Origin: a virus
Virus record (IMG/VR): IMGVR_UViG_3300042691_016049
Coordinates: 1-64,000 of that record
Strand: one strand, 5' to 3'
DNA length: 64,000 nt
In this document: positions 1 to 64,000 of the stretch, piece by piece
How positions within the stretch are numbered: position 1 is the stretch's first letter
How the letters are laid out: each line of letters opens with the position of its first letter
Notes under the pieces: generated by a model
Seen by the model: only the letters and a program-made list of their open reading frames with translations
Told to the model about the DNA's origin: nothing
The model's database searches: none
Made by a program: the position numbers and the translations under genes

Positions 1-4
1 ATCT

Positions 5-802
5 TTGGGACGGGCTGTGACCCTCAACATCTTCACGATTGTCCTTGATGGCTCTCCGTGGATCGGGGCGCAGTTTGCGGAGTTGTGCCGTCTAAAAGAC
101 ATTGACTGGCATTGGTCGATTGCCGAGGGTGCGGCTATGCCCGTAAAAGATACGGGCTGGATGGGGAATCAGGCGGGGAAAGTGTCCCATGACGGAACCC
201 ATCAATTCCTTCGGGGTCTAGCATCCCACCCCCGAATCACTATCAATTTCAAGCCAGAGTGGGGCGGAAAGAACGAGATGATCAATGCGGCGTTGACCGC
301 ATTTAAGAAGGATGGGGTATTACTTCAAATGGATAGTGATGAGCTTTGGACGTTTCACCAGATGATTGAGTTGCTTTATCTGTTTGAGAAAAATCCCGAA
401 GCCAACACCGCTCAGTTTGAGATGGATTACATGCTTGGGCCTAACATAAAGTCAACATCCACAGATGGTTATGGCAATAGAAAGAATGAGTGGATTCGGG
501 CTTGGCGCTATAATGTGGGGATTTGGATGGAACGTCACGAACCCCCCGTGTTCAATGGTAACAAGGGCAAGCTGCTGGATCGCGGCAAGACATCAATGAC
601 TGTTGGCAAAATTCTCCACATGGCGTGGGTGACCCCGCAACAGGTGGCCCAGAAACAACGTATCTACAAAGGTGGATACGAGAATGCTTGCGAGAATTGG
701 GAGAGACTGCAAAACAACACGGAGTGGCCCGTTAAAGATCTAAAACAGTTTTTGCCATGGGTGGGTAGCGGAGCTTCGGCAGATTTACTTTTTAAGCAAT
801 AA
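5..802 (+). CDS. Glycosyltransferase-like protein (left edge, start uncertain)
   Basis: The N-terminus (FTIVLDGSPWI) and an acidic motif (MDSDELW, about residues 108-114) resemble GT-A fold glycosyltransferases, where such aspartates bind the nucleotide-sugar and metal. Such phage enzymes are thought to modify virion or cell-surface glycans; the substrate here is unknown. The frame is open to the window edge. TTG at 5 and GTG at 17 are both possible starts, and the gene could begin before the window. It is followed closely by virion genes on the same strand. The family call rests on motif resemblance only. Confidence 0.6.
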   Translation: MGRAVTLNIFTIVLDGSPWIGAQFAELCRLKDIDWHWSIAEGAAMPVKDTGWMGNQAGKVSHDGTHQFLRGLASHPRITINFKPEWGGKNEMINAALTAFKKDGVLLQMDSDELWTFHQMIELLYLFEKNPEANTAQFEMDYMLGPNIKSTSTDGYGNRKNEWIRAWRYNVGIWMERHEPPVFNGNKGKLLDRGKTSMTVGKILHMAWVTPQQVAQKQRIYKGGYENACENWERLQNNTEWPVKDLKQFLPWVGSGASADLLFKQ

Positions 803-828
803 TCCGCTATTGACCTTCTGTTGCGAAG

Positions 829-1824
829 GTGGTAATTTCTTTGCCAATTATGTCGAGTCTCACAATGGGCTTGGCTGTCGAGAGACTGCCAGCCTCCGTC
901 CATCCTCAACCAGACCCTCCCGACCTTCAAGGATTTGATGGTCAGGCCGAACTCCGAAACAATATTAATCGTTTCTGCGAACGTGTAATCAGCGAGGGTA
1001 AATGGGTCGGAACTCTGGTGCAAGCGATGATCACGGCCTACGAGGACGCCAACGACAACAAATTTATCACCATTCCCCGTCATCTAGAGACCTGTATTCG
1101 GGCGGGCAAAGCGGGCTACAAAACCGTAGCTGTCCAGAGCGAGTGGTATCAATATCTTCCTCAAGGGCGCGGCATCCGCAAGACTGACGAGAAATACTAC
1201 GGCCCGATTCAAGACATGGGCGAAGGGTTTGTTACATTTCGGGACATTGAGACGCCGTCCCAACTTACCCTATCTAGCAGCGAAACAGAGTGCGCTGGAA
1301 GCTACATCTGGATTCGTGGAAAGGACTCAAATGGGAATAAAATTTATTCTACAGTTGATGGAGAACGAGTGGAGGGAATTCGTCTTGACCTTGGAGACGG
1401 AACCCAAACCACCTCGCAGACATTCAAGGAAATCTATTCTGTCGAGAAAACCCCTACCACGGGCGTCATCTCCCTATCGGCTGGGGCAACCACCTTGGCC
1501 AAGTATGAGGCGGGCGAGCGGGCCATAAGCTATCGCCGCTATCTGGTGGATCGCAATTGGGACGCCGTTCAGGGTATCTTTAAACGCAAGCATTGCTGGG
1601 CGATTAGCGACAATGACCCGCTTTATCCTGACTCACTGGAAGCTATCAAGCTAGGTCTTATGGCTCTGAACGCCGAAGAAAAAGCCGATGTCGAGCGCGG
1701 ACAATATTACATGGACAGAGCAATTTTACTTCTCAACGCAGAACTAAAAGAGTATAACGCAGGACAAGAAGGGGTTATGCAAATAGCTCCTTGGCTAACT
1801 CGTAGACTCGTAAACATGACTTAA
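829..1824 (+). CDS. Putative virion structural protein, unknown family
   Basis: A 331-residue protein with no recognised catalytic motif. The N-terminal third contains a helical stretch (about residues 45-85), the middle is beta-rich and threonine/serine-rich, and the C-terminus is helical with a run of lysine and glutamate. Its place just before two further virion-type genes and the giant polyvalent protein suggests a head-tail connector or tail component. GTG at 829 opens the frame, but an AAGGTGG ribosome site at 826-832 sits 8 nt before TTG at 841, which may be the true start. Confidence 0.6.
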   Translation: MVISLPIMSSLTMGLAVERLPASVHPQPDPPDLQGFDGQAELRNNINRFCERVISEGKWVGTLVQAMITAYEDANDNKFITIPRHLETCIRAGKAGYKTVAVQSEWYQYLPQGRGIRKTDEKYYGPIQDMGEGFVTFRDIETPSQLTLSSSETECAGSYIWIRGKDSNGNKIYSTVDGERVEGIRLDLGDGTQTTSQTFKEIYSVEKTPTTGVISLSAGATTLAKYEAGERAISYRRYLVDRNWDAVQGIFKRKHCWAISDNDPLYPDSLEAIKLGLMALNAEEKADVERGQYYMDRAILLLNAELKEYNAGQEGVMQIAPWLTRRLVNMT

Positions 1825-1828
1825 TATT

Positions 1829-2518
1829 ATGGCAAGACGAAGAAGGGGCGATGCTCCACAATACTCACCACTACCACAATTCACAACGCCAGAAATGGCT
1901 TTGCGTGGTGAGTATTCTGGATTTGGAACAGATCCAAGCGCAATTTATTCGTTTCGCAGCCCGCAAGGTGGCGGACAACTAAGTGGTTTGACCGCTCCTG
2001 ATCGATTAACTCCATTAAGGGGATCTCTTGCTTATCAACAGGCTGGCATGGAAAGAAAACAAGAAATGGAAAAACTTGTCGGGATGGGGCTTCCTGCACA
2101 GACAGATATCAATAAGGTTGAAATGGTTGGAATTAATCCGATGGGGTTTGGCCCAATTTATCGCGCACCCCGTCCACAGCCATTTGGAACTTTTGGATCA
2201 ATTGGCATGAATACAAATGAAGAGCAGCCAGTGTCATTGCCTCAAGCCCCAGCAATGCCAAGCGGTGGCCCGCAACCAGCACAAGGAATGACTCCTCCTC
2301 CAATTGTTCCAGACAGATCTCTTGGAATGACGGCTGAAAGTCCTATGGCATTTACTGGATTTGGGAGAAACATTGGAGAATCCCCATATAGCACGCCCGC
2401 AATTCCTCAAACTATTCCTTCTCCGATTCCTCGCGAAACAACGTCTTCGTTAACATCATTTGCCAATGTTCCAAGATTTCCTGTTCGTGAGGAGTCTTTT
2501 CTAAATAGAACAAGATAA
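1829..2518 (+). CDS. Proline/glycine-rich hypothetical protein
   Basis: A 229-residue low-complexity protein, rich in Pro, Gly, Ser and Gln, starting with a basic patch (MARRRRGD). It has no recognised domain and is probably disordered. It begins 4 nt after the preceding stop and precedes a coiled-coil protein, so it is likely part of the same virion operon. Proline codons are mostly CCA, CCT and CCC, and the gene is more AT-rich than the upstream gene. A role as an assembly or internal virion component is inferred from position only. Confidence 0.6.
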   Translation: MARRRRGDAPQYSPLPQFTTPEMALRGEYSGFGTDPSAIYSFRSPQGGGQLSGLTAPDRLTPLRGSLAYQQAGMERKQEMEKLVGMGLPAQTDINKVEMVGINPMGFGPIYRAPRPQPFGTFGSIGMNTNEEQPVSLPQAPAMPSGGPQPAQGMTPPPIVPDRSLGMTAESPMAFTGFGRNIGESPYSTPAIPQTIPSPIPRETTSSLTSFANVPRFPVREESFLNRTR

Positions 2519-2530
2519 TAAATTTAACCA

Positions 2531-3526
2531 ATGGCCAACAGAGAACAAGAGATGTTGGAGCGGGTTCAGCGTGATCCGCGCCGTCAGTTTGGCTGGGAGC
2601 CTTCTGCTTTGGCAAGCCCAGAAGAAAAGCGAGCTTATCAAGCATCTATCTTAATGCCAGAAATTGCGGCTGGTCGGGCTTCGGTGGCCCAACTTCCAGA
2701 ACAATATGGCGGTCGCCCGACGGGCGCTTCACGCAGATCAATGAGAATGCAGGCCGCATGGGATGAAACTCAAAAGCAACAACTTGAGCAGCAACGTTTG
2801 GCGCAACAAATGGAAATGGAAAATCGCAGACTTGTCTTACAAGAAAGAGATCAGTTTCTTCAGGAGCAGGAATACAACAGAAAGATCAAAGAATACGAAG
2901 CAAAGCAAGATATTAGTGGTCAGGCCGAGATGGAATCCAACAACATTCTTGATTGGTTGGGGGGGCGCGCTGTTGATCAACAGGGAAATCCCATTCCAAA
3001 ACCAGATCCGAAAACTCCAGAGTTTCAAACTGAATTTCTTCGCAGAATTTCCGAAAATCCTCTTGGGGCTGAACTTAATAAGGGAATTATTGAGCAATAT
3101 ATGGGTGCTAACAAAACTTATTTGGACGCGCAGCGAGCAAAAGAAACTGAAGAATCTATAATTGCCCGTGAGGAAAGAATGGCTGGAAGGCAAATTGCAG
3201 CAGAGGAAAGGTCCGCTGGAAGACAAGCTGCAATTCGCCAAGAAGAAAAAGCGGCAGAAGAAGAAAAAGGGATCGTCTCCCAAGAGAGAGAAATTGATAA
3301 ACAAATTCGCGAACAACGCCAAATCTTGGCTGGTCTTCAGGGCCAGAAACAAACAACAACATCAGAGAAAGCAGCAACAGAAGCTAGAAATAAAATGCTT
3401 GATCTTAGAATTGAAAAAGCCGCGCTTCGTGGACTTGTTTTTGAAACTGAAGAAGAGGCCAATGCCGCAAATATTCCATCTGGTTCTACTATTTACATTG
3501 GCAGAAAACCATTTAAAGTTGATTAA
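2531..3526 (+). CDS. Coiled-coil protein, probable virion component
   Basis: A 331-residue, strongly charged protein. Residues of about 75-130 and 205-310 are rich in Gln, Glu, Arg and Lys in a heptad-like pattern, with near-repeats of ERxAGRQxAxEE, so long coiled coils are expected. The last 35 residues look globular. Its stop codon shares one base with the start of the giant polyvalent gene (TAATG), so the two are translationally coupled. Internal virion proteins of podoviruses are often of this type; the assignment is inference. Confidence 0.65.
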   Translation: MANREQEMLERVQRDPRRQFGWEPSALASPEEKRAYQASILMPEIAAGRASVAQLPEQYGGRPTGASRRSMRMQAAWDETQKQQLEQQRLAQQMEMENRRLVLQERDQFLQEQEYNRKIKEYEAKQDISGQAEMESNNILDWLGGRAVDQQGNPIPKPDPKTPEFQTEFLRRISENPLGAELNKGIIEQYMGANKTYLDAQRAKETEESIIAREERMAGRQIAAEERSAGRQAAIRQEEKAAEEEKGIVSQEREIDKQIREQRQILAGLQGQKQTTTSEKAATEARNKMLDLRIEKAALRGLVFETEEEANAANIPSGSTIYIGRKPFKVD

Positions 3527-6500
3527 TGGCACTTACTCCTATAGATGAAGAAGAAATCATCGATGAGCCTGTGGCCGAAGAGGCAAAGCCAAGGTTCGTT
3601 CCTATAGAGGACGATGAGTTTTTTGGCGTTGGTGGAGAAGAAGAGCTAGTTTCCGCTCCAGAAATTGTCGAGCCAGTAGAAGCTCCAAAATCACGCTTTA
3701 TTCCAATAAGTGATGAAGAGTTTTTTGGGATTGCTTCCACAGAGATTTCAACAGAAGGGCCGAGTGAAGGCGCTCTTCGTCAAGCCGCAGATCTTCCAGT
3801 CCAGTTTGCTATTGGTATCAATAATTCTGTTAAGGGATTGACCGATCTATTTGGTGCTGACAATCCCGTATCTCAAAATCTCAATCAGAACGCAGACTGG
3901 TATCGGTCTTTGCTTTCGGCGTCCGCCAAACAAGACGAGGAAGAAGTGGGACGCATCCTACAAGAGGCGGAAAACAAGGGAATGCTTGATCAGTTGGCCG
4001 CTGGCTTGGAGGCATTTACTGTGGCTCCTGCTGACTTTGTGGCTTCGGGGTTGGGATCGCTTGCGGTCTTTGCTGCTGGTGGTTTAGCTGGTAGGGCCGC
4101 TGGACTAGGCGCTAAAGGTATCCAAGCTGTCCAAGCTGGATTGGGCGCTGGAATGGGAGCGGGTATTGCCAAGGGCGAAATCTACCAATCAGTCAAAGAC
4201 GAGATGTTGGCACAGGGCAAGACCGAAGAAGAGGCCCGTCAAGTCGCCATGGATGCCCAGTCTTTCGGTGGAAAGAATCTAGATCAGATTTTAATTGCTG
4301 CTGGATTAGGGACAGCTGATGCATTTACTGGTGCAGAGAAGGTTATTGGTAAGGTTTTGGCAAAAGGCGGGCTTGCTCCGAACGCAAGCCGTGTTGGCAA
4401 CATTCTTAAAAATGGTATTATCGAGGCTGTTCCAGAGTTTGCCCAAGCTGCACAGGAAAAGTTTGCTTCCAATCTTGCTCTTAAACGCGAGGGTGCAGAT
4501 GTTTCCTTGACCCAAGGCATCTTCTCTCAAGGTGCGCTGGAAGGTCTTGTGGGTGTCGGGCTTGGCGCTGGCGCTGGTGCGATTGAACCCCGAACCCAAC
4601 CAGCCACGAAAGAAGAAGTCGCCGCCGCAGCCGCTGAAACTCAAGATGTGGCAAGGCAGAATAAAGATGTGGCTCCCGCTACCGCTTCCCTTGTTGAAGG
4701 CCAAGCAGAACAGATCGTCCAAACACAAGAAACCCCCGAACAGCGAGTAGCCCGCCTCCAAGAAGAAGCTACCGCAGCAGCAGAGATTCCACTAGAAGAG
4801 CGCCCTCTAGAACAAATCACTCAAGAGGCACAAGCCCGAATCGCCGAACGTCAAGGCATAGAACAATCCGAAGTAGAAGAACCTCAAGGAACTAGGGTTG
4901 AAGCGGCGGCATATAAAGCTCCCGATGGCACGGTGTTTTACGGGCCTTCCCACTTGGAAGCCATGGCCCAAGCCCGCGATGCTGGAAAGATTGATCAGGC
5001 TGAGATTGATGCAAAACAAGAAACTACCTCACGCGAAACTCCTGAGTTTGGATATTCCACCGAAGCAGAAGGATTTGTTAGTCGGGATCAGGCCGAAGCG
5101 ATTGCCCGCGAGTCTGAGCAGCTATTGGTAGAACAACCAGCTACAGGAAAGCTTCACAGTAATGAAGTGGCATTGGATGCTTTTATGCAACCAGAGCCAG
5201 TGGCTGAAGAGGCCCTAGTTGTCGAGGAGGCTATAGCAGAAGCGCCCATTACTACAACCAGAACCATTGCAGACTCTATCCGAGATAAGGACACATTTAT
5301 TTATAACGGAATGCGTGGCGCTATCAGCGTTGAAAATGATGTTACTGTTTTCCGCCCATTTGGAACTCAAGAAAGATACGAGGTTCCAGTTAATCCCAAT
5401 CAGACCATAGATGAGATTGAGGGTATTGAGTGGGCAAGGCGCGGGCAACGCAGAGAAGGGCGTGTTGAGCCGCAGCCAGAAATTGCATCGATTGTTGAAT
5501 CAGCACCAATTGTTTCTCAGGAAGAGGTTGATGCCGAAGAATCGGAATTTGAAGTTCCAGCGGCATTGGTCGAGATTGAAAAATCTCAGACGCTCAACGA
5601 TCTCGCAGATCTTTTTGACACTGGCGAATCGGTTGTTTCTCAGGAGGGCAAAAGGGAGACAAAAGTTTCTGAAACCACAGAATTTTATCGCCAAGTCAGG
5701 CCCGATCAAATTGATCAAGCCAATCGGCTTATTGACAATGCCCTAAGAATCATCGACGCTTTACCCATATCCGAAGACCAAAAGGCGGCTATGGCAGATC
5801 CATTCCTCCTTTTGGATCAAGATATTTCAAATTATGAAAGCAACCCAGAATACCAACAATACAAAGCGTCAATCCGCACGGAGGTTCGCCCTGCTGGCGA
5901 AGCTGTCGCGATCCCCGAAACTGAAGCAGAAGTTGCAGCAGGCGTCAGGGAGCTTGAAGCAAGGTCAAGAGCAGAAGCAGTCCGCTTAGAGCGTGAGGCG
6001 CAAGCTCGCCGCGTTGCGGCTGGTCAGGCAGCATTTGTCCCAGCGCCGCAGATCGAATCTCTTTCTCGCGTAATCCGCGCTGAAGCGCAACCACAAGAGT
6101 TTGAGGCTCTTGTCGAACAGGGGCTTGCCGAGGAATACAACGGCCAGCAGATTCTAACTCAAGCTGGATTTGACGCGCTGCCACAAGAGCAACGCCCCCG
6201 CCTGACACCCGAAGCCCGAAAGATCCAAATCGATACTGGAGCCAGCGAGGCAGCAGCAGAAGCTATTACCAAAGGTCTTCGCATTGGAGTGGATCAAGTT
6301 CCGCCGAACGTGCGTATGCCAGAAGGATGGACTCTTGATGGAGACATTTACATACCCCCCGCCGCCCAAGCGGAAGCTGGTAGAGTTGCAAGAGATGAAG
6401 AATCAATTAAAGAAATCGCCACTCAATACGGAGTTGATAACAGGCTTGCGACTTCTGTATTTAACAACCAAATAGTAGAAGTTCCTTCTGGAAGATGGAG

Positions 6501-9500
6501 TGGCCCATCCAATTGGGTTGTTGAACAATATGGTGATAAATTTTACGCCATTCCTCCAACAACTATCAAGAATCGCCTTGCCGCGCAGGGAGAATTGCGT
6601 AGGCTTTCAATGCTTGAAAGAGCGGCACTTGCTGGTATCTTGACCGAGCAAAGACTGCTTACCGAAACCGATGCGAAACAATACATCCAAGACGCCTCAA
6701 AACAGGGTTATAGCGCAGACGAGATTAGTGCCGCCTCCACCGCTGCAGAAGCAACGTGGAATGAACGATTCGGAGGCGATGGGAACACTCGTCAAGTTGC
6801 AGGAGAAGTATCGCCAGAAGTTGTCGATGTCGCAGCAGAAGAAGCCGAGCGGTCAAAGAGGCCAAAAGTAACTGGCGGCACAGCCCTTCCCGCTTCCAAG
6901 CTTTTTGGAATGACGGCGCGTGAGGCCCTGCAATATTTGGCCGATCAAAACCTTGGGGCCGCACAGACGGAGACAGAGGGTAGGCCGCTTAACCTTTCTC
7001 AGCAAATGCAAAGGGCGGCTTCTATATTGGCCAAGCTTCCTCTTCGCATATTGGACGCTGACTTTATTAAAAAGGCCAGAGGTAGCAATAGAGCCTATCG
7101 TGCCAACGAAGGATTTATCCGCTTTCCAGCAACTCGTCGCGGAAAAGAATACTTTGAAGCACCAGAAACATTGGTGCATGAAGTTGGGCATACTCTTACG
7201 GCTGATGCTATAAGAAAGTATGTGTTTGATCGCGCATTCCGCAGGGCAAGTGGCGACCAATATTTAAAGGCTTTGGACAATGCTCTAGCAAATCCCAACA
7301 CTCCTGAGCAAATTAAAAGACTCATAAATCTCTACAAGCAAACCATTGATGAACTTGGGATTACTCAGGAATATTTTGGTGCTGGAGGGCTTGCAGGCAC
7401 TGATGCAACCATATCGCAGAAGAAGGCTTGGAATCGTAAAAAACCGCTAATAAACAAGTTTACTGGTAAAAAAATTGGATGGTATGAGCTGTATGGTTTG
7501 GCAAACTTAGATGAGTTTGTTGCACAAGCTTGGAGCGATTTAGAGTTCCAAGACATGCTTAAAAATATCAAGGTTCAAAACAAGCCATCCATCTACGAGC
7601 GTTTTGTTCGCATCATTCGGGATCTATTTGGTTTTGATAGCGACACGATGGCCGCAGCGGTCATTGATGCATCTTATGCTTTGGCAGAGTTGGAAGCCCC
7701 AGCCACTGGTGGAACTATTGAGCAGAGAATAGCCAGAACAACGGAAGCTAGGGGCGGTGTTGCCCCTGAACAGCAGGGAGTTCAGCCCATGGCTCCAGTT
7801 GAAGAATATGCTCCAAGAACAGAAGAAGAACAAAAGGCATTTGATAAAGCGTCTTCTAATAGGGTATTGGCGCGTAATCCACAACTCGCGGTAGCCGCAG
7901 TCAGGATGAAAAATGGCGAGATCACTGCTGGACAGTATGCTGATTTGGTAGATGCCATCGATCCATTTACTGCCAAGGGCGCAGACCCGATTCCAACTGA
8001 TGGCAAAATTAAACAATACATTCAAAGTAATAAGGTTGGTAAAGTTGGACTAATTGATAAAGATGGAAATCAAAGACTTCAATCTGGTGAGCAGTATGAG
8101 TTCAGAATAGATATTCCTACTTATAATGAATCAACTAAGGCTGGAGATACCGTATATGCAATAACAGCGCATGAGGCGGTTCCAGAAACTAGTCGCCGTG
8201 TTGGAGAAACATTCGCATATATTGGTGTGGCCAAAGTTACAAACCCAACATTTATGACCAGAGCAATCTCTGGTAAGGGTTCTGCCGTAGAAATTGCTAT
8301 TGGAAAAAATAAATTCCCGCTGGCTACTGTCAAAGGAAACTACGAGCCAATCACCGAACTTCCAGCCAATATTAATGACCCCAATGTTTGGACTGAGGTT
8401 GGATATAATCCAATTCGTTCCAGTTTCTTTGTGGATGTTCGCAGCAAAGATGCTGTGGTTGGTGGGTCTGAGGCCATCATGGTTGGTTCCCGTGTGTTTG
8501 TTAAAGATGCTGTGTTGGAACCTCGTCCGACTGGAGTCACCATGGGCGAGCTTTATGCTCCGCAAGAAGTTCCGCAAGAAATCCCTACATTCTCTGAGGG
8601 AAGCCCAGAAGCAGCGACTCTTTCTGCCATGGCAGCATCAATGGCCAAGGTGGATGCGGCGTCCGAGGCCAAAGGCCCGACAACCTTGAAGATTAGCGAG
8701 ATAGCCTCTATCTGGATGGATCAGGGTGGTGACGCTCGCCAGCTTCAAGATCTTATCACGCAAAACACAAACCTTACACCAGCCAATGCAAGGCGTGTGG
8801 CCAATGCTATTGAGCGCCAATACGATATCCAGCAGTCGATTGCTTCGGCGTTTATCGAAACTCAGACTGGTCTTTCTGTGGAAGCGTTACCAGAAGGCGT
8901 GACACTTCCCAAGGAGGTTGATCCTGATCGTCCGCGACCCATCATGCAGCGCCTGTTCGACGTATTCATGGGAGTCAGGGTTCCGCCCGTGAAGATCACA
9001 GTCAATGAGAAGACCGCGCTTAATCAGCAGATTCGTCTCAAGGCAGCGGCTACCCGCGAGGCCAAGAAAGCCCAAAAAGAGACGGCTAATGAGGTTGTTG
9101 AGATCATTAAGGCCATGGAGCTTCGTGGCCCCGTTCGCCCGAAACAGGCCCAAGCCCTTGCCAAACGTGCGGCCAAAGTTATTTGGACTAGCGAAAAGTC
9201 TATCGAATCTTTCACCGATTATGCTGCCAAGGTTGTTGAAAACACCAACTATGATGCCGATCTTCGCGAAGCAAGAGACGCACAGAAACGAGCCAAAGCA
9301 CTTTCAAAACAGAAAAAAGTCGCCCTTTCTCCGCAGCGTGAGGTCTTGGATGATATCAGCAAAATCGCGGTTAACCGAATCGAAGATCCGAGGATGTTTG
9401 CCGAGATGGTTAACTACTATTTGAGTGGATTCAAGGCTGTCCTATCTCCTGACTATGTGGTTGTTCCTGATTTAGAAATGCAGGGCTATCTTGCCAGCGT

Positions 9501-12294
9501 CAAAGACGAGGAAATTCAAAGCCAGCGCGAGCTTGATCGCGCCGTCAACCTCCGCCTTGCCGAGAAATATGGGGTTGATCCCGAAGAAGTAAATGAAGTT
9601 TTAGCGGCATTCGATGTCATCAAAGAAATTGAAGCCAGCGAGAATCGCGAGGCTATCGACAATCTTCTAACCGAGAAAGCCATTGAAACACGCGATGGAC
9701 TCAGGGCTTACGATCCGACTCCGCTTCGCGAAGATCAACGCAGGGTGGTTGAAGCTATGGCCAAGGTCGATCCAGCCGCCTTGGACGCCGAAGAGCGTCA
9801 GCGTTTTATCCGTATTGCCAACAATGTGATCTTTAACAATCAAACCAATGGCGCGGAATACTTTATGTCTGTAGCCAATGGGCAGCAGAATGCCCGCATG
9901 GCCGCACAGGATAGTGACATGGTCGCTCGCAACAAAGCTTGGGTAAATCTTCTTCCTGCCTTTGGATCTATCAAAGCCGAGAAGACCATGAAGGGATGGG
10001 CGCTTGAGCTTCAATCCGTTTCCGACACTTTCCGCAATGCTTTCGGCCTCAAATCCATGGCCAAAATTTACAAGGCCATGGGAATGCTTGATCTCAATTC
10101 AAGTTTTGCACAGGCCAACAATACTGTTGATCAGATTCAGGAAGAGATGGCCGAGTTCCATAATGGCCTTGAAAAGAAATATGGCGCAGTTTCCCGCAAT
10201 CAAGATGGTCTATTGGCAGAGGGTATTGTTGGATTCCTAATTCAACGTGTTCCAAAAAAAGACGAAGCAGACTCTATCGCGCAACGCCGAGATCTAATCA
10301 GGCAAGACATCGCCAACCGCCGTCAGTCTGGAGAGCTTGATCGAATTGCCATGGCAGATCGCATCGAAACGATCCTGAATCAGATCGATGGAACTTCAAC
10401 GCAAGATATTTTGGATAAACTCAAGGAAGCTTATCGCCCTAACTATGATTCATTAATCTGGTACAAGGATACGCTCCTTCCTAAATACAAAGACTTCCTT
10501 AAAAACTTTGATGAGAACTTCAACGATCAGGCCAACAACTACGATAACCCTGATTATCTTCCAATTGCTTTTACTTCTGTTGGGCCTTCGCTTGCCATCA
10601 CTAAAGAAGAAGAACAAGTGTTCTATGATCAGGTCTCTCTCCGCCCGAAACAATCCGCCAACACTATCAAGCGGGTTGATTACGCTACACTTCCAAAAGA
10701 CCGCACCACAGGAACGCCAAAAGAAATTGAATTTAATCTTCGCCGCAACGCATTCAACAGTCTTTCTGACCAGATTAACAAGGCTTATACTTCTGGTGCT
10801 TGGCAGCAAATCGCTTCGTTTATGAAGACTCCTGAGTCCACTCAGGTTTTCGGTGGACAGGCAAACAAAGACTTCTTTGTGGATCGTCTCAATCGTTTGC
10901 GCCTTTCAAGAATGCGGCGTGGGGCCATGAGTCGCGGAGCATTTGAGAAAGCCGCCGATGCGGTAGGCGTGATCTCCCGCAAGCTTGGCACTGGCATTGC
11001 CTTGGGTGGCGTCTACCAATGGATCAAGCAGCCTCCTGATCAGCTTGTTACGGCTTGGGGTAGTGGTGCGCGTGGTGAAGTATTGGCCCGTAACATTGCT
11101 CCATCTAATCAGAAAGCAGCCCGAACCCTACTCAACAAATTCTCAATTGGACGGCGTGGTGACGCTTCTGCTGGTTATAAATATATCAACCAGATGGAGG
11201 GCCATCAAAACCGACTTGAACGCTACTTCTCCGAAAGCAAATGGGAACAGGCCAAAGAACAGGCTGGCAAGATTGCCGATGTTTGGATGTTTGGTCTAAA
11301 GAAATCTGATTTTATTGCGGCCTCCGCAGCTTGGATGACTTACTACGAAACCGAGCTTAACAAGCGGAATATCCAGATCACCGACTGGAACCAAGAAGCT
11401 GAATTGATTGACGGCGATAACGACAGACAGGAAGCCGCAGCCTATGCCGAGCAGATGACTGATATTTATCAGGGATCTTCCGATCCTACTCAGATGGCTG
11501 TGTTTGCCCAAAGCGGAAAGTCTGGAGCCGAGAATCTTCTTAAAGCTATGTTTGTCCCCTTCAACTCGTTTGCCGTTCAGCAACGCATGAGGCTTTATTC
11601 CGATGTCCGAGACGTTTTGAGTGGAGACAAGCGTTCGCGTGGAGGGCTTGCTGGAACAATTGGTGGCCTCATTCTTTTCCATGCTACTAAGCGATATGTC
11701 CTTCCTGTTATTTCTGGATCAGCAATTGGCGTCCTCTATAGCTTGATGGGTGTGGATGTCGAAGAGCTAGACGAGGAGAAGCAGAAGGAGCGGGCCAGCA
11801 AGAACTTCCGCCAGTTTCTTGCTGATGCGAGTTCCAACTTGCTCGTTGGTGGCATGCCGCAAGTTATTGAATCTCAGCTTATTAAGGCTTTCAATTATGC
11901 CGCTTATCTCACTGCCATGCAGCTTGAGGACGAATCAGTAATGGGCGACGATGGAGAACTTATCTCATTTGATAAGTATCAAAAGGAGCGTTCGCCACTC
12001 TATCGTTATCAGACTTATGGTGGAGCCATGAGCCTTGGCATGTTGGAGATTGGTTTTGATCAGGCAAAACAAGTTGCCCTAAATACAAAGATGCTGGCAT
12101 CTCCTGAAGAAATGGAGGCATTTACTCCTGAAGAAAAACGACTTCTTTATTTCTCCGCGCTTTCCGATTGGCTCTATCTCATGCGCCTAAACGACACTGA
12201 CTTTGCGCGTTTGGTGCAGAAGGCCCGCCGCGACATGATCAAATCCGCCGAAGAGCGCGAGAAAGAACTGGCCCGAATCCGCGCTGGGCGCTAG
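3526..12294 (+). CDS. Giant polyvalent virion protein with HExxH metallopeptidase-like domain
   Basis: A single uninterrupted 2922-residue reading frame. A Gly/Ala-rich hydrophobic stretch lies at about residues 165-220 and a long Glu/Gln/Ala-rich region follows. An HEVGH zinc-binding motif is at residues 1218-1222, with a candidate third ligand in LDEFVAQA (E1330). Residues of about 1500-1665 resemble a large polyvalent-protein-associated domain (motifs VGYNPIRSSFF and VVGGSEAIMVG). The C-terminal 500 residues are helical, with a hydrophobic segment near 2715-2745. Polyvalent proteins of this kind are thought to travel in the virion and be ejected with the DNA; the peptidase could cut cell wall or host proteins. 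The start overlaps the upstream stop by one base. Function is inferred from family resemblance. Confidence 0.8.
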   Translation: MALTPIDEEEIIDEPVAEEAKPRFVPIEDDEFFGVGGEEELVSAPEIVEPVEAPKSRFIPISDEEFFGIASTEISTEGPSEGALRQAADLPVQFAIGINNSVKGLTDLFGADNPVSQNLNQNADWYRSLLSASAKQDEEEVGRILQEAENKGMLDQLAAGLEAFTVAPADFVASGLGSLAVFAAGGLAGRAAGLGAKGIQAVQAGLGAGMGAGIAKGEIYQSVKDEMLAQGKTEEEARQVAMDAQSFGGKNLDQILIAAGLGTADAFTGAEKVIGKVLAKGGLAPNASRVGNILKNGIIEAVPEFAQAAQEKFASNLALKREGADVSLTQGIFSQGALEGLVGVGLGAGAGAIEPRTQPATKEEVAAAAAETQDVARQNKDVAPATASLVEGQAEQIVQTQETPEQRVARLQEEATAAAEIPLEERPLEQITQEAQARIAERQGIEQSEVEEPQGTRVEAAAYKAPDGTVFYGPSHLEAMAQARDAGKIDQAEIDAKQETTSRETPEFGYSTEAEGFVSRDQAEAIARESEQLLVEQPATGKLHSNEVALDAFMQPEPVAEEALVVEEAIAEAPITTTRTIADSIRDKDTFIYNGMRGAISVENDVTVFRPFGTQERYEVPVNPNQTIDEIEGIEWARRGQRREGRVEPQPEIASIVESAPIVSQEEVDAEESEFEVPAALVEIEKSQTLNDLADLFDTGESVVSQEGKRETKVSETTEFYRQVRPDQIDQANRLIDNALRIIDALPISEDQKAAMADPFLLLDQDISNYESNPEYQQYKASIRTEVRPAGEAVAIPETEAEVAAGVRELEARSRAEAVRLEREAQARRVAAGQAAFVPAPQIESLSRVIRAEAQPQEFEALVEQGLAEEYNGQQILTQAGFDALPQEQRPRLTPEARKIQIDTGASEAAAEAITKGLRIGVDQVPPNVRMPEGWTLDGDIYIPPAAQAEAGRVARDEESIKEIATQYGVDNRLATSVFNNQIVEVPSGRWSGPSNWVVEQYGDKFYAIPPTTIKNRLAAQGELRRLSMLERAALAGILTEQRLLTETDAKQYIQDASKQGYSADEISAASTAAEATWNERFGGDGNTRQVAGEVSPEVVDVAAEEAERSKRPKVTGGTALPASKLFGMTAREALQYLADQNLGAAQTETEGRPLNLSQQMQRAASILAKLPLRILDADFIKKARGSNRAYRANEGFIRFPATRRGKEYFEAPETLVHEVGHTLTADAIRKYVFDRAFRRASGDQYLKALDNALANPNTPEQIKRLINLYKQTIDELGITQEYFGAGGLAGTDATISQKKAWNRKKPLINKFTGKKIGWYELYGLANLDEFVAQAWSDLEFQDMLKNIKVQNKPSIYERFVRIIRDLFGFDSDTMAAAVIDASYALAELEAPATGGTIEQRIARTTEARGGVAPEQQGVQPMAPVEEYAPRTEEEQKAFDKASSNRVLARNPQLAVAAVRMKNGEITAGQYADLVDAIDPFTAKGADPIPTDGKIKQYIQSNKVGKVGLIDKDGNQRLQSGEQYEFRIDIPTYNESTKAGDTVYAITAHEAVPETSRRVGETFAYIGVAKVTNPTFMTRAISGKGSAVEIAIGKNKFPLATVKGNYEPITELPANINDPNVWTEVGYNPIRSSFFVDVRSKDAVVGGSEAIMVGSRVFVKDAVLEPRPTGVTMGELYAPQEVPQEIPTFSEGSPEAATLSAMAASMAKVDAASEAKGPTTLKISEIASIWMDQGGDARQLQDLITQNTNLTPANARRVANAIERQYDIQQSIASAFIETQTGLSVEALPEGVTLPKEVDPDRPRPIMQRLFDVFMGVRVPPVKITVNEKTALNQQIRLKAAATREAKKAQKETANEVVEIIKAMELRGPVRPKQAQALAKRAAKVIWTSEKSIESFTDYAAKVVENTNYDADLREARDAQKRAKALSKQKKVALSPQREVLDDISKIAVNRIEDPRMFAEMVNYYLSGFKAVLSPDYVVVPDLEMQGYLASVKDEEIQSQRELDRAVNLRLAEKYGVDPEEVNEVLAAFDVIKEIEASENREAIDNLLTEKAIETRDGLRAYDPTPLREDQRRVVEAMAKVDPAALDAEERQRFIRIANNVIFNNQTNGAEYFMSVANGQQNARMAAQDSDMVARNKAWVNLLPAFGSIKAEKTMKGWALELQSVSDTFRNAFGLKSMAKIYKAMGMLDLNSSFAQANNTVDQIQEEMAEFHNGLEKKYGAVSRNQDGLLAEGIVGFLIQRVPKKDEADSIAQRRDLIRQDIANRRQSGELDRIAMADRIETILNQIDGTSTQDILDKLKEAYRPNYDSLIWYKDTLLPKYKDFLKNFDENFNDQANNYDNPDYLPIAFTSVGPSLAITKEEEQVFYDQVSLRPKQSANTIKRVDYATLPKDRTTGTPKEIEFNLRRNAFNSLSDQINKAYTSGAWQQIASFMKTPESTQVFGGQANKDFFVDRLNRLRLSRMRRGAMSRGAFEKAADAVGVISRKLGTGIALGGVYQWIKQPPDQLVTAWGSGARGEVLARNIAPSNQKAARTLLNKFSIGRRGDASAGYKYINQMEGHQNRLERYFSESKWEQAKEQAGKIADVWMFGLKKSDFIAASAAWMTYYETELNKRNIQITDWNQEAELIDGDNDRQEAAAYAEQMTDIYQGSSDPTQMAVFAQSGKSGAENLLKAMFVPFNSFAVQQRMRLYSDVRDVLSGDKRSRGGLAGTIGGLILFHATKRYVLPVISGSAIGVLYSLMGVDVEELDEEKQKERASKNFRQFLADASSNLLVGGMPQVIESQLIKAFNYAAYLTAMQLEDESVMGDDGELISFDKYQKERSPLYRYQTYGGAMSLGMLEIGFDQAKQVALNTKMLASPEEMEAFTPEEKRLLYFSALSDWLYLMRLNDTDFARLVQKARRDMIKSAEEREKELARIRAGR

Positions 12295-12935
12295 ATCAAT
12301 CCGCGCTTCTTGGCCTCGTCCAATTCTTCCTGCATCCATTGCTGGGCATACCAGACTTCGGCGTCCCAAGGTAGTGGTCTCATGCGGTCAACCCCGAAAG
12401 ATAGCCTTCCGTAGTTGTTGGGGCTGTTCTCTTCCAGTTTAACAAACTTGTCCTCTGGCAGCATGTCCTTGTCATGTGGTAGGAATAGATAGCCGCGCAA
12501 GAAATCCAGAATGAAACTATGGCGGATAAGGAAGGTTGATTGGGCGCAACTCATCCAAGGTGCAGCGTCCATCTTTGCCCCGAATACCATGCCCTTGTCA
12601 CCGAGATCCTGATACAGGCGTTCTGGAACAGAACCGAACCACAAGCAATCAGCTTCTTTATAAATGAAATCTCTTCCGCAGTTGTAGGCAATCATGGCCA
12701 AGGCACAGATCGACGCCGACCATCCGCATAGTCCCTCGCGACCCTCTTTAATAAGGTCTCCGACATGCCCTGCATTGTGATTACAGAGGATGTGATTGAT
12801 TGCTGGAACATTCCTGACAGTTGAGATGATATGGTAATCGTGGGTATATCTTTCGGTGTTCTCCCGCCAGATATCATAAAAAGACCGATCCCAATCAGAT
12901 CGGTAGTGGTAGCCAGAACCAACAACGTAACTCAT
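12291..12935 (-). CDS. Hypothetical protein of the modification cassette
   Basis: A 214-residue protein I do not recognise. It contains many aromatic residues and several Cys (for example LCNHN and GLCGWSAS), and ends with a charged helix. The start ATG at 12935 shares four bases with the stop of the upstream methyltransferase gene (ATGA), which decides the start over an upstream in-frame TTG at 13019. The 3' end meets the giant plus-strand gene tail to tail, overlapping by 4 bp. The company of methyltransferases and a GT9-like protein suggests a glycan or surface modification pathway, but nothing in the sequence proves it. Confidence 0.65.
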   Translation of the reverse strand: MSYVVGSGYHYRSDWDRSFYDIWRENTERYTHDYHIISTVRNVPAINHILCNHNAGHVGDLIKEGREGLCGWSASICALAMIAYNCGRDFIYKEADCLWFGSVPERLYQDLGDKGMVFGAKMDAAPWMSCAQSTFLIRHSFILDFLRGYLFLPHDKDMLPEDKFVKLEENSPNNYGRLSFGVDRMRPLPWDAEVWYAQQWMQEELDEAKKRGLI

Positions 12936-13498
12936 CTTTTGCGGTAGATAGATAGGGTGGGCTTTATCCAACGCGCCGTAGCAATAGATCTCAAATCCCG
13001 TGAGAACTCTTCCATCCATTGATATCCCCAGAACTCAAAGATATCATTCCAATAGGATTGCGGCTGGCAATTAACATGATGGTGGCCCCCGTCACTCCAT
13101 TGCGGTTCAGAGTAGGTCATGGCCACGATACTGGCAGAATTGAAGGTAGCCATGTAGTTGCTCACATACCTCTGTTCAACGTGTTCAACAAATTCACAAG
13201 ACCAAGCAAGATCAAATGATCTATTGGGCCTATATGGGCCTTGGGTATAATCATGGATCATTATCCTGTCCTTGATCGGGCTATTTTCCAAAGCCTTGGT
13301 TGATCCCTCAATTCCGATTACATCCTTAACCCCACCTTCTCTAAACCACTTCATTGAGTGGGCCTCTCCACATCCTATATCGATCAGGCTTTTGGGATTG
13401 AAAGTATCAATCAGTTTTTGCCACACAATTGGATCATAGGTATCAGGATCTCCTCCCTGAACAAAACCTCCGAGATGTCCGTCTTGTACGAGAATCAT
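12932..13498 (-). CDS. Class I SAM-dependent methyltransferase
   Basis: A 188-residue protein with the Rossmann-type SAM motif I LIDIGCGEAHS (about residues 38-48), an acidic residue after beta-2 (GIEGS, about 62-66) and a later motif FDLAWSCEFVEHVE (about 95-108), as in the methyltransferase-11/23 families. The substrate is unknown. It overlaps both neighbours by four bases (ATGA), so it belongs to one tightly coupled leftward operon with a second methyltransferase and a GT9-like gene. Confidence 0.85.
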   Translation of the reverse strand: MILVQDGHLGGFVQGGDPDTYDPIVWQKLIDTFNPKSLIDIGCGEAHSMKWFREGGVKDVIGIEGSTKALENSPIKDRIMIHDYTQGPYRPNRSFDLAWSCEFVEHVEQRYVSNYMATFNSASIVAMTYSEPQWSDGGHHHVNCQPQSYWNDIFEFWGYQWMEEFSRDLRSIATARWIKPTLSIYRKR

Positions 13499-14004
13499 TT
13501 AATTGCCTCCATAATAATAGTTTCAATCTTGTTGTTGTGATCTCCGATAACTTTGCCATGACCCTCCAGTTCGCTGAAGTCGCAGCCATATATCTTGTCA
13601 GGGTCAAACCCCGCAGCAAACAAACAGGCATCAAGGATTGATTCGTTCCACGCTGAGAGATGGCCATGATCCAGCAAGATAGAACGGACTGCCCCACGCT
13701 TTGTTCCGTCTCCGAATCCAGATTGTCCGTGCCATTTGAGGTAGGCTCCGTCTGCCAGATCGTAGATCTTAGACGCGCTAGGAACCGCCACTCGCAATAT
13801 TCCCTCTGGTTTCAAGACTCGCAGGGCTTCCGCAAAAAACCGCACAGCATCAGGTGTTGTGGTGTGTTCGACGCAGTGTTCGATAAAAATAAAATCAATT
13901 GAATTGCCATCATAAGGAAGTGGTTTGGTTATATCCAAATCCATATCGTGATTCTCCCAACCATCCAGAATGTTTCCTCCGCAGCCTAAATTTAGTTTTC
14001 TCAT
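13495..14004 (-). CDS. SAM-dependent methyltransferase, type 11-like
   Basis: A 169-residue protein starting directly with KLNLGCGG, the SAM-binding motif I seen in short methyltransferases of sugar and surface-polysaccharide clusters. IFIEHCVEH (about residues 39-47) and LRVLKPEGILRVAVP (about 61-75) are the later family motifs. It overlaps the following gene by four bases and abuts the GT9-like gene upstream. Phage homologues in glycan cassettes may methylate sugars, which is inference here. Confidence 0.85.
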   Translation of the reverse strand: MRKLNLGCGGNILDGWENHDMDLDITKPLPYDGNSIDFIFIEHCVEHTTTPDAVRFFAEALRVLKPEGILRVAVPSASKIYDLADGAYLKWHGQSGFGDGTKRGAVRSILLDHGHLSAWNESILDACLFAAGFDPDKIYGCDFSELEGHGKVIGDHNNKIETIIMEAIK

Positions 14005-15314
14005 GTCAGTAGCATTTTAAATATTCTTTCATTCCATTTTGAGGCTGGACGATCCATGGAATCTGTCCAGCTTGATGGGTGGTCTTCATGGTAAAGAATT
14101 TTTTCATTCGGGATTTCGGCAGGATAGCGGTCTTCGATCAGGTTGTCCATCGTGGAAACCCAACCGAATTGTCGCCTAATCCAAGCGGCTACAGCCAAAT
14201 CAAACCAAGGAGAAGCCACGGCACAGTCAGGGAAATTATAGATTCGGTCTGCCAACCAGTCCCAACGAAAGGCGAATAGCTCCCTGCCTATGTGGGCGGG
14301 ATCTCGCCTCACCCCGACAGCCCCGAACCTACGGCAATGTTCGACTACCTTATGGAGGTTGATGATTTGAACATCGTCATTAGTCCAGACAATGATGTCC
14401 CGATGTCTGGTGAACTTCAAAGCCTTGGCCAGCATCTCCTTCAACATAGGTAGCGGACGCCGATCCCCGATATTATTGGCAGTCCGATGAATATTCTCTG
14501 CTGTGAGCATATGGTCGAAGTGGGATTTTTGGTTCTTAAAAGCCTCTCTGTGGCGTTTTTCCTGCCCGAATCGATCCACAATCGCCCAGACTTCGCCTAT
14601 TGGAACCAGTGTTTTCTCAACCTCGTCACAGATCTGATCCACGTTGTAGTCATGATATCGGAAGGTGGAGGTAGCGGTAACTGGAGGTGGACTGCCCCGC
14701 CATCCGTCATTAATTAAGGCAATCGTTGGACACTTGGCGGCATTAGCCAACCACAGGTGAAGGGTATCGATAGTGACCAGACAGGAGGCCGCATCTAAAA
14801 CACCTAATAAATCAAATGGCTTTTCTGCTTGGATGGTGGACAGGTCTACGATCTTGTATTTGGGGAATCTTGCTTTGAGTCCGCGAATCAAATGCGCCCC
14901 GTGCAAGAGCGGAGAGCTTATCCCATGGGTGGCCACGGCAATGAATGGGCCGTCAGGAATTAACCTCGCTTCTCTCTGGAAATCACGCCGATCAAAGACA
15001 TAGGGATGTTTGCGCCACTGATCCCGAAATCCTCCCAAACGATAGCTTTCTAAGGCATAATTCTTTTCCTGTTTGGTTTCTTTGGGATGCATGAAGACCT
15101 GTGCAACCCGCAGATCTGGCAATCCTTGGCAAAGCCCGATGCAATGCTGTAACTCTACAGGGTCTCCGCTATACTTCTTAGTCTGGCAGTAGCTTGTCCC
15201 ATCAAAGATCGAAGAGTATTTCTCCGATGTTACAAAGGTAGTTCCCTTGTTGGCATAAGCCACGGGCAAGAGATTAATATGGTCTCCGAGTCTTCCAAGA
15301 TTCAGGATGGTCAT
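14001..15314 (-). CDS. GT9-like glycosyltransferase with C-terminal extra domain
   Basis: A 437-residue protein in two parts. The first about 240 residues begin with LGRLGDHINLLP and contain CLVTIDTLHLWLANAAKCPTI, resembling the nucleotide-binding half of heptosyltransferase (GT9) enzymes. The remaining 190 residues contain the acidic motif WTNDDV and look like a second, separate domain. It overlaps the primase stop and the next methyltransferase start by four bases each. A sugar-transfer role is likely; the acceptor is unknown. Confidence 0.65.
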   Translation of the reverse strand: MTILNLGRLGDHINLLPVAYANKGTTFVTSEKYSSIFDGTSYCQTKKYSGDPVELQHCIGLCQGLPDLRVAQVFMHPKETKQEKNYALESYRLGGFRDQWRKHPYVFDRRDFQREARLIPDGPFIAVATHGISSPLLHGAHLIRGLKARFPKYKIVDLSTIQAEKPFDLLGVLDAASCLVTIDTLHLWLANAAKCPTIALINDGWRGSPPPVTATSTFRYHDYNVDQICDEVEKTLVPIGEVWAIVDRFGQEKRHREAFKNQKSHFDHMLTAENIHRTANNIGDRRPLPMLKEMLAKALKFTRHRDIIVWTNDDVQIINLHKVVEHCRRFGAVGVRRDPAHIGRELFAFRWDWLADRIYNFPDCAVASPWFDLAVAAWIRRQFGWVSTMDNLIEDRYPAEIPNEKILYHEDHPSSWTDSMDRPASKWNERIFKMLLT

Positions 15315-16891
15315 AGCTTTTTAAGCGTATCCAGAAGGGGCAACAGGTCAACCATGGAGGTGCGGCGTTTGATCTCGGTTTCCAACATGGACTTGTATAT
15401 ACTATGTATATCCAGACCAGCTATATCCTCACAGGATATGCCGCTAACCGCCGCTTCAACTGACCCATCCAACTGTGAAATGACTTTTGCTATGGACGAT
15501 AGATTACCCGCCTTATAGTCCGAGTCCATGATGGTTTTGATGTCTTCGTCCGACAACAAATTCCAATTATAATTTGATGCGATGTCCTTACCGCACAATA
15601 AAAGATGGGCTACCAATTGTTTCCAAGCCTCGCCCTTCTGTTCTCCGTAGCGGGTTTCGGTGGGCAGGGCTATGTGTCCTCCTCCCATTGCCGCCTGTTT
15701 CTTTAACTGGGAAGGCTTGATGCCGAGCAGCTTCGCACACCGATTGGCCAATTCGTCCCGCTCAATCCCATCTTCCAAGACAGACAGGGCTTGCCCGACC
15801 TTACCCATTGCAATCTGTTTATCCTCAATTGAATTTTTATCCAGTGATTCTGCCAATGCTTCTGGGTAGATCTTGGCATTTGAGATCAGACTCGCAATGT
15901 CTCCGCCCGAAACCAAGAAGGAATCGGGATCTCCATCTGCCAGCATAACAGCCCTAACCCTGACACCAAGGCTTGCCAGCCCCGCAAATGCCTTAAATGA
16001 CGCCTCTCGCCCCGCTTTATCCCCGTCGAACACCAAGACAGCCTCTTTGCACAGGCGACGAATGATGGCCCCATGAGTGGCGGTAAATCCCGTTCCAAGT
16101 GGAGCAACGGCATTGGTAATACCGCTCAAGTGGCATCTGATAGCATCAATCTGCCCCTCAACAATGATCACTTGCCCCGAATCGATGATGGATCGTTTGG
16201 CTTTGTCCAGTCCGTAGAGAAGCTTTCCTTTGTGAAATAGCGGGGATTCGGGGGAGTTAAGATACTTGGCAGGATGGTTATCAATGGTGCGTCCGCTGAA
16301 TCCAACCAGAGTCCCCGCCTCATCCGCTATCCCGAACATAATACGATTGGAAAAACGCAGCGTCCCATTATCGTAGGTTAACCCCGACAGGGTATGATGA
16401 TTGGCACTACCAGACAGGGCATAGCTCTTTGGCGCGAATCCGATCTTCCATTCCTCGCAGATCTCTTTATTGAATCCACGTTCCTTGAGAATCTTTCGAG
16501 CTTCAGCCCCTTCCTTAGTTAAAAGCAAACTGAAAAATTGTTGGTTAGCCTTATAGACAACAGATACCAAGCCCCTTCGTAGCTTATCGGCCTCACTCTC
16601 CTGTTCCTCTATGGCTATCCCCGCTTTGGCTCCAAGTTTGCGGACAGCTTCGGGGAAGTTGATCTTGTCCATTTCCATGACAAAGCGGAAGACCGACCCT
16701 CCAGCCCCGCATCCAAAACATTTATAGTTTCCCTTGTCATCATTGATAAAGAATGATGGAGTCTTCTCCCGATGGAATGGACAGAGCGCAACGAATCGTC
16801 CGCCCCTCTTTTTTACAGGGAAGTAATCCCCTGCTACTTCAGAGAGACGGACGTTTGCCGCTATCGAAGCAATGGTCGTTTCAGAGATCAA
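15311..16891 (-). CDS. dnaG: DnaG-type DNA primase
   Basis: Synthesises RNA primers for lagging-strand replication. The N-terminal CHC2 zinc-binding domain shows C37, H40, C58 and C61 (CPFHREK and CFGCG). The TOPRIM catalytic core shows VEGQIDA (E245) and FDGDKAGRE (D289, D291). At 526 residues it is a little shorter than E. coli DnaG, with a shortened C-terminal part. The start is TTG, sharing four bases (TTGA) with the stop of the small upstream gene, so translation is probably coupled. The replicative helicase lies 20 kb away at 37011. Confidence 0.95.
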   Translation of the reverse strand: MISETTIASIAANVRLSEVAGDYFPVKKRGGRFVALCPFHREKTPSFFINDDKGNYKCFGCGAGGSVFRFVMEMDKINFPEAVRKLGAKAGIAIEEQESEADKLRRGLVSVVYKANQQFFSLLLTKEGAEARKILKERGFNKEICEEWKIGFAPKSYALSGSANHHTLSGLTYDNGTLRFSNRIMFGIADEAGTLVGFSGRTIDNHPAKYLNSPESPLFHKGKLLYGLDKAKRSIIDSGQVIIVEGQIDAIRCHLSGITNAVAPLGTGFTATHGAIIRRLCKEAVLVFDGDKAGREASFKAFAGLASLGVRVRAVMLADGDPDSFLVSGGDIASLISNAKIYPEALAESLDKNSIEDKQIAMGKVGQALSVLEDGIERDELANRCAKLLGIKPSQLKKQAAMGGGHIALPTETRYGEQKGEAWKQLVAHLLLCGKDIASNYNWNLLSDEDIKTIMDSDYKAGNLSSIAKVISQLDGSVEAAVSGISCEDIAGLDIHSIYKSMLETEIKRRTSMVDLLPLLDTLKKL

Positions 16892-17049
16892 AAACTAAGC
16901 GGATTAGGATTTGATGGCATCTCCTCAACGCGAGGCAAGACATAGATCTTGTCCTGCTTTGGTTTGCGCGATGGTGCTTCGATGGCGGTTACCACACACA
17001 AAAATGCGGAAACAGCCACAATGGTTGCCAAGAATGCGTAAGGTTTCAT
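16888..17049 (-). CDS. 53-residue protein with N-terminal membrane segment
   Basis: A short gene starting at ATG 17049 and ending at TGA 16890-16888. Residues 4-22 form a hydrophobic segment after MKPY, like a signal peptide or membrane anchor, followed by a basic, proline-rich tail. It overlaps the gene before it (ATGA) and the primase after it (TTGA), which supports it being translated. Function unknown. Confidence 0.7.
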   Translation of the reverse strand: MKPYAFLATIVAVSAFLCVVTAIEAPSRKPKQDKIYVLPRVEEMPSNPNPLSF

Positions 17050-17165
17050 TTCTTTTTATATTTTCTGGTTTCTTGAATGTTGTTTATTATCAGGGTTGAG
17101 AATGCCCATGTTGTAATGAACACGAACGTTCCGATTACTGAATAAGATAGGATTAGACCAAACAT
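17046..17165 (-). CDS. 39-residue single-span membrane protein
   Basis: ATG at 17165 is preceded by a perfect AGGAGG ribosome binding site four bases upstream. Residues 3-26 form one hydrophobic span, followed by a lysine-rich end (RKYKKK). The stop overlaps the next start by four bases. Function unknown; size and shape fit small phage membrane proteins that affect the host envelope. Confidence 0.7.
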   Translation of the reverse strand: MFGLILSYSVIGTFVFITTWAFSTLIINNIQETRKYKKK

Positions 17166-17398
17166 AGATCCTCCTGATCGTAGAGTTCTCCCAAGTCGCG
17201 GTAATGTTCCAAGATCTTCCCCATCAAATCATTGGAGACAATGTCTTCAATATCGATGAAGTATTTTCGCTCCAGTTTCTTTACTTCGGTCACACTCATG
17301 GTTAGCTCAATATTACTTGAGTCGTTCCAGATTGTGACCCTCCCCCTGCAACGTCTTTCGGCGTTGAGACCAGCTTTAGTTATGTGACGATGTATCAT
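17153..17398 (-). CDS. Hypothetical protein, 81 residues
   Basis: A charged, mainly helical protein with no recognised motif. The start shares four bases with the upstream stop (ATGA), and its 3' end overlaps the next small gene by 13 nt, where that gene's AGGAGG site lies. Function unknown. Confidence 0.65.
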   Translation of the reverse strand: MIHRHITKAGLNAERRCRGRVTIWNDSSNIELTMSVTEVKKLERKYFIDIEDIVSNDLMGKILEHYRDLGELYDQEDLCLV

Positions 17399-17733
17399 GG
17401 TTTTGCTTTTGATTTCAGTGCTTGATTGATTTCAAACTTAATGCGCCTCAAGTCTTTTGAGGTTAGATTGAATATTGTTGTTTCTGGGCCGCACGGAGGG
17501 CTAAACGTCAGGAAAAAATCATCTTTCAGATTTTCATCAATACCGACATCTACGGCGAATGGCTGAATTTCTTTGAGTCTTTGGGCGCATTTGGCAGCTT
17601 CAACAATCACTATCGATTGCTCTGACATAACCCAATCTTTTATTTGATCATCCCACAAAACCAATACTTCAATTGTGCTGATTGTCTTGGGTGTTTTTAT
17701 TTCAAACGGAACATATTTATGTTTCTGTTTCAT
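17395..17733 (-). CDS. Hypothetical protein, 112 residues
   Basis: Unrecognised mixed alpha/beta protein. ATG at 17733 is preferred because the in-frame TTG at 17742 lies inside the previous gene; there is no clear ribosome binding site. The C-terminus is basic (ALKSKAKP). It sits in the leftward chain of small overlapping genes. Confidence 0.6.
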   Translation of the reverse strand: MKQKHKYVPFEIKTPKTISTIEVLVLWDDQIKDWVMSEQSIVIVEAAKCAQRLKEIQPFAVDVGIDENLKDDFFLTFSPPCGPETTIFNLTSKDLRRIKFEINQALKSKAKP

Positions 17734-17735
17734 GG

Positions 17736-17873
17736 TTAGCAAATGATCAAAAGGTTATTCTTCATCCAGTCTTTACCGATTCCTTTTTCAGCAAGACGAT
17801 TTGTGATGGCTTTCTTTAGTTGCTTTTCGCGCTGCGAAGAGCCCGACTTTTTCTTTTTAGTTTTGATTTTCAT
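17736..17873 (-). CDS. 45-residue basic protein
   Basis: Begins MKIKTKKKK and is mostly Lys, Arg, Ser and Gln, suggesting nucleic-acid contact. ATG at 17873 overlaps the 3' end of the upstream gene by 17 nt. Like several genes of this block, its start is preceded by an A/C-rich stretch and lacks a Shine-Dalgarno sequence. Function unknown. Confidence 0.55.
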   Translation of the reverse strand: MKIKTKKKKSGSSQREKQLKKAITNRLAEKGIGKDWMKNNLLIIC

Positions 17874-18057
17874 GGTTTGTGTGTTTGATGGAGATCCAAT
17901 CCTCCGTTTGTTGGTATGCTTCCAGACGGGGAACCCAAGGAACATTGCTGCACCATGAGACTCCTTCTGCCAGAAGCGAAGGTTGTTTGGGCTTTCGGAC
18001 AAGCAGCATGAGGTCATGCCACAGGTCGCATACAAATCTTACTTGTTCTTTAGACAT
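17857..18057 (-). CDS. Hypothetical protein, 66 residues
   Basis: ATG at 18057 (MSKEQVRF) is chosen because AGGAGG lies six bases upstream. The protein has several Trp and Cys residues and no recognised domain. Its start overlaps the stop of the preceding gene (ATGTCTAA). Function unknown. Confidence 0.65.
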   Translation of the reverse strand: MSKEQVRFVCDLWHDLMLLVRKPKQPSLLAEGVSWCSNVPWVPRLEAYQQTEDWISIKHTNHENQN

Positions 18058-18268
18058 AAGAATCCTCCTGACGTTGGCATTCAGCCCGAATAACTGAAAG
18101 GTCTTGAGCATGCGGCATACAGCCGAGGTGCATGCAGGCATCCAATACACGGGCATTTCCGAATTCTTGACATAGAGAGTAGAGCGGACGGGATTGAAAT
18201 GTTCTTCCGTTGATCCTGATGCCCTCCCAAAATTCGTAGTGGTCATTGCCACAGGCATCAGTCCACAT
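18050..18268 (-). CDS. Hypothetical protein, 72 residues, Cys/His-containing
   Basis: Contains scattered Cys and His (CGNDHYEFW and CMHLGCMPH), which could bind a metal, but no family is recognised. ATG at 18268 overlaps the previous gene's end by 11 nt. Function unknown. Confidence 0.6.
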   Translation of the reverse strand: MWTDACGNDHYEFWEGIRINGRTFQSRPLYSLCQEFGNARVLDACMHLGCMPHAQDLSVIRAECQRQEDSYV

Positions 18269-18470
18269 ATATTTCCCTCTGGTTTAAGCCGCGCATAGCT
18301 TTGGCTGTTAGCCTTGCCTCTTTTCTGGCAATTTTTGAATGAGAGCGGTTAGACATATGCTTTCGCAACTTGTCTTCCAGTGCCATTTTTATTGTTGTGA
18401 TCTCCGCAAAGCCCAGCCGCAATACATAGCCGCTGGTTGGTGATTTGTATTTTTGTATTTTTGTTTTCAT
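18258..18470 (-). CDS. Basic hypothetical protein, 70 residues
   Basis: Starts MKTKIQKYK, a recurring start in this block. An upstream ATG at 18494 (overlapping the previous stop as ATGTCTAA) is an alternative. The C-terminal half is helical and strongly basic (SKIARKEARLTAKAMRG), suggesting nucleic-acid binding. Function unknown. Confidence 0.6.
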   Translation of the reverse strand: MKTKIQKYKSPTSGYVLRLGFAEITTIKMALEDKLRKHMSNRSHSKIARKEARLTAKAMRGLNQREIYVD

Positions 18471-18486
18471 GGGTAGGCTTGTTGTG

Positions 18487-18732
18487 TTAGACATTGTCCG
18501 TCAACTGACGTTCAATGAAATCTTCATGGTCAATCCACGATTTTCCGCCTGAAGAGGGAGAAGATCCCGCTCCAGTGGCAGAGAAACCATTCGTCCCTCC
18601 GCCTCTTACGGCAAAAGAGAAGGCGGCAATCCGCTTTGCAGCCATACGGAATCGTCCCGACAGGAAGGGGCGTGGAGCCAGACGGCGAGCGGGTGAAAAG
18701 AAGTGGGCAACAAAAGGAAAATAGTTTTTCAT
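18487..18732 (-). CDS. Hypothetical protein, 81 residues (strand uncertain)
   Basis: A Gly/Ser/Arg-rich protein of unknown function, kept because its ATG overlaps the upstream stop by four bases, as its neighbours do. A plus-strand frame at 18515-18724 would encode an acidic-then-basic 69-residue protein and looks reasonable in composition, but it has no ribosome binding site and would be alone on its strand. Confidence 0.45.
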   Translation of the reverse strand: MKNYFPFVAHFFSPARRLAPRPFLSGRFRMAAKRIAAFSFAVRGGGTNGFSATGAGSSPSSGGKSWIDHEDFIERQLTDNV

Positions 18733-18998
18733 GCGGTTCTCCAGAATCGTAGCTTTTTCTTTCCGCCCTCTGTCACCATGCGCGTAGGGTAACGCCTTCC
18801 GTTGCGGCGTCCCTCTTTTGAGGCAATAGATCTAAGAAAATTCCAATCTGTTTCTAATCCAGTGTCAGGCCAAGCAAATGATTCCCCCACGTTTAGCTTG
18901 GAAAGCATAAACGGGAGAGGGTGGACAAGCGGCCCTCTCTCCCCCTTGCGGGGGAGGAGGACTTTGTCATCTATGGTGATGGTATAGGTGCGCTTCAC
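18729..18998 (-). CDS. Hypothetical protein, 89 residues
   Basis: GTG at 18998 is taken as the start: it shares four bases (GTGA) with the upstream stop and has GGAG six bases before it. The protein begins VKRTYTITIDD and has a basic C-terminus (GRRNGRRYP and KKKLRFW). It may bind DNA or RNA; no family is recognised. Confidence 0.6.
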   Translation of the reverse strand: MKRTYTITIDDKVLLPRKGERGPLVHPLPFMLSKLNVGESFAWPDTGLETDWNFLRSIASKEGRRNGRRYPTRMVTEGGKKKLRFWRTA

Positions 18999-19237
18999 CG
19001 ATTGCTCCAGAAGTGACCAGATAGCGCATCCGCCGCGCACTTATCACGGCATGATTCGCGGACATCTTCGTAGTTGGATTCTTTGAACCCGCGAGCCTTG
19101 GCAATAGTGGCAAGCGCAAATTCAACGTCATCATCATCCGCCATGGGATGAGTGAGGCGAAGCAATGCATCCATCATATCGGGAGATGCATCGATCATAT
19201 GTTGAGTAATCTTTCTGTCAGTGTGTAGCGGTATCAT
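18995..19237 (-). CDS. Hypothetical protein, 80 residues
   Basis: Predominantly helical protein with two acidic clusters. ATG at 19237 overlaps the preceding stop by four bases. No motif recognised. Confidence 0.65.
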   Translation of the reverse strand: MIPLHTDRKITQHMIDASPDMMDALLRLTHPMADDDDVEFALATIAKARGFKESNYEDVRESCRDKCAADALSGHFWSNR

Positions 19238-19398
19238 TTTGATTTATCGATTAGTTTTTGCAGGAAGTCTTTCGGTAGTTTGTAGGAATCATTCGACAAC
19301 ACCGATTTGTTGATCAGGCGAGTGGCATGGTCATTCAAGAACCAGTAGGTTCCTGCTGGTATGCCATTGATTTGGTTTTCTTTTAGTGTGGCAGTCAC
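19234..19398 (-). CDS. Hypothetical protein, 54 residues
   Basis: GTG at 19398 is preferred as the start because it shares GTGA with the stop of the upstream gene and follows AAAGGGAAAG. A TTG at 19443 would give 69 residues with a 49 nt overlap. Mixed composition, lysine-rich C-terminus, function unknown. Confidence 0.55.
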   Translation of the reverse strand: MTATLKENQINGIPAGTYWFLNDHATRLINKSVLSNDSYKLPKDFLQKLIDKSK

Positions 19399-19574
19399 AG
19401 CGTCTTTCCCTTTGATGGCGCTGACGTTACGATAGCCTTGCAAGCAGAACGTGCCGCCGCTTCGACTCTATCGATAGTTTCCTGACTTACTCTGGAAAAC
19501 TTGTGGGCGCGATTTGCCTCTGCGAATTCCAGAATGAACTTTTTAACTTGTGATGGTTTTGTCAGGTTATTCAT
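19395..19574 (-). CDS. Hypothetical protein, 59 residues
   Basis: ATG at 19574 (MNNLTKPSQV). The protein is helical, with alternating charged residues (SQETIDRVEAAARSAC). It lies 4 nt downstream of the previous stop. Function unknown. Confidence 0.6.
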   Translation of the reverse strand: MNNLTKPSQVKKFILEFAEANRAHKFSRVSQETIDRVEAAARSACKAIVTSAPSKGKTL

Positions 19575-19578
19575 GGTG

Positions 19579-19785
19579 TTAGCGGATTCCGAATGCTTCG
19601 GGTTTCGCGGCATAGAAGGCGAACGCATCCCGCAAGCGGTAACGCTCTAGAATGCGCGTGATCTTGTCCATGCGCGGATGGATTGAGGCAAGCTCATAGA
19701 GTGCCAGTTTCAGGGCGCGGCATTTCATCATGGATTGATCCAATCCGAAATGCTTTGCTGCTTGGATTTTGTCAGTGGTTTTCAT
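19579..19785 (-). CDS. Hypothetical protein, 68 residues
   Basis: ATG at 19785 (MKTTDKIQ) follows an A/C-rich leader without a Shine-Dalgarno and lies just below a long hairpin at 19808-19858. It is mostly helical with an Arg-rich middle (ILERYRLRDAF). Function unknown. Confidence 0.6.
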   Translation of the reverse strand: MKTTDKIQAAKHFGLDQSMMKCRALKLALYELASIHPRMDKITRILERYRLRDAFAFYAAKPEAFGIR

Positions 19786-19807
19786 TGTGGTGTTTTTGTT
19801 TTCGGGC

Positions 19808-19858
19808 TGAAGCAACCCATTCCGCCCCCTGTCACCAAGGAACGGATGGAGTGCTTCA
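19808..19858 (-). other. Long imperfect hairpin upstream of the 19785 start
   Basis: On the minus strand, TGAAGCA and TGCTTCA pair as the base of the stem and CCAT/ATGG continue it, with two mismatches over about 18 positions. It lies between two small genes, directly before a start codon that lacks a ribosome binding site. It has no T-run, so a processing or stability signal is as likely as termination. Confidence 0.5.
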
Positions 19859-20062
19859 CCGAGTCTCGCCGCCGAAGGTAACAAGACTGATGGAAGTTAG
19901 AATTCTATTTGATTCAGCATCATACAGATCTTCCCAAACGTGTTTGACGTGGTAGACATCTGAATTATTATCGTGCCGATAATTAATCTCAACGTTGCGC
20001 GGATCGACCCCGCAATGGTCGCAGATTTTTTGGATTTTGTTTATCAGTTGTTGTGCGTTCAT
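19856..20062 (-). CDS. Hypothetical protein, 68 residues
   Basis: Contains a possible metal-binding pair (CDHCG, residues 14-18) and an otherwise beta-rich composition. ATG at 20062 shares four bases with the upstream stop and has AGGAG close by. Function unknown. Confidence 0.65.
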   Translation of the reverse strand: MNAQQLINKIQKICDHCGVDPRNVEINYRHDNNSDVYHVKHVWEDLYDAESNRILTSISLVTFGGETR

Positions 20063-20235
20063 TTTCCGCTCCTGATTTTTCCAAGAACGCGAGAAAGCTG
20101 CCTGTTCAAGGTTTTCCCGTAATCGTCCCCGTGTTTTTTTGTCAATTCATCGATGGCATTAGCCGCGATGATGATTAGTGCTGTCAGATATTCTGACCGA
20201 ATAGTTTCTGTCTGTGGTTTATTTTTAGTTTTCAT
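20059..20235 (-). CDS. Hypothetical protein, 58 residues
   Basis: ATG at 20235 (MKTKNKPQ) lies just after two stacked hairpins. The protein has a helical alanine/isoleucine-rich core and a basic C-terminus. The in-frame TTG at 20262 falls inside the hairpin and is less likely. Function unknown. Confidence 0.6.
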   Translation of the reverse strand: MKTKNKPQTETIRSEYLTALIIIAANAIDELTKKHGDDYGKTLNRQLSRVLGKIRSGK

Positions 20236-20245
20236 TGTGGTGGAT

Positions 20246-20287
20246 TGGGGAAGATTCCCCATTCTGCCCTCTCCGAAGAGAGGACAG
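20246..20287 (-). other. Paired hairpins with C(UUCG)G tetraloop at a unit boundary
   Basis: Read on the minus strand, CTGTCCTCTC and GAGAGGGCAG pair over ten positions around a UUCG loop closed by C-G, followed at once by TGGGGAA/TTCCCCA. The single non-Watson-Crick position is U.G on the minus-strand RNA but would be C.A on the plus strand, so the minus-strand transcript is the folded one. It lies between the DUF932 gene stop and the next start. Confidence 0.7.
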
Positions 20288-20303
20288 ATGGGAAACCCTC
20301 GCC

Positions 20304-21344
20304 CTAGTTGGCAAGAGCCGCTTGCCTGACCGCTTCCTGACCACGGGAGAACATGGTCACCCGATCAGGGCCAGCGAGCATGGCGATGAAGTTGCGCTTA
20401 TGCTCCGCCGCTGAACCAAGTTGCGAGCGGTAAACCCGCGAGGCAAGGTTAGCTTTGCGCCCCGTGCCATTGCCGCTTGTCCAGTATTCTGTCGCGCCAT
20501 TGGCGAGGTCATAGAGGTTGCGCCCCTTGTTCCCAATGCCATTGGCGAACAGGTCAGCAATTTCCCGTGCCGCATTCATCGAACGGGTGGCGAGTTTGTT
20601 ATCTTTCGCGTCTGTTGTCATGCAGAAATATCCCGCAGCCATTGCAAGCGCATCATTCGCATCGCAGGCGTGGTCAGCAAGATATTCCATGACTTTGACA
20701 AGCTCCACGCGCCCCTTGAGGATAGCGTTCAGGAGGTCACCGAGACCTTCAAGCGCGAATTCAGCGTTTTTTGTATGGTAAACTTTGAACTTGTTTTCCG
20801 CCGCATTGCGCGACCACTGAAAAGTGTTCATGCAAACGATACGGATAGCAGAGTCGAAAGACTCCATTGCGATTGTCCCGTCATGCGATGTTACAAAATT
20901 CAAATTTGCTTTGAATTGGTCACCATTAATGACGAGGTCGGAGTTTCCAATGTCGCAAGAGATGGAAAACTTTTTTCCACGCTCCAATGTGCAGACCGAA
21001 GTCACCTTGCAGTCGAGATCCCGCAAGGATTTCTGCATGACATTCCAAATTTCCCGATTGCTGATGACTTTGTAACCCGCCTTGGGAATGTGAAGCGGAA
21101 CCAAGGCATCCCGCCCCGAAAGATCAGGGCGAACTTTGCGGTGATCCGCCACAAGAACTTTGTAGTCTTCCAAGGTTGCGGTTTCCCCGTCCACCTGAAC
21201 GAAGGCGGGGCTTTCGATGATATCGAACAGCAAAGGAGAGACTTCCGTGTCTCCGATTGCTGAAACGTGTTGGGCTAATCCATGCCATTCGGTTCCCTCG
21301 ATGGAGAGGACAATGTCATGGGGCTGTTCGATTTTGTGACTCAT
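20304..21344 (-). CDS. DUF932-family phage protein
   Basis: A 346-residue protein resembling the DUF932 family of phage and plasmid proteins of unknown biochemical role. Family-like features are an N-terminal acidic beta-rich half, a central TIAMESFDSAIRIVCMNT block, and a helical C-terminus with NGIGNKGRNLYDLANGATEYWT. ATG at 21344 (MSHKIEQP) follows a duplicated A-rich leader and no clear ribosome site; an in-frame ATG at 21386 would read through those repeats. It is the largest gene among the small proteins of this block. Confidence 0.75.
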   Translation of the reverse strand: MSHKIEQPHDIVLSIEGTEWHGLAQHVSAIGDTEVSPLLFDIIESPAFVQVDGETATLEDYKVLVADHRKVRPDLSGRDALVPLHIPKAGYKVISNREIWNVMQKSLRDLDCKVTSVCTLERGKKFSISCDIGNSDLVINGDQFKANLNFVTSHDGTIAMESFDSAIRIVCMNTFQWSRNAAENKFKVYHTKNAEFALEGLGDLLNAILKGRVELVKVMEYLADHACDANDALAMAAGYFCMTTDAKDNKLATRSMNAAREIADLFANGIGNKGRNLYDLANGATEYWTSGNGTGRKANLASRVYRSQLGSAAEHKRNFIAMLAGPDRVTMFSRGQEAVRQAALAN

Positions 21345-21640
21345 ATGTGTGGTTTTTTCTATGTGTGGTTTTTTGGTTTTTCTCATTCCTCATCTTGTCA
21401 CCCTATCGGGGCAAGGTTCGGTCTGATGAAAGTGAAAGTATCAGTGGGGAAAACTTTGTCAACTGGTTTTTTTAAAAAAAGATCAGGAAATTTTTGGGGG
21501 GAGAATTTGCCCCTTGTCACCTCGTTTTTCGGGGGTGTCATCATAGCGGGGCGGGAAAGAAAATCGTTTTGCGGGGCGTTTAAAGCGTGGAAATCGGACG
21601 GGACGGGGCGGAGGATCGGACTCCGCGCACCTTGTCACCT
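21345..21640 (-). promoter_or_regulatory. Non-coding control region with three CTTGTCACC repeats
   Basis: About 296 bp without a credible gene, between an 83-residue gene and the DUF932 gene. A perfect CTTGTCACC occurs at 21394-21402, 21513-21521 and 21631-21639 (the last touching the upstream stop), spaced 119 and 118 bp. A 14 bp direct repeat, ATGTGTGGTTTTTT, lies at 21345-21358 and 21361-21374, next to the DUF932 start. TTGACA on the minus strand near 21460 could be a -35 element but has no good -10. It may be an operator or iteron array. Confidence 0.5.
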
Positions 21641-21892
21641 TCAGAGGTTGCCAAATGTTTTCGGGGCATTCAGCCAATCCCACCAATTGCGGAAATTGGC
21701 AAAGGCGGGGCGTCCCCGTCTGTTATATTCTTCTAACAGGTTGCAAACTGATAGCAGCCTGTCCAATATGGGAAGATCACTTGCGGGGAGTCTCTCCTCT
21801 AATTCCCTGAAGAGTCGCGAGGACATATTGTCCCCCCGTCCCCATATGCCATTGATTACCAATCTTGCCTCTTTTTCTGTTAGCGGTTCCAT
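21641..21892 (-). CDS. Hypothetical protein, 83 residues
   Basis: Begins MEPLTEKEARLVINGIWG and is helical, with a Trp/Asn-rich C-terminus. It starts 4 nt after the preceding stop. No family recognised. Confidence 0.6.
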   Translation of the reverse strand: MEPLTEKEARLVINGIWGRGDNMSSRLFRELEERLPASDLPILDRLLSVCNLLEEYNRRGRPAFANFRNWWDWLNAPKTFGNL

Positions 21893-21896
21893 AGGA

Positions 21897-22232
21897 TCAA
21901 AGGGAATTCATGGCGAGAGCGACCAATGCCTTGTGAGCTTCAAGCACCCTCTCCCGTGCGCGATTTATTAAGGCTTTCGCCTCTTTTTCTTTTTCCGCAA
22001 CCTGATTTTCTGCCCGTGCAAGCATGGAATTTGCCTGTCTGTTAGCGTCTGCGACCAGTCTTTCGCACTGTTCCCGTGTATCTTTAAGGCTAATTTCGGG
22101 GACAAGATCGGACTTCATGGCCGCTTCCAACTCAAAACGAATCGAGGACAGCCACGGGCCAAGATAGGAATTCGGGCCAAGCTTGGCAATGGCCTGATTT
22201 ATGATTTCCAACTCTTCTTTTTTTGTGATCAT
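21897..22232 (-). CDS. Coiled-coil hypothetical protein, 111 residues
   Basis: Residues 50-105 form a clear Ala/Glu/Arg helical repeat (QVAEKEKEAKALINRARER), expected to be a coiled coil. ATG at 22232 (MITKKEEL) follows an A-rich leader without a Shine-Dalgarno, itself below a double hairpin at 22262-22302. Function unknown. Confidence 0.65.
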   Translation of the reverse strand: MITKKEELEIINQAIAKLGPNSYLGPWLSSIRFELEAAMKSDLVPEISLKDTREQCERLVADANRQANSMLARAENQVAEKEKEAKALINRARERVLEAHKALVALAMNSL

Positions 22233-22261
22233 GTGATTATTTTTTATTTTGGTTTTTAGTT

Positions 22262-22302
22262 GGGGATTTTCCCCGTGCTGGCCTCTCACTAGGAGAGACC
22301 AG
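22262..22302 (-). other. Paired hairpins at a unit boundary
   Basis: On the minus strand CTGGTCTCTC pairs with GAGAGGCCAG (ten positions, one U.G that would be C.A on the other strand), followed by GGGGA/TCCCC. The architecture and part of the sequence match the pair at 20246-20287. It separates the GP88-like gene from the coiled-coil gene. Confidence 0.65.
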
Positions 22303-22323
22303 AGGCGGGAACAATTCGCCTTA

Positions 22324-23181
22324 TCAGTGGACGCCTATTGCAATAGGAACCCCACGGAATTTTTCCGAGCCGCATGCGTGGCCTGATGGGGTGCAATCCC
22401 CGCAGCGTCCCGCGCAAACGAATACGCGCCGCCCCGCTTGTTCGCGAACGTCCCGCGCATAGTCTGCAAATCCCGCATTTCGTTTGCTCTGGTAGGCCCT
22501 CCCGTGATCCTTGGCGGTCTCGATGGCGATGAATTCTCCCCGTGCAATGGGGAGGCGGGAAACAGCTTGTTTCTCCTCCTCTGTCCCCTTCCCTCCGCTT
22601 GAAAGGTTCAGGAGGTAGTTAGACGGGAAACGCGCCCCGCTTTCAGCGTAGGCGAGGAGAAGCGCCCATGATTTGCTGTATCCGTAAACCTGAAGATCAG
22701 GCCGCGCAAAGCAGAGGCGAAACCAGAACGCGAGGATTTCGGGGGACGCGAAATCCCCATCAACATAAAGACGGACAATCGCCCTTTGAGGGAGGGCCAT
22801 CCAAGCCGTGACAATTTCGTCGCGCCCCTCTTTTGTCCGCAAACGAGTCGAATTAATCAGTTGACGCATAAATGCCGCAGGATAGCGCCAAGCTTTGAAG
22901 CTGTAGCAGAATCCCCCCATCAGTTCCCCGTTTTCCCCGTAAAGGCATTTCCCCGCTTGTGGGCAGTCAATCCCCGCCAAGGATGAGAAAGCGTAGAAAG
23001 GAAGCTTTGAATTCCCGCCCTCCGCGAATACGGCGGGAAGCTTCCCCGAATCAATCCGCCGATAGCAGGATTGCCAACCGATCCCGCGAGACATGAAGAG
23101 GCCGCGCAAAGGTTCGACAGATTGCGCTTCCACGCATTGCAAGGCCCCCGAATAGAGGGAAAGAGTGAATTGTTTTTTCAT
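22324..23181 (-). CDS. GP88-like phage protein
   Basis: A 285-residue protein resembling the phage 'gene product 88' family, known from many phages and of unproven function. Matching features are the Cys-containing block DCPQAGKCLYGE followed by CYSFKAWRYPAAF, then VRLYVDGDFASPEILAFWF, QVYGYSKSW and NYLLNLSSGG, and a Cys-rich C-terminus (CAGRCGDCTPSGHAC). The conserved Cys and Asp suggest a metal-dependent or iron-sulphur enzyme; that is inference. ATG at 23181 is used. A longer start would run into the preceding gene. Confidence 0.75.
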   Translation of the reverse strand: MKKQFTLSLYSGALQCVEAQSVEPLRGLFMSRGIGWQSCYRRIDSGKLPAVFAEGGNSKLPFYAFSSLAGIDCPQAGKCLYGENGELMGGFCYSFKAWRYPAAFMRQLINSTRLRTKEGRDEIVTAWMALPQRAIVRLYVDGDFASPEILAFWFRLCFARPDLQVYGYSKSWALLLAYAESGARFPSNYLLNLSSGGKGTEEEKQAVSRLPIARGEFIAIETAKDHGRAYQSKRNAGFADYARDVREQAGRRVFVCAGRCGDCTPSGHACGSEKFRGVPIAIGVH

Positions 23182-23188
23182 TGGTGCG

Positions 23189-23389
23189 TTAGTGTTGAAA
23201 GAAAAGGTTGACAAGGTGAAGCCCGAAAACAAAAGCCACGAGAGCCACGCAAAGCGCAAAGCCTGAAGCTTGTTTAAATTCTCGCAAGATCCCGCCAAGG
23301 TAGAAAGCAAAGCGGGACGGATTCCGAATGATAGCGCGAACGTGCAAGGTGCAGCGTCCGCCCAATGAATTAGGCAATGGTGTTTTCAT
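23189..23389 (-). CDS. 66-residue membrane protein, first gene of leftward unit
   Basis: One hydrophobic span near residues 44-64 (ALCVALVAFVFG) after a basic N-terminus. ATG at 23389 lies one or two bases from the predicted first transcribed base of a TTGACA promoter at 23398-23426, so its mRNA may be leaderless. It ends 7 nt before the GP88-like start. Function unknown. Confidence 0.65.
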   Translation of the reverse strand: MKTPLPNSLGGRCTLHVRAIIRNPSRFAFYLGGILREFKQASGFALCVALVAFVFGLHLVNLFFQH

Positions 23390-23397
23390 GCACGGGG

Positions 23398-23426
23398 AGA
23401 ATCTGACGGGAAGGGGGGAATGTCAA
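23398..23426 (-). promoter_or_regulatory. Sigma70-like promoter for the 23389 gene
   Basis: Minus strand: -35 TTGACA at 23426-23421, 17 bp spacer, -10 GATTCT at 23403-23398 (3 of 6 matches). The start codon at 23389 falls about nine bases after the -10, at or next to the expected transcription start. Confidence 0.5.
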
Positions 23427-23459
23427 CACGTTTTTTCAATTTATTTTTAGCAATGCTAA

Positions 23460-23474
23460 TTGGAATAATTCCAA
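23460..23474. promoter_or_regulatory. 15 bp perfect palindrome in divergent control region
   Basis: TTGGAATAATTCCAA is a perfect inverted repeat between two divergent promoters, 34 bp beyond the leftward -35 box. It is the right size for a dimeric repressor or activator site; the regulator is unknown. Confidence 0.5.
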
Positions 23475-23536
23475 ATAGGAATTGACGTAGTGCGGGAAGG
23501 GAAATTCGCGACAGAGAAAACGTGCATTGCAATACA

Positions 23537-23550
23537 TGACAAAAATGTCA
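23537..23550. promoter_or_regulatory. TGACA-AAAA-TGTCA inverted repeat
   Basis: A 14 bp interrupted palindrome ending 14 bp before the rightward -35 box at 23565. Together with the palindrome at 23460 it suggests a control switch for the divergent transcripts. No binding protein is identified. Confidence 0.5.
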
Positions 23551-23564
23551 GGTAAAAAAATCAT

Positions 23565-23592
23565 TTGACAATTAATGCGGGGAGGATAGATT
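23565..23592 (+). promoter_or_regulatory. Sigma70-like promoter for the 23603 gene
   Basis: TTGACA at 23565-23570, 16 bp spacer, TAGATT at 23587-23592 (4 of 6 matches). Expected transcription start is near 23599, only four bases before ATG at 23603. The GGGGAGGA at 23579-23586 is inside the spacer and would not be on the transcript. Confidence 0.6.
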
Positions 23593-23602
23593 TGCCCCTG
23601 TT

Positions 23603-23896
23603 ATGGAAAACACCACTGAAAACACGATGGGCGCGGGAGCAATCGCCACGCAAAAGCCAATCCCCTTTTATTACGGGGAGAGGACAGAAAAGACTCCGCT
23701 TGAACGCATCGACAATCTGGAGAAGCAGCTATTCAACGCGCAAGAGATGCTCGCGACAATTGAGGCGGACGGAGATCATTCCTCGCATCTCCATGGGTTT
23801 TATAAGTCGCGAGTCCATAAGCTTGACTTAAAGCTTGAAGACTTGAAGCGGGAATTTCCGCCCGTCTTTTTCTCGGTGCGTCACTTCGTCGGATAG
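23603..23896 (+). CDS. Hypothetical protein, 97 residues, first gene of plus-strand island
   Basis: Helical middle section (IDNLEKQLFNAQEMLATIE) typical of a short coiled coil, with a second charged helix near residues 68-85. It starts almost at the predicted transcription start and is followed by a strong terminator, so it appears to be a single-gene unit. Position next to palindromic sites makes a regulatory role possible, but no DNA-binding motif is seen. Confidence 0.65.
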   Translation: MENTTENTMGAGAIATQKPIPFYYGERTEKTPLERIDNLEKQLFNAQEMLATIEADGDHSSHLHGFYKSRVHKLDLKLEDLKREFPPVFFSVRHFVG

Positions 23897-23917
23897 TCTC
23901 CTCGCTTCCCTCTCATG

Positions 23918-23953
23918 CCCCGTCAGGCGAAAGCTTGGCGGGGTTTTTCTTTT
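23918..23953 (+). terminator. Intrinsic terminator after the 23603 gene
   Basis: An 11 bp stem (CCCCGTCAGGC with GCTTGGCGGGG, two G.U pairs) capped by a GAAA tetraloop, followed directly by TTTTTCTTTT. The structure is textbook for rho-independent termination on the plus strand. Confidence 0.9.
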
Positions 23954-24311
23954 CGGGGTTTTCCCCTGCGGGATATGGCTCGACTCTTGAAGGTCTCCCC
24001 GTTTGCGCATGGCATAGGTTCCCCGCTTTCTCTGTAGCTTCCCCCATACCAACATAGCGCCCGACCAATCAAAGCCCCTCATATGGCCGTATAAGCGGAG
24101 ACTCATCTATCAAGTCATGGGATCGGGGCGGGATGGCATGAGACATGAGAGCCAACTATCAGAGCGGACGGGGGACAGCGCACGGCGGGGACAGCCAGCC
24201 GATAGGCGCAAACCCGCTCGCAAATCACAGACCCCACCCCACGGGTGTTGACCCCACGTTCTCATTAGCGCGGGCACTGGCTCCACGAAAATACCTGTTT
24301 TCAAATATTGT
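23954..24311. other. About 360 bp non-coding stretch
   Basis: Lies between a terminator and the next promoter. It is G/C-rich in its second half, with runs such as CGGGGCGGG and short repeats (CATGAGACATGAGAG). No credible gene, tRNA or strong hairpin was found; a minus-strand frame here would cross the terminator and is rejected. An origin or other cis-acting site is possible but unsupported. Confidence 0.4.
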
Positions 24312-24340
24312 TTGACAAAACTAATCTTAGTAACTACATT
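24312..24340 (+). promoter_or_regulatory. Sigma70-like promoter for the HNH gene
   Basis: TTGACA at 24312-24317, 17 bp spacer, TACATT at 24335-24340 (5 of 6 matches to TATAAT), then six bases and ATG at 24347. The A of the start codon is the expected first transcribed base, so this mRNA should be leaderless. Confidence 0.75.
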
Positions 24341-24346
24341 GCTAGT

Positions 24347-24919
24347 ATGAAACTCAAATACGCCAAACTTAAAAACAAAGAAGCCATCAAGATTTTCCGC
24401 AGAATTCTGGAAGAAATTGAGAAATTGCACCGATTGGAAGAAGAAGAGGTAGATTATTTCAGTTCTGCGTTTTGGAAAGAGATTAATCTTACTGATGGGT
24501 CAAAGATCTGCTATGAGAATTATCGTAGATGTTTACAGAGAAAACAGGCCAGAAGGGCTTATCGCGCCATGATGGACACTTATATGAAGCATTATGGAGA
24601 AAGGCTAGTAACTCCAGAAGCCCGCAGACGCCATGCCCAGAAGCGCCGTGTGTTAAAGTCCTCCAAGAAAGATTCCAAGGCTCGCTCAAAAATACTTGCT
24701 ATCAATGTTGGCCCTTGTAAGTGTTACTGGTGTGGGGTTAAGTTACCAACTGGTGGACACGCAGACCATATTGTGCCATTGTCTAAGGGTGATAGCAACA
24801 CCTGTGATAACATTGTAGCCGCCTGTAAGATATGCAACGAAACCAAGAAAGACACGATGCCCAACTCCAAGGATCTACCGATTCACATGGAGCTTCAGTT
24901 GCCGCTGATCCACTCCTGA
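24347..24919 (+). CDS. HNH endonuclease
   Basis: A 190-residue protein with a helical, basic N-terminal two thirds and a C-terminal HNH nuclease domain: CYWCG and CKICNETKK as the zinc pair, and GHADHIVPLSKGD holding the catalytic His with the downstream Asn (CDN). HNH proteins in phages are often free-standing homing endonucleases, but some cut DNA for packaging. The predicted promoter places the transcription start on the ATG. The 3' end overlaps the next gene by 88 nt. Confidence 0.85.
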   Translation: MKLKYAKLKNKEAIKIFRRILEEIEKLHRLEEEEVDYFSSAFWKEINLTDGSKICYENYRRCLQRKQARRAYRAMMDTYMKHYGERLVTPEARRRHAQKRRVLKSSKKDSKARSKILAINVGPCKCYWCGVKLPTGGHADHIVPLSKGDSNTCDNIVAACKICNETKKDTMPNSKDLPIHMELQLPLIHS

Positions 24920-25107
24920 AGGATAATACCAAGTATCAGAGGAAGTATTACTCTAGGAATAAGGAGAAGGTTAAAGATAGGGTTCGGCGTTGGAGGGCCA
25001 AGAACAGGAAGAAATACAACGAGTATATGCGGAATCTCCGCAAGAAGAAAGATGAGCTACCCCCCGTCTCTTTTGTTTCGGGCTTACCCCCTACCCCCTT
25101 GTTTTAA
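24832..25107 (+). CDS. Basic hypothetical protein, 91 residues
   Basis: The core (KYYSRNKEKVKDRVRRWRAK) is strongly basic and helical, like small DNA-binding proteins found near phage HNH genes. The only ATG in frame is at 24832, giving an 88 nt overlap with the HNH gene; a CTG start near 24917 cannot be excluded. Function unknown. Confidence 0.55.
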   Translation: MQRNQERHDAQLQGSTDSHGASVAADPLLKDNTKYQRKYYSRNKEKVKDRVRRWRAKNRKKYNEYMRNLRKKKDELPPVSFVSGLPPTPLF

Positions 25108-25228
25108 GCTAACCCCGTCTCAGATATTTTTCTCTGATATGTTTACGGCTTAGACATATTGGGGGGAATGTGTATAAGGATTCCGCTTTTATCGACATAT
25201 CGCCCCGTGGATGTGGCGTAATTGCGTT

Positions 25229-25513
25229 CTATAGCTCTTCTGGAGGGTTTTCTGTCCAGAGACCTATCAAGTCATCATAATGGACTACAATGTCTCCTAG
25301 AGCTTTCTGGCGCTCTAAGTAGTCTATGGCTTTGGACAGGACAAAAAAGTAGACTGTGTTATAACCTCCGCTTCGTCCTCTGATCGGAATCCTGAAGCTG
25401 TGCCATTTCTCCCCTGTCTCTTCTTCTTGGTATTGGGGAATGAAGATGGGGTCGTCTTCGGGGGCTTCGGTCTTCTTTACTATCCTATATGCTGTGCGGA
25501 TGGAGACTTTCAT
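25229..25513 (-). CDS. Hypothetical protein, 94 residues
   Basis: Acidic protein of mixed structure, last gene of the early leftward block. ATG at 25513 shares four bases with the upstream stop. The 120 bp beyond its stop holds only a weak hairpin (TCAGA/TCTGA near 25118-25135). No family recognised. Confidence 0.65.
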   Translation of the reverse strand: MKVSIRTAYRIVKKTEAPEDDPIFIPQYQEEETGEKWHSFRIPIRGRSGGYNTVYFFVLSKAIDYLERQKALGDIVVHYDDLIGLWTENPPEEL

Positions 25514-25689
25514 GCTTCGGGGTTGGTCTCAATCGGGCCCAAGGGTATGGGTTGGTTGAGCATAAATGGCCGCTGGTGGGACTTTCTGCTTGAGGGCTTA
25601 CGCTTGTAGCCAATAAGGCACAAAGTCTCTCCTAAGACGTTGTAGATGGGAACCAGATGGCCCTTACTTACCAGTTTCTTCAGATTCAT
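25510..25689 (-). CDS. Hypothetical protein, 59 residues
   Basis: ATG at 25689 (MNLKKLVSKG) overlaps the upstream gene by 26 nt. Basic middle (YKRKPSSRKSH) and proline-rich end. Function unknown. Confidence 0.55.
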   Translation of the reverse strand: MNLKKLVSKGHLVPIYNVLGETLCLIGYKRKPSSRKSHQRPFMLNQPIPLGPIETNPEA

Positions 25690-25852
25690 GGTTGTTCTGT
25701 TTCTGGCCTTGCCCTTGTGGTGGGCCGTCCTCTCCACTATTCCACCCGACTTTAGTCCGTAGCTCATTGTTGCTCCATTTGATGTTATCGTAGTTGTCCC
25801 GATACTTCGTGCCATTGACCCTGCGTGGTCTGTCTCCCTTACCTGCGCTCAT
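25664..25852 (-). CDS. Small phage protein, 62 residues (MSAGKGDRPR type)
   Basis: The N-terminus MSAGKGDRPRRVNGTKYRDN is typical of a small family met in many phages without known function. ATG at 25852 shares four bases with the upstream stop and has GGAGG seven bases before it. The C-terminal half is hydrophilic and probably disordered. Confidence 0.75.
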   Translation of the reverse strand: MSAGKGDRPRRVNGTKYRDNYDNIKWSNNELRTKVGWNSGEDGPPQGQGQKQNNHESEETGK

Positions 25853-26064
25853 TTGCTGGCCTCCTTCACGATTTCCCAAACTTCTTCTGGGTGTTTGTTT
25901 TCAAATTTAGGGTGTGTTGAAAGCATCCCTACTGCGATATAAAGTTGCTCCCGTAATTCATCACACTCACATTCCAGCTTTCGACAGAGCTTCCAAGGAT
26001 CGGGGTTTCTGCCCTTAATCTTACTTTGCTTCAAAAGTGCGTTTGTTTCGGGTGTGTTGCTCAT
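25849..26064 (-). CDS. Hypothetical protein, 71 residues
   Basis: Helical protein with Cys residues in LCRKLECECDELREQL, of the kind common in early regions of phages. Overlaps both neighbours by four bases. Function unknown. Confidence 0.7.
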   Translation of the reverse strand: MSNTPETNALLKQSKIKGRNPDPWKLCRKLECECDELREQLYIAVGMLSTHPKFENKHPEEVWEIVKEASK

Positions 26065-26240
26065 TTCGTTTTAAATTGGAATTTGGCATCACCATTTGCA
26101 TCCGCGACCCATTCGGCTACTCCAGTTTTTATAGCCTCTTTCTGCCATTGGATTCCGCTAAAGATACCACCGATGATGAAAGCCGCAATAAAAACAAACA
26201 CTACGAACAAAATGAATACAGGTGGTGGTGAGTCATTCAT
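26061..26240 (-). CDS. 59-residue single-span membrane protein
   Basis: Translated from ATG at 26240 to TGA at 26063-26061. Residues 8-30 are a strong hydrophobic span (FILFVVFVFIAAFIIGG); the remaining 29 residues are soluble. Four-base overlaps with both neighbours show that it is a real member of the operon. Function unknown, possibly acting on the host membrane. Confidence 0.75.
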   Translation of the reverse strand: MNDSPPPVFILFVVFVFIAAFIIGGIFSGIQWQKEAIKTGVAEWVADANGDAKFQFKTK

Positions 26241-26425
26241 ATTTTTTCTATGGTTTCCTCTTCATAAAGACCAATATCAATTTTCCAGAGGTGGGGCCAA
26301 ACAGTCTGCTTTTTAAGCCATGCAAAGAACTTATCCATTGCCTCTGACGGGGACTCGGCATCAATGGCAACTTTCCCCTCAAAGATGTTTCCATCAGAAT
26401 TATAATGAGCAATGTATGTTTTCAT
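26237..26425 (-). CDS. Hypothetical protein, 62 residues
   Basis: Beta-alpha pattern, starting MKTYIAHYNSDG, with aromatic residues. Overlaps the next gene by four bases. Function unknown. Confidence 0.7.
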   Translation of the reverse strand: MKTYIAHYNSDGNIFEGKVAIDAESPSEAMDKFFAWLKKQTVWPHLWKIDIGLYEEETIEKI

Positions 26426-26430
26426 TGTTG

Positions 26431-26628
26431 TTAGAACTCCAAAGGATCAACCACCCATCCCAATTGCGGATGGCGGTCTATGATTCGGCGTTGTAGCCCC
26501 TTAACGAAGTCTTCTCCAGACTCTTTGATGTCGCTATCCAGCCAATCTCTGGTTGATTCCAACAGATATCTTAACGTGGATTCGGCGTGGGAAAGATCAT
26601 CGTTAAGCTGCGCGATGGTTGTATTCAT
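26431..26628 (-). CDS. Hypothetical protein, 65 residues
   Basis: Helical, acidic first half (TIAQLNDDLSHAESTLR). ATG at 26628 follows a nested G/C hairpin at 26639-26678 and has no clear ribosome binding site. Function unknown. Confidence 0.65.
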   Translation of the reverse strand: MNTTIAQLNDDLSHAESTLRYLLESTRDWLDSDIKESGEDFVKGLQRRIIDRHPQLGWVVDPLEF

Positions 26629-26638
26629 GTGTAGAGGT

Positions 26639-26678
26639 GGGGCGAGAGAATCAGGGGAAACTTTGACTCCCCCGCCCC
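26639..26678 (-). other. Nested G/C hairpin at a unit boundary
   Basis: On the minus strand GGGGCG pairs with CGCCCC, with an inner GGGG/CCCC stem. It occupies the gap between the 26686 gene stop and the 26628 start, like the boundary hairpins at 20246 and 22262. No T-run follows. Confidence 0.5.
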
Positions 26679-26685
26679 GAAAGAC

Positions 26686-26898
26686 TTAAAACGCCTCGTC
26701 TACTTCCTCTTCCTTCTTGTAGGGAGGAGAGAACTTAAGGCTAATGTAGTCCACTCCCTTTTGGGACTTCTGTTTCCAGCCAGCCACATCCAAGGCTACG
26801 CCATTGACGATGACTTTACCTTTGTGGGTCGGTGCTTTCGGGTTGTCGCTTTTGTTTGGGAACAATGCTCCCGAATTATCTTTTTGTTGGTTGCTCAT
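26686..26898 (-). CDS. Small hypothetical protein, 70 residues
   Basis: The pattern SGALFPNK followed by KGKVIVNGVALDVAGWKQKS and YISLKFSPP is typical of a widespread short phage protein (DUF736-like in shape) of unknown function. ATG at 26898 shares four bases with the upstream stop. It ends with an acidic tail. Confidence 0.7.
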   Translation of the reverse strand: MSNQQKDNSGALFPNKSDNPKAPTHKGKVIVNGVALDVAGWKQKSQKGVDYISLKFSPPYKKEEEVDEAF

Positions 26899-27359
26899 AT
26901 ATTAGGTTTCTTTATTGTTGCTTCACTAATGGCAAGTAGATCCACGGTGGGTACTACAGTCATCAGATCTTTTCTACCTTCTCGTTGGTAAAGTTTGTAT
27001 ACTTCGGGCCTTTGGCTTCTTAGATTTTTCTGCGTAGCTCCTTCAACGTAAGCCATGAGAAACCGACGATCCACTACCAGCCAATATTTTCTGGTCTCAA
27101 AAGCGATATAATCGGCCTCCCCATAAAGCCATCCAAGCTCCCCGTGGACATTGCGAAGCTCCACATAGTGCATGCGGTCTGTGGGTTCGGGGTCTTCCCG
27201 CCTCCATTTCTTCATGGCCTTAACATCATACCTCTTGCCATCCGACTCCACATCCCAATGCTCACGCATATCTTGCTCTGGTGTGGAGAATTGAGGGTTG
27301 GTTAGCAATTGTGCAAAACGCTGTTCGGCGCGTTGCCCGACTTCATAACATGTGTCCAT
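26895..27359 (-). CDS. Predicted PD-(D/E)XK nuclease-like protein
   Basis: A 154-residue protein. The segment WDVESDGKRYDVKAMKK (about residues 35-51) has the spacing of a PD-(D/E)XK active site (an Asp, then D-x-K), followed by two beta strands (HYVELRNV and WLYGEADYIAFE). Such enzymes act as phage resolvases, repair or degradation nucleases. The call rests on the motif only; a catalytically dead relative is possible. Confidence 0.5.
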   Translation of the reverse strand: MDTCYEVGQRAEQRFAQLLTNPQFSTPEQDMREHWDVESDGKRYDVKAMKKWRREDPEPTDRMHYVELRNVHGELGWLYGEADYIAFETRKYWLVVDRRFLMAYVEGATQKNLRSQRPEVYKLYQREGRKDLMTVVPTVDLLAISEATIKKPNI

Positions 27360-27365
27360 GGTGGT

Positions 27366-27554
27366 TTAGACCTTGTGCCTTTGAAAATGTTCAAAGTTTT
27401 TTGCCAACCAAATCATTGCCCCGCTATCATTGGCTACGTCTTTGGCCCAAATGGTGTTATCACTAACTACCCCGTATTCTTGAAGGACGTTCATCACTTC
27501 AACCTCATTTGCAAATCGAGCTTTTATCCAGTTTTCCAGCTTGTTGGCGTTCAT
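27366..27554 (-). CDS. Hypothetical protein, 62 residues
   Basis: Helical protein with Trp residues, begun by ATG at 27554 that overlaps the previous stop (TAATG). Function unknown. Confidence 0.65.
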   Translation of the reverse strand: MNANKLENWIKARFANEVEVMNVLQEYGVVSDNTIWAKDVANDSGAMIWLAKNFEHFQRHKV

Positions 27555-27643
27555 TATTCGGGTTTAATGCGGTCTTTGATGACTTTGAGGGCCACGATAA
27601 GCATGGCCCCCCAGAACACGATAGCAGTAAATGAGTCAACCAT
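27554..27643 (-). CDS. 29-residue single-span membrane microprotein
   Basis: ATG at 27643 to TAA at 27556-27554. Residues 5-20 are hydrophobic (FTAIVFWGAMLIVALK), followed by a charged end. It overlaps the genes on both sides (TGATG and TAATG), the main reason to accept such a short frame. Function unknown. Confidence 0.55.
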   Translation of the reverse strand: MVDSFTAIVFWGAMLIVALKVIKDRIKPE

Positions 27644-27726
27644 CAGTCCAGATATTTGTCAGTTACCTTCCACCAGCCGATAAATAAGCAGGCCAGCATT
27701 GCGTAGATAGATCCTAGTGTTTCCAT
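27643..27726 (-). CDS. 27-residue single-span membrane microprotein
   Basis: ATG at 27726 to TGA at 27645-27643, mostly one hydrophobic span (IYAMLACLFIGWW). It overlaps the next microprotein start and lies just after a terminator at 27757-27781. Function unknown; accepted because of the overlap and the membrane-like composition. Confidence 0.5.
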   Translation of the reverse strand: METLGSIYAMLACLFIGWWKVTDKYLD

Positions 27727-27756
27727 TGTGTTTTTATTTCTTCCATAAAATAAATA

Positions 27757-27781
27757 GGGAGGGGACTAAATGCCCCCTCCC
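27757..27781 (-). terminator. Rho-independent terminator, minus strand
   Basis: GGGAGGGG pairs perfectly with CCCCTCCC (8 bp) around a 9 nt loop, followed on the minus strand by TATTTATTTTA. It sits between the 46-residue gene and the 27-residue gene, dividing the leftward block. Confidence 0.75.
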
Positions 27782-27808
27782 TTTGTTTCTGTAGCATGAA
27801 CCCGTTGT

Positions 27809-27949
27809 CTACAGAAAAAGACACGCAAACCAGCGGCACAAACCGAAACAGTTGGGTTTGTCCTGTTTCGTTTTGAGTCGCGGGGCGTAGCCAATTGCCC
27901 CATAGGGGCCGTAGACAATACCGAATCCATTGGTGTAGTAGTGATCCAA
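27809..27949 (-). CDS. 46-residue protein with TTG start
   Basis: TTG at 27949 is preceded by AAAGGAGGTGG, one of the strongest ribosome binding sites in the window, five bases upstream. The protein contains YGPYGAIGYAPR and a Cys-containing hydrophobic C-terminus (CFGLCRWFACLFL). It is followed by a terminator. Function unknown. Confidence 0.65.
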   Translation of the reverse strand: MDHYYTNGFGIVYGPYGAIGYAPRLKTKQDKPNCFGLCRWFACLFL

Positions 27950-27998
27950 TTTTTCCACCTCCTTTCTGTAAAAGAACGAAGCTGGAATTATGCCAGAA

Positions 27999-28157
27999 TT
28001 ACCTTGTTCCGTAAAGCGTTACCCAGAGCAATCCCCACTGGGAAAAACAATATCCGCCCCAAATTACTGATAGGGCGTAGTTTCCGCGAATGGCCTGTTC
28101 CAGAGAAACAATTCCATAACAGATTCCAACCGCCCCAATCAGCCAAATGCTAGTCAT
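27999..28157 (-). CDS. 52-residue membrane protein
   Basis: ATG at 28157 overlaps the upstream stop (ATGACTAG). Two hydrophobic spans, near residues 4-20 and 29-48. An in-frame start at 28223 would add a basic N-terminus but overlaps the previous gene by 74 nt. Function unknown. Confidence 0.6.
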   Translation of the reverse strand: MTSIWLIGAVGICYGIVSLEQAIRGNYALSVIWGGYCFSQWGLLWVTLYGTR

Positions 28158-28389
28158 TAGAAGCTTCTTCTTTCGGCGTGGTTTCGGACGCAAGCTGCTC
28201 AACCATTTCTTTAGCACCTTCAAATGTCATCAAAACATCACCCTTCTTTTTTCCTTTTGTGCCACGGATCATAATAATATTATCAACTCCACCGTTGAGA
28301 AGCGTATATCCATCGGCAATCAGTGCCTTGTTGACTCTATTTTGAAGCGCCTCGGCGCTCTTCGGATTTGGTTCGTTTTGTTCGCTCAT
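28150..28389 (-). CDS. Hypothetical protein, 79 residues
   Basis: Acidic ends with a central beta-rich part (NIIMIRGTKGKKKGDVLMTF). Four-base overlap with the previous gene. No family recognised. Confidence 0.65.
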   Translation of the reverse strand: MSEQNEPNPKSAEALQNRVNKALIADGYTLLNGGVDNIIMIRGTKGKKKGDVLMTFEGAKEMVEQLASETTPKEEASND

Positions 28390-28601
28390 AAATGTTGATT
28401 GTCTGTAAATCGGACGAATGTTGATCCATCCATGTACATATGGTCGAGGTGGACGGGCTCCTTGTCAACCCTCCACAAGAAAAAAGCTGTGGCATCTCCC
28501 ACTCTTTCTTTGGTGATATAGCCCTCATGATCGCGCTCAAAATCCGAATATTCGCGCCATCCGCTAACCCTTTCAAAGGTTTTGGCCAGTTCATTGCTCA
28601 T
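28386..28601 (-). CDS. Hypothetical protein, 71 residues
   Basis: ATG at 28601 (MSNELAKTFERV) is preferred to the TTG at 28616. Contains FFLWRVDKEPVHLDHMYMDG, a beta-rich segment. It overlaps the next gene by four bases. Function unknown. Confidence 0.65.
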   Translation of the reverse strand: MSNELAKTFERVSGWREYSDFERDHEGYITKERVGDATAFFLWRVDKEPVHLDHMYMDGSTFVRFTDNQHL

Positions 28602-28639
28602 AGTTAAGTCCGACAATTAAGATCGGGATTCGTTCAATG

Positions 28640-29077
28640 TCAAGAGAAAATAACCCTAACTTCAGCCTCGTCAAACATTTGAAGAGCAGCCTTGAATGAG
28701 TCAGCCCAGCGTTCATAGCTGTCCAAATGCGCGTTGAATGGACAATACACATCTTTGATTCCAGATTGAATGATTGATGCGGCACAATGGGCGCATGGTT
28801 GGAACGGCCAGACAAAAATAGAATATCCATTTAAAGGCTCTTTGGCCGAAAGAATGGCATTCATTTCGGCGTGAATGGTATAGAGAAGCTTGGTTTCCCG
28901 ACTGGCGATTCGATCATGGCTATCTTCAACCCCTCGCGGAAACCCATTGAATCCCACAGAGGCTATGGTGCGGTCTGGGCGTACAATCACAGCGCCAACT
29001 TGGGACGAAGAATCCTTCGACCAAGTGGCAATTTCTTTTGCCAGCTTGCTAAATCTCGCCGTCCACTTGGAATCCAT
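28640..29077 (-). CDS. dCMP deaminase family protein
   Basis: A 145-residue zinc-dependent deaminase that likely converts dCMP to dUMP and so supplies dTMP synthesis. The catalytic motif HAEMNAI has zinc ligand H69 and proton shuttle E71, and PCAHC supplies Cys95 and Cys98. Length and motif order fit phage deoxycytidylate deaminases. It overlaps the upstream gene by 29 nt. No thymidylate synthase is in this window. Confidence 0.92.
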   Translation of the reverse strand: MDSKWTARFSKLAKEIATWSKDSSSQVGAVIVRPDRTIASVGFNGFPRGVEDSHDRIASRETKLLYTIHAEMNAILSAKEPLNGYSIFVWPFQPCAHCAASIIQSGIKDVYCPFNAHLDSYERWADSFKAALQMFDEAEVRVIFS

Positions 29078-29333
29078 TGTCTTGAAGTTTCTTTACCATC
29101 CCACCAATCATGGTTGTTTTAAGTTTGCGCTCGTAGGAGTCTTTGGCTCTCCACATTTTTAATTCTGAAAGCATAAGATCAATTGTGATGGCGGGGTTTT
29201 CGCTTTGGAAGGTCTGGTATTCCGCGATTAGCTGCTTAATTTCTTCAAGCTGTGAACAGGCTGGGCACGGAATGAAACTATCATCGTCTTTGCCGTTGCT
29301 ACCATTAAGTCCATTATTCATTAGATCAATCAT
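29049..29333 (-). CDS. Hypothetical protein, 94 residues
   Basis: Contains a CPAC pair (residues 23-26) in an acidic N-terminus and a long helical remainder. The last part overlaps the deaminase start. Function unknown. Confidence 0.65.
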   Translation of the reverse strand: MIDLMNNGLNGSNGKDDDSFIPCPACSQLEEIKQLIAEYQTFQSENPAITIDLMLSELKMWRAKDSYERKLKTTMIGGMVKKLQDNGFQVDGEI

Positions 29334-29904
29334 AGTACGGATCGGTAAGTTTGCTAGGAGGAAATAGCGCGGTCTTCAGGGGGATTATCTTTTCGGGCAT
29401 CTGGCTCCAAATACGAGTGGTCTCATAACTCTTCTTGCACCACTTGCGATTATTAAACATCCAATGATAACCCAAGATATAAGCGTTTGCCATCTGGGCG
29501 TATTCTTTGAGATTTACTGGCAGTTTGTTTCGGGCAATTTTGCGGACAGACCTCATTTCGCAATCCCACTCTAGTTCAATAACGAGGCGGATATACTTGT
29601 CCACATAGTCCACTCGTTTGCCAGCAAGCCAATCGTCCACATGCCCAAGGGCGTCTTCGCGGGGCTTGTGCCACTTGGGCCTTTGTGTCTGCTGATCCAG
29701 ATGACAGGTCTCATGGACAAACACATCCAGCCATGTGGAAAGCGGACGCTTGGTGGCTATTCGTAGCTCTTTATCGTCAGCCCAACCAACAGAAGTAGCT
29801 TTTCCAGTAATGAGGTATCTCTGAGGAACGAAAGTTAGCTTAAACTTTCGATATTTGAGGATGGCTCGCCCCAAAAAGTTGATGGTTGCTTGATCCATTG
29901 TCAC
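29326..29904 (-). CDS. HExxH putative zinc metallopeptidase
   Basis: A 192-residue protein with HETCH at residues 64-68, followed about 45 residues later by a helix rich in Glu (VIELEWDCEMRSV), which could give the third zinc ligand. The arrangement resembles small SprT-like or gluzincin peptidases, but the rest of the sequence is unfamiliar. GTG at 29904 (GTGA overlap with the previous stop) or ATG at 29898 starts it. It lies among early genes, so a role against host proteins is conceivable. Confidence 0.6.
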   Translation of the reverse strand: MTMDQATINFLGRAILKYRKFKLTFVPQRYLITGKATSVGWADDKELRIATKRPLSTWLDVFVHETCHLDQQTQRPKWHKPREDALGHVDDWLAGKRVDYVDKYIRLVIELEWDCEMRSVRKIARNKLPVNLKEYAQMANAYILGYHWMFNNRKWCKKSYETTRIWSQMPEKIIPLKTALFPPSKLTDPYYD

Positions 29905-30053
29905 TCTTCTTCGACATCGGTTTCCTCAACTTGTTCAAACAACATTCTGATAGGATTGTCGCAAAAGCCTTCTTCTTGTTCTGGGAATGGCATCAGAACG
30001 CCCGTGTCATCGTAGGCGACTTTTAGATCAGCATCGAATTGGCTCTGTGTCAT
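29901..30053 (-). CDS. Acidic hypothetical protein, 50 residues
   Basis: ATG at 30053 is 11 nt after the upstream stop. The sequence is strongly acidic at its C-terminus (EQVEETDVEEE), a feature shared by DNA-mimic inhibitors but not specific to them. Function unknown. Confidence 0.6.
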   Translation of the reverse strand: MTQSQFDADLKVAYDDTGVLMPFPEQEEGFCDNPIRMLFEQVEETDVEEE

Positions 30054-30063
30054 TTGCCCTATA

Positions 30064-30456
30064 CTACTGGCTTCTGTCCCAAACTTCAATTATGGTTTTT
30101 TCTTCTTCGCCCTTTTTCGTTTTCCTTTGCGTGACCCTGAGTTCGATTTGGTCTTCGGTATCGTCTGGGATTGCCCCACAGTAGCGTAAAAAATCGCAAT
30201 AAAATTTCGCACCACCATAGAGATTGTCGGTGTCGAGGAGTCGATTTTTTCGGACGCTTTCAATGCAGACAAGCAGGCGGCTTGAATCTCCTTCTTTTCC
30301 CTCAACCTCTGAAAGTGGTTCATCGAAAAGAGGCGGTTGAGTGATGGCAGGCGGTGCCTTACGTTTAGTCTTAGCACTAGCCTTTTGTTTGATGATGTCT
30401 CTTCGCTCATAGACTCCCTTACTTATTTCCACATAGCCCGCTGGTAGTTCCTTCAT
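30064..30456 (-). CDS. Possible RusA-like nuclease domain protein
   Basis: A 130-residue protein. The second half contains NRLLDTDNLYGGAKFYCDFL and GAIPDDTEDQIELRV, an arrangement like the DxDN and following acidic loop of RusA-type Holliday junction resolvases (D75 and D77). The first half is basic and proline-rich. Resemblance is partial, so this is a tentative call; otherwise it is a hypothetical protein. Confidence 0.4.
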   Translation of the reverse strand: MKELPAGYVEISKGVYERRDIIKQKASAKTKRKAPPAITQPPLFDEPLSEVEGKEGDSSRLLVCIESVRKNRLLDTDNLYGGAKFYCDFLRYCGAIPDDTEDQIELRVTQRKTKKGEEEKTIIEVWDRSQ

Positions 30457-30596
30457 GTTTCGGGATTTGAGGATGGTTTAAGGACTAATATCACAGCCAG
30501 CGCAAACCACCAAGGACTCCAGTCCTGCCAGCCCACTAGATAGGCCGTGCCGCCGAAGACGAAAATATTCCAGATTAAGCAGAATATGGCGTTCAT
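30453..30596 (-). CDS. 47-residue membrane protein
   Basis: ATG at 30596 to TGA at 30455-30453. Two hydrophobic stretches (FCLIWNIFVFGGTAYLVGW and WWFALAVILVL) separated by a short loop, so probably two spans. It shares four bases with each neighbour. Similar short two-span proteins are frequent in phage early regions; the role is unknown. Confidence 0.7.
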   Translation of the reverse strand: MNAIFCLIWNIFVFGGTAYLVGWQDWSPWWFALAVILVLKPSSNPET

Positions 30597-30790
30597 TTAT
30601 TATGAATGATTGGTTTGATATTGTGGTTGTGTTCGGCTCTTGCGATATACTTTTGTGCTTCTGTAAAAGTATTAAAGTCGGCGGGATTATACACACAACC
30701 AGCATCTACCCAAAATAATCCAAACATCTTCCATTGGACGTAGAACCTTGATCCGTCATAAAATGGATACTCTTTAATTCGGTATTTCAT
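30593..30790 (-). CDS. Hypothetical protein of the MKYRI pair, copy 1
   Basis: A 65-residue aromatic-rich protein starting MKYRIKEYPF. It is similar in size, start and layout to the gene just upstream (MKYRIQEVKQ), suggesting tandem duplication. Start at 30790 overlaps the upstream gene by 17 nt. Function unknown. Confidence 0.65.
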   Translation of the reverse strand: MKYRIKEYPFYDGSRFYVQWKMFGLFWVDAGCVYNPADFNTFTEAQKYIARAEHNHNIKPIIHNK

Positions 30791-30992
30791 TTAAGTATTT
30801 TTCAGCCTCTTCTTTATATCTAAAATAAGGTGCATATTTGTAGATCCACTTAGGCCCGATGCCAACTTCTTCAAAGTTTTTCCAAAATAACCATACTTTG
30901 TATTGAGGGTAGTAAACAGTAATTTCCTGCCATTTTTTATCTAAGTAGCGAAAGTAAACCTCCTGTTTTACTTCTTGAATTCTGTATTTCAT
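30774..30992 (-). CDS. Hypothetical protein of the MKYRI pair, copy 2
   Basis: A 72-residue protein rich in Tyr, Trp and Lys. ATG at 30992 is supported by a four-base overlap with the preceding gene. VWLFWKNFEEVG here matches the GLFWVDAG region of its downstream paralogue. Function unknown. Confidence 0.65.
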   Translation of the reverse strand: MKYRIQEVKQEVYFRYLDKKWQEITVYYPQYKVWLFWKNFEEVGIGPKWIYKYAPYFRYKEEAEKYLNEIPN

Positions 30993-31156
30993 TGCTTCCA
31001 CTCATCTGCTACTTGTTTCATCGCGGCGTAATGCGAACCCTCCAGTTTGCCTGTCTTTAGCATTTTTTCTTCGGCGCGGTATTCCACTTCTTGGACGAAA
31101 ACGGAGATCACAAGATTGATTGTTTCGCGATCTATATCTTTAAGCTTCTCTTTCAT
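30989..31156 (-). CDS. 55-residue helical protein
   Basis: ATG at 31156 to TGA at 30991-30989; four-base overlaps on both sides. Charged and helical (KEKLKDIDRETINLVISVF). Function unknown. Confidence 0.65.
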   Translation of the reverse strand: MKEKLKDIDRETINLVISVFVQEVEYRAEEKMLKTGKLEGSHYAAMKQVADEWKQ

Positions 31157-31329
31157 TGCTCAAGCAATACTTCCTCTTTGAGTTTTTCGGCTTCGGGGTC
31201 GGGAGCGATGCACATCATCAGTGCTTGGCGGGCCTTCTCCAGTTGCCTTTCTTTTTGTTCTAGCATGATGTGAAGAATGCTTCTGTCGGCAAACTCTGAA
31301 ACATTGCTATAGACTCGTCCAACTGTCAT
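31153..31329 (-). CDS. 58-residue helical protein
   Basis: ATG at 31329, four-base overlaps on both sides. A long helix (LEQKERQLEKARQALMM) and an acidic tail with one Cys. Function unknown. Confidence 0.65.
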   Translation of the reverse strand: MTVGRVYSNVSEFADRSILHIMLEQKERQLEKARQALMMCIAPDPEAEKLKEEVLLEQ

Positions 31330-31499
31330 AGCGGTAGCGGCATTTCATCAAATGCTTCGCCGTTAAGTTTTAAAAATCCGATCATGGCAAGATCTGGGTC
31401 GCAAGCGCCGTCAACCTTCCAGTCTCCTCGCCTGATTGCGGCATCCATTACTTCATATAGCCTTGTGGCACAATTGCGCCATTTTGTTTCTTCGTTCAT
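31326..31499 (-). CDS. 57-residue hypothetical protein
   Basis: ATG at 31499, overlapping both neighbours by four bases. Contains two Cys (RNCATRL and GACDPD) and an acidic C-terminal half. Function unknown. Confidence 0.65.
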   Translation of the reverse strand: MNEETKWRNCATRLYEVMDAAIRRGDWKVDGACDPDLAMIGFLKLNGEAFDEMPLPL

Positions 31500-31807
31500 T
31501 TGATGATTCCTTCTTGGCGGGCAATGGCCTCAATCTGGCTCACATACTCGCGGGTACAATTGAATACTTCGGCAACGGCGGTGAAGTTGGTTTCGGGGTT
31601 GTTCATAATGAAACCCAGAATCTTGAACGCCCTTCCCCCGTTGGACAGACGCCTCTTGGTGGTCTTCTTGCGCCTCGCCCGAATGCCAGTCCGCTTCAAC
31701 GCCGAAGCCATGGCATGGTAGCTTGATCCGTGTTTTACGGCCAGTTCACCAATGGTGATTTCGGGGTTTTCCTGAATTTCAGTAGGTAGAGTAGATGTGT
31801 TGATCAT
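31496..31807 (-). CDS. Helix-turn-helix DNA-binding protein
   Basis: Two helix-turn-helix-like units: ITIGELAVKHGSSYHAMASA near residues 18-37 and FTAVAEVFNCTREYVSQIEA near 75-94, joined by a very basic linker (RARRKKTTKRR). ATG at 31807 is used; ATG at 31825 is also possible. It is near the head of the leftward early block, so it may regulate that block or the divergent RNA region. Target and sign of control are unknown. Confidence 0.65.
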   Translation of the reverse strand: MINTSTLPTEIQENPEITIGELAVKHGSSYHAMASALKRTGIRARRKKTTKRRLSNGGRAFKILGFIMNNPETNFTAVAEVFNCTREYVSQIEAIARQEGIIK

Positions 31808-31859
31808 ATAATTATGTATTGACATTACACAGTAGCTGGGCTTTAATCGCCGTCAAATA

Positions 31860-32144
31860 TTAATATTTAGGGGGCGTTGGAACTTTCCGTTTCCGCGCCT
31901 TTCGCGGTTTACGGGCTTTCCTCTGCTCCCTGTGGAACAATTTGTGGCACACCTTACAGAGGCAGATCAGATCGTCTAGGTGATTAAGTTCGTCTCCTTG
32001 GTGTTCGTAGGTTCGGTGGTGGGCCTGAAGTTCTAGGGGGCTATTGCATACCCCACATCTCCACCCGAATCGCTTCTTCACAAGTCGGCTTACTTCCCGC
32101 CAGTAGGGGGTCAGCAAGTAAACTTTGTAGGATTCTTTATCCAC
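31860..32144 (-). CDS. HNH endonuclease, 94 residues
   Basis: Zinc pairs CGVC and CKVC frame the HNH motif LQAHHRTYEHQGDE with LDDLICLCKVCH, followed by a very basic tail. Small free-standing HNH proteins are usually homing nucleases or packaging partners. The start is GTG at 32144, predicted to be the first transcribed base of the promoter at 32151-32178. Confidence 0.85.
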   Translation of the reverse strand: MDKESYKVYLLTPYWREVSRLVKKRFGWRCGVCNSPLELQAHHRTYEHQGDELNHLDDLICLCKVCHKLFHREQRKARKPRKARKRKVPTPPKY

Positions 32145-32150
32145 AGAAAG

Positions 32151-32178
32151 ATATTACTCTCTTGTTGACTCTGTGCAA
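32151..32178 (-). promoter_or_regulatory. Promoter for the leftward early block
   Basis: Minus strand: TTGCAC at 32178-32173, 16 bp spacer, TAATAT at 32156-32151, then six bases and GTG at 32144. The start codon coincides with the expected transcription start, as at 24312. A plus-strand TTGACT-16-TATTCT (32165-32192) overlaps it and could drive the opposite strand. Confidence 0.6.
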
Positions 32179-32273
32179 CTCCAGTGTATTCTATGCACTT
32201 CCTTGCATCTGGGTGCGGTTCCTTGCGCTGTCATGACGTTGACTTTGTTTCGGGGCCGCACCCTCTTTCTTTC

Positions 32274-32302
32274 TTGACTCTTGTTTGAACATTTCGTAGG
32301 GT
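32274..32302 (+). promoter_or_regulatory. Candidate promoter for the structured RNA
   Basis: TTGACT at 32274-32279, 17 bp spacer, TAGGGT at 32297-32302. The -10 is poor, so TTGACT-16-TATTCT at 32165-32192 is an alternative. Either would transcribe the folded region that follows. Confidence 0.35.
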
Positions 32303-32970
32303 CGCGCTGTCAACGTCGAGTGACAGCGTAAAGTGGGCGCGACATACGCCACTAAAACCTGTGACCCTAGGTATGCAAGGATCAAACCGCCGAACGCTCA
32401 GGTCAGCCATCCGTCCCATAGCTTGAACACATTGCGGCGTGGGAATCCAGAGAAACTCTGGTAAGCGCGAGGGATAATACCCTCGGAGGTCGATTGCGGT
32501 TGTTTGAAGGTCTAATAGCGGCTTCGGAGCCTAGACCGTGATCTGTGGAATAAAGCGGAGGACTCACTCATAGGAATGAGAATCCAATCTTTTGACTACT
32601 GCCTTTGCCCCTGCGGGGGCGAGGTGTAGTCAATCGGTCGGATCTAGCTCAAGGAATTATTAATCCAATGACGGCGGCGATTCGGGGTTAAACGAAACGG
32701 AGCCGCAATGATAGGCGGGCGCACGGCTTTAGCCCGCCGAATACCCCCAAAGAAAAAAGAAGAAAAAACATTGAACGCCCCGAAGGGGCTGTGGTCTATG
32801 TATCTATGGATACTTCGGAGAGGATCATTGAGGGCAACACTGCGAATGCGGGGTTGAGCGACCTGAGTCCTCTCCCAATTTTTGGAGGTGGGGAGACCCG
32901 CATGCAAATGCGAAAGCTTCAAAGGCTGGGGGGCTAATGAGGTTGCGCCACCCCGCCTCCAATCTTTTTT
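32301..32970 (+). ncRNA. Large structured RNA candidate, about 670 nt
   Basis: No gene on either strand, but many strong helices in series. Examples: GTCGCG 32301-32306 with 32338-32343; CGCTGTCA 32305-32312 with 32321-32328; CCAGAG 32447-32452 with 32456-32461; CGAGGG 32468-32473 with 32480-32485; GGTCTA 32509-32514 with 32532-32537; CTCAT 32567-32571 with 32576-32580; TTGACTAC 32592-32599 with 32626-32633; GGCGGGC 32714-32720 with 32732-32738; GCCCC 32777-32781 with 32785-32789; GTATC 32800-32804 with 32809-32813; GGAGAGGA 32817-32824 with 32868-32875. The last helix, GGAGGTGGGG 32884-32893 with 32951-32960, is followed by CTTTTTT like a terminator. A GCAA tetraloop on CGCAT/ATGCG (32899-32912) favours the plus strand. 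Size and complexity recall giant phage RNAs such as GOLLD and ROOL; membership in either is not shown. Confidence 0.7.
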
Positions 32971-33249
32971 ATGAAAAAACTACTACTACTGGCATTAGTC
33001 ACTAGCGTTCAGGCCCAAGATGGTTCGTTTAATGGAACCATCTATGATTTGGATTCGGGGAGGATACAGGTCATAAGTGGGTCTGTGGATATTAAGCCAA
33101 AAGAAGACACATACTTGGAAACGCTTCGCCGCATCAATGCGGAGTTGGCCGAATCAAACGCCCGTATTAGTGCGGAGATTGCCGCAAGTAACCAACTTTC
33201 TGAGTTGCAAGAGCAGACCCGCCTTCTTCGCAAAATTGCCGACCAATGA
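32971..33249 (+). CDS. Small secreted protein with coiled coil
   Basis: A 92-residue protein with a Sec-type signal peptide (KKLLLLALVTSVQA, likely cut after Ala16) and a helical C-terminal half (ELAESNARISAEIAASNQ). ATG follows the T-run of the structured RNA by one base, so it has no ribosome site of its own. Its stop shares four bases with the next gene. An envelope role is inferred. Confidence 0.65.
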   Translation: MKKLLLLALVTSVQAQDGSFNGTIYDLDSGRIQVISGSVDIKPKEDTYLETLRRINAELAESNARISAEIAASNQLSELQEQTRLLRKIADQ

Positions 33250-34883
33250 GCAACTATCTGAACGTCAATATCCCCACCTTCTTTGCTTTCGTAGACGAGG
33301 GGTTTTTCTACGATCTGGAGCCAGAGGTGTCTCGCTCAAGACAATTGGTAGAAGTCTTTGCTTTTACTTCTATTCCCCAACGTTGCGGGATGTTCAGCGT
33401 GATGACCGAATACGGAAGCCAGCATGCCAGAGTCCCGATCCATTACCTCCATACCGATGAAACTGGAGGCACATTTTACCCGCTGGACTGGATACAACTC
33501 TGGGACTCCATGAGCTACTATTGCTCAGTCAATATCTTGGATTACTGCAAAAACAGGGCGGCAAACATCATGCTTAAAAACAAAAGCTTTGAGGAAGCCA
33601 AGTATATGTTCACGCTAGATTGGTGTTTGGGGCCGCAATATACATCTGGATACGGCGAGATGGCGGCTGGTCACAAGTGCTTTGGCGAGGACACAATGAT
33701 TCTTTGCAAAGATGGGCTTTACCCAATTAAAGAAGTTGAGGTTGGGGATTATGTTTGGACACACAAAGGTAGATGGAAGCGTGTGGCCGCTATTCATAAA
33801 AGAGTTGGCGATTCGGTTTCCGTGAAAGCTGCTGGAATTGCCAACTTTATAACAACAAAAGAACATAAAATTTTAACAACACTAGGATGGGAGCAAGTTC
33901 AAAATGCAGGATGCGTGACTCTTGCATCGCCGCAATTACCTCTTAGTCGCCCCATTGATTGTCCTCTAGAAATCAATGGAGATTTCATGCGGTTTCTTGG
34001 GAGGTGGGTTGGCGATGGTTGTATTAATTACTCGCAAAAATCGGGAAGACCAAAGGGAGAGTTGGTCAACAGAATCATTGTTTCTTGTAATGCTCAAGAG
34101 GAAGAATCTCTTGAAAAAGACATTGATTTGTTTTTCAAAACAAAAACGCGCCAACAGGTTTCTGGAAACTGCTATAATTATTACATGGAAAACAAACAAT
34201 TGGCTGAATGGATTTCAGACAATTTTGGTAGATACTCTTGGGCAAAAAGAATTCCAAACTGGATTTATTCTTTAGACAAAAGCCTGATTGAGGATTTCAT
34301 CTATGGATATTTTCTTTCTGACGGTTCTATAACAAAAGACACCAATGAAAGATCAATAACCAGTGTTTCTAAAAAACTTGCTATTGGAGTAGCGATGCTT
34401 CTTCGGGTTTGTGGATATTATCCCAAAATCTATTATCGCGACAGAGATAACGATTTATGCAAAATTCACAAAACCACCTACAAGTGTAAGCCGAGATATT
34501 CCGTAAGGTGGATGATTGACAAAAAACAAAATACCTTCACAAAATATGCTGATGGTAGAATTACTTCTAAGATAAAATCTTTAGAAGATTTTGGCACCGC
34601 CCTTCTTTATGATCTTTCAGTTGAGGACGATCACTCGTACATTGCAGATGGCGTGATAGCGCACAACTGTGGTCATGTATTTGCGGGTAATGGGCAATAC
34701 TTCATCCAGCCCAACAATCGCGTGTTATGGATGGATGGAGGATCGTTTATTGCCAAGAAGTTTCCGCAAAAGCCCGACTGGAAAGTATTCAGCCAAGAGT
34801 TTAGTTGTGAACACACTGGGAGCCGTTGGGTCAGTGAAAGCGAGGAGGAGCTATGGTTTTACGACTTCAAAGAGCAGGGATAG
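33246..34883 (+). CDS. Unknown phage protein interrupted by an intein
   Basis: The frame codes for 545 residues, of which residues 145-474 form an intein. Splicing would leave a 215-residue protein: 144 residues, then Cys475 and the last 71. The host protein is not recognised. It is rich in aromatic residues and Cys, and the junction lies in AAGHK/CGHVFAG, a Gly/His/Cys-rich spot likely to be functionally important, as inteins usually choose such sites. Its start shares four bases with the preceding gene. Confidence 0.8.
   Translation: MSNYLNVNIPTFFAFVDEGFFYDLEPEVSRSRQLVEVFAFTSIPQRCGMFSVMTEYGSQHARVPIHYLHTDETGGTFYPLDWIQLWDSMSYYCSVNILDYCKNRAANIMLKNKSFEEAKYMFTLDWCLGPQYTSGYGEMAAGHKCFGEDTMILCKDGLYPIKEVEVGDYVWTHKGRWKRVAAIHKRVGDSVSVKAAGIANFITTKEHKILTTLGWEQVQNAGCVTLASPQLPLSRPIDCPLEINGDFMRFLGRWVGDGCINYSQKSGRPKGELVNRIIVSCNAQEEESLEKDIDLFFKTKTRQQVSGNCYNYYMENKQLAEWISDNFGRYSWAKRIPNWIYSLDKSLIEDFIYGYFLSDGSITKDTNERSITSVSKKLAIGVAMLLRVCGYYPKIYYRDRDNDLCKIHKTTYKCKPRYSVRWMIDKKQNTFTKYADGRITSKIKSLEDFGTALLYDLSVEDDHSYIADGVIAHNCGHVFAGNGQYFIQPNNRVLWMDGGSFIAKKFPQKPDWKVFSQEFSCEHTGSRWVSESEEELWFYDFKEQG
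33678..34667 (+). mobile_element. Intein with LAGLIDADG homing endonuclease
   Basis: 330 residues from Cys145 to Asn474. Splicing blocks: N-terminal CFGEDTMILCKDG, block B TTKEH (T204-H207), and the C-terminal SVEDDHSYIADGVIAHN followed by extein Cys. Two LAGLIDADG motifs (LGRWVGDG 251-258 and YGYFLSDG 353-360) carry the acidic residues of an active homing endonuclease. The DNA is more AT-rich than the flanking exteins, consistent with recent gain. Confidence 0.92.
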
Positions 34884-35143
34884 GAATCGCGCTACTTATT
34901 GCAAGTGGTTGTGTTTCTTATCCACCTCGTCCCTATCCTTGGAATTTCCCACCAGAAAGAGAATGGAATGCCCCACTAGAAACAAGCTGGGTTAATGCCG
35001 TAGATGCTTTTCGCAACTGGACGGCCCCCAAGGGCAAAATCTGGAATCCAATTATTCGCCAGTACGAACCTGACTTTGGTTATGAAATTGAACTTATGAA
35101 GGTTCTTCCTCCCGATCTTGAGGAACATGAATTGTATCAATAA
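34853..35143 (+). CDS. Predicted lipoprotein, 96 residues
   Basis: Signal sequence (IGIALLIASGC) with Cys20 in a slightly unusual lipobox (A-S-G-C), then a proline- and tryptophan-rich domain. GAGGAG sits just before ATG 34853. It overlaps the previous gene by 31 nt. It could be an outer-membrane lipoprotein, for example for exclusion of other phages; a spanin is less likely because the lysis genes are elsewhere. Confidence 0.6.
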   Translation: MVLRLQRAGIGIALLIASGCVSYPPRPYPWNFPPEREWNAPLETSWVNAVDAFRNWTAPKGKIWNPIIRQYEPDFGYEIELMKVLPPDLEEHELYQ

Positions 35144-35456
35144 CCCAACCCTGTTTACGGGCCTCTCGTCCATTCTGATGGCACCAATCATGGCAATCCC
35201 TGCAAAGCGCGGCAAACAGACTGTAGTCGCAAAGGTAGCGCCCATTTCGTCCTGCCTTGTGATGAATGTCCTGACTCTTCGTCTTTTTGCATTTCTCGCA
35301 CATTGGATGCAATGCCAAGTAAGCTTTCTTAACCTTTGCATACTCATTGTATTCGCGCTGGCGCTTGGGGGATGCATACCGCAACCTTCCGCTGCGCTTG
35401 AGGCTTTGCGTTCTTTTTAGTGGAGTTTTTGAACGGAGTGGAGTTTTTCTTGTCAT
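35094..35456 (-). CDS. HNH endonuclease, 120 residues
   Basis: Basic N-terminus (SKTPLKRTQSLKRSGRLR), then CEKCKK, DIHHKAGRNG and LCRDCHDWCH, the zinc and catalytic parts of an HNH domain. It is the only minus-strand gene in this stretch and overlaps the lipoprotein gene tail to tail by 50 nt, as expected for a mobile nuclease gene inserted between others. ATG 35456 is preferred over TTG/ATT starts upstream. Confidence 0.8.
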   Translation of the reverse strand: MTRKTPLRSKTPLKRTQSLKRSGRLRYASPKRQREYNEYAKVKKAYLALHPMCEKCKKTKSQDIHHKAGRNGRYLCDYSLFAALCRDCHDWCHQNGREARKQGWVIDTIHVPQDREEEPS

Positions 35457-35463
35457 ACCTACT

Positions 35464-35652
35464 ATGATCACTTGGAATGATTACAACCAGATGAAGCCCG
35501 ACAGAGAGGGAATCTATCTCATTAAAAACGACGAGTCAAATCCACCGTTAAAGTGGGCCTGCCACTACCATCCCCACCATGGATGGAGTGGTGTTGGACA
35601 TATACTTGAGCGTGTGATTAAGTATTGGAGTCCATGGCCAGATTCAAAGTAG
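35464..35652 (+). CDS. Hypothetical protein, 62 residues
   Basis: ATG at 35464 (MITWNDYNQMKPDREG). It contains a His-rich motif (HYHPHHGW) and a beta-rich pattern seen in small proteins that decorate phage early regions. It starts seven bases from the divergent HNH gene. Function unknown. Confidence 0.65.
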   Translation: MITWNDYNQMKPDREGIYLIKNDESNPPLKWACHYHPHHGWSGVGHILERVIKYWSPWPDSK

Positions 35653-35861
35653 TATTAACTGTTATCAATGAAGACTCCGTTTCCCCATTCGTGGTTGGCC
35701 CACGCTTCCGCAGAGGAAGCCCCATGCCGATGGAAGCACTCTACGCTGAACGCGGCGGTTACTTCTTCGACCCAGAATCAGAAATCGAGATGGCCAGAGA
35801 TTGCTGCAAACTTTTTGAAAAGTACATCAACCAAGCAGAAACCAAGAAAAAGAAAAAATGA
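35634..35861 (+). CDS. Hypothetical protein, 75 residues
   Basis: ATG at 35634 (MARFKVVLT) overlaps the previous gene by 19 nt. Ends in a lysine run. No family recognised. Confidence 0.6.
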   Translation: MARFKVVLTVINEDSVSPFVVGPRFRRGSPMPMEALYAERGGYFFDPESEIEMARDCCKLFEKYINQAETKKKKK

Positions 35862-36049
35862 GCGATAAAACCAAAACATTCATTGTGTGCCATGGAGACA
35901 ATGTTGTCGAACTTCATGGGTTTGGACTGAGTCACGAAGCGGCAACTCTTCAGGCCGACCAGCTAACAAAGGCTGGAAAGCGCAACGTCCGCATTCGACT
36001 GGAAGATCCGATTCATCCAAGCTGGCCGATGAACTTCGACGCACAATGA
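35858..36049 (+). CDS. Hypothetical protein, 63 residues
   Basis: Overlaps both neighbours by four bases. Alpha/beta pattern with one Cys; resembles no family I know. Confidence 0.65.
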   Translation: MSDKTKTFIVCHGDNVVELHGFGLSHEAATLQADQLTKAGKRNVRIRLEDPIHPSWPMNFDAQ

Positions 36050-37002
36050 ACATAGTCTTTGCCTATCACAAGGGGGATGCCGAACTGGCGATGGAGTCTG
36101 CCAAGGCGATTACCGCCATGGGAGTCAATATGCGTCACAAGGCTTATGTCTGCACCAAGCAAGACACCAAAAATTGCAACTTTATCATCCAAGAATTAAA
36201 GAAGTCTTTTCAAGAAGTTGAGCAATTGTTTGTTCAGGATGGGTTTGATGGCTGGCCGCTTGGCCCAAACCAGATGTTTGCTGATGTTGCAGCAGTCATG
36301 TATTCGACAATCGTCCCGTTTTATTTCTGGGAGCCAGACTGCGTCCCAATGAAGGTTGGATGGGTGGATGACTTGGATGCGGAATACCACAAGCAATTGG
36401 GCATTCTGGGCCACAAATACGAAGGAGGAATGGCGTCCAACGGAAGGAATATCTACAAGATGATTGTTGGAAGCGCCGTATATCCGCCAAACTTTTTGGA
36501 TTTTTGTCCCTCGGCCCAATCGCTATCTACATATAACTTGGCTTACAAAAACTCAGGGAACATTCCAGAGCCTTGGGATGTGAGGTGCCGCTGGGACTTC
36601 ATGGCTATTGGGCGGGACACCCCACTCATTCGCACCTACTGGAAAAGCGTCAATTATCAATGGAAAGACGGAAAGATTGTATTCTTTGCCGCAGATCCAG
36701 AGGCTCAAGCGGTTCAGGGGGTTACTTGCCCAGACCGAATTATCTCCAGCCAAGCCGTGGTAATCCACGGGTGTAAGGACGGCTCGCTCCACCGCATGGC
36801 CATCAACCACTTTGTTACAAACGAAGAAACTACAGAGGCAAAAACAGAGGTAACAAAATCTCCCATCGAAATAAAAAGTATAGCAAAAGCTACTAAGAAA
36901 AAAAAGAGAAAAATCAGCGAAAAAGAGCGCCAGCGCAGGCGCGAGGCCATGATGGCAATTTTGGAAAGAAAGCGTGAACGAAAAGCCCAATCGGCTGTCT
37001 AA
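36046..37002 (+). CDS. Putative glycosyltransferase with basic tail
   Basis: A 318-residue protein. ATG at 36046 shares four bases with the previous stop. The core has an N-terminal beta-alpha pattern (NIVFAYHKGD) and FYFWEPDCVPMKVGWVDDLD, which looks like the metal-binding and acceptor region of GT-A enzymes. The last 60 residues are extremely basic (KKKKRKISEKERQRRREAM), unusual for such enzymes, and may bind nucleic acid. It sits just before the helicase, so DNA could be a substrate; that is speculative. Confidence 0.5.
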   Translation: MNIVFAYHKGDAELAMESAKAITAMGVNMRHKAYVCTKQDTKNCNFIIQELKKSFQEVEQLFVQDGFDGWPLGPNQMFADVAAVMYSTIVPFYFWEPDCVPMKVGWVDDLDAEYHKQLGILGHKYEGGMASNGRNIYKMIVGSAVYPPNFLDFCPSAQSLSTYNLAYKNSGNIPEPWDVRCRWDFMAIGRDTPLIRTYWKSVNYQWKDGKIVFFAADPEAQAVQGVTCPDRIISSQAVVIHGCKDGSLHRMAINHFVTNEETTEAKTEVTKSPIEIKSIAKATKKKKRKISEKERQRRREAMMAILERKRERKAQSAV

Positions 37003-37010
37003 CGCTTCCT

Positions 37011-38315
37011 ATGCACGAAGTCATTCACGAACCCTCGGCTGAAACTGCAATCCTTTCCTGCCTCTGCCATGCGCCGACAGAGGATCAACGCGAGATCCTT
37101 CTATCAATTAAGGAAGATCATTTCTACCTACAGGAGAATAAGATCATCTTTCGGGCGATCATGCGGGCTATCGCCAAGGGGATGCAAGCCGACATCATAA
37201 ATGTTAAGTCGGAAATCGAAGCGGCCAACGAATACGATATCATTGGTGGTGAACAGAAGATTGCAGAAGTGGCAACTTCGTGTGTAGCCCACAACAACTG
37301 GAAGCGTTACTATCCGAAGCTGGAAGAAGCCCGATACAGAAGGTCGTTGGAATACTTGGCCAATGACATGGTTCACAAGGCCAGAGACCGCGAACTAAAG
37401 GTCGAGGAACTCAAGAACTGGTCGGAAACCACGGTAATGCGAGCCGATTATGAGATTGATGACGGAAACAAGCTCTCCATTGTCAACGCCCTAGACCGCG
37501 CTGCCCAGAATATTGAATCAACGATTGCTGGGAAGCCCTGTGTCGGCATCCGTACTGGATTGACTCCAGTAGATGATTTGCTGATTTTTGGAATGCGTGG
37601 AGGAGACATGGTTGTGGTTGCTGCCCGTCCAGCAGTCGGAAAGACATCCAGCGCCATGCAGATTGCAGAGCATGTGGCTCTTAATGAACAAAAACGAGTG
37701 TTGGTATTCTCTTTGGAGATGACCAGCGTTGCCCTGATGGAGCGTCTTATCCGCTCCCGTGCGCGTGTGCGAGCCGCAGACATTCTCGCGAGGACGGTAA
37801 CCCCGCAACAAAAGAAAGCCTTGGCACAGGCCACAACAGAGATCCAGCAGTCCAAGATTCTGTGTGACGATAGCTCCGCCAAATCAATTGGCTACCTAAA
37901 GGCCGTTGCTCGTCGCGCCCATCAGCGGGAACCGCTCGATCTCATCATTATCGATTATCTTCAGCTTGTCAGGGGAGATAGTCGGCGTGGAAAAGAAAAT
38001 CGCGTGTGCGAGGTGGAAGAGATTAGTGGCGGCATCAAGGATCTTGCAAAGACACTTAAGGTTCCAGTTCTTGTTTTGGCCCAACTTAATCGTGACCCCG
38101 ACAAGCGCGGAGGACGCCCAAGCTTGGCCGATCTTAAGGGATCAAGTGCAATTGAGATGGATGCGGACATTGTAATCATGCTCCACAGCGAAGAGGCTGC
38201 TGATCATGGCCAAAATCCCACCATGGAATTCATTGTGGCAAAGCATCGTGAAGGCCCGACAGGTGTGGCCAACATGATATTCAACAAGGCGATTACCCGA
38301 TTTGAGGCGGCTTAG
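37011..38315 (+). CDS. dnaB: DnaB-type replicative helicase
   Basis: A 434-residue hexameric helicase that opens the replication fork and works with the primase at 15311. An N-terminal DnaB-N-like domain (residues 1-110) is followed by the RecA-like motor: Walker A ARPAVGKTS (205-213), Walker B IIIDYLQL (312-319), VLAQLNRD and a C-terminal arginine-containing block (IVAKHREGPTG). No helicase loader is visible nearby. The 3' end overlaps a minus-strand gene by 23 bp. Confidence 0.95.
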   Translation: MHEVIHEPSAETAILSCLCHAPTEDQREILLSIKEDHFYLQENKIIFRAIMRAIAKGMQADIINVKSEIEAANEYDIIGGEQKIAEVATSCVAHNNWKRYYPKLEEARYRRSLEYLANDMVHKARDRELKVEELKNWSETTVMRADYEIDDGNKLSIVNALDRAAQNIESTIAGKPCVGIRTGLTPVDDLLIFGMRGGDMVVVAARPAVGKTSSAMQIAEHVALNEQKRVLVFSLEMTSVALMERLIRSRARVRAADILARTVTPQQKKALAQATTEIQQSKILCDDSSAKSIGYLKAVARRAHQREPLDLIIIDYLQLVRGDSRRGKENRVCEVEEISGGIKDLAKTLKVPVLVLAQLNRDPDKRGGRPSLADLKGSSAIEMDADIVIMLHSEEAADHGQNPTMEFIVAKHREGPTGVANMIFNKAITRFEAA

Positions 38316-38892
38316 ACTTCCAGCAAAAGTCTGGAAATTCTAGATTTTCCCCGCCCTGAACATCAACGGGTAGGTGGACGCTTACAGCATTGTAGCAACC
38401 GCAAATTCCACAAGCCTTGAGTTGCAAATCGTATGAGGTCTTTCTGGCTCCTGCGATATGCGGAAGCATTCCAGCAATGCCCTTGCATCCCCAGCATCCA
38501 GTTGTGGCAATTTGATGTGGACATGCTGCACAAATTTGGGCCCGTCTTTCCGCCTCTTCTTGCGGCACAAGCTCAAACTTTCCGTTAACCGCGAATTGAT
38601 ACATGGCCCTAACCCACCGAACAATCTCGGAAAAACCAAGTTTTTGTTTCTCCTGAGAGCAGGGAACGCAGTTTGTATTTCCAGCCATTCTTTCACAAAG
38701 ATTGTGTTCTATTTGTGACACAAAATCTGTGGGTGGTGTAATTTCCTTGGAAACCAAAAGCTTTTCACAGTTTCCAACCATATCCCAAAAGTCGCCTCCA
38801 TAAACTGGTTCGTTTACGATTGGACACTTAACCCACCAACCCTGTGGTGGTACGCTGGTTTTACTGGAATAGCAGAATCTCGGACTATTCAT
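38293..38892 (-). CDS. Cys-rich zinc-binding hypothetical protein
   Basis: A 199-residue protein with many Cys pairs: CVPC, CAAC, CWGC and CGICGC, enough for two or three zinc sites. Similar phage proteins are of unknown function. It overlaps the small terminase candidate by eight bases, so both are on one leftward transcript between helicase and large terminase. Confidence 0.65.
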   Translation of the reverse strand: MNSPRFCYSSKTSVPPQGWWVKCPIVNEPVYGGDFWDMVGNCEKLLVSKEITPPTDFVSQIEHNLCERMAGNTNCVPCSQEKQKLGFSEIVRWVRAMYQFAVNGKFELVPQEEAERRAQICAACPHQIATTGCWGCKGIAGMLPHIAGARKTSYDLQLKACGICGCYNAVSVHLPVDVQGGENLEFPDFCWKSKPPQIG

Positions 38893-39655
38893 TAATTACA
38901 AGCTCTGCTTCATAGGTTGAGTTTTCGGGAATCTTCATGGACTCTAGCTTTGTTGCAATATTTATCTGAATTGCATTTTGTTGATTCGGGCCTTCAGAGA
39001 AGTTGATCGATGCGGCTTCTGCAAGCTGTTTGATGTTTCTCATCATTCCAAGAGCTTCCATACCATCCAGATCTTGCGCGGCGTCAGCAGCCTTGACCAA
39101 TACTTTTCCAGTCAAAAACTTTATAGACTTCTTCATGGTTTCCAAGGAAGCCGTGATTTCAGACATCAAGGTTGGAACTCCGTCATCCTCCCAAGGGGCT
39201 GGAGACTGCTCATTGACCAATCTTTCGCGACACTGAATCCATCGCTGGGTATCGCGCCATAAGCAAACGGTAGACTCGCTAACCTTTAGTTCTTCGGCAA
39301 TATCCCGCAAGGTTCGTCCAGAGCAATACATGGAGAAGCCCTTGATGCATTCAAGTCTTCGCCTTCTGTCCATTTCTTCCATTTTGGCTGGAGGCGGAAT
39401 CAAGGCTACTGGGCGCTCTTTGTCCCAAGGATAGAGGTTTTCTTTTTCGGGATTTTCCTGCCAGATCTTGGCATACTCGTCCCACTTTTCGCTATAGATC
39501 ATTTTCTCAAGCGTGGCCTTGTGCTTGGTTTCCAAAGCTTTCATTACTTCTGGCAAATCCCTGCCAGCGGCATAAAGACGAAATGCGTTTTGTTTTTTAA
39601 GTCGGTTTTCGGGCGCATCCCAATCCCGTTCTGCAACCTTGCGCTTTTTCTCCAT
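38885..39655 (-). CDS. Putative small terminase subunit
   Basis: A 256-residue protein with a helix-turn-helix TLRDIAEELKVSESTVCLWRD (about residues 116-136) and another possible one in the N-terminal 60 residues, followed by a long helical region. Together with its place beside the large terminase, this fits TerS, which recognises phage DNA and regulates packaging. The gene reads away from terL across a 28 bp gap, which is unusual. A transcription regulator is the alternative. Confidence 0.55.
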   Translation of the reverse strand: MEKKRKVAERDWDAPENRLKKQNAFRLYAAGRDLPEVMKALETKHKATLEKMIYSEKWDEYAKIWQENPEKENLYPWDKERPVALIPPPAKMEEMDRRRRLECIKGFSMYCSGRTLRDIAEELKVSESTVCLWRDTQRWIQCRERLVNEQSPAPWEDDGVPTLMSEITASLETMKKSIKFLTGKVLVKAADAAQDLDGMEALGMMRNIKQLAEAASINFSEGPNQQNAIQINIATKLESMKIPENSTYEAELVINE

Positions 39656-39683
39656 TGCGATTAGTGTAGTATAAATTTCATAA

Positions 39684-41525
39684 ATGGCAACAGTTGATCA
39701 GGGGATAGAAAAATACGGAAGGCTATGGCTACCCAAGGATGGACAAGCTATTACACCAATTCGTATTGAAATGGATGCATTCTTGCAGGGGCTAACACCA
39801 GAAGAGGGTGGACTTGGCAAGGCTCGTCATTATCGCAATATTGTTTCAGCTATCTGGCCTACCTTTCAATGGCATCGATGGGCGGAACTTAGCGCACAGG
39901 CATTTTGCACAAATACCTATGAGGTGGACGAGGCGACTGGCAACCGATTTGTCCGAAGCGTAACAGGTCTGGCTGGTGGTACGGATTCTGGTAAATCCTA
40001 TGGGATGGCGGCATTTGCCTTGGTTAACTGGTTTTGTGATCCAATTAATACGATGTGTATTGTGGTATCTACGTCCAAGATTGACGCCAAGCAGCGTATC
40101 TGGGCGGCATTGGTCAAGATGTATCGCGAAGCCCGAAACATGGGATTGGCCTCTGGAAGGCTTATTGAGTCCATGGACATCATCAAGCTTTCTGATGAAG
40201 AGGGGGCTGTTATCGATCCCGAAACTGGCGTGAGTGATGCATCATCAATCATGCTTCTTGCGGCTGGCGACGAATACAAAGATGATGCCCAAAAACGACT
40301 TCAGGGTAAGAAAAATCGTCGTATTGTGTTGATAATAGACGAGTTACAAGACTGCTCGGCTTCCGTAATTAACGAGGCGGTATGGGGGTTTAAGGGCGCA
40401 CAAGAACTCTACATTGTTGGCGCTGGCAACCCATCATCCATCTTCGACCCCCACGGGAAGTTCTGCGAACCCATCAAGGGGTGGATGAGCGTGGACGAGC
40501 AAACCCCAAACTGGAAGATACGAGTGGCTGGTATTGAGGGGGTATGCATCAGGTTTGATTCAGAAAACGACAACCCCAACCAACAATCCTTCGATGCTGG
40601 CAAAGGACTCCGCTACCCATTCCTACCCAAGCCCAACGATGTAACATTGGCCAAGAAGGAACTTGGAGAACTTAACCCACAGTATTGGAGAAAATTTCGG
40701 GGCTTCTGGCCTCCCGCAGATGCCGATGACTCCACGATTGTATCAGATATCTTGCTGGCCCGTCACGGGGCACTTGAAAAACCAATATGGGACGGAACCC
40801 CGAAAGATATAGCAGGGATTGATCCCAGCTACACCGAAGGTGGAGACCGTTTCGTCTTTACCCACATGAAGTATGGGAAGCTGATAAGTGGGAAATGGGC
40901 GATAGCAGTAGAGAAACAGTATGTTCTCAACAGAAGGGCTGGATCTCAGGAAGACTTTCAATATGAGATGATCCAGCAAATTCACGATCTTTCGGTCAAA
41001 TTGGGAATACCAAATCAATGGATGGGGGTTGATGCTTCGGCGGGTGGTATCTTTTGGTCTATTGGAGAGCGAGAACTCCTAAAGGGTTGGCATGCAGTAA
41101 GTTTTGCAGGGGCGGCGTCTGATTTACCCGTTAGCGCCCAATACGCCATGAGGAATGAGGTCACGGGAAAACCCCAAGTCGGCAAGGAATTGTTCCACAA
41201 CATGGCCTCGGAACTCTGTTTTGCTGCCCGATACTTCCTAGAATGCGAACAACTCAAAGGAATTACCCCCGATCTTGCATGGGAAATGACTCAAAGAAAG
41301 TATGTACGAAGGACTCGGAAGATTATTATTGAGTCCAAGACAGACATGAAGAAGCGAATCGGGAAATCGCCTGACTTATTCGACTCATTTGCAGTAGGAC
41401 TTTTTGTGGCCCGTAAAGTATTTGGGGCGATGGCGGGTAGTGAAGCGATTGAGGAAAAGAAACGGCTCAACAAGGAGACGTTTAAAAAACTCAAACAAGC
41501 CTTGACTATAAAGAAGAATTGGTAG
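39684..41525 (+). CDS. terL: Large terminase subunit
   Basis: The 613-residue packaging motor. ATPase half: Walker A GGTDSGKS (98-105), Walker B VLIIDE (215-220) and a following coupling motif (VGAGNPSS). Nuclease half: acidic strands GIDPSYTEGGD and MGVDASAGG, and DLFDSFAVGL near the C-terminus, matching the RNase H-like fold. A TATAAA box at 39670-39675 lies eight bases before the ATG. Fibre-type genes follow directly. Confidence 0.95.
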   Translation: MATVDQGIEKYGRLWLPKDGQAITPIRIEMDAFLQGLTPEEGGLGKARHYRNIVSAIWPTFQWHRWAELSAQAFCTNTYEVDEATGNRFVRSVTGLAGGTDSGKSYGMAAFALVNWFCDPINTMCIVVSTSKIDAKQRIWAALVKMYREARNMGLASGRLIESMDIIKLSDEEGAVIDPETGVSDASSIMLLAAGDEYKDDAQKRLQGKKNRRIVLIIDELQDCSASVINEAVWGFKGAQELYIVGAGNPSSIFDPHGKFCEPIKGWMSVDEQTPNWKIRVAGIEGVCIRFDSENDNPNQQSFDAGKGLRYPFLPKPNDVTLAKKELGELNPQYWRKFRGFWPPADADDSTIVSDILLARHGALEKPIWDGTPKDIAGIDPSYTEGGDRFVFTHMKYGKLISGKWAIAVEKQYVLNRRAGSQEDFQYEMIQQIHDLSVKLGIPNQWMGVDASAGGIFWSIGERELLKGWHAVSFAGAASDLPVSAQYAMRNEVTGKPQVGKELFHNMASELCFAARYFLECEQLKGITPDLAWEMTQRKYVRRTRKIIIESKTDMKKRIGKSPDLFDSFAVGLFVARKVFGAMAGSEAIEEKKRLNKETFKKLKQALTIKKNW

Positions 41526-41541
41526 ATTCTATTTGCCATTT

Positions 41542-41904
41542 ATGGCTCAACTACCGATTGCGGAAGCGGATATCTGTATTTTTCAAGGTGCCACTTTCAA
41601 TCAAACATTGTTTTACGAGACAGGAGAACCTTCTGCTCCCGTGGATCTTGCTGGCTATACAGCCAAGATGCATATTCGGTCAAAGCCCGAATCCAAAGCA
41701 CTAATCCTTGAATTATCAACTACCAATGGTAGAATCGTTTTGAATGAAAATACAGGATCTATTAGACTATCTATTTCGGCGTCCGACACCGCCTCCCTCT
41801 CCGTCTGCGATAAAGCCGTATATGACCTTGAGCTTACAACAGGGGCCGTCACAACCCGAATCTTGCAAGGTAATGTTATCATTTCACCAGAGGTTACCCG
41901 ATAA
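41542..41904 (+). CDS. Fibre-region beta-rich protein, BppU-like fold (paralogue 1)
   Basis: A 120-residue protein with the pattern ADICIFQGATFNQTLFY, APVDLAGYTAKMHIRS, GSIRLSISASDTASL and VYDLELTTGAVTTRILQG. This layout is common at the front of phage fibre clusters and resembles the N-terminal domain of baseplate upper proteins (BppU). A second copy lies at 44110. It starts 17 nt after terL. Confidence 0.65.
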   Translation: MAQLPIAEADICIFQGATFNQTLFYETGEPSAPVDLAGYTAKMHIRSKPESKALILELSTTNGRIVLNENTGSIRLSISASDTASLSVCDKAVYDLELTTGAVTTRILQGNVIISPEVTR

Positions 41905-42228
41905 ATGAGCAAAATTTGTATTCCTATTCCTTCTTCCAGTGTTATCGGCGTTTCTTCGACTCCGATTAATACTCCCAGCATCAATATCCTTCGTGTTGAG
42001 CCGTCCATCACTGGACTCACTGGTGGTGCAGCTACGGATCTTGATTCACTCAATACTGTTAGCGGAACCTATGCGGTTGGCATTGTTGTGTTTGTTGTTA
42101 TTGGGGGAGTTCCAGCTATCTATCAACTAACCAATGGGACTGACGCCGAAAATGAGCCATTCGTCATCCGCCCAAATGATTATGACAACCAAACTGGAAC
42201 AAAGCGTGTTTGGAAACGATTAATGTAA
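41905..42228 (+). CDS. Small fibre-region protein, 107 residues
   Basis: Contains ITGLTGGAATDLDSLNTVSG and hydrophobic strands (VVFVVIGGVPAIYQL), a pattern met in short proteins accompanying phage fibres. It starts at the base after the previous stop. Structural accessory role inferred. Confidence 0.6.
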   Translation: MSKICIPIPSSSVIGVSSTPINTPSINILRVEPSITGLTGGAATDLDSLNTVSGTYAVGIVVFVVIGGVPAIYQLTNGTDAENEPFVIRPNDYDNQTGTKRVWKRLM

Positions 42229-42229
42229 A

Positions 42230-44110
42230 ATGAAATATATCCTCTCACTTATTATCGGCGGAGCCTTGGTTGTTTCTGGTTTCGGGCAAACACGAAATGT
42301 TTTGGTTGGAACCAACAACACGGTGGTTCAACCAACCAATTTTTGGAGCGCCGATGCTTCTAATGCTCGTTCTGGTCTTGGTCTTGGAAGCGCAGCCACC
42401 AATCCCACAACAGCATTCCAGCCAGCTTCTTCGGCGTTGACAAATCTTTCCACCAACAATGGCGGCTCATTGATCAATTTACAGGCCACAAATTTGGTTG
42501 GAATAATCCCCGCCTCTAATATTTCTACTGTAAATTTTACCAATATTTCTGGAACACTTGCGTTAACTTCGGGTGGAACTGGAGCCACCAACGCCGCAAC
42601 AGCAAGAACAAATCTTGGATTGGGAGAAACAAACAGTCCAACTTTCAAAAAGATAGTACTAAATCCTTTTGCTTCTGGCGCTCTTGGATTGCAATTTGGA
42701 ACAAATGACACTGGTTTATATGTTGGCGGCTCTTATGATCAAATTAGTTTTCGTGCAAGTGGCACTAATTTATTTACCGCTAATAGTGGTTTTGGAATAT
42801 TAAATTTTGATGTTGCCCCAACATTTACATTACCAGATATAACGAGAACAAATCTTGGGCTTGGATGGTCAGCACTAACAAATACAAATTCTGGAACTGG
42901 CCTTGTTTCTGTCAACACCAATGGAGATGTGGTAAGTCCGACCAATTTCTGGCAAGGAGCGCCGATTGCCACCACTGTCCAATATCAGACCAATATTACT
43001 GGAACATCAACAAATTCCGCAACAAATAGCCGCAATCTTTTCCTGTTCAGTCTTTCTGCTTCGGTATCTGGGGTTACCAATACGGTGACATTACCCACGA
43101 ACCCCGCAACCACATTTGAAGGAGATAGGGCAACTATTACCCATTTGGCCCAAACAACCAATGCGGTAACAGCCATTAGGCAATTGGGCGCAGCAACCAA
43201 TCTAATTACTCTCAACCAACTTGATGAAACGGTTTTGTTGATATATCGCAGCGGAGCATGGAGACTGGCCGATAACATCTCCTACATTGAGCCTATCTAT
43301 TTTTCAGGAACCAATGCATCAGCCAATGCGGCGGCGAGCAGAACTAATTTGGGAATTGGCGCAACTTGGCTCACCAACACAAACGTCACAAATTTCCGCA
43401 CGGCTATTGGGTTGGGTTCTGCCAATGGCGTTTCCTTTGCGACTGTTTCTGCACAAGAAATTTACGACAGTGTTGGAAACAGGGCCATTGATTTGGAAAA
43501 TTTTATTTTAAGTGTTGGAACAACTTCCGCTCTTGAGTGGGCAACAAATCAAGTTCAAGTCAATGTTCCAATTCTGTTTAACGGAATCAATACCGCTGCA
43601 ACCACACGCACCAACCTCGGCCTCGGTGAAACAAGTGAGCCAGAATTTCAAGCCATATTGTTAACAGAAGGCACAAACACATTCACACTAAGTGCTAGTG
43701 CTGGAGTCAATCGAACCAACCTCGGCCTTGGAGGAACAAATGCTGTTACGTTTGGTTCTTTAATAATTAATAGCGCCTCTTTGGGTGAAGCGACGAATAC
43801 ATCAATCAGATTCGGAACAAACAATGTTGGTTTTTATGCTGGTGGAGTTTCTTCTGGAAGACTAACAGCGGCTCAAGACGGAAATACAATTTGGATTATT
43901 GATGATACAAACACCATTGGATTTGGCGTTTACTATCCAATTACGTTTCAGGGCGCAGCCGCAACAACCAATGCAGCTATTACCAGAACTAATTTAGGAC
44001 TTGGCAGTGGAGTTACAACTAATCTTGATATTAAACTTAATAACAATGATGGAATGAGGCTTTATTTTTCTAACGGAATCTTGACCAACGCCGCAACCCC
44101 GATTCCCTAA
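42230..44110 (+). CDS. Tail-fibre-like repeat protein with signal peptide
   Basis: A 626-residue Asn/Thr/Gly-rich protein. It begins with a Sec-type signal peptide (KYILSLIIGGALVVSGFG), unusual for a virion protein. Repeats of the type RTNLGLG occur at least seven times, and a module VVxPTNFW appears near residues 33-39 and again near 235-241. The gene stop overlaps the next start. Host-surface binding is inferred from repeats and position between fibre genes. Confidence 0.7.
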   Translation: MKYILSLIIGGALVVSGFGQTRNVLVGTNNTVVQPTNFWSADASNARSGLGLGSAATNPTTAFQPASSALTNLSTNNGGSLINLQATNLVGIIPASNISTVNFTNISGTLALTSGGTGATNAATARTNLGLGETNSPTFKKIVLNPFASGALGLQFGTNDTGLYVGGSYDQISFRASGTNLFTANSGFGILNFDVAPTFTLPDITRTNLGLGWSALTNTNSGTGLVSVNTNGDVVSPTNFWQGAPIATTVQYQTNITGTSTNSATNSRNLFLFSLSASVSGVTNTVTLPTNPATTFEGDRATITHLAQTTNAVTAIRQLGAATNLITLNQLDETVLLIYRSGAWRLADNISYIEPIYFSGTNASANAAASRTNLGIGATWLTNTNVTNFRTAIGLGSANGVSFATVSAQEIYDSVGNRAIDLENFILSVGTTSALEWATNQVQVNVPILFNGINTAATTRTNLGLGETSEPEFQAILLTEGTNTFTLSASAGVNRTNLGLGGTNAVTFGSLIINSASLGEATNTSIRFGTNNVGFYAGGVSSGRLTAAQDGNTIWIIDDTNTIGFGVYYPITFQGAAATTNAAITRTNLGLGSGVTTNLDIKLNNNDGMRLYFSNGILTNAATPIP

Positions 44111-44478
44111 TGACCAACTACTGGAGACTTGAGAGAGATATCGAAATCGTCCAAGGAAAAACATGGACGGCGAAGTTTCGTTATCTGACCAAGTCCTGTA
44201 AGGGAAAGTCCAATGTCCCAGTGAATCTTACGGGCTACGGGGCAAATATGGTGATTCGTGAGTGCGCCAAAGATAGTGCTACTTTGCTCACATTGACCTC
44301 TGGAAGCGGGATTACGCTTGGAGGAACCGCTGGTACTATCGAAATAGAAATCACCGCCACGCAGGCCGCAAACCTCACAGCAGGCGACAACGTCTACGAA
44401 ATAGAACTCTACCAAGGCTATACCTACATCGCATTCGCCACTGGTAAGGCCAAGGTCTATCAGGAGATTGCCCGATGA
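44110..44478 (+). CDS. Fibre-region beta-rich protein, BppU-like fold (paralogue 2)
   Basis: A 122-residue paralogue of the gene at 41542: [46 protein letters not shown] and [18 protein letters not shown] line up with it. Overlaps neighbours by one and four bases. Confidence 0.65.
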
Positions 44479-47400
44479 GCCAAGAAGTCATTGAGGTAAC
44501 AGAGAGAGAAGTAGAGATTATTGAGATCGTGGAGCGCGGCCCTGTGGGGCCAACTGGCCCGCAACCCGATATCAACTATACTGTAGTTTCGTCTAATACG
44601 ACTCTCCAAACGGCAGATCTTATTGCCGCCAATACTGCTGGTGGAAGTTTTACTCTGACACTTCCAGCCAATCCAAGTGCTGGCGATGCGGTGGACATCT
44701 TTGATTACTCCGACACATTCGATACAAATAACCTGACCATCGCCCGAAACGGACAACCCATCGAAAGCTTGGCAGAAGATCTTATCTGCAATGTAAAAGG
44801 CGCGTATTTTACACTAATCTACACTGGAGCAACAAGAGGATGGCAAGTGTTGCCTCGCTATGGAACTTCTGGCGGCGGAGGAGAAACAGTCCTCACAACC
44901 CAAGGTGACATGCTTTATCGCGGGGTTGGGGTCAACGCCCGACTCCCAATTGGCACGGCAGGACAGGTTCTTAAAGTAAATAGCGGAGCCACCGCTCCCG
45001 AATGGGGAACCATTTCTACCGCACCAAGCGGCCCCGCAGGAGGAGACCTTACAGGAACCTATCCCAATCCCACCTTAACTACTTCAGGGGTTGGCGCGGG
45101 AACCTATACTAAAGTCACTGTAGATACCAAAGGACGAGTTACCACGGGTGCGTCCGCTACGAAATCAGACGTTGGACTTGGCAATGTGGACAATACAAGC
45201 GATGCGAATAAGCCCATCAGCACCGCTACCCAGACTGCGTTAGATCTCAAGGCCAATCTGGAATCCCCTGCGCTCACGGGAACCCCGACAGCCCCGACAG
45301 CATCTGCTGGAACAAATACTACTCAGATTGCCACTACGGCATTTACGCTGGCAAATCGCGGAGACCGATACCTAACAACCAGCACATCGTCTCATTCTCT
45401 TACTTCTGGTTCCAAGACATTTACTGTACAGTCGGGACTTAGCTACAGCCCGACACAAGACGTTACGATTGTCTATGATCTAGACCCCACAAATAAACAT
45501 ATGCATGGAGTGGTTACAAGCTACTCTGGAACAACGCTGGTAGTCAATGTGGAGGCTGTCGAAGGAACTGGTGGGCCATTTACAGCTTGGACGATCAATG
45601 TTGGCGGGCTTTTGACGGCACAAGGGGCACTTCTAGAGGTTAACAATCTCAGTGATGTGGCCAACCCCGCAACCGCACTTACAAATATCGGAGGCGTTCC
45701 GACAAGCCGAACAATTAGCGCGGGAACAGGACTCGCTGGCGGAGGCGACCTCACAGCCAATAGAACACTCGCAGTAAGCTACGGATCTTCGGCTGGCACG
45801 GCCTGCGAGGGGAATGATGCGCGATTGAGTGATGCGAGGACGCCAAGCACGCACGCCGCAAGTCACCTCGCAGGCACACCCGCCATTGCCGCCAGCTACA
45901 CAGGCATCGGAGACAATGAAACTTTTTCGGAAGAAGTAACCATCACGGCCAACACCGCAGGCACGGCGGGCAACAGCATCACGCTGACCTTCGATGGCGT
46001 GGACGATGTGGATACCGTGCTGGCCGCTTGGAACACAGCCAATCCGTCAAACCAAGCAACGCGACAAGAAGGCGATGGCGGGCAAGTTCCCGAAGATGGC
46101 GACTCGCTTACGCTTTCGGGCGGGGTTGCTGGCATTGCTGGCGGAAGCGATCCGATTTACGACCAAGACCTCAACACCACCAACTCGCCAACATTTGAAA
46201 AACTAACGATCAGCAATGGCGGCACCTATTCCATCAAATCCAACGGCACCAGCATTGCTGGGTCTGGCGCGGAATTTGAAATTGCCCCAAGCGCAGGCAA
46301 TCCAATCATTGCCTCTACTGCGGCTGGAGAAGTTGTTTTTGCTGGCAGCAGCGCATTTTTTGGATTTGCTGACCGCGCAGCATCGACAGACCCGACCAAG
46401 CATGGCGGATTTTACAAAAACAACGGTGTAGTCAATTTTTGGAGCAATCCTAACCAGCAAAACATCGTTTCCATCTCGGATAATGGTGACGTTCTCATTG
46501 GCAACACAGGCTACGCAACGCCGAATGGAACGGCCTCCACCAGTTCGTGGGGCAAAAAGTTTTTGGTCGACGGCAACATCAGCACAAAAGACGCCGAAAA
46601 CAACTTTGTCGCCACGTTCGAGGCGCAGGACAAACTCTCTGCCAACCGAACCTACGATCTTCCAAACGCAAACGGAACCCTTGCTCTCACAACCGACAAC
46701 GCCGACCAGTTCGGCAGCGGAGTCGCAGCAGATGGCTACGTCCTGACCGCTGACGGCGCTGGCGGGGCAGCATGGGAAGCGGCAACTGGAGGAGGCGGCG
46801 ACACCGTCTCAATCGAAACAACCGCCGCAGATGTTCTTTCCGTCTCTTCGGGCGCAATTTCTGCCGATGACGCGGGCGCGGATCGGATTGTTTACTGGAA
46901 CAACACCAGCAACAAGCTCGCCTACGGCACACCCTCCGATGTCGGCGCGGCGGCAAGCTCGCACACGCACTCGGACGCCACACAGTCTGTCGCTGGCTTC
47001 ATGTCCACGGCGGACAAGACCAAGCTGGACGGAATTGCTTCGGGCGCGGAAGTAAACGTCAACGCCGACTGGAACGCATCGAGCGGTGACGCGCAGATTC
47101 TTAACAAACCGACCCTCGGCAACAGCGCCACACTCAACACGGGCACAACCGCAGGCACGGTTGCCACTGGCAACCATTCCCACGAACTAACCTCCCTCGC
47201 CGCCACAGGCGCGACCAACGGCCATGTGCTGACGGCCAATGGATCGGGCGGGGTAACATTTGCGGCGGCATCTGGAGGAGGATCTGGCGGCACGAAGACC
47301 TACGCCGTCTTCACTGCCGAACACAACCAGCCGCCATCGACCAGCTTCGCCACTCTCGACACCCGCAACAGCATCGCCGTCCTCGACTTCGATGACGCCT

Positions 47401-47765
47401 CGACCGAATCTGCTGTCTTCGTCGGCATCATGCCCGAAGGCGCATCACTCGGCAGCGGCTTGATCGTCAATCTCGACTTCATGGCAACCACGGCCACCAG
47501 CGGCAACGTGCGCTGGAGTGTCGCCTTTGAGCGTTGCACGACCGACCTCGACAGCGATTCTTTCGACACGGCCACCGCTGCCACAGTTGCGGTTGCCTCA
47601 ACCTCTGGTGTGGTCGCCGTGGGCAGCATCACTTGCACGGCCATCGACGGCATCACGGCTGGCGACTTGTTCCGTTTGCGGGTGCAACGGCTCGGAGCAG
47701 ACGCCGCAGATTCAGCCAGTGGGGACATTGAGTTGGTCGCAGTTGAGTTAAGGAGCGCGGCGTAA
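44475..47765 (+). CDS. Large tail fibre protein with collagen-like start
   Basis: A 1096-residue fibre. Residues 22-30 are collagen-like (GPVGPTGPQ). Later parts contain fibre repeats [18 protein letters not shown] and [20 protein letters not shown] with [15 protein letters not shown], widely found in phage fibres. The last 170 residues are a beta-rich receptor-binding-type tip. DNA composition changes sharply near 45.8 kb to a GC-rich stretch running to the end, which suggests that the distal part was exchanged. Confidence 0.85.
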
Positions 47766-48433
47766 TGGCTTACAATTTTACAGCCGCGAGCAGTCAGTAT
47801 TTGTCCACAGCTTCCACGCCTGTGACCAGTATGCCATTAACAATCGCTGCATGGTTTAATTCTAATGTATCAACAGCGCAAAGAGTCATTGCTCAAATAG
47901 GAAACACGGCTCTGGCTGGCGGAGAAGTGTATCGTCTTGTTATACCCTCAGGCGCTCAAGTTTTGCGGGCCATTTCATTAAGCGGAGGCGGATTTGGCGG
48001 AGCAACAACTTCCGTTCAAGCCGAGACAGCCTCGGGAACGGTAAGCAATCAAGTGTGGAATCATGGCGCTGGAGTATTTGAATCCACTACCTCAAGAACA
48101 GTATATTTGAATCACTCAACGTCTGCTTCAAATACCACATCATACTCGCCTCCCACTGTTGCCAACATCCATATAGGCGCAAACCTTACGAATAACACAT
48201 CAGCGGCAGCGACTTGGTCTGGATTATTGGCCGAAGTCGGGGTCTGGTCAGCCGCCCTCACCGCCGATGAGATTAAGTCACTTTCGGCTGGCATGACCTG
48301 CGACAAGGTGCGTCCGCAGTCTCTTGTCTTCTACGCGCCCTTAATCCGCGACCTCCAAGATGTGCGCGGCGGCTTGACCATCGCCAACAACAACAGCGCG
48401 ACAGTCGCCAACCATCCCCGCGTTTATGCCTAA
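47765..48433 (+). CDS. LamG/concanavalin A-like lectin-fold protein
   Basis: A 222-residue protein with the jelly-roll pattern of laminin-G-like domains: LTIAAWFNS, VWNHGAGVFESTTSRTVYLN, IHIGANL and GLLAEVGVWSAALTADEIKSL. Such domains bind glycans and are frequent in phage fibre clusters. It begins on the base after the large fibre and returns to a more AT-rich composition. Confidence 0.8.
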   Translation: MAYNFTAASSQYLSTASTPVTSMPLTIAAWFNSNVSTAQRVIAQIGNTALAGGEVYRLVIPSGAQVLRAISLSGGGFGGATTSVQAETASGTVSNQVWNHGAGVFESTTSRTVYLNHSTSASNTTSYSPPTVANIHIGANLTNNTSAAATWSGLLAEVGVWSAALTADEIKSLSAGMTCDKVRPQSLVFYAPLIRDLQDVRGGLTIANNNSATVANHPRVYA

Positions 48434-48872
48434 TCTCTACTACCGAATCAGCGACCCCAACGATGTCCGCGACCTTGGCGAGCAGATGGCCTCGTGGCAG
48501 CTTGCCGACAATCCCAAGCGTTTTGATTGGGCTGTAGTCCCCGAACCGCCGTCACCAAATGCCGTGTGGCAGGATGGGGCTTGGAGTGTGCCGCCTGTGG
48601 CGACGATGACCGCAGAAGAGGCTGTCAGCCAATACTTCTCTCCCTACCAGACGCTCGCCCTCCAGCGTTTTGAGATGGCATTGCTCCAAGCAGGCAGGCC
48701 CCTCGGCGCGAAAATGACCGCCTGCAAGACATGGCTGGAATCCGTGATGCTGGGCTGGGCGATGAATCCAACGCCCGCGCCTGCGGCCAACTTCGGAAGC
48801 CCTGCGGCATCGTTTGAAGAGGCTTCAAGCGAAGCGGTTCAGGATCTCAACAGCCCGAACCCCGAACCCTGA
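48426..48872 (+). CDS. Hypothetical fibre-region protein, 148 residues
   Basis: Overlaps the lectin gene by eight bases. Trp- and Pro-rich first half and a helical second half (YQTLALQRFEMALLQAG). GC-rich, like the distal fibre. Possibly a fibre chaperone or structural accessory, by position only. Confidence 0.6.
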   Translation: MPNLYYRISDPNDVRDLGEQMASWQLADNPKRFDWAVVPEPPSPNAVWQDGAWSVPPVATMTAEEAVSQYFSPYQTLALQRFEMALLQAGRPLGAKMTACKTWLESVMLGWAMNPTPAPAANFGSPAASFEEASSEAVQDLNSPNPEP

Positions 48873-48927
48873 AACCCCGAAACATAATAGTCGCCTAGAA
48901 CCCCGAATCCAAATATACTAAATAGAA

Positions 48928-49158
48928 ATGGCCTTACTCTCCGCATATTACCCCCAGCCCGTAGTGGCAGGAACCACCGCAGGAACCTATGCGGAAGGTA
49001 ATGATAGCCGTATTGTTGGGGCGGCACAGAAGGTTGGGGGTTCAGATATAGAGATTACCGATGCTTCCAAGGGTATTATTTTTCGGGATTCTAATGGAGT
49101 CCGTCACAGATACAGGGCTGGAACTGAAGGACAACTTATAGAGGAAATTGTGCCATGA
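48928..49158 (+). CDS. Small fibre-region protein, 76 residues
   Basis: Contains GTTAGTYAEGNDSRI, a linker typical of fibre proteins. Its stop overlaps the next start by four bases. Probably structural. Confidence 0.6.
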   Translation: MALLSAYYPQPVVAGTTAGTYAEGNDSRIVGAAQKVGGSDIEITDASKGIIFRDSNGVRHRYRAGTEGQLIEEIVP

Positions 49159-50771
49159 AATATTTTCTAATTATTTTACTTGCTTTAGTTTCGGCGTCTT
49201 ACGGACAGAAGCAAACTGTCATGGTTAACACAAATGGTGGAGTTGTTTTTCCAACAAATTTTTGGCAACAGGCTCCAATTTCCACAAATGTTCAGGAGTT
49301 TATTGGAACCAATGCTTTTGGACAAACCAATGGATTTCTTCAATTTGTTACCCGCCGTCACGATGTTACTTATCCACAGCAAACCAGTTGGACTCCAATA
49401 CCAGACACTTATGCTGGAGTGACACCACAAGGCAGGCTTTGGTTGGCAAATTCCGATCCAACAACTAATAATTCCGTTTCTTTAGCTGTCTTTAGCAATG
49501 TTTTTAATCTTTCGCAGCAGACAAATTTAATAATAACAAACGCCAATGCCGCACATGGAGGTTATAGATATAATTCTGAACGCAATGTCATGTATGCTAG
49601 TGGCAGGAATGACCGAGTTATTGGAATTAATCCGACCAATTATTCTGTAAGTATTATTTCAACAAATGCTGGAGCCCAGCATAGACCAGCTTTGATAGTT
49701 GGTGCATTTATGTATGTCTCTAAAGGTGGTGCCCCTTCATCAGAGGCTATTAGTAAAATCAATTTAACCAATGATGTACAAGTAGATGTTGTTACCGTAG
49801 CGCCCACAAATGCTAATACGGCTGCAATCTATCGCATGGAAACCAATCCCGCTGGAACAATTTTGGCGGGAGCAATGACGGGACTAAGTGGATCTAATTC
49901 TGTTTTTTGGACAATTGCACTTTCAAACTTTTCAGCAACCAGAACCTCAACAACCAATTTGATTTATAATGTTATTGGTGTAAATGAAAATTACGCATTT
50001 GTTTCTGGCAATCCTAGTGGGGCTTATAATTTAACTAACCATGATTTTATAAATATGGGTAATTTTTCGTATAGCGGAGTTTATAGCACAAATGGCAATG
50101 TGTATTTTTTTGGAGATGGTGAAATTTATCAATATAATTTAAACAATTCAAATAAAACCACTTATTACACGGGAAAATTTGGAGCAACCGATAGATTGCA
50201 AGGAATGGCAGAAATTGACGGAAAAATTATTGCAATAGATGGAAAAACAAATATTTACGAATTGCAATTTATACCATCGGTTTCTTCTCAAGAAATGAAT
50301 ATTAGCAATGTGGTTGATGGTGCATCATTGCCACTCGTGACCAATGTTTCTATTTCCAACAATTATCCGTTGTTGAATACCAATAGGAATGCCTATTATG
50401 AAATTAATCCGCTAGAAACAAATAGAAATGTTTTAAACACATCATTAATGGAACAAGGAAATCAAACAATATTTCCAAATGGATACCAATTTACAATTCG
50501 TAACAACAGCACTTCTAACAACATTAATTTTTTAAGATTTCAAGGAAGCACTATTACAACGATTCCTCCCCAACAATCAAAAACGTGGGTATTGGTAAAC
50601 CCAGCATCTACAACATTCACTAATAGGTGGAAACAAATTTACAGTCGCGAAGAAATGGGACTTGGCGGCGGTCTGTCAACTAACCGTGTTTTTGTTTCTT
50701 ATAATGGAACCAATTACACCACTAATACCGTTACCATAAGCAATGGGATTATTACGGGATGGACGCAATAG
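49155..50771 (+). CDS. Secreted beta-propeller-like fibre protein
   Basis: A 538-residue AT-rich, Asn-rich protein starting with a Sec-type signal peptide (KYFLIILLALVSASYG). Residues 18-40 (VMVNTNGGVVFPTNFWQQAPI) match the module found twice in the 42230 protein. The body contains repeated blade-like strands (RLWLANS, NVMYASGRNDRVIGI, AFMYVSKGG and GNVYFFGDGEIYQY), suggesting a beta-propeller. Adhesion or receptor binding is inferred. Confidence 0.6.
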   Translation: MKYFLIILLALVSASYGQKQTVMVNTNGGVVFPTNFWQQAPISTNVQEFIGTNAFGQTNGFLQFVTRRHDVTYPQQTSWTPIPDTYAGVTPQGRLWLANSDPTTNNSVSLAVFSNVFNLSQQTNLIITNANAAHGGYRYNSERNVMYASGRNDRVIGINPTNYSVSIISTNAGAQHRPALIVGAFMYVSKGGAPSSEAISKINLTNDVQVDVVTVAPTNANTAAIYRMETNPAGTILAGAMTGLSGSNSVFWTIALSNFSATRTSTTNLIYNVIGVNENYAFVSGNPSGAYNLTNHDFINMGNFSYSGVYSTNGNVYFFGDGEIYQYNLNNSNKTTYYTGKFGATDRLQGMAEIDGKIIAIDGKTNIYELQFIPSVSSQEMNISNVVDGASLPLVTNVSISNNYPLLNTNRNAYYEINPLETNRNVLNTSLMEQGNQTIFPNGYQFTIRNNSTSNNINFLRFQGSTITTIPPQQSKTWVLVNPASTTFTNRWKQIYSREEMGLGGGLSTNRVFVSYNGTNYTTNTVTISNGIITGWTQ

Positions 50772-50814
50772 TCTTTGACTTAAATCCCGAAACAATTTAA
50801 CCTACTTATTATTA

Positions 50815-53085
50815 ATGGCTAATCAAGACGGAAACGCGCAACTGGAAAACCTGACTGAGGTAGGATCTCCACCGAAAAAACGCATCAAATCATCCGATAG
50901 CCTTGTTGCAATCGCTAACAAGTATATCGAACAAGATGAGGATGCGGCGTATCTTCGGGCGCGGGCGCAAGCCTTGGTCAACGGCGAGGCCCCCTACGAT
51001 GCAGAAGAACTGAAGTCCAAGGGACTGACCCATGTGGTCAATGCCAACTTCGGGGAAGCCAATGCCATCATGGAAGCCGCCTTGGCCCCGTATATCGAAC
51101 TCCAAAACGGGGTGCCGCGCATTGCCAACGTAGTCATGGACTCCTATCAAGGAGACTCCAATGAAGACTCCGAGATCATCTCTGAAGAATTTGACTGGAT
51201 GCTCAAAGAATGGAGCGACCATGCCTATAATATGCAACTTCTTTCCCGTGAGTTTGTGGGTGACGGGGTTGGGGTTGCCATGTGGCCTGACGAACGCTCC
51301 ATCTTCTGGGAACCTTGCGGACTCAAGGATTTTAAGGTAGCTCGCGATACCAAGGTATCAGATGAATCTATTGAAGTAGCTATCGTCCAACGCTCCATGA
51401 GCGTAAGCGAGCTTTATCGATACATCCGCAATCCTAAAGCCGCGAAAGAACTTGGCTGGAATCTCAATGCGGTCAAGCAGGCCATTTGGAAAGCCTCGAC
51501 CAAGCGGGATCAGTGGAAGAACTACACCGCCCACTGGGAAGATTTTGAACGCGAGATTAAAGAGAATGACCTCTATGCTGGGGAATCTGCCTACCACCGC
51601 GCACAGCTAATCTATGGCTACAACCGTGAATTCGACGGCAAATTTACCCAGCTTATTGGTTCCCGTGATTCTTCGGACTTCCTCTACGAGCGTTATTCCC
51701 GCTATGGAAATGTGAACCAGTGCTTTGTCATCTTCACCTACGGAGTGGGACAGGGAACATTCCACACGATTCGCGGACTCAAGCAAAAGATCTACAATCA
51801 GATCCAGATTTCTAACAGGGTTCTTTGTCAGTCGGCCCAAGCCGCCATCACGGCAGGACTTATTCAATTACAGGGTGACGCCGAGGCCATCCAAGACTTT
51901 CAATACATTGAGGTCGGGCCTTATACATTCATCCCCAGCGGATTGACCCCGATCCAACTTCAGCCTCCTTCGATTGCTACTCAGGGTCTTCCTGTTTACA
52001 ATCTTATGAGCCAAGTATTACAGAACAACACTGGAAGCTATCGCTCGCGTCAGGCCACTCCAGATGGACAGGCCCGCTCTGCCACAGAAGTTGTTCAGCA
52101 GGCTCGCCAAGAATCCACCCTCAACGCCGCAGCACTGGAACTTTTCTACACTCCGTATAACAAGCTTCTGACCGAACAATACCGCAGAGCCGTCAATCCC
52201 CTCCTTACCGCTAATGATAGGGGTGGGCAACTCGCCCTTGAGTTCCGCCGCCGTTGTGCGCGTCGAGGAGTTTCTATTGAGCGTATGCGCCAGTTTCTTA
52301 AAGTCACGGCTTTCCGCGCCATGGGCGATGGAAGTCCCGTAATGACCGAGATGGCAAGTAAGCAACTCATGGAACTCTATTCCTTGATGGACGAGAAGGG
52401 TAAGGAAAATACTCTACGCTCCGTCATTGCGGGAATCTCTGGTGTGGGTTGGCAGAAGGTTAACCTCTTCGTTTCCGACAAAGGCCCGCGCCGTGTGGTT
52501 GATTTTGACATCGCCAACCTTGAGAACGGCAACCTCCGTCAGGGTATTCAGCAGATGGTTCACGATAGCCAGAACCACGCGGTTCACATTGAGGCCCATA
52601 TCCCGATGATTGCCGAGATCATTGAAGCCCATCGCCAGCAGCAAATGACCGATGAGCAGGCGATGCAGATCCTTCGTCCTGCCGCAGACCATGTGACCGA
52701 ACACCTTGTTCTATTCTCCAACAATAGCTTTAGGGCGCAGGAAGTCCGAGAGCTTCGTCGCCAACTCCAAAACCTCACTGCCTACATTGACGAGCTAGAG
52801 CAACAGGTGATCAACCGCATGATGGCACAGCAGAGCCAAGCACAAGAGGCTGCAATGCAAGCTCCGCAGGGACAGATTGATCCACGCACCGAAATGGAAC
52901 TCCAGAAGGCCCAATTGAAGCTTGCAGAAATGCAAGAAAAGCGGATGATGAACCAAGAAACCCATCAGCAAAAGATGGAAACCATCCGTCAGCAAATGGC
53001 ACTCAATGATCTAAAGACACGCAGTTCTATTTTAGAGAAGACGGCAAGACCCGCAGGCCGACCACCGCTTGCAGCAACAGCGTAA
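50815..53085 (+). CDS. Portal protein
   Basis: A 756-residue portal, the dodecameric ring through which DNA enters the capsid. Typical features: an N-terminal helical arm, a mixed core with AQLIYGYNREFDGK and GLKQKIYNQIQISNR, the NNTGSYRSRQATPDG segment, and a long helical Gln/Met-rich C-terminus (about residues 640-740, coiled-coil barrel-like). Length and gene order (portal, small gene, scaffold, capsid) fit podovirus-type portals. An ATG start follows AATTT without a clear ribosome site. Confidence 0.88.
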   Translation: MANQDGNAQLENLTEVGSPPKKRIKSSDSLVAIANKYIEQDEDAAYLRARAQALVNGEAPYDAEELKSKGLTHVVNANFGEANAIMEAALAPYIELQNGVPRIANVVMDSYQGDSNEDSEIISEEFDWMLKEWSDHAYNMQLLSREFVGDGVGVAMWPDERSIFWEPCGLKDFKVARDTKVSDESIEVAIVQRSMSVSELYRYIRNPKAAKELGWNLNAVKQAIWKASTKRDQWKNYTAHWEDFEREIKENDLYAGESAYHRAQLIYGYNREFDGKFTQLIGSRDSSDFLYERYSRYGNVNQCFVIFTYGVGQGTFHTIRGLKQKIYNQIQISNRVLCQSAQAAITAGLIQLQGDAEAIQDFQYIEVGPYTFIPSGLTPIQLQPPSIATQGLPVYNLMSQVLQNNTGSYRSRQATPDGQARSATEVVQQARQESTLNAAALELFYTPYNKLLTEQYRRAVNPLLTANDRGGQLALEFRRRCARRGVSIERMRQFLKVTAFRAMGDGSPVMTEMASKQLMELYSLMDEKGKENTLRSVIAGISGVGWQKVNLFVSDKGPRRVVDFDIANLENGNLRQGIQQMVHDSQNHAVHIEAHIPMIAEIIEAHRQQQMTDEQAMQILRPAADHVTEHLVLFSNNSFRAQEVRELRRQLQNLTAYIDELEQQVINRMMAQQSQAQEAAMQAPQGQIDPRTEMELQKAQLKLAEMQEKRMMNQETHQQKMETIRQQMALNDLKTRSSILEKTARPAGRPPLAATA

Positions 53086-53142
53086 AATTTACGACATTTA
53101 TACTAGACAAAGATATAATCTGAGTATAGTTAGGATTTATTA

Positions 53143-53433
53143 ATGGAGTGGACAGATCAGGATGCCCGTGAATGGGCCAAAACTTGGGCGATGCCCAATA
53201 TGCAGAAGGGGCTTAAATTTATCTCCAAACGGGTTCGCCCGAAGCGGAGTAGTAGTCCTGTCGCGCAAGGTTTCGATCTGTCGCCCGTGTTTATTAAGAG
53301 CGCGGGTTTTTATGAGGGCAGTCAAGAGGTTATGGATCTCATTGATACCTTGGGTCAGGGTCAGGTAAATAAACCCAAATTTGACTTGCCAGAACCATTC
53401 TCCCATATAACTTCAGAAGAACAAAACCAATAA
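53143..53433 (+). CDS. Hypothetical protein between portal and scaffold, 96 residues
   Basis: Basic first half (KFISKRVRPKRSSS), acidic end. A TATAAT at 53114-53119 lies 23 bp upstream, so a promoter may start here. Position suggests a head-assembly role. Confidence 0.6.
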   Translation: MEWTDQDAREWAKTWAMPNMQKGLKFISKRVRPKRSSSPVAQGFDLSPVFIKSAGFYEGSQEVMDLIDTLGQGQVNKPKFDLPEPFSHITSEEQNQ

Positions 53434-53449
53434 CTAATATAATACTACC

Positions 53450-54775
53450 ATGGCTGATATCCTTAATTCCGCCCTCACGGGTGAAGCAGACTTTGCTGGC
53501 ACAATTTTTGGCGGCAAAAACCAAGAACCCGTAGAACCCACGCCGAGTGAGACGCCTGCACCCGAAGCTCAAGAACAGTCCGCCACCGAGACTCCGAAAG
53601 AAGAAGCTCCCAAAGAGGAGAAAAAATCTCCCATCAAAGCGGAACCCAAGGCCGAAAAGAAACCCAAGGCCACCAAAGAGGAGACTGCCAAGGCGGTAGA
53701 AACCCTTACCAAGGAAGTTGCTTCGGAGAAGACTGAGGATAAGTCAAATGAGAATACTTCGGAAGACGATCTTCCGCTCAATCCCCACTTTGCCGACAAG
53801 CCTGTGGCAGACAGGCCCGAAGGCGATGATTCCGAGAAGGGGATCTCAAGCTGGAAAGAAATCAAAACCGAAATGAAAAAGGCCCGTGAAGAGCGGGATC
53901 GTCTCAAGGCTGAATTGGAAGCCACCAAAGAGAAGGTTGGCAAATATGAGGGTGAAACAGTCAAGAGTCTCCAAGAAGAGCTTGAGGGCTACAAAACCCG
54001 CCTTGCCGAGCTTAATCGCGAACTAAAGGCCGCTAATTTTGAAAGAAGCCCCGAATACGTCGAGACCATCAAAAAGCCCCTAAGTGGCCTTCAGGGTGAT
54101 TTACGAGCCATTGCAGAAGCCAATGACGCCGATTTCTCCAAGCTCTGGCAAGCTTTGACGGAGCCCGATGCCCGTAAGCGCATCGATTCTCTGGAAGATT
54201 TGACCAGCGACTTCAAACGCATGGAGCAACTGTCCATCGTCAAAATGGCCGATAAATACCATGAGTTGGCACAATACCATGAACGGTTCCAGAAAGAAGC
54301 GGAAACCCTCGCGGAAGCCGAAGCCGCCCGCAAGGCCCAATCTGAGCAAGAGTTTATTGAGAATGACCTCCGTCTTCAGAAAGCATTTACTGCCAAAACT
54401 TGGACAAATCTTGAAGATCGCTACTCTTTCCTTCAAGAAATCGACGGACAGGATGAGTGGAATAGTCACATCCGCAATGCCAAGAAGAATGCCGCAGAAA
54501 CCAACTTGGATCGCTTGAGCGTCGAAGACCGAAGCGCCATCCTCGCACGGGCTGCTGTTGTCCCCTTCCTTGAGTCGGCAATTAATCATTATACCTCCCA
54601 GATGGAGCGGATGAGTGCCGAAAAGGATGCCAAAATTAAAGAACTTCAGACTCAACTAGAAGGACTGGTCGGAGCCACCCCAAGCTTGGGCAAGGCCACG
54701 GAAACCGACAGTAATGATGATGGGGACGAAAATCCTGACAGCCTGATGAATTTCGGAAAATCTATTTTCCGTTAA
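53450..54775 (+). CDS. Capsid scaffolding protein
   Basis: A 441-residue, highly charged protein. Residues 25-120 are Pro/Glu/Lys-rich and probably disordered; 140-330 form coiled coils (EIKTEMKKAREERDRLKAEL); the C-terminus has a short acidic and basic helix (DSLMNFGKSIFR) that could bind the capsid protein. Place just before the major capsid gene supports the call. Confidence 0.8.
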   Translation: MADILNSALTGEADFAGTIFGGKNQEPVEPTPSETPAPEAQEQSATETPKEEAPKEEKKSPIKAEPKAEKKPKATKEETAKAVETLTKEVASEKTEDKSNENTSEDDLPLNPHFADKPVADRPEGDDSEKGISSWKEIKTEMKKAREERDRLKAELEATKEKVGKYEGETVKSLQEELEGYKTRLAELNRELKAANFERSPEYVETIKKPLSGLQGDLRAIAEANDADFSKLWQALTEPDARKRIDSLEDLTSDFKRMEQLSIVKMADKYHELAQYHERFQKEAETLAEAEAARKAQSEQEFIENDLRLQKAFTAKTWTNLEDRYSFLQEIDGQDEWNSHIRNAKKNAAETNLDRLSVEDRSAILARAAVVPFLESAINHYTSQMERMSAEKDAKIKELQTQLEGLVGATPSLGKATETDSNDDGDENPDSLMNFGKSIFR

Positions 54776-54785
54776 AATTCTGCTA

Positions 54786-54982
54786 TTGACAATTTAACGC
54801 AAATGTAATAGTTTGCGCTCAAGACTTAAATCCGAGTTGGTCGCGGATGCCTCGCTGGCGGGTTAGCCTTCAAAATTTGTAGCCGTAAATCTCTGGTCGC
54901 GGCCCAGAAACTCAACCGATAGACGGGCATTTTATGCCTTGATATCAAAACTAACCCATAAACCAAATAGAAATAAAATAAT
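54786..54982 (+). promoter_or_regulatory. Promoter and structured leader of the major capsid gene
   Basis: TTGACA at 54786-54791 with TAGTTT 17 bp later (54809-54814) suggests transcription from near 54821, leaving about 160 nt of untranslated leader. The leader has a repeated GGTCGCGG (54839-54846 and 54895-54902), a GGCAT/ATGCC hairpin (54926-54938) and a possible long-range pairing GGGTTAG 54860-54866 with CTAACCC 54951-54957. An A-rich stretch precedes the ATG. It may boost stability or translation of the abundant capsid mRNA. Confidence 0.5.
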
Positions 54983-56209
54983 ATGTCAGCACAAACTGCT
55001 ACCACTTGTGAGGCTATTAGCGACCAGTTTCAACGCGAGACTGGACGTATCGCTCTTGGCACTCATCGCTTGGGTCTTTATAAAGATCCGTATCTTCGTT
55101 TTGTTACCCAGTCGGCTTTCCCCGACAACATGGGCAAAACGATCACTAACACCATCGCCCAGCGCACGGTTGCCACTGGCAGCGGCTGGGAGGAAATTGG
55201 CGTGACTGGTGAGTCTGGTCAGGACAACTCCTGCTTGGCTCCCGTCAAAAAAGTCGGCTATGCCTTCGACCAAAAGACCTTTTCGCTCCGTCATCAGGCG
55301 ATTGAGTCGGATTGGATCTGCTTGGAAGACGTTCGTACTTCGGCCTTCCCGATTGATGATGTCAACAACTACATCAAAATCCTTGCCGACAACGTCAACA
55401 AGGAATGGATTGAGCGTTATGACAACGACTACTATGCCGCTGTGACGAAAGTCTCTGTGGAACCTGGCCTTGCCGAGTCCACGGGAAGCTCGTTTGGCTC
55501 GTTGCCGAACCCGACCTCCGTCCTCACGATTGGCGTCCTTCGTGAACTCTATGATCGTCTCTACCAGAACAACGCTGGTGATGACGGTGATGCGGTTACC
55601 GATGATGGCTCGCCCGTCTTCAACGTGTTTGCCGAACGCGCCACGATTGAGAACCTGATCAAACTCAACGACGATGTCCGTCAGGACATTCGCTGGAGTG
55701 ATCGCGTTAACGATCTGCTTGGTGCCAACGGTTCCTCGCTGTTGCCCCGCAAGGCTTACGGTGGATTCGTGTTCCATAGCCGTCCGTTCCCGAAACGTTT
55801 CAACGATAACGGTTCTGGTGGTTATGTCGAAGTTGCTCCGTATATCGCTACGAGCGGCGCGACCAAAGGAACAAAGTTCATCATCAACCCCGCCTACAAG
55901 GCTGCGAAGTACACCTCCACGGTGATCTTCCACCCGAAGGCCGTTGAGTGGCTTGTCCCGAATCCTAACCTCAAGGTTGGCAAGCTTGTCTATGATGCTC
56001 AGAACTATCGCGGAGATTTCCGCTGGATCAATGAGTACGACAAGAACTGCAACCCTGACAAAAACAGCGGTTACTGGCGGGCCAAGATGGCTTGCGCGGC
56101 GAAGCAGATTTTCCCCGAATTCGGGTTCTACATTCTGCACCTCCGTTGCAACCTCGCGAACGACCTCGTCGCCTGCCCTAGCGGCTCTGGCTACGGATAC
56201 TTGGTCTAA
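54983..56209 (+). CDS. Major capsid protein
   Basis: A 408-residue protein placed directly after the scaffold. It has an N-terminal arm with GHSQ-like helices (TCEAISDQFQRETG), a long alpha helix in the middle (NNYIKILADNVNKEWIERYDND), a surface-loop domain, and a beta-rich C-terminus containing AKMACAAKQIFPEFG. This arrangement fits an HK97-fold capsid protein. Codon use is the most optimised of the window, as expected for the most abundant protein. A hairpin follows the gene. Confidence 0.82.
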   Translation: MSAQTATTCEAISDQFQRETGRIALGTHRLGLYKDPYLRFVTQSAFPDNMGKTITNTIAQRTVATGSGWEEIGVTGESGQDNSCLAPVKKVGYAFDQKTFSLRHQAIESDWICLEDVRTSAFPIDDVNNYIKILADNVNKEWIERYDNDYYAAVTKVSVEPGLAESTGSSFGSLPNPTSVLTIGVLRELYDRLYQNNAGDDGDAVTDDGSPVFNVFAERATIENLIKLNDDVRQDIRWSDRVNDLLGANGSSLLPRKAYGGFVFHSRPFPKRFNDNGSGGYVEVAPYIATSGATKGTKFIINPAYKAAKYTSTVIFHPKAVEWLVPNPNLKVGKLVYDAQNYRGDFRWINEYDKNCNPDKNSGYWRAKMACAAKQIFPEFGFYILHLRCNLANDLVACPSGSGYGYLV

Positions 56210-56231
56210 TAGTTAGGCTCCCTTCATCAAG

Positions 56232-56261
56232 GCTTGCCTTGGAGTAAAATCTAAGGCAAGC
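56232..56261 (+). terminator. Hairpin after the major capsid gene
   Basis: GCTTGCCTT pairs perfectly with AAGGCAAGC around a 12 nt loop. There is no T-run, so it may act as partial terminator, RNase block or mRNA stabiliser between the abundant capsid mRNA and the next gene. Confidence 0.55.
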
Positions 56262-56283
56262 TCTATGAGGAGAGATAACTATT

Positions 56284-56532
56284 ATGAAACTAACTATACC
56301 TGAAGGATACACCCTGCCCGAAGACGTTGCCGATGGCGACACGTTTGAGGAACTTGTTACATTCCGTGTGGACGGCGATTCGCTGACCCCCACCATGTTG
56401 GCTGGCGTCGAGATTGCGACTGAAGAGGCCGAAGACGAAGAGGATGACATGGAGGAGGAAGCTGCTGACGAAATGGAAGCTAATGTTTCCCCGATGCGCG
56501 GAATGGGCGAGCGAATCATGGGCATGGCCTAA
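56284..56532 (+). CDS. Acidic hypothetical protein, 82 residues
   Basis: Beta-rich first half and a strongly acidic second half (EEAEDEEDDMEEEAADEME). GAGGAGAG lies 12 bases before ATG. Position after the capsid gene suggests a head decoration or assembly factor; no family recognised. Confidence 0.65.
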   Translation: MKLTIPEGYTLPEDVADGDTFEELVTFRVDGDSLTPTMLAGVEIATEEAEDEEDDMEEEAADEMEANVSPMRGMGERIMGMA

Positions 56533-56553
56533 CCGTTGGAGAGTCCATAGACT

Positions 56554-57210
56554 ATGGCTCTTCCAGCTTTAGATGCTACGTTTGCTTCGGCGGCGGATCT
56601 GCCCCGAAGGATGATGCTTGCCAAGTGGCTTGTTGAGGAAAAGGGAGAAACACAGGCTCCTTCTTCTGTTTTGGTTTCAGGAATAAATGAAACAGGAAAT
56701 GGATCATATTTATATGATGGAAATCTTAATGGAAAGCCATCTTATAAAAAATCTGATGTTATTTTTATTCAGTGGGATGGCGGATGGACTATAAATATTG
56801 ATGGAGATGTTCTTTCATCTATTTCAAATGTTGCCTATCCTTGGCTTGCGACAGGATGGTTTGGAGATATCGATGTAACTAATCTTGTAGTTACTGAAGT
56901 TTCAGCAGCCAGCCCGATCTCCAACTACTACTCTCTTCCAGAACGCTATCTCTGGGCCAAGATCGCCGTAGCCGTGGGAGCAGATAGAACTGAAGCAGAC
57001 TATATTAGCCTTCCAAAAAACTATGTATGGAGCGATATCTACAGGGCATTAACTTCTGAACCAGATACATTTCTAGACTGGAATGAAAAAGAAGCCTTGG
57101 GACATATTGCCGCCGCTTATCGCGGAGATACGGGCAACCCCGCAAACCTAGCCACATATATTGACTGGCCTTGGCGCTATCAAGTGGCTTCAATTATTAC
57201 GGCGCTATGA
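56554..57210 (+). CDS. Virion-region protein with inserted AT-rich domain
   Basis: A 218-residue protein. Residues of about 45-90 (GNGSYLYDGNLNGKPSYKK and WDGGWTINIDG) form an extra beta domain coded by visibly AT-rich DNA, set in a helical framework that includes a repeat (SLPERYLWAKIAVAVGA and SLPKNYVWSDIYRAL). The extra domain looks acquired. Possibly a head or tail accessory. Confidence 0.6.
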   Translation: MALPALDATFASAADLPRRMMLAKWLVEEKGETQAPSSVLVSGINETGNGSYLYDGNLNGKPSYKKSDVIFIQWDGGWTINIDGDVLSSISNVAYPWLATGWFGDIDVTNLVVTEVSAASPISNYYSLPERYLWAKIAVAVGADRTEADYISLPKNYVWSDIYRALTSEPDTFLDWNEKEALGHIAAAYRGDTGNPANLATYIDWPWRYQVASIITAL

Positions 57211-57479
57211 GCATCCAACCCGTTAGAAATGAGCGAGGCATAAAACTTACGATGAGTGAGTTGATTGCTGGAACAGCCCTGATGGTTACTTTGTTTTCGG
57301 CGCTTAACGGATGGGTTGTCCTCCCAGAACAGATGAGAGCCATACAGGGCAATGACGCCAAACAAGATGCAAAGATCGAATTAATCCAGAAAGACGCCCA
57401 AGCGCGTTCCGAGACCTTGGCCCGAATTGATGAGCGCACAAAAAGAATCGAAGAATACTTGCAATCCAAGGGCTTCTAA
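57207..57479 (+). CDS. Membrane protein with coiled coil, lysis cassette
   Basis: A 90-residue protein; ATG 57207 overlaps the previous stop by four bases. One hydrophobic span (LIAGTALMVTLFSALNGWV) is followed by a coiled coil (DAKIELIQKDAQARSETLARID). Shape and location just before holin-like genes and the endolysin resemble small lysis proteins (holin or inner-membrane spanin). Confidence 0.6.
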   Translation: MSIQPVRNERGIKLTMSELIAGTALMVTLFSALNGWVVLPEQMRAIQGNDAKQDAKIELIQKDAQARSETLARIDERTKRIEEYLQSKGF

Positions 57480-57495
57480 TCTAGCTTTATACCAT

Positions 57496-57780
57496 ATGAA
57501 ATCATTCTTTGCCAAAATCTGGGGAATTACCTCCAATGTCTTCAACTTCTTCCTTCCGATTCTTAAAGAGGTTGCATCCTCTTCGGTTGCCGCACTTTTG
57601 CCGATTGCTTTAGAGATTGTTGAGTCTCTTGCATACACGGACAAAACTGGGGCACAAAAACGAGAAGCCGCTGTCAAAAAGCTCACTACCGAAGCTAGAA
57701 AACAGGGCATCAGCGCCTCTGAGTCCCTGATTCGTTTTGCTATTGAATCTGCTGTGCAGCGTTATAAATTGGATCTATGA
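57496..57780 (+). CDS. Holin-like protein
   Basis: A 94-residue protein with ATG at 57496. An N-terminal hydrophobic segment precedes EIVESLAYTDKTGAQKREAAVKKL and SASESLIRFAIESAVQRYK, matching the layout of LLH-type phage holins, which open the inner membrane at lysis. It overlaps the next gene by four bases. Confidence 0.6.
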   Translation: MKSFFAKIWGITSNVFNFFLPILKEVASSSVAALLPIALEIVESLAYTDKTGAQKREAAVKKLTTEARKQGISASESLIRFAIESAVQRYKLDL

Positions 57781-58118
57781 AAGACAAAATCCTTGCATTC
57801 CTAGTTTCCAAAGCGGGAGGCGTTATCACCCCTCTTGTGGCCATGGGCGTAGCTGCTATTGTATCAAAGCTTGCTATGATTGATCCCACGCTGGCCGAAT
57901 CCGTCGATCAAGTTAGCCTTACGGGATTTATTGTGGCCTTGATTCTGGCGATTGTTAACTACATTACCAACGAGGTTCAATCCAAGGGAGTTAAACAGAT
58001 TCAGGCTTTGGTTAATACAACCCAAGATGGCATTGTCGGGCCGATTACCTACACTGAGGTTCGTCGGGCCATCAAGGTTCCCAAGATGCCCAAGCCTGTT
58101 CGTAGAAAGAAGAAATGA
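57777..58118 (+). CDS. Membrane protein of the lysis cassette
   Basis: A 113-residue protein with two hydrophobic spans (ITPLVAMGVAAIVSKL and TGFIVALILAIVNYI) and a very basic C-terminus (KPVRRKKK). Between holin-like gene and endolysin, a second holin or antiholin is plausible. ATGA overlaps on both sides. Confidence 0.6.
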   Translation: MKDKILAFLVSKAGGVITPLVAMGVAAIVSKLAMIDPTLAESVDQVSLTGFIVALILAIVNYITNEVQSKGVKQIQALVNTTQDGIVGPITYTEVRRAIKVPKMPKPVRRKKK

Positions 58119-58291
58119 GGCTATCCCATGAAACGCTCAAAGCAATACTCGTCAAATCCCCGCCCCAAGAAGATCGCAGAAATTTCTTTGTCCGTTTATT
58201 CAGTTCCGTCCGACTCACAGCCAAAATCAAGCGGAGCCATGATGGAAAGATTGCCCGATCCTTCGGAGTCCGAGGTGGAGCGGATTTTTAG
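58115..58291 (+). CDS. Small basic protein, possibly frameshifted
   Basis: ATG at 58115 overlaps the upstream stop by four bases. The frame ends after 58 residues in the middle of what looks like a helix-turn-helix (GKIARSFGV). The +1 frame continues it as EVERIFRNWDIGRRK and stops at 58328, three bases before the next ATG. Either the gene is frameshifted, naturally or by an assembly error, or two short products exist. Confidence 0.45.
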   Translation: MRLSHETLKAILVKSPPQEDRRNFFVRLFSSVRLTAKIKRSHDGKIARSFGVRGGADF

Positions 58292-58331
58292 GAATTGGGA
58301 TATTGGGCGCAGGAAGTGCTGTTGGTAAAAA

Positions 58332-58499
58332 ATGGAAAAGCCCAATGTGGCAGTTGATCCTGAAACTACTTGGGCTAGAATCAAAAAGTGGCCAAGCGCC
58401 GTCCTTGCAGAGTTTGCCATCCGTATCCAAGTCGAACTCCATGAAAGAGCCGAGCATCAAAAAAGAAAAAGATCAAAGCGCAGTAGAAAAGCTGGTTAA
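58332..58499 (+). CDS. 55-residue basic protein
   Basis: ATG at 58332 to TAA at 58497-58499. Amphipathic helix (WPSAVLAEFAIRIQVELHE) and a strongly basic tail (KRKRSKRSRKAG). It overlaps the endolysin start by 59 nt. Accepted on composition; an upstream extension of the endolysin frame is the alternative use of this DNA. Confidence 0.5.
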   Translation: MEKPNVAVDPETTWARIKKWPSAVLAEFAIRIQVELHERAEHQKRKRSKRSRKAG

Positions 58500-58998
58500 A
58501 ATAGCACTGTCTCAAGTTGGTGTTAAAGAGTCTGGCGGAAACAACAACGGGGCAAAGATCCGCAAGTATCAGACTGCTACCAATCTAAAACCAGCTTCTT
58601 GGCCATGGTGCGCTGCGTTTACGGGATGGGTTATACAGGAATGGCTTAAAGATCCAGAGGTGGTCAAATGGTTGGGGCTTAAGGTTATGACCCCAGAAAA
58701 GTGGAGGCCCAAGACAGCCGCCGCATTTGGATATATTAAATGGGCCAAAGACCGCCCCGCCACCACCAAGGTATTGGGCGAGAGGGACAGGCCGCAAGTC
58801 GGTGATCTGGTTGTGTTTGATTTCTCCCATATTGGTATTGTTACCAAGGTGAATGCTAAAAATTTTCAGTGCGTGGAGGGCAATACCAATGGCAGGGGAG
58901 ATCGAGATTCCGTTTCTGGTGACGGCGTTTGGCTAAAAACCAGAACTCCTTCACTTGTAAGATGTTACATTAGAATCAACCCATCAACAGCAGTATGA
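58441..58998 (+). CDS. CHAP-type endolysin
   Basis: A peptidoglycan hydrolase for cell lysis, 185 residues from ATG 58441. The CHAP amidase/endopeptidase signature is present: Cys57 in WPWCAAF, His130 in FSHIGIV and Glu146 in VEGNT. An in-frame ATG at 58303 would add 46 residues with a hydrophobic patch, but most of that DNA codes for another small protein. Holin-like genes precede it. Confidence 0.82.
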   Translation: MKEPSIKKEKDQSAVEKLVKIALSQVGVKESGGNNNGAKIRKYQTATNLKPASWPWCAAFTGWVIQEWLKDPEVVKWLGLKVMTPEKWRPKTAAAFGYIKWAKDRPATTKVLGERDRPQVGDLVVFDFSHIGIVTKVNAKNFQCVEGNTNGRGDRDSVSGDGVWLKTRTPSLVRCYIRINPSTAV

Positions 58999-59150
58999 AA
59001 GACGGCGAAAAACCCCGAAAGAAAAAGAACTACCGTAGGCCCGAAGCCAGAGAGTGCCCCTACTGTGGCTCAAAAAATATTGAACAAACGTCAATCAAGC
59101 ATGTCGGAGTAGTCAAGACATGCAAGAATTGCAGAGAACAAATCGACTGA
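58995..59150 (+). CDS. 51-residue zinc-ribbon protein
   Basis: ATG at 58995 overlaps the endolysin stop by four bases. CPYCGS and CKNC give a four-Cys zinc ribbon after a basic N-terminus (KPRKKKNYRR), suggesting nucleic-acid binding. Confidence 0.7.
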   Translation: MKDGEKPRKKKNYRRPEARECPYCGSKNIEQTSIKHVGVVKTCKNCREQID

Positions 59151-59151
59151 T

Positions 59152-59415
59152 ATGGCATCTCATGACAAGAGACTCCAGAAGGTATTGGACAAGCTGTGTC
59201 GCGATTTGGTTGAATACTTTGATTCGGGCTTTGTCGTTGCCACTTTTCAAGATGGCGGAGAAACCAAGAATGCATTCGTCAAGTTTGGTAATGATTACGC
59301 TATTGAGGGCATTGTATCCAACATCCATGACATCCTTTATGGGCAGGAAGAGGATGGGGACGATGACGATGACTTGGATGACGGGGACTTGAAAAAGGTT
59401 ATCAAAGACTCTTAA
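59152..59415 (+). CDS. Acidic-tailed hypothetical protein, 87 residues
   Basis: Alpha/beta core followed by an acidic run (EEDGDDDDDLDDGD). Starts one base after the previous stop. Function unknown. Confidence 0.65.
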   Translation: MASHDKRLQKVLDKLCRDLVEYFDSGFVVATFQDGGETKNAFVKFGNDYAIEGIVSNIHDILYGQEEDGDDDDDLDDGDLKKVIKDS

Positions 59416-59435
59416 CAACCACACTAACACAATAC

Positions 59436-60038
59436 ATGACTACAGTATACATCTGTGGCCCTATGCGCGGCCACAAGAACCTCAATCATCCTGCATTCTT
59501 TGAGGCCGAAGAGGCCCTAATGAAGGCGGGGCACAAAGTAATCAATCCAGCAAGGATGGATCAAGACCTTGGGCTAGATCCCCACAACTCCCAGATGGAC
59601 AGCAAGTTCATTGAAGAAGCTGCCAGAAGAGATATTGATGCGGTTTTTGAATGCGACGAGGTGGTACTCCTTCCCAAATGGGAGAAGTCCAAGGGGGCTA
59701 GAGCGGAAGTGGCTGTTGCCCAATGGCTGGAAAAACCCTTGCGCCTTTATCCATCAATGGTTAGATTGGAAAAAGAAGATGTGTGCGACATTGCCAAGCG
59801 CCTTACTTCCTATGATCGCCAAACAGACTATGGAAGTCCGATTGAAGACTTTACCAAACAGGCCAAAATGTGGGGGGCCATTCTCGGAACCAATGTAACC
59901 ACGCAACAAATTGCCATGTGCATGATTGCCGTTAAACTTTCCAGACTCACCAATTCGCCCCGTCATCGCGACTCAGTCGCAGACATCTGTGGGTATGCGC
60001 GGTGTTTAGATCTTTGCAACCAAGCAACCTCTCTATGA
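59436..60038 (+). CDS. DUF4406-like nucleotide deoxyribosyltransferase-fold protein with DUF6378-like tail
   Basis: A 200-residue protein. The N-terminal 110 residues (VYICGPMRGH and VINPAR) match the DUF4406 type, related to nucleoside 2-deoxyribosyltransferases. The C-terminal 85 residues (AKMWGAILG, ALCMIAVKLSRL-like and RDSVADICGYARC) match a small domain seen alone in many phages (DUF6378). A nucleotide-metabolism role is inferred. Confidence 0.7.
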   Translation: MTTVYICGPMRGHKNLNHPAFFEAEEALMKAGHKVINPARMDQDLGLDPHNSQMDSKFIEEAARRDIDAVFECDEVVLLPKWEKSKGARAEVAVAQWLEKPLRLYPSMVRLEKEDVCDIAKRLTSYDRQTDYGSPIEDFTKQAKMWGAILGTNVTTQQIAMCMIAVKLSRLTNSPRHRDSVADICGYARCLDLCNQATSL

Positions 60039-60823
60039 GTAAAAAAATAGCAGTCCTATCGGACTTCCACTGCGGACATAAGGTCGGTTTAACCCCTAGG
60101 GGATATCTCCCCGAAGAACCAGCAGAAGAGCGGTCACGCTGGGTTAATGCCAATAAAGCCTACTACAACTGGTACAACCAGAATATCCGCAAGAACGGCC
60201 CCTACGATATCATTTTTCTGAATGGAGATCTCGTAGACGGCACTGGTAAAAAGTCGGGCGGAACCGAACAAATCACCACCGACATGGAGGAGCAGTGTGA
60301 TATGGCGGTCAAGATCATCCGCGAAATCCCGAAAACCAAAAACTGCAAAATAGTTATCACTAGGGGAACCCCCTACCATACAGGGGATGCGGAGGACTGG
60401 GAAAACATTATCGCAGAACGTGTAGACGCCGCAATCGGAGAGCATGAGTGGGTGGACGTAGAGGGGGTTATATTTGACCTTAAACACCATCCAGCAGGCT
60501 CAAGCGGCATTCCCCATGGTCGGCATAGCGGAGTGGCCAGAGACCGCCTCTGGAACCTTATATGGGCCGAAAAAGAACTACAGCCAAAGGGAGACATCTT
60601 TATCCGATCCCACGTTCATTATCATAACTTCGCAGGAGGCCCAGACTGGCTGGCCATGACCACCCCAGCCTTACAGGGATTTGGCTCCCGTTTCGGATCC
60701 AGACGTTGCACGGGCATTGTTGATTTCGGATTTGTAATTTTCACCGTAAACAAAGGAACATACACATGGCAACCCATCATAGCAAAACTGGAAGAGCAAA
60801 AAGCTCCAATGATAAAATTGTAG
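60035..60823 (+). CDS. Calcineurin-like metallophosphoesterase
   Basis: A 262-residue protein; ATG at 60035 shares four bases with the previous stop. The two-metal site is visible: SDFHCGH (D10, H12), NGDLVDG, RGTPYHTGD in place of GNHD, and RSHVHYHNF. The replaced GNH motif is a notable change. Substrates of phage members are unknown; nucleic acids or nucleotides are likely. Confidence 0.8.
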   Translation: MSKKIAVLSDFHCGHKVGLTPRGYLPEEPAEERSRWVNANKAYYNWYNQNIRKNGPYDIIFLNGDLVDGTGKKSGGTEQITTDMEEQCDMAVKIIREIPKTKNCKIVITRGTPYHTGDAEDWENIIAERVDAAIGEHEWVDVEGVIFDLKHHPAGSSGIPHGRHSGVARDRLWNLIWAEKELQPKGDIFIRSHVHYHNFAGGPDWLAMTTPALQGFGSRFGSRRCTGIVDFGFVIFTVNKGTYTWQPIIAKLEEQKAPMIKL

Positions 60824-61056
60824 TCCCGTCATGGGATGAGGTATGGGACTCGTTTGATATCCGAAACCAAAAGACCACCATTGAGGCGATGAACGCCGAA
60901 GGATGGAGAACAGTAGATCAGGTAATACAAAAAACTGGACTATCAAGCCCTCGCATTTACAACATGATGCGAGAGGGAAAGTTTGAAGCAGTCAAAAAAA
61001 AGGTTTTCCATGCTGGAAAAACCAGAGACATTAACTTTGTCAGGCCGAAACTTTAA
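60766..61056 (+). CDS. Small DNA-binding protein, 96 residues
   Basis: The C-terminal part has a helix-turn-helix-like segment (RTVDQVIQKTGLSSPRIYNMM) and a basic end. It overlaps the phosphoesterase by 58 nt and the minus-strand glycosyltransferase tail to tail by 17 nt. Possibly a regulator. Confidence 0.6.
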   Translation: MATHHSKTGRAKSSNDKIVVPSWDEVWDSFDIRNQKTTIEAMNAEGWRTVDQVIQKTGLSSPRIYNMMREGKFEAVKKKVFHAGKTRDINFVRPKL

Positions 61057-61876
61057 GATCGCCAGTTTTGGTATCGAAAGTTTTGTAAAGTTTGTATAAA
61101 GCCTCTGGGTTGTGGCGACCAAGAGAGTCAATTGTCCTGCTCATTGTATCCACTCTTGATTTGCCGCCCATTAGGTGACAATACCCCTTGCGTTCGGCAT
61201 CGTCTTCAATGCTGTTGTTGTCCAAAAATGTCATTACTGGTATTTCGTTTTTATTGGCAAATGCAGTAAAGCAAAACTGCTCATATATTATAGCTTGTCC
61301 ACTGAACGGCCTTCCGTTGCCAGCACAGCCAAAAATATCCTGACAATATTGGTGGCATTTTTCCAAATCAAAACATCCAAAAAGACCCATATTGTGTTGT
61401 GTCCACAGTTTTTGGGTTGCCCTTTCTTCGGCATATTCTGGAAAAATGTGGCCATTATTTTTGGCCATAAAGTAAACAGACCTAATATGATCCTGTTTGT
61501 CTGATGACGATTCCAAGTTTTGTGTTAAAAAGCCAGAGTTCCAGAGTTCTAAATTTGGATTTTTGTAAATAAAAACATCATGGTCAATGTGCAGAAACGG
61601 TTCGGATTGTTGTGAATAAGACATTATCTTATTCATTTGCCAGTTGTAATCTCCGAACTGTTGACAATTCTGGTGAACTATAGACACATCGCTAAACAGT
61701 TCAGACAAAAACTCCCCCATATCTGGAGTTGTTCTTATTTCAATATTGTTAAAATATTGTTTAGACAGAGTGACCGACAGCAGCAGACAGGCTCTGTCGA
61801 AAAATTTATTACAGAAAAAGCTGTTTGGAATATAAGATCCAACGTCTTCAAAAATTGCGGTGTATACAAGTTTCAT
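61040..61876 (-). CDS. Putative glycosyltransferase
   Basis: A 278-residue protein. FLHIDHDVFIYK (about residues 94-105) is a DxD-type metal and nucleotide-sugar site of GT-A enzymes, and the following region (LWTQHNMGLFGCFD) resembles the acceptor loop. AT-rich compared with nearby genes. The acceptor is unknown. It overlaps the upstream gene by four bases. Confidence 0.6.
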   Translation of the reverse strand: MKLVYTAIFEDVGSYIPNSFFCNKFFDRACLLLSVTLSKQYFNNIEIRTTPDMGEFLSELFSDVSIVHQNCQQFGDYNWQMNKIMSYSQQSEPFLHIDHDVFIYKNPNLELWNSGFLTQNLESSSDKQDHIRSVYFMAKNNGHIFPEYAEERATQKLWTQHNMGLFGCFDLEKCHQYCQDIFGCAGNGRPFSGQAIIYEQFCFTAFANKNEIPVMTFLDNNSIEDDAERKGYCHLMGGKSRVDTMSRTIDSLGRHNPEALYKLYKTFDTKTGDLKVSA

Positions 61877-62112
61877 GGTATTGTTCCTAGTGCCGATCCA
61901 GATCCTATTGAAATATTAAGTGCCGAGATGTAATTTGTTGTCTGATCCATTTGCCTTGATGTCAGGTCAAATAGCTTCTCTGAAAAAACAAGCCTAGATC
62001 CTTGTGGCCCGCTCGGAGCATATGGACTGTTTCCCCGAATAAACGCTTGAGGGTCTTTTGTTCCAAGGCCAACAAATGCTGGACTAGCTTTATATTGTGG
62101 CAACCCATCCAT
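61873..62112 (-). CDS. Hypothetical protein, 79 residues
   Basis: Pro/Ser/Gly-rich first half (SPYAPSGPQGSRL) and a helix in the second. It lies 8 bp from the large virion-type gene upstream and overlaps the glycosyltransferase start by four bases. Possibly a minor virion protein. Confidence 0.55.
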   Translation of the reverse strand: MDGLPQYKASPAFVGLGTKDPQAFIRGNSPYAPSGPQGSRLVFSEKLFDLTSRQMDQTTNYISALNISIGSGSALGTIP

Positions 62113-62120
62113 TATATCAT

Positions 62121-64000
62121 TTAGACGTATTCGCTGGTTATGTGTGCAATAACAGCCGTGATTCTTACCAATCCATATTTATAAGATTGTGAATCTATGC
62201 TGACAATGAAGTTGCCAGTTGGAAACTGTGGATAATTTGTTGCATTAGCCGTCTTTGGATAAAAATCTATTTCGTTGCTTGTGATGTCGGCAAACGCACT
62301 GACGTTGAACGGAGGTTCAACGGGAATCATTACACCGCTGGGCAATGTGTTGTATCCAAGTGATGGAGCGTTTCCAAATCTTATAAGGCTATAAGTGTAC
62401 CAATTTTCATTGGTTGGCGAGCCAGTTCCAAATATCCTGTTGAACGTAAGGCTTGCGTGGAGTGTAGGCGGAATATTGATGATGGAGGTTTGAAGAGATG
62501 TATCATAGCTTCCAGAAGAAGAAAGCCCGCTTCCACTTGATGACGATGTCTGTGATCTTTGTTGTCTATGAGATATGTTGGCCCCATTAAGCGTGATTGT
62601 TACTGGTTCTGGCTTGATTGATGGCCATAGTGACGCTCCAGTTTTGGCCATGATTTGGGCCATCGTGGAATTATTCCTGTCCAAAAAGAAAACATAACGT
62701 GTTGCGGGAACCGTTCCTGTATACCCGTTGATAATATTTGGCCTTACGGAATATGTAAGGCTTGCAGAAGCTTGTGCCGAAGCATTGAAGTCGTTTCCAA
62801 CGCCCTGTCCAGCGCCAGTAGATTTGCTGTATGTTTTGATTATATCAACTGATACAAGCCGATCTGGAAGATTGACGTTTACAAAATCCGCAATTTGCCA
62901 TTCTTGATTCAGTGCCGCATCCCGAAATTCTGAAATATCAAAATTCCTTTTTATGGAATGGAATACATCTCTTGGCTGGATCTCTGTCCTCGGATCTCCT
63001 ACTCCAGTATTTGGTTCTACAAATTGCTGCGTGAACGGGAATACAATATCCAGTTCTTCATCATAGCTTTGTCCAGTAAGCTCTGGCGGCGAAGATAGCT
63101 CAACCTCTCTGGTAACAAACTTTCCGTCACCCAACGCCTCTTTTTCGGCTGTCACCGTTCCATAAGCTGGAGATATATTTACAGAAGCGCCATAGCGTTC
63201 TGTGACTTGGGCAATGCCACCGCCCAGTTCTGTGGTATAGGCTTCTCCTTGGACAACACCTTCAGCCGCTGGATCGCGTTCTTCAGTTCTTACCCTTTTG
63301 ACAAACTCTGTTACTTGTTGTTCTGATTTGGAAATTTCGCTTCCCGCCAAAGTAATTGAGCTTCCAACATTTCCAGCAACGGATCGCTCAACAACGGTGG
63401 ACGGAACATTGGCCCTAAACTTTTGGGGAGTAACATCTGGTTTCTCAAGGCTTAGTGATTTGCCCTCAAAAACACTGGGCGAGTCTACAATGCGCTCAAC
63501 AAGCGATTCTGCGTCTTCGCGAGAAGCCTCAACCGTTCTTGTTGCCGTTGGGTTTGGCGCGATGTAGTCCAAGGCCGCTTTGCGTTGCGTTGTGACCGTG
63601 ACAAGCTGTCCTTGTTCGTTTGTTACATTACCAATAAGTTGCGGCCCATCTACGGAATATGTCTGAACAATCTTAAATAAAAGAAATTCGTTGTATGGTT
63701 CGTAAGAAGTTTGGGTTATAACCCCATCAACATTCTCAAGGCTTCCAACCTCTTCGCCAGTTGGAACAAACAATTGACGGCGTTCTTGGACGGCTCCGCG
63801 AGAAGCATCGTAAAAATCCCGATCCCGAATCGGAAACAGAGAATTACCATCATCGTCAGTCTTGATCGACCAAGATTCCTCAATCTCGGTATAGACAATG
63901 GCTGAACCCTCGCGGGCTTCGTAGGTAACACGTTTGTCAGCGGCAAGGCTGGCTACCTGTCCTTCGTTTTTTACAGAGCGGCGTCTGCCTTGAATCGGGC
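62121..64000 (-). CDS. Large virion-type protein, truncated by the window edge
   Basis: The reading frame runs without a stop from 62121 to the right edge, at least 626 residues. The apparent start at 63773 is a TTG with open frame before it, so the true start lies outside. The protein is beta-rich, with Thr, Ser, Val and Gln, has a low-complexity Ser run (QTSSSSGSGLSSSG), and charged acidic residues in its first part. No catalytic motif is seen. A tail or surface structural protein is the most likely role. Confidence 0.6.
   Translation of the reverse strand, partial: PIQGRRRSVKNEGQVASLAADKRVTYEAREGSAIVYTEIEESWSIKTDDDGNSLFPIRDRDFYDASRGAVQERRQLFVPTGEEVGSLENVDGVITQTSYEPYNEFLLFKIVQTYSVDGPQLIGNVTNEQGQLVTVTTQRKAALDYIAPNPTATRTVEASREDAESLVERIVDSPSVFEGKSLSLEKPDVTPQKFRANVPSTVVERSVAGNVGSSITLAGSEISKSEQQVTEFVKRVRTEERDPAAEGVVQGEAYTTELGGGIAQVTERYGASVNISPAYGTVTAEKEALGDGKFVTREVELSSPPELTGQSYDEELDIVFPFTQQFVEPNTGVGDPRTEIQPRDVFHSIKRNFDISEFRDAALNQEWQIADFVNVNLPDRLVSVDIIKTYSKSTGAGQGVGNDFNASAQASASLTYSVRPNIINGYTGTVPATRYVFFLDRNNSTMAQIMAKTGASLWPSIKPEPVTITLNGANISHRQQRSQTSSSSGSGLSSSGSYDTSLQTSIINIPPTLHASLTFNRIFGTGSPTNENWYTYSLIRFGNAPSLGYNTLPSGVMIPVEPPFNVSAFADITSNEIDFYPKTANATNYPQFPTGNFIVSIDSQSYKYGLVRITAVIAHITSEYV

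Follow-up and report, generated by a model that had tools for sequence, protein, structure and literature searches.

GOLLD RNAs are large, phage-encoded RNAs found near tRNA genes, with a conserved 3' part, a variable 5' part and sometimes a tRNA inside, while ROOL RNAs of phages and prophages are about 600 nt in length, often lie by tRNA islands and are of unknown function (PMC12286853). The window analysed here, 64 kb out of a 68.5-kb IMG/VR virus record, gave no blastn match against known phages and contains a gene-free interval (32145-32970) with leftward genes on one side and rightward genes on the other. A sequence-only reading had placed one giant structured RNA of about 670 nt, belonging to a known class such as GOLLD or ROOL or to a new one, exactly at the switch between the leftward and rightward blocks, and the gene directions confirmed this position:

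31496-31825, leftward block: helix-turn-helix-like gene
31860-32144, minus strand: HNH endonuclease-like gene, the left neighbour
32971-33249, plus strand: gene for a small signal-peptide-like protein of 92 aa, which opens the rightward block

No Pfam or PHROG match was obtained for the 92-aa protein, and the second rightward gene (33246-34883) is phrog_3704-like and split by a LAGLIDADG intein, as judged by Pfam and PHROGs. The intein is absent from most relatives, and this gene also appears interrupted in L017, L060 and L062. Neither ARAGORN nor Rfam found a tRNA or tmRNA gene in the window, although phage tmRNA and tRNA-Ile genes occupy the same intergenic slot in the more distant relatives L068 (5263-5617) and L078 (5137-5493).

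With the downstream gene as bait, 80 related viral loci were collected, 56 of which carried similar DNA, and three patterns built on conserved blocks of RNA-1 (below) added more contigs; those inspected share the layout of leftward regulators, RNA and rightward block. The relatives resemble one another in a modular way, in that entire segments may be there, missing or expanded. The results indicate that the proposed 670-nt RNA is two units, RNA-1 and RNA-2, because it contains a phage-type promoter at 32771, the two parts are separated in L046 by a tRNA-Met gene that has a promoter of its own, and some phages carry the 3' part only. The homologues that the sequence-only reading had suggested looking for were found, with RNA-1 occurring in over 40 contigs of related phages; it is absent from some phages (type B), which have a leftward gene instead and retain P2 (the promoter at 32771), RNA-2 and the downstream gene. 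Taken jointly, the best explanation, to which we give a probability of roughly 0.6, is that the interval is an RNA slot holding RNA-1 and RNA-2, each with a promoter of its own and both probably acting in trans. A tRNA-Met gene was seen near or inside the slot in L006 (4165-4240), L017 (4399-4472), L043 (4052-4126), L113 (3756-3830) and L046 (5005-5079).

Both RNAs are missing from the Rfam catalogue: the covariance-model search advised by the sequence-only reading, run with Rfam 15, gave no gathering-score match in the window and nothing credible over the region at E up to 10. For the GOLLD model (RF02032), none of 12 phage records of this family passed the cut-off, nor did any control genome, and the best match (7.9 bits) fell outside both RNAs. 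The ROOL model (RF03087) gave no match at E up to 10 in a search in which no positive control responded either, and whole-library Rfam scans of the window and its relatives found no ROOL. Membership in the GOLLD or ROOL class thus found no support at the level of Rfam models (with the ROOL search lacking a positive control). These results bear on the idea that RNA-1 and RNA-2 together might form a GOLLD/ROOL-like homo-oligomeric RNA cage. In favour of it, the locus is phage-encoded and hundreds of nt long, with a 3' part that is kept, a 5' part that varies or is lost, and tRNA-Met between the parts (L046) or close by, as in the published habits of GOLLD and ROOL (PMC12286853). However, the model searches were negative, the region has two promoters, and many phages have the RNA-2 motif without other shared RNA segments, so that we regard a cage as improbable.

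The promoter elements of the region are as follows:

32274-32311, plus strand: RNA-1 promoter region, TTGACT-N17-TAGGGT overlapping the phage-type TTGAAC-N18-GTC (32285-32311), conserved in relatives
32771-32796, plus strand: internal promoter P2, TTGAAC-N17-GTC with an A-rich tract before it, indicated by spacing enrichment
32771, 35429 and 59080, plus strand: TTGAAC-N17-GTC sites of the window
29938, 28637, 27394 and 18515, minus strand: further TTGAAC-N17-GTC sites of the window

In the sampled loci of this phage group, TTGAAC-N17-GTC occurred 110 times against about 3 expected, and an ATG stands 7-12 nt downstream of 80 of the 110 sites. Other neighbouring spacings stayed near background, and the N18 form was seen 23 times in the same loci, never with an ATG after it. 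Given that RNA-1 starts bear the N18 form (32285 in the window) and RNA-2 bears the N17 form (32771), the region has two starts. The N17 element presumably resembles a promoter of the extracytoplasmic-function-sigma (ECF) type, with a very short leader or none (leaderless mRNAs); among the scanned proteins no sigma factor was found, except for a weak region-4 match in a 109-aa neighbour. A candidate hairpin, GCCCCGAAGGGGC (32777-32789), was rejected as it falls in the unconserved promoter spacer, and an HNH endonuclease-like gene lies immediately behind P2 in L024 and L111.

Immediately upstream of RNA-1 lies another paired element:

32211-32275, plus strand: hairpin GGGTGCGG...CCGCACCC followed by a T-rich tail; its loop (32229-32247) shows complementarity to the 5' start of RNA-1

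This complementarity (32211-32330) is maintained by paired changes in many lineages, with native pairings at -35.3 kcal/mol compared with -27.4 for swapped ones and -30.4 for the best of 5000 permutations, and with 34 G-U against 17 A-C combinations. It is weak in L046, L048, L058, L083, L117 and L122. The hairpin may represent another small RNA, a stem with a regulatory role or an inverted repeat of the DNA.

That the stretch is structured is confirmed. The plus strand of 678 nt folds at -262 kcal/mol compared with -230 for 20 shuffles (z -3.2); the minus strand likewise folds better than its shuffles, and folding energy alone therefore cannot fix the strand. All helices named in the sequence-only reading are present in the sequence, among them GGAGAGGA/TCCTCTCC at 32817-32824/32868-32875, TTGACTAC/GTAGTCAA at 32592-32599/32626-32633, the GCAA loop at 32904-32907, and the 3' helix, claimed with 10 bp and found as a 12-bp stem (32882-32893/32951-32962) followed by TCTTTTTT. 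By contrast, its 5' GTCGCG/CGCGAC helix overlaps the promoter and is not conserved in relatives, and a terminator at the 3' end did not hold up: the run of T is broken up in many of the relatives, stands at least 1 base off the stem and directly adjoins the ATG, and a scan for terminators found none. The earlier interpretation as a whole is thus partly supported. The folding of both strands, together with the DNA inverted repeat flanking the RNA-1 promoter, would suit ordinary intergenic DNA with chance hairpins, recombination or regulatory DNA palindromes. This explanation is already contradicted by compensatory changes, seen both between divergent lineages and in other phages, and by wobble pairs that are strand-specific, leaving it very improbable and the plus strand as that of the structured RNA.

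These changes were first of all those of RNA-1, the core of which was aligned from 37 contigs:

about 32309-32745 (3' bound nominal), plus strand: RNA-1, non-coding structured RNA of about 430 nt, from swap tests and strand counts; its start is 32309 or about 32321, according to the promoter used
32332-32336/32349-32353, plus strand: helix H_b
about 32357-32363/32397-32403, plus strand: helix H_c
32369-32391, plus strand: almost invariant 23-nt loop AGGUAUGCAAGGRUHAMWCCGCC, closed by the covarying helix H_c
32414-32423/32436-32444, plus strand: helix H_d
32447-32451/32457-32461, plus strand: helix H_e
32469-32473/32480-32484, plus strand: helix H_f
32492-32501/32534-32543, plus strand: helix H_g
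32592-32633, plus strand: hairpin

The helices vary in sequence across lineages while pairing is retained, as seen for the arms of H_g, which read GAUUGCGGUU/GACCGUGAUC in the window, GUUCACUA/UAGUGAAC in L046 and GAGAUAAUU/AAUUAUCUC in L117. Because RNA-1 alignments drift between clades, and because an R-scape-like all-pairs test with a tree-based null had little power on the core (one pair below E 0.05), pairing was tested without alignment by combining, for each helix, the 5' arm from one lineage with the 3' arm from another. In each of six helices the native arms beat all of 5000 permutations, or nearly all in the case of H_f, which is one of the six. The result persisted when the comparison was confined to nine clade representatives (p 0.00005-0.00055). 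A further short hairpin, H_h, hardly varies and is hence uninformative on covariation. Across the covarying helices, G-U outnumbered A-C by 43 to 8, which places RNA-1 on the plus strand. Folding z-scores of RNA-1 were modest (-1.3 to -4.0), with a value of -2.0 attained by one control stretch from this genome. The sequence-only reading had seen no gene here, and indeed no long open frame is common to the 12 lineages tested, with no frame of RNA-1 remaining open across them. Compensatory changes on one strand, combined with this lack of a conserved frame, mark a structured non-coding RNA. A scan for the 23-nt-loop pattern found 45 viral contigs; two matches in genome contigs were rejected as relatives as their surrounding sequence is unrelated, and looser patterns gave mostly chance matches or contigs already known.

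RNA-1 might instead be a very long 5' leader or an antitermination RNA of the rightward operon, upstream of which it lies and from which no rightward terminator was found to separate it. However, P2, the operon's own promoter, sits between RNA-1 and the downstream gene, type-B phages carry the operon without RNA-1, and in L046 the tRNA gene with its own promoter also intervenes, making a leader role for RNA-1 doubtful.

RNA-2 starts at P2 and extends to the next gene:

32806-32937, plus strand: short open frame of 43 codons, starting 9 nt after P2 and overlapping RNA-2
32815-32878, plus strand: RNA-2 motif, in the order outer stem, CAUUGAGGG, inner stem, AGCGACCUGA, outer stem (32817-32875)
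32817-32824/32868-32875, plus strand: outer stem of the motif
32827-32834, plus strand: loop strand AUUGAGGG
32835-32838/32853-32856, plus strand: inner stem of the motif
32857-32866, plus strand: loop strand AGCGACCUGA
32882-32962, plus strand: three-way junction with the 12-bp basal stem, a GNRA-type hairpin and a GGGG-loop hairpin

The stretch 32806-32965 folds with a z of -3.7, and both junction stems covary (native -24.9 and -17.3 compared with -24.0 and -15.8 for the best of 5000 permutations). With regard to reading frames RNA-2 is less clear, as short open frames overlap it: the 43-codon frame continues into the downstream gene in certain relatives and is interrupted in others, and its peptide-like conservation coincides with the RNA motif. 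In L046 the motif stands downstream of the tRNA-Met gene with its own promoter, and it is therefore not simply the coding start seen in some relatives. Long forms of RNA-2 lie between P2 and the downstream gene in L003, L006, L009, L018, L030 and L065, with several extra conserved blocks that are apparently reordered in L046, which suggests that RNA modules have been shuffled.

The motif is not confined to relatives of this phage. Two gapped scans of viral contigs gave at least 199 matches in newly fetched loci, with both stems in at least 123 of them, and the motif is present, with differing stems, in at least 100 phage contigs and in well over a hundred phage sequences. Among the matches listed, 104 of 160 distinct sequences have both stems; here an outer stem of at least 6 bp forms in 78% of native compared with 11% of swapped combinations, and the inner stem in 71% compared with 19%. 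Two alignments, A3 and A4, have 92.5% and 96.3% of their cells paired and covariation of 0.700 and 0.749 compared with 0.17 when shuffled (about fourfold) and 0.09-0.18 for slid structures. Both contain sequences picked partly for pairing, with matches lacking the stems omitted, and the swap test on 160 sequences is thus the less biased measure. The motif was collected by exact matching on its two loop strands, so that their invariance is partly by construction. A covariance model (R1) scored 67.8 bits on the window, which belongs to its training set, and recovered members outside that set, the confident ones at E of about 1e-5 to 1e-19. In eight large records R1 detected either a single copy or two for each phage genome, and it gave no match in 198 genomes from the phylum of a Bacteroidota genome, a search run with no positive control. 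Apparent second copies were noted in L117 (1404-1551) and L399 (235-367 and 1798-1888).

Among the matches listed, a tRNA lies within 300 nt of the motif in 22 of 89 distinct cases, always on the motif's strand; with the distance set at 600 nt, the tRNA is on that strand in 22 of 22 cases and upstream of the motif in 18 of them. Long open frames cover the motif in 51% of cases, less than the 81% seen for random positions. In the other phages with the motif no longer conserved RNA was found around it, and on the other motif loci scanned with Rfam only tRNAs exceeded the cut-off.

Because P2 serves both RNA-2 and the gene after it in the window, RNA-2 could be a leader, that is, motif and junction together acting in cis to control the downstream gene in a riboswitch-like or protein-binding manner. 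RNA-2 does lie downstream of P2 and ahead of the following ATG, with about 8 nt separating the junction from that ATG in the window and in about 30 relatives. In 58 of 78 cases among phages, the open frame that comes next has the same strand as the motif. By contrast, the first downstream gene varies (a signal-peptide protein, an HNH endonuclease and others), L046 has a further promoter between motif and gene, and in some phages the motif is merely 10-14 nt from a tRNA gene. A cis-acting leader is thus a possible but unlikely reading of RNA-2. Given the changing downstream genes and the operon without RNA-1 in type-B phages, we infer action in trans, and it is most likely that both RNAs act in this way from a tRNA/tmRNA slot.

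In the two-RNA reading, the slot between the leftward and rightward blocks would house structured RNAs, with RNA-1 transcribed from its own promoter and the shorter RNA-2, bearing the compact motif common to many other phages, transcribed from P2, both acting in trans as stand-alone RNAs. The working part of RNA-1 would be the invariant 23-nt loop that a covarying stem carries at its tip, and that of the RNA-2 motif would be its invariant internal loop. A bent motif could present a site for a protein or another RNA, with a role perhaps in translation or tRNA handling. It is likely that the CAUUGAGGG/AGCGACCUGA motif represents a functional RNA not described before, be it an aptamer, a ribozyme or an RNA that binds a protein, tied to tRNAs and present in 1-2 copies per genome in more than 100 phage sequences, and that RNA-1 is a separate new large class.

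The bend is suggested by a known fold. A kink-turn consists of a three-base bulge and then GA opposite GA between two helices, and the RNA-2 internal loop, C-AUU-GA-GGG opposite CCU-GA, resembles it in sequence layout, the one property compared. The layout fits in A3 and A4, where the loop strands were search constraints. This likeness makes it probable that the internal loop bends the RNA, although the RNA-2 loop differs in carrying an extra AGCGA bulge on the other strand. The small stable RNAs C and D of phage T4 (species 1 and 2) are likewise stable RNAs within a phage tRNA cluster; they were rejected as relatives, since AUUGAGGG/AGCGACCUGA is absent from rnaC and rnaD by reading and R1 was negative on the locus.

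GOLLD and ROOL are the nearest known RNAs by habit, and their Rfam models gave no match here, the ROOL search having no positive control that responded. With GOLLD the window RNAs share being phage-encoded, a tRNA neighbour and a variable 5' part, a likeness of habit and not of homology, and they differ from it in having two promoters and an RNA-2 motif that also occurs alone; with ROOL they share phage encoding, a length of hundreds of nt and the vicinity of tRNAs. To such large phage RNAs, whose function is unknown, RNA-1 contributes an RNA that is specific to one clade and has a clear invariant loop. More important is the compact motif common to many phages, which is small enough for probing, crystallising and pull-downs, and whose repeated position beside tRNAs suggests a connection with translation or tRNA handling during infection that can be put to the test.
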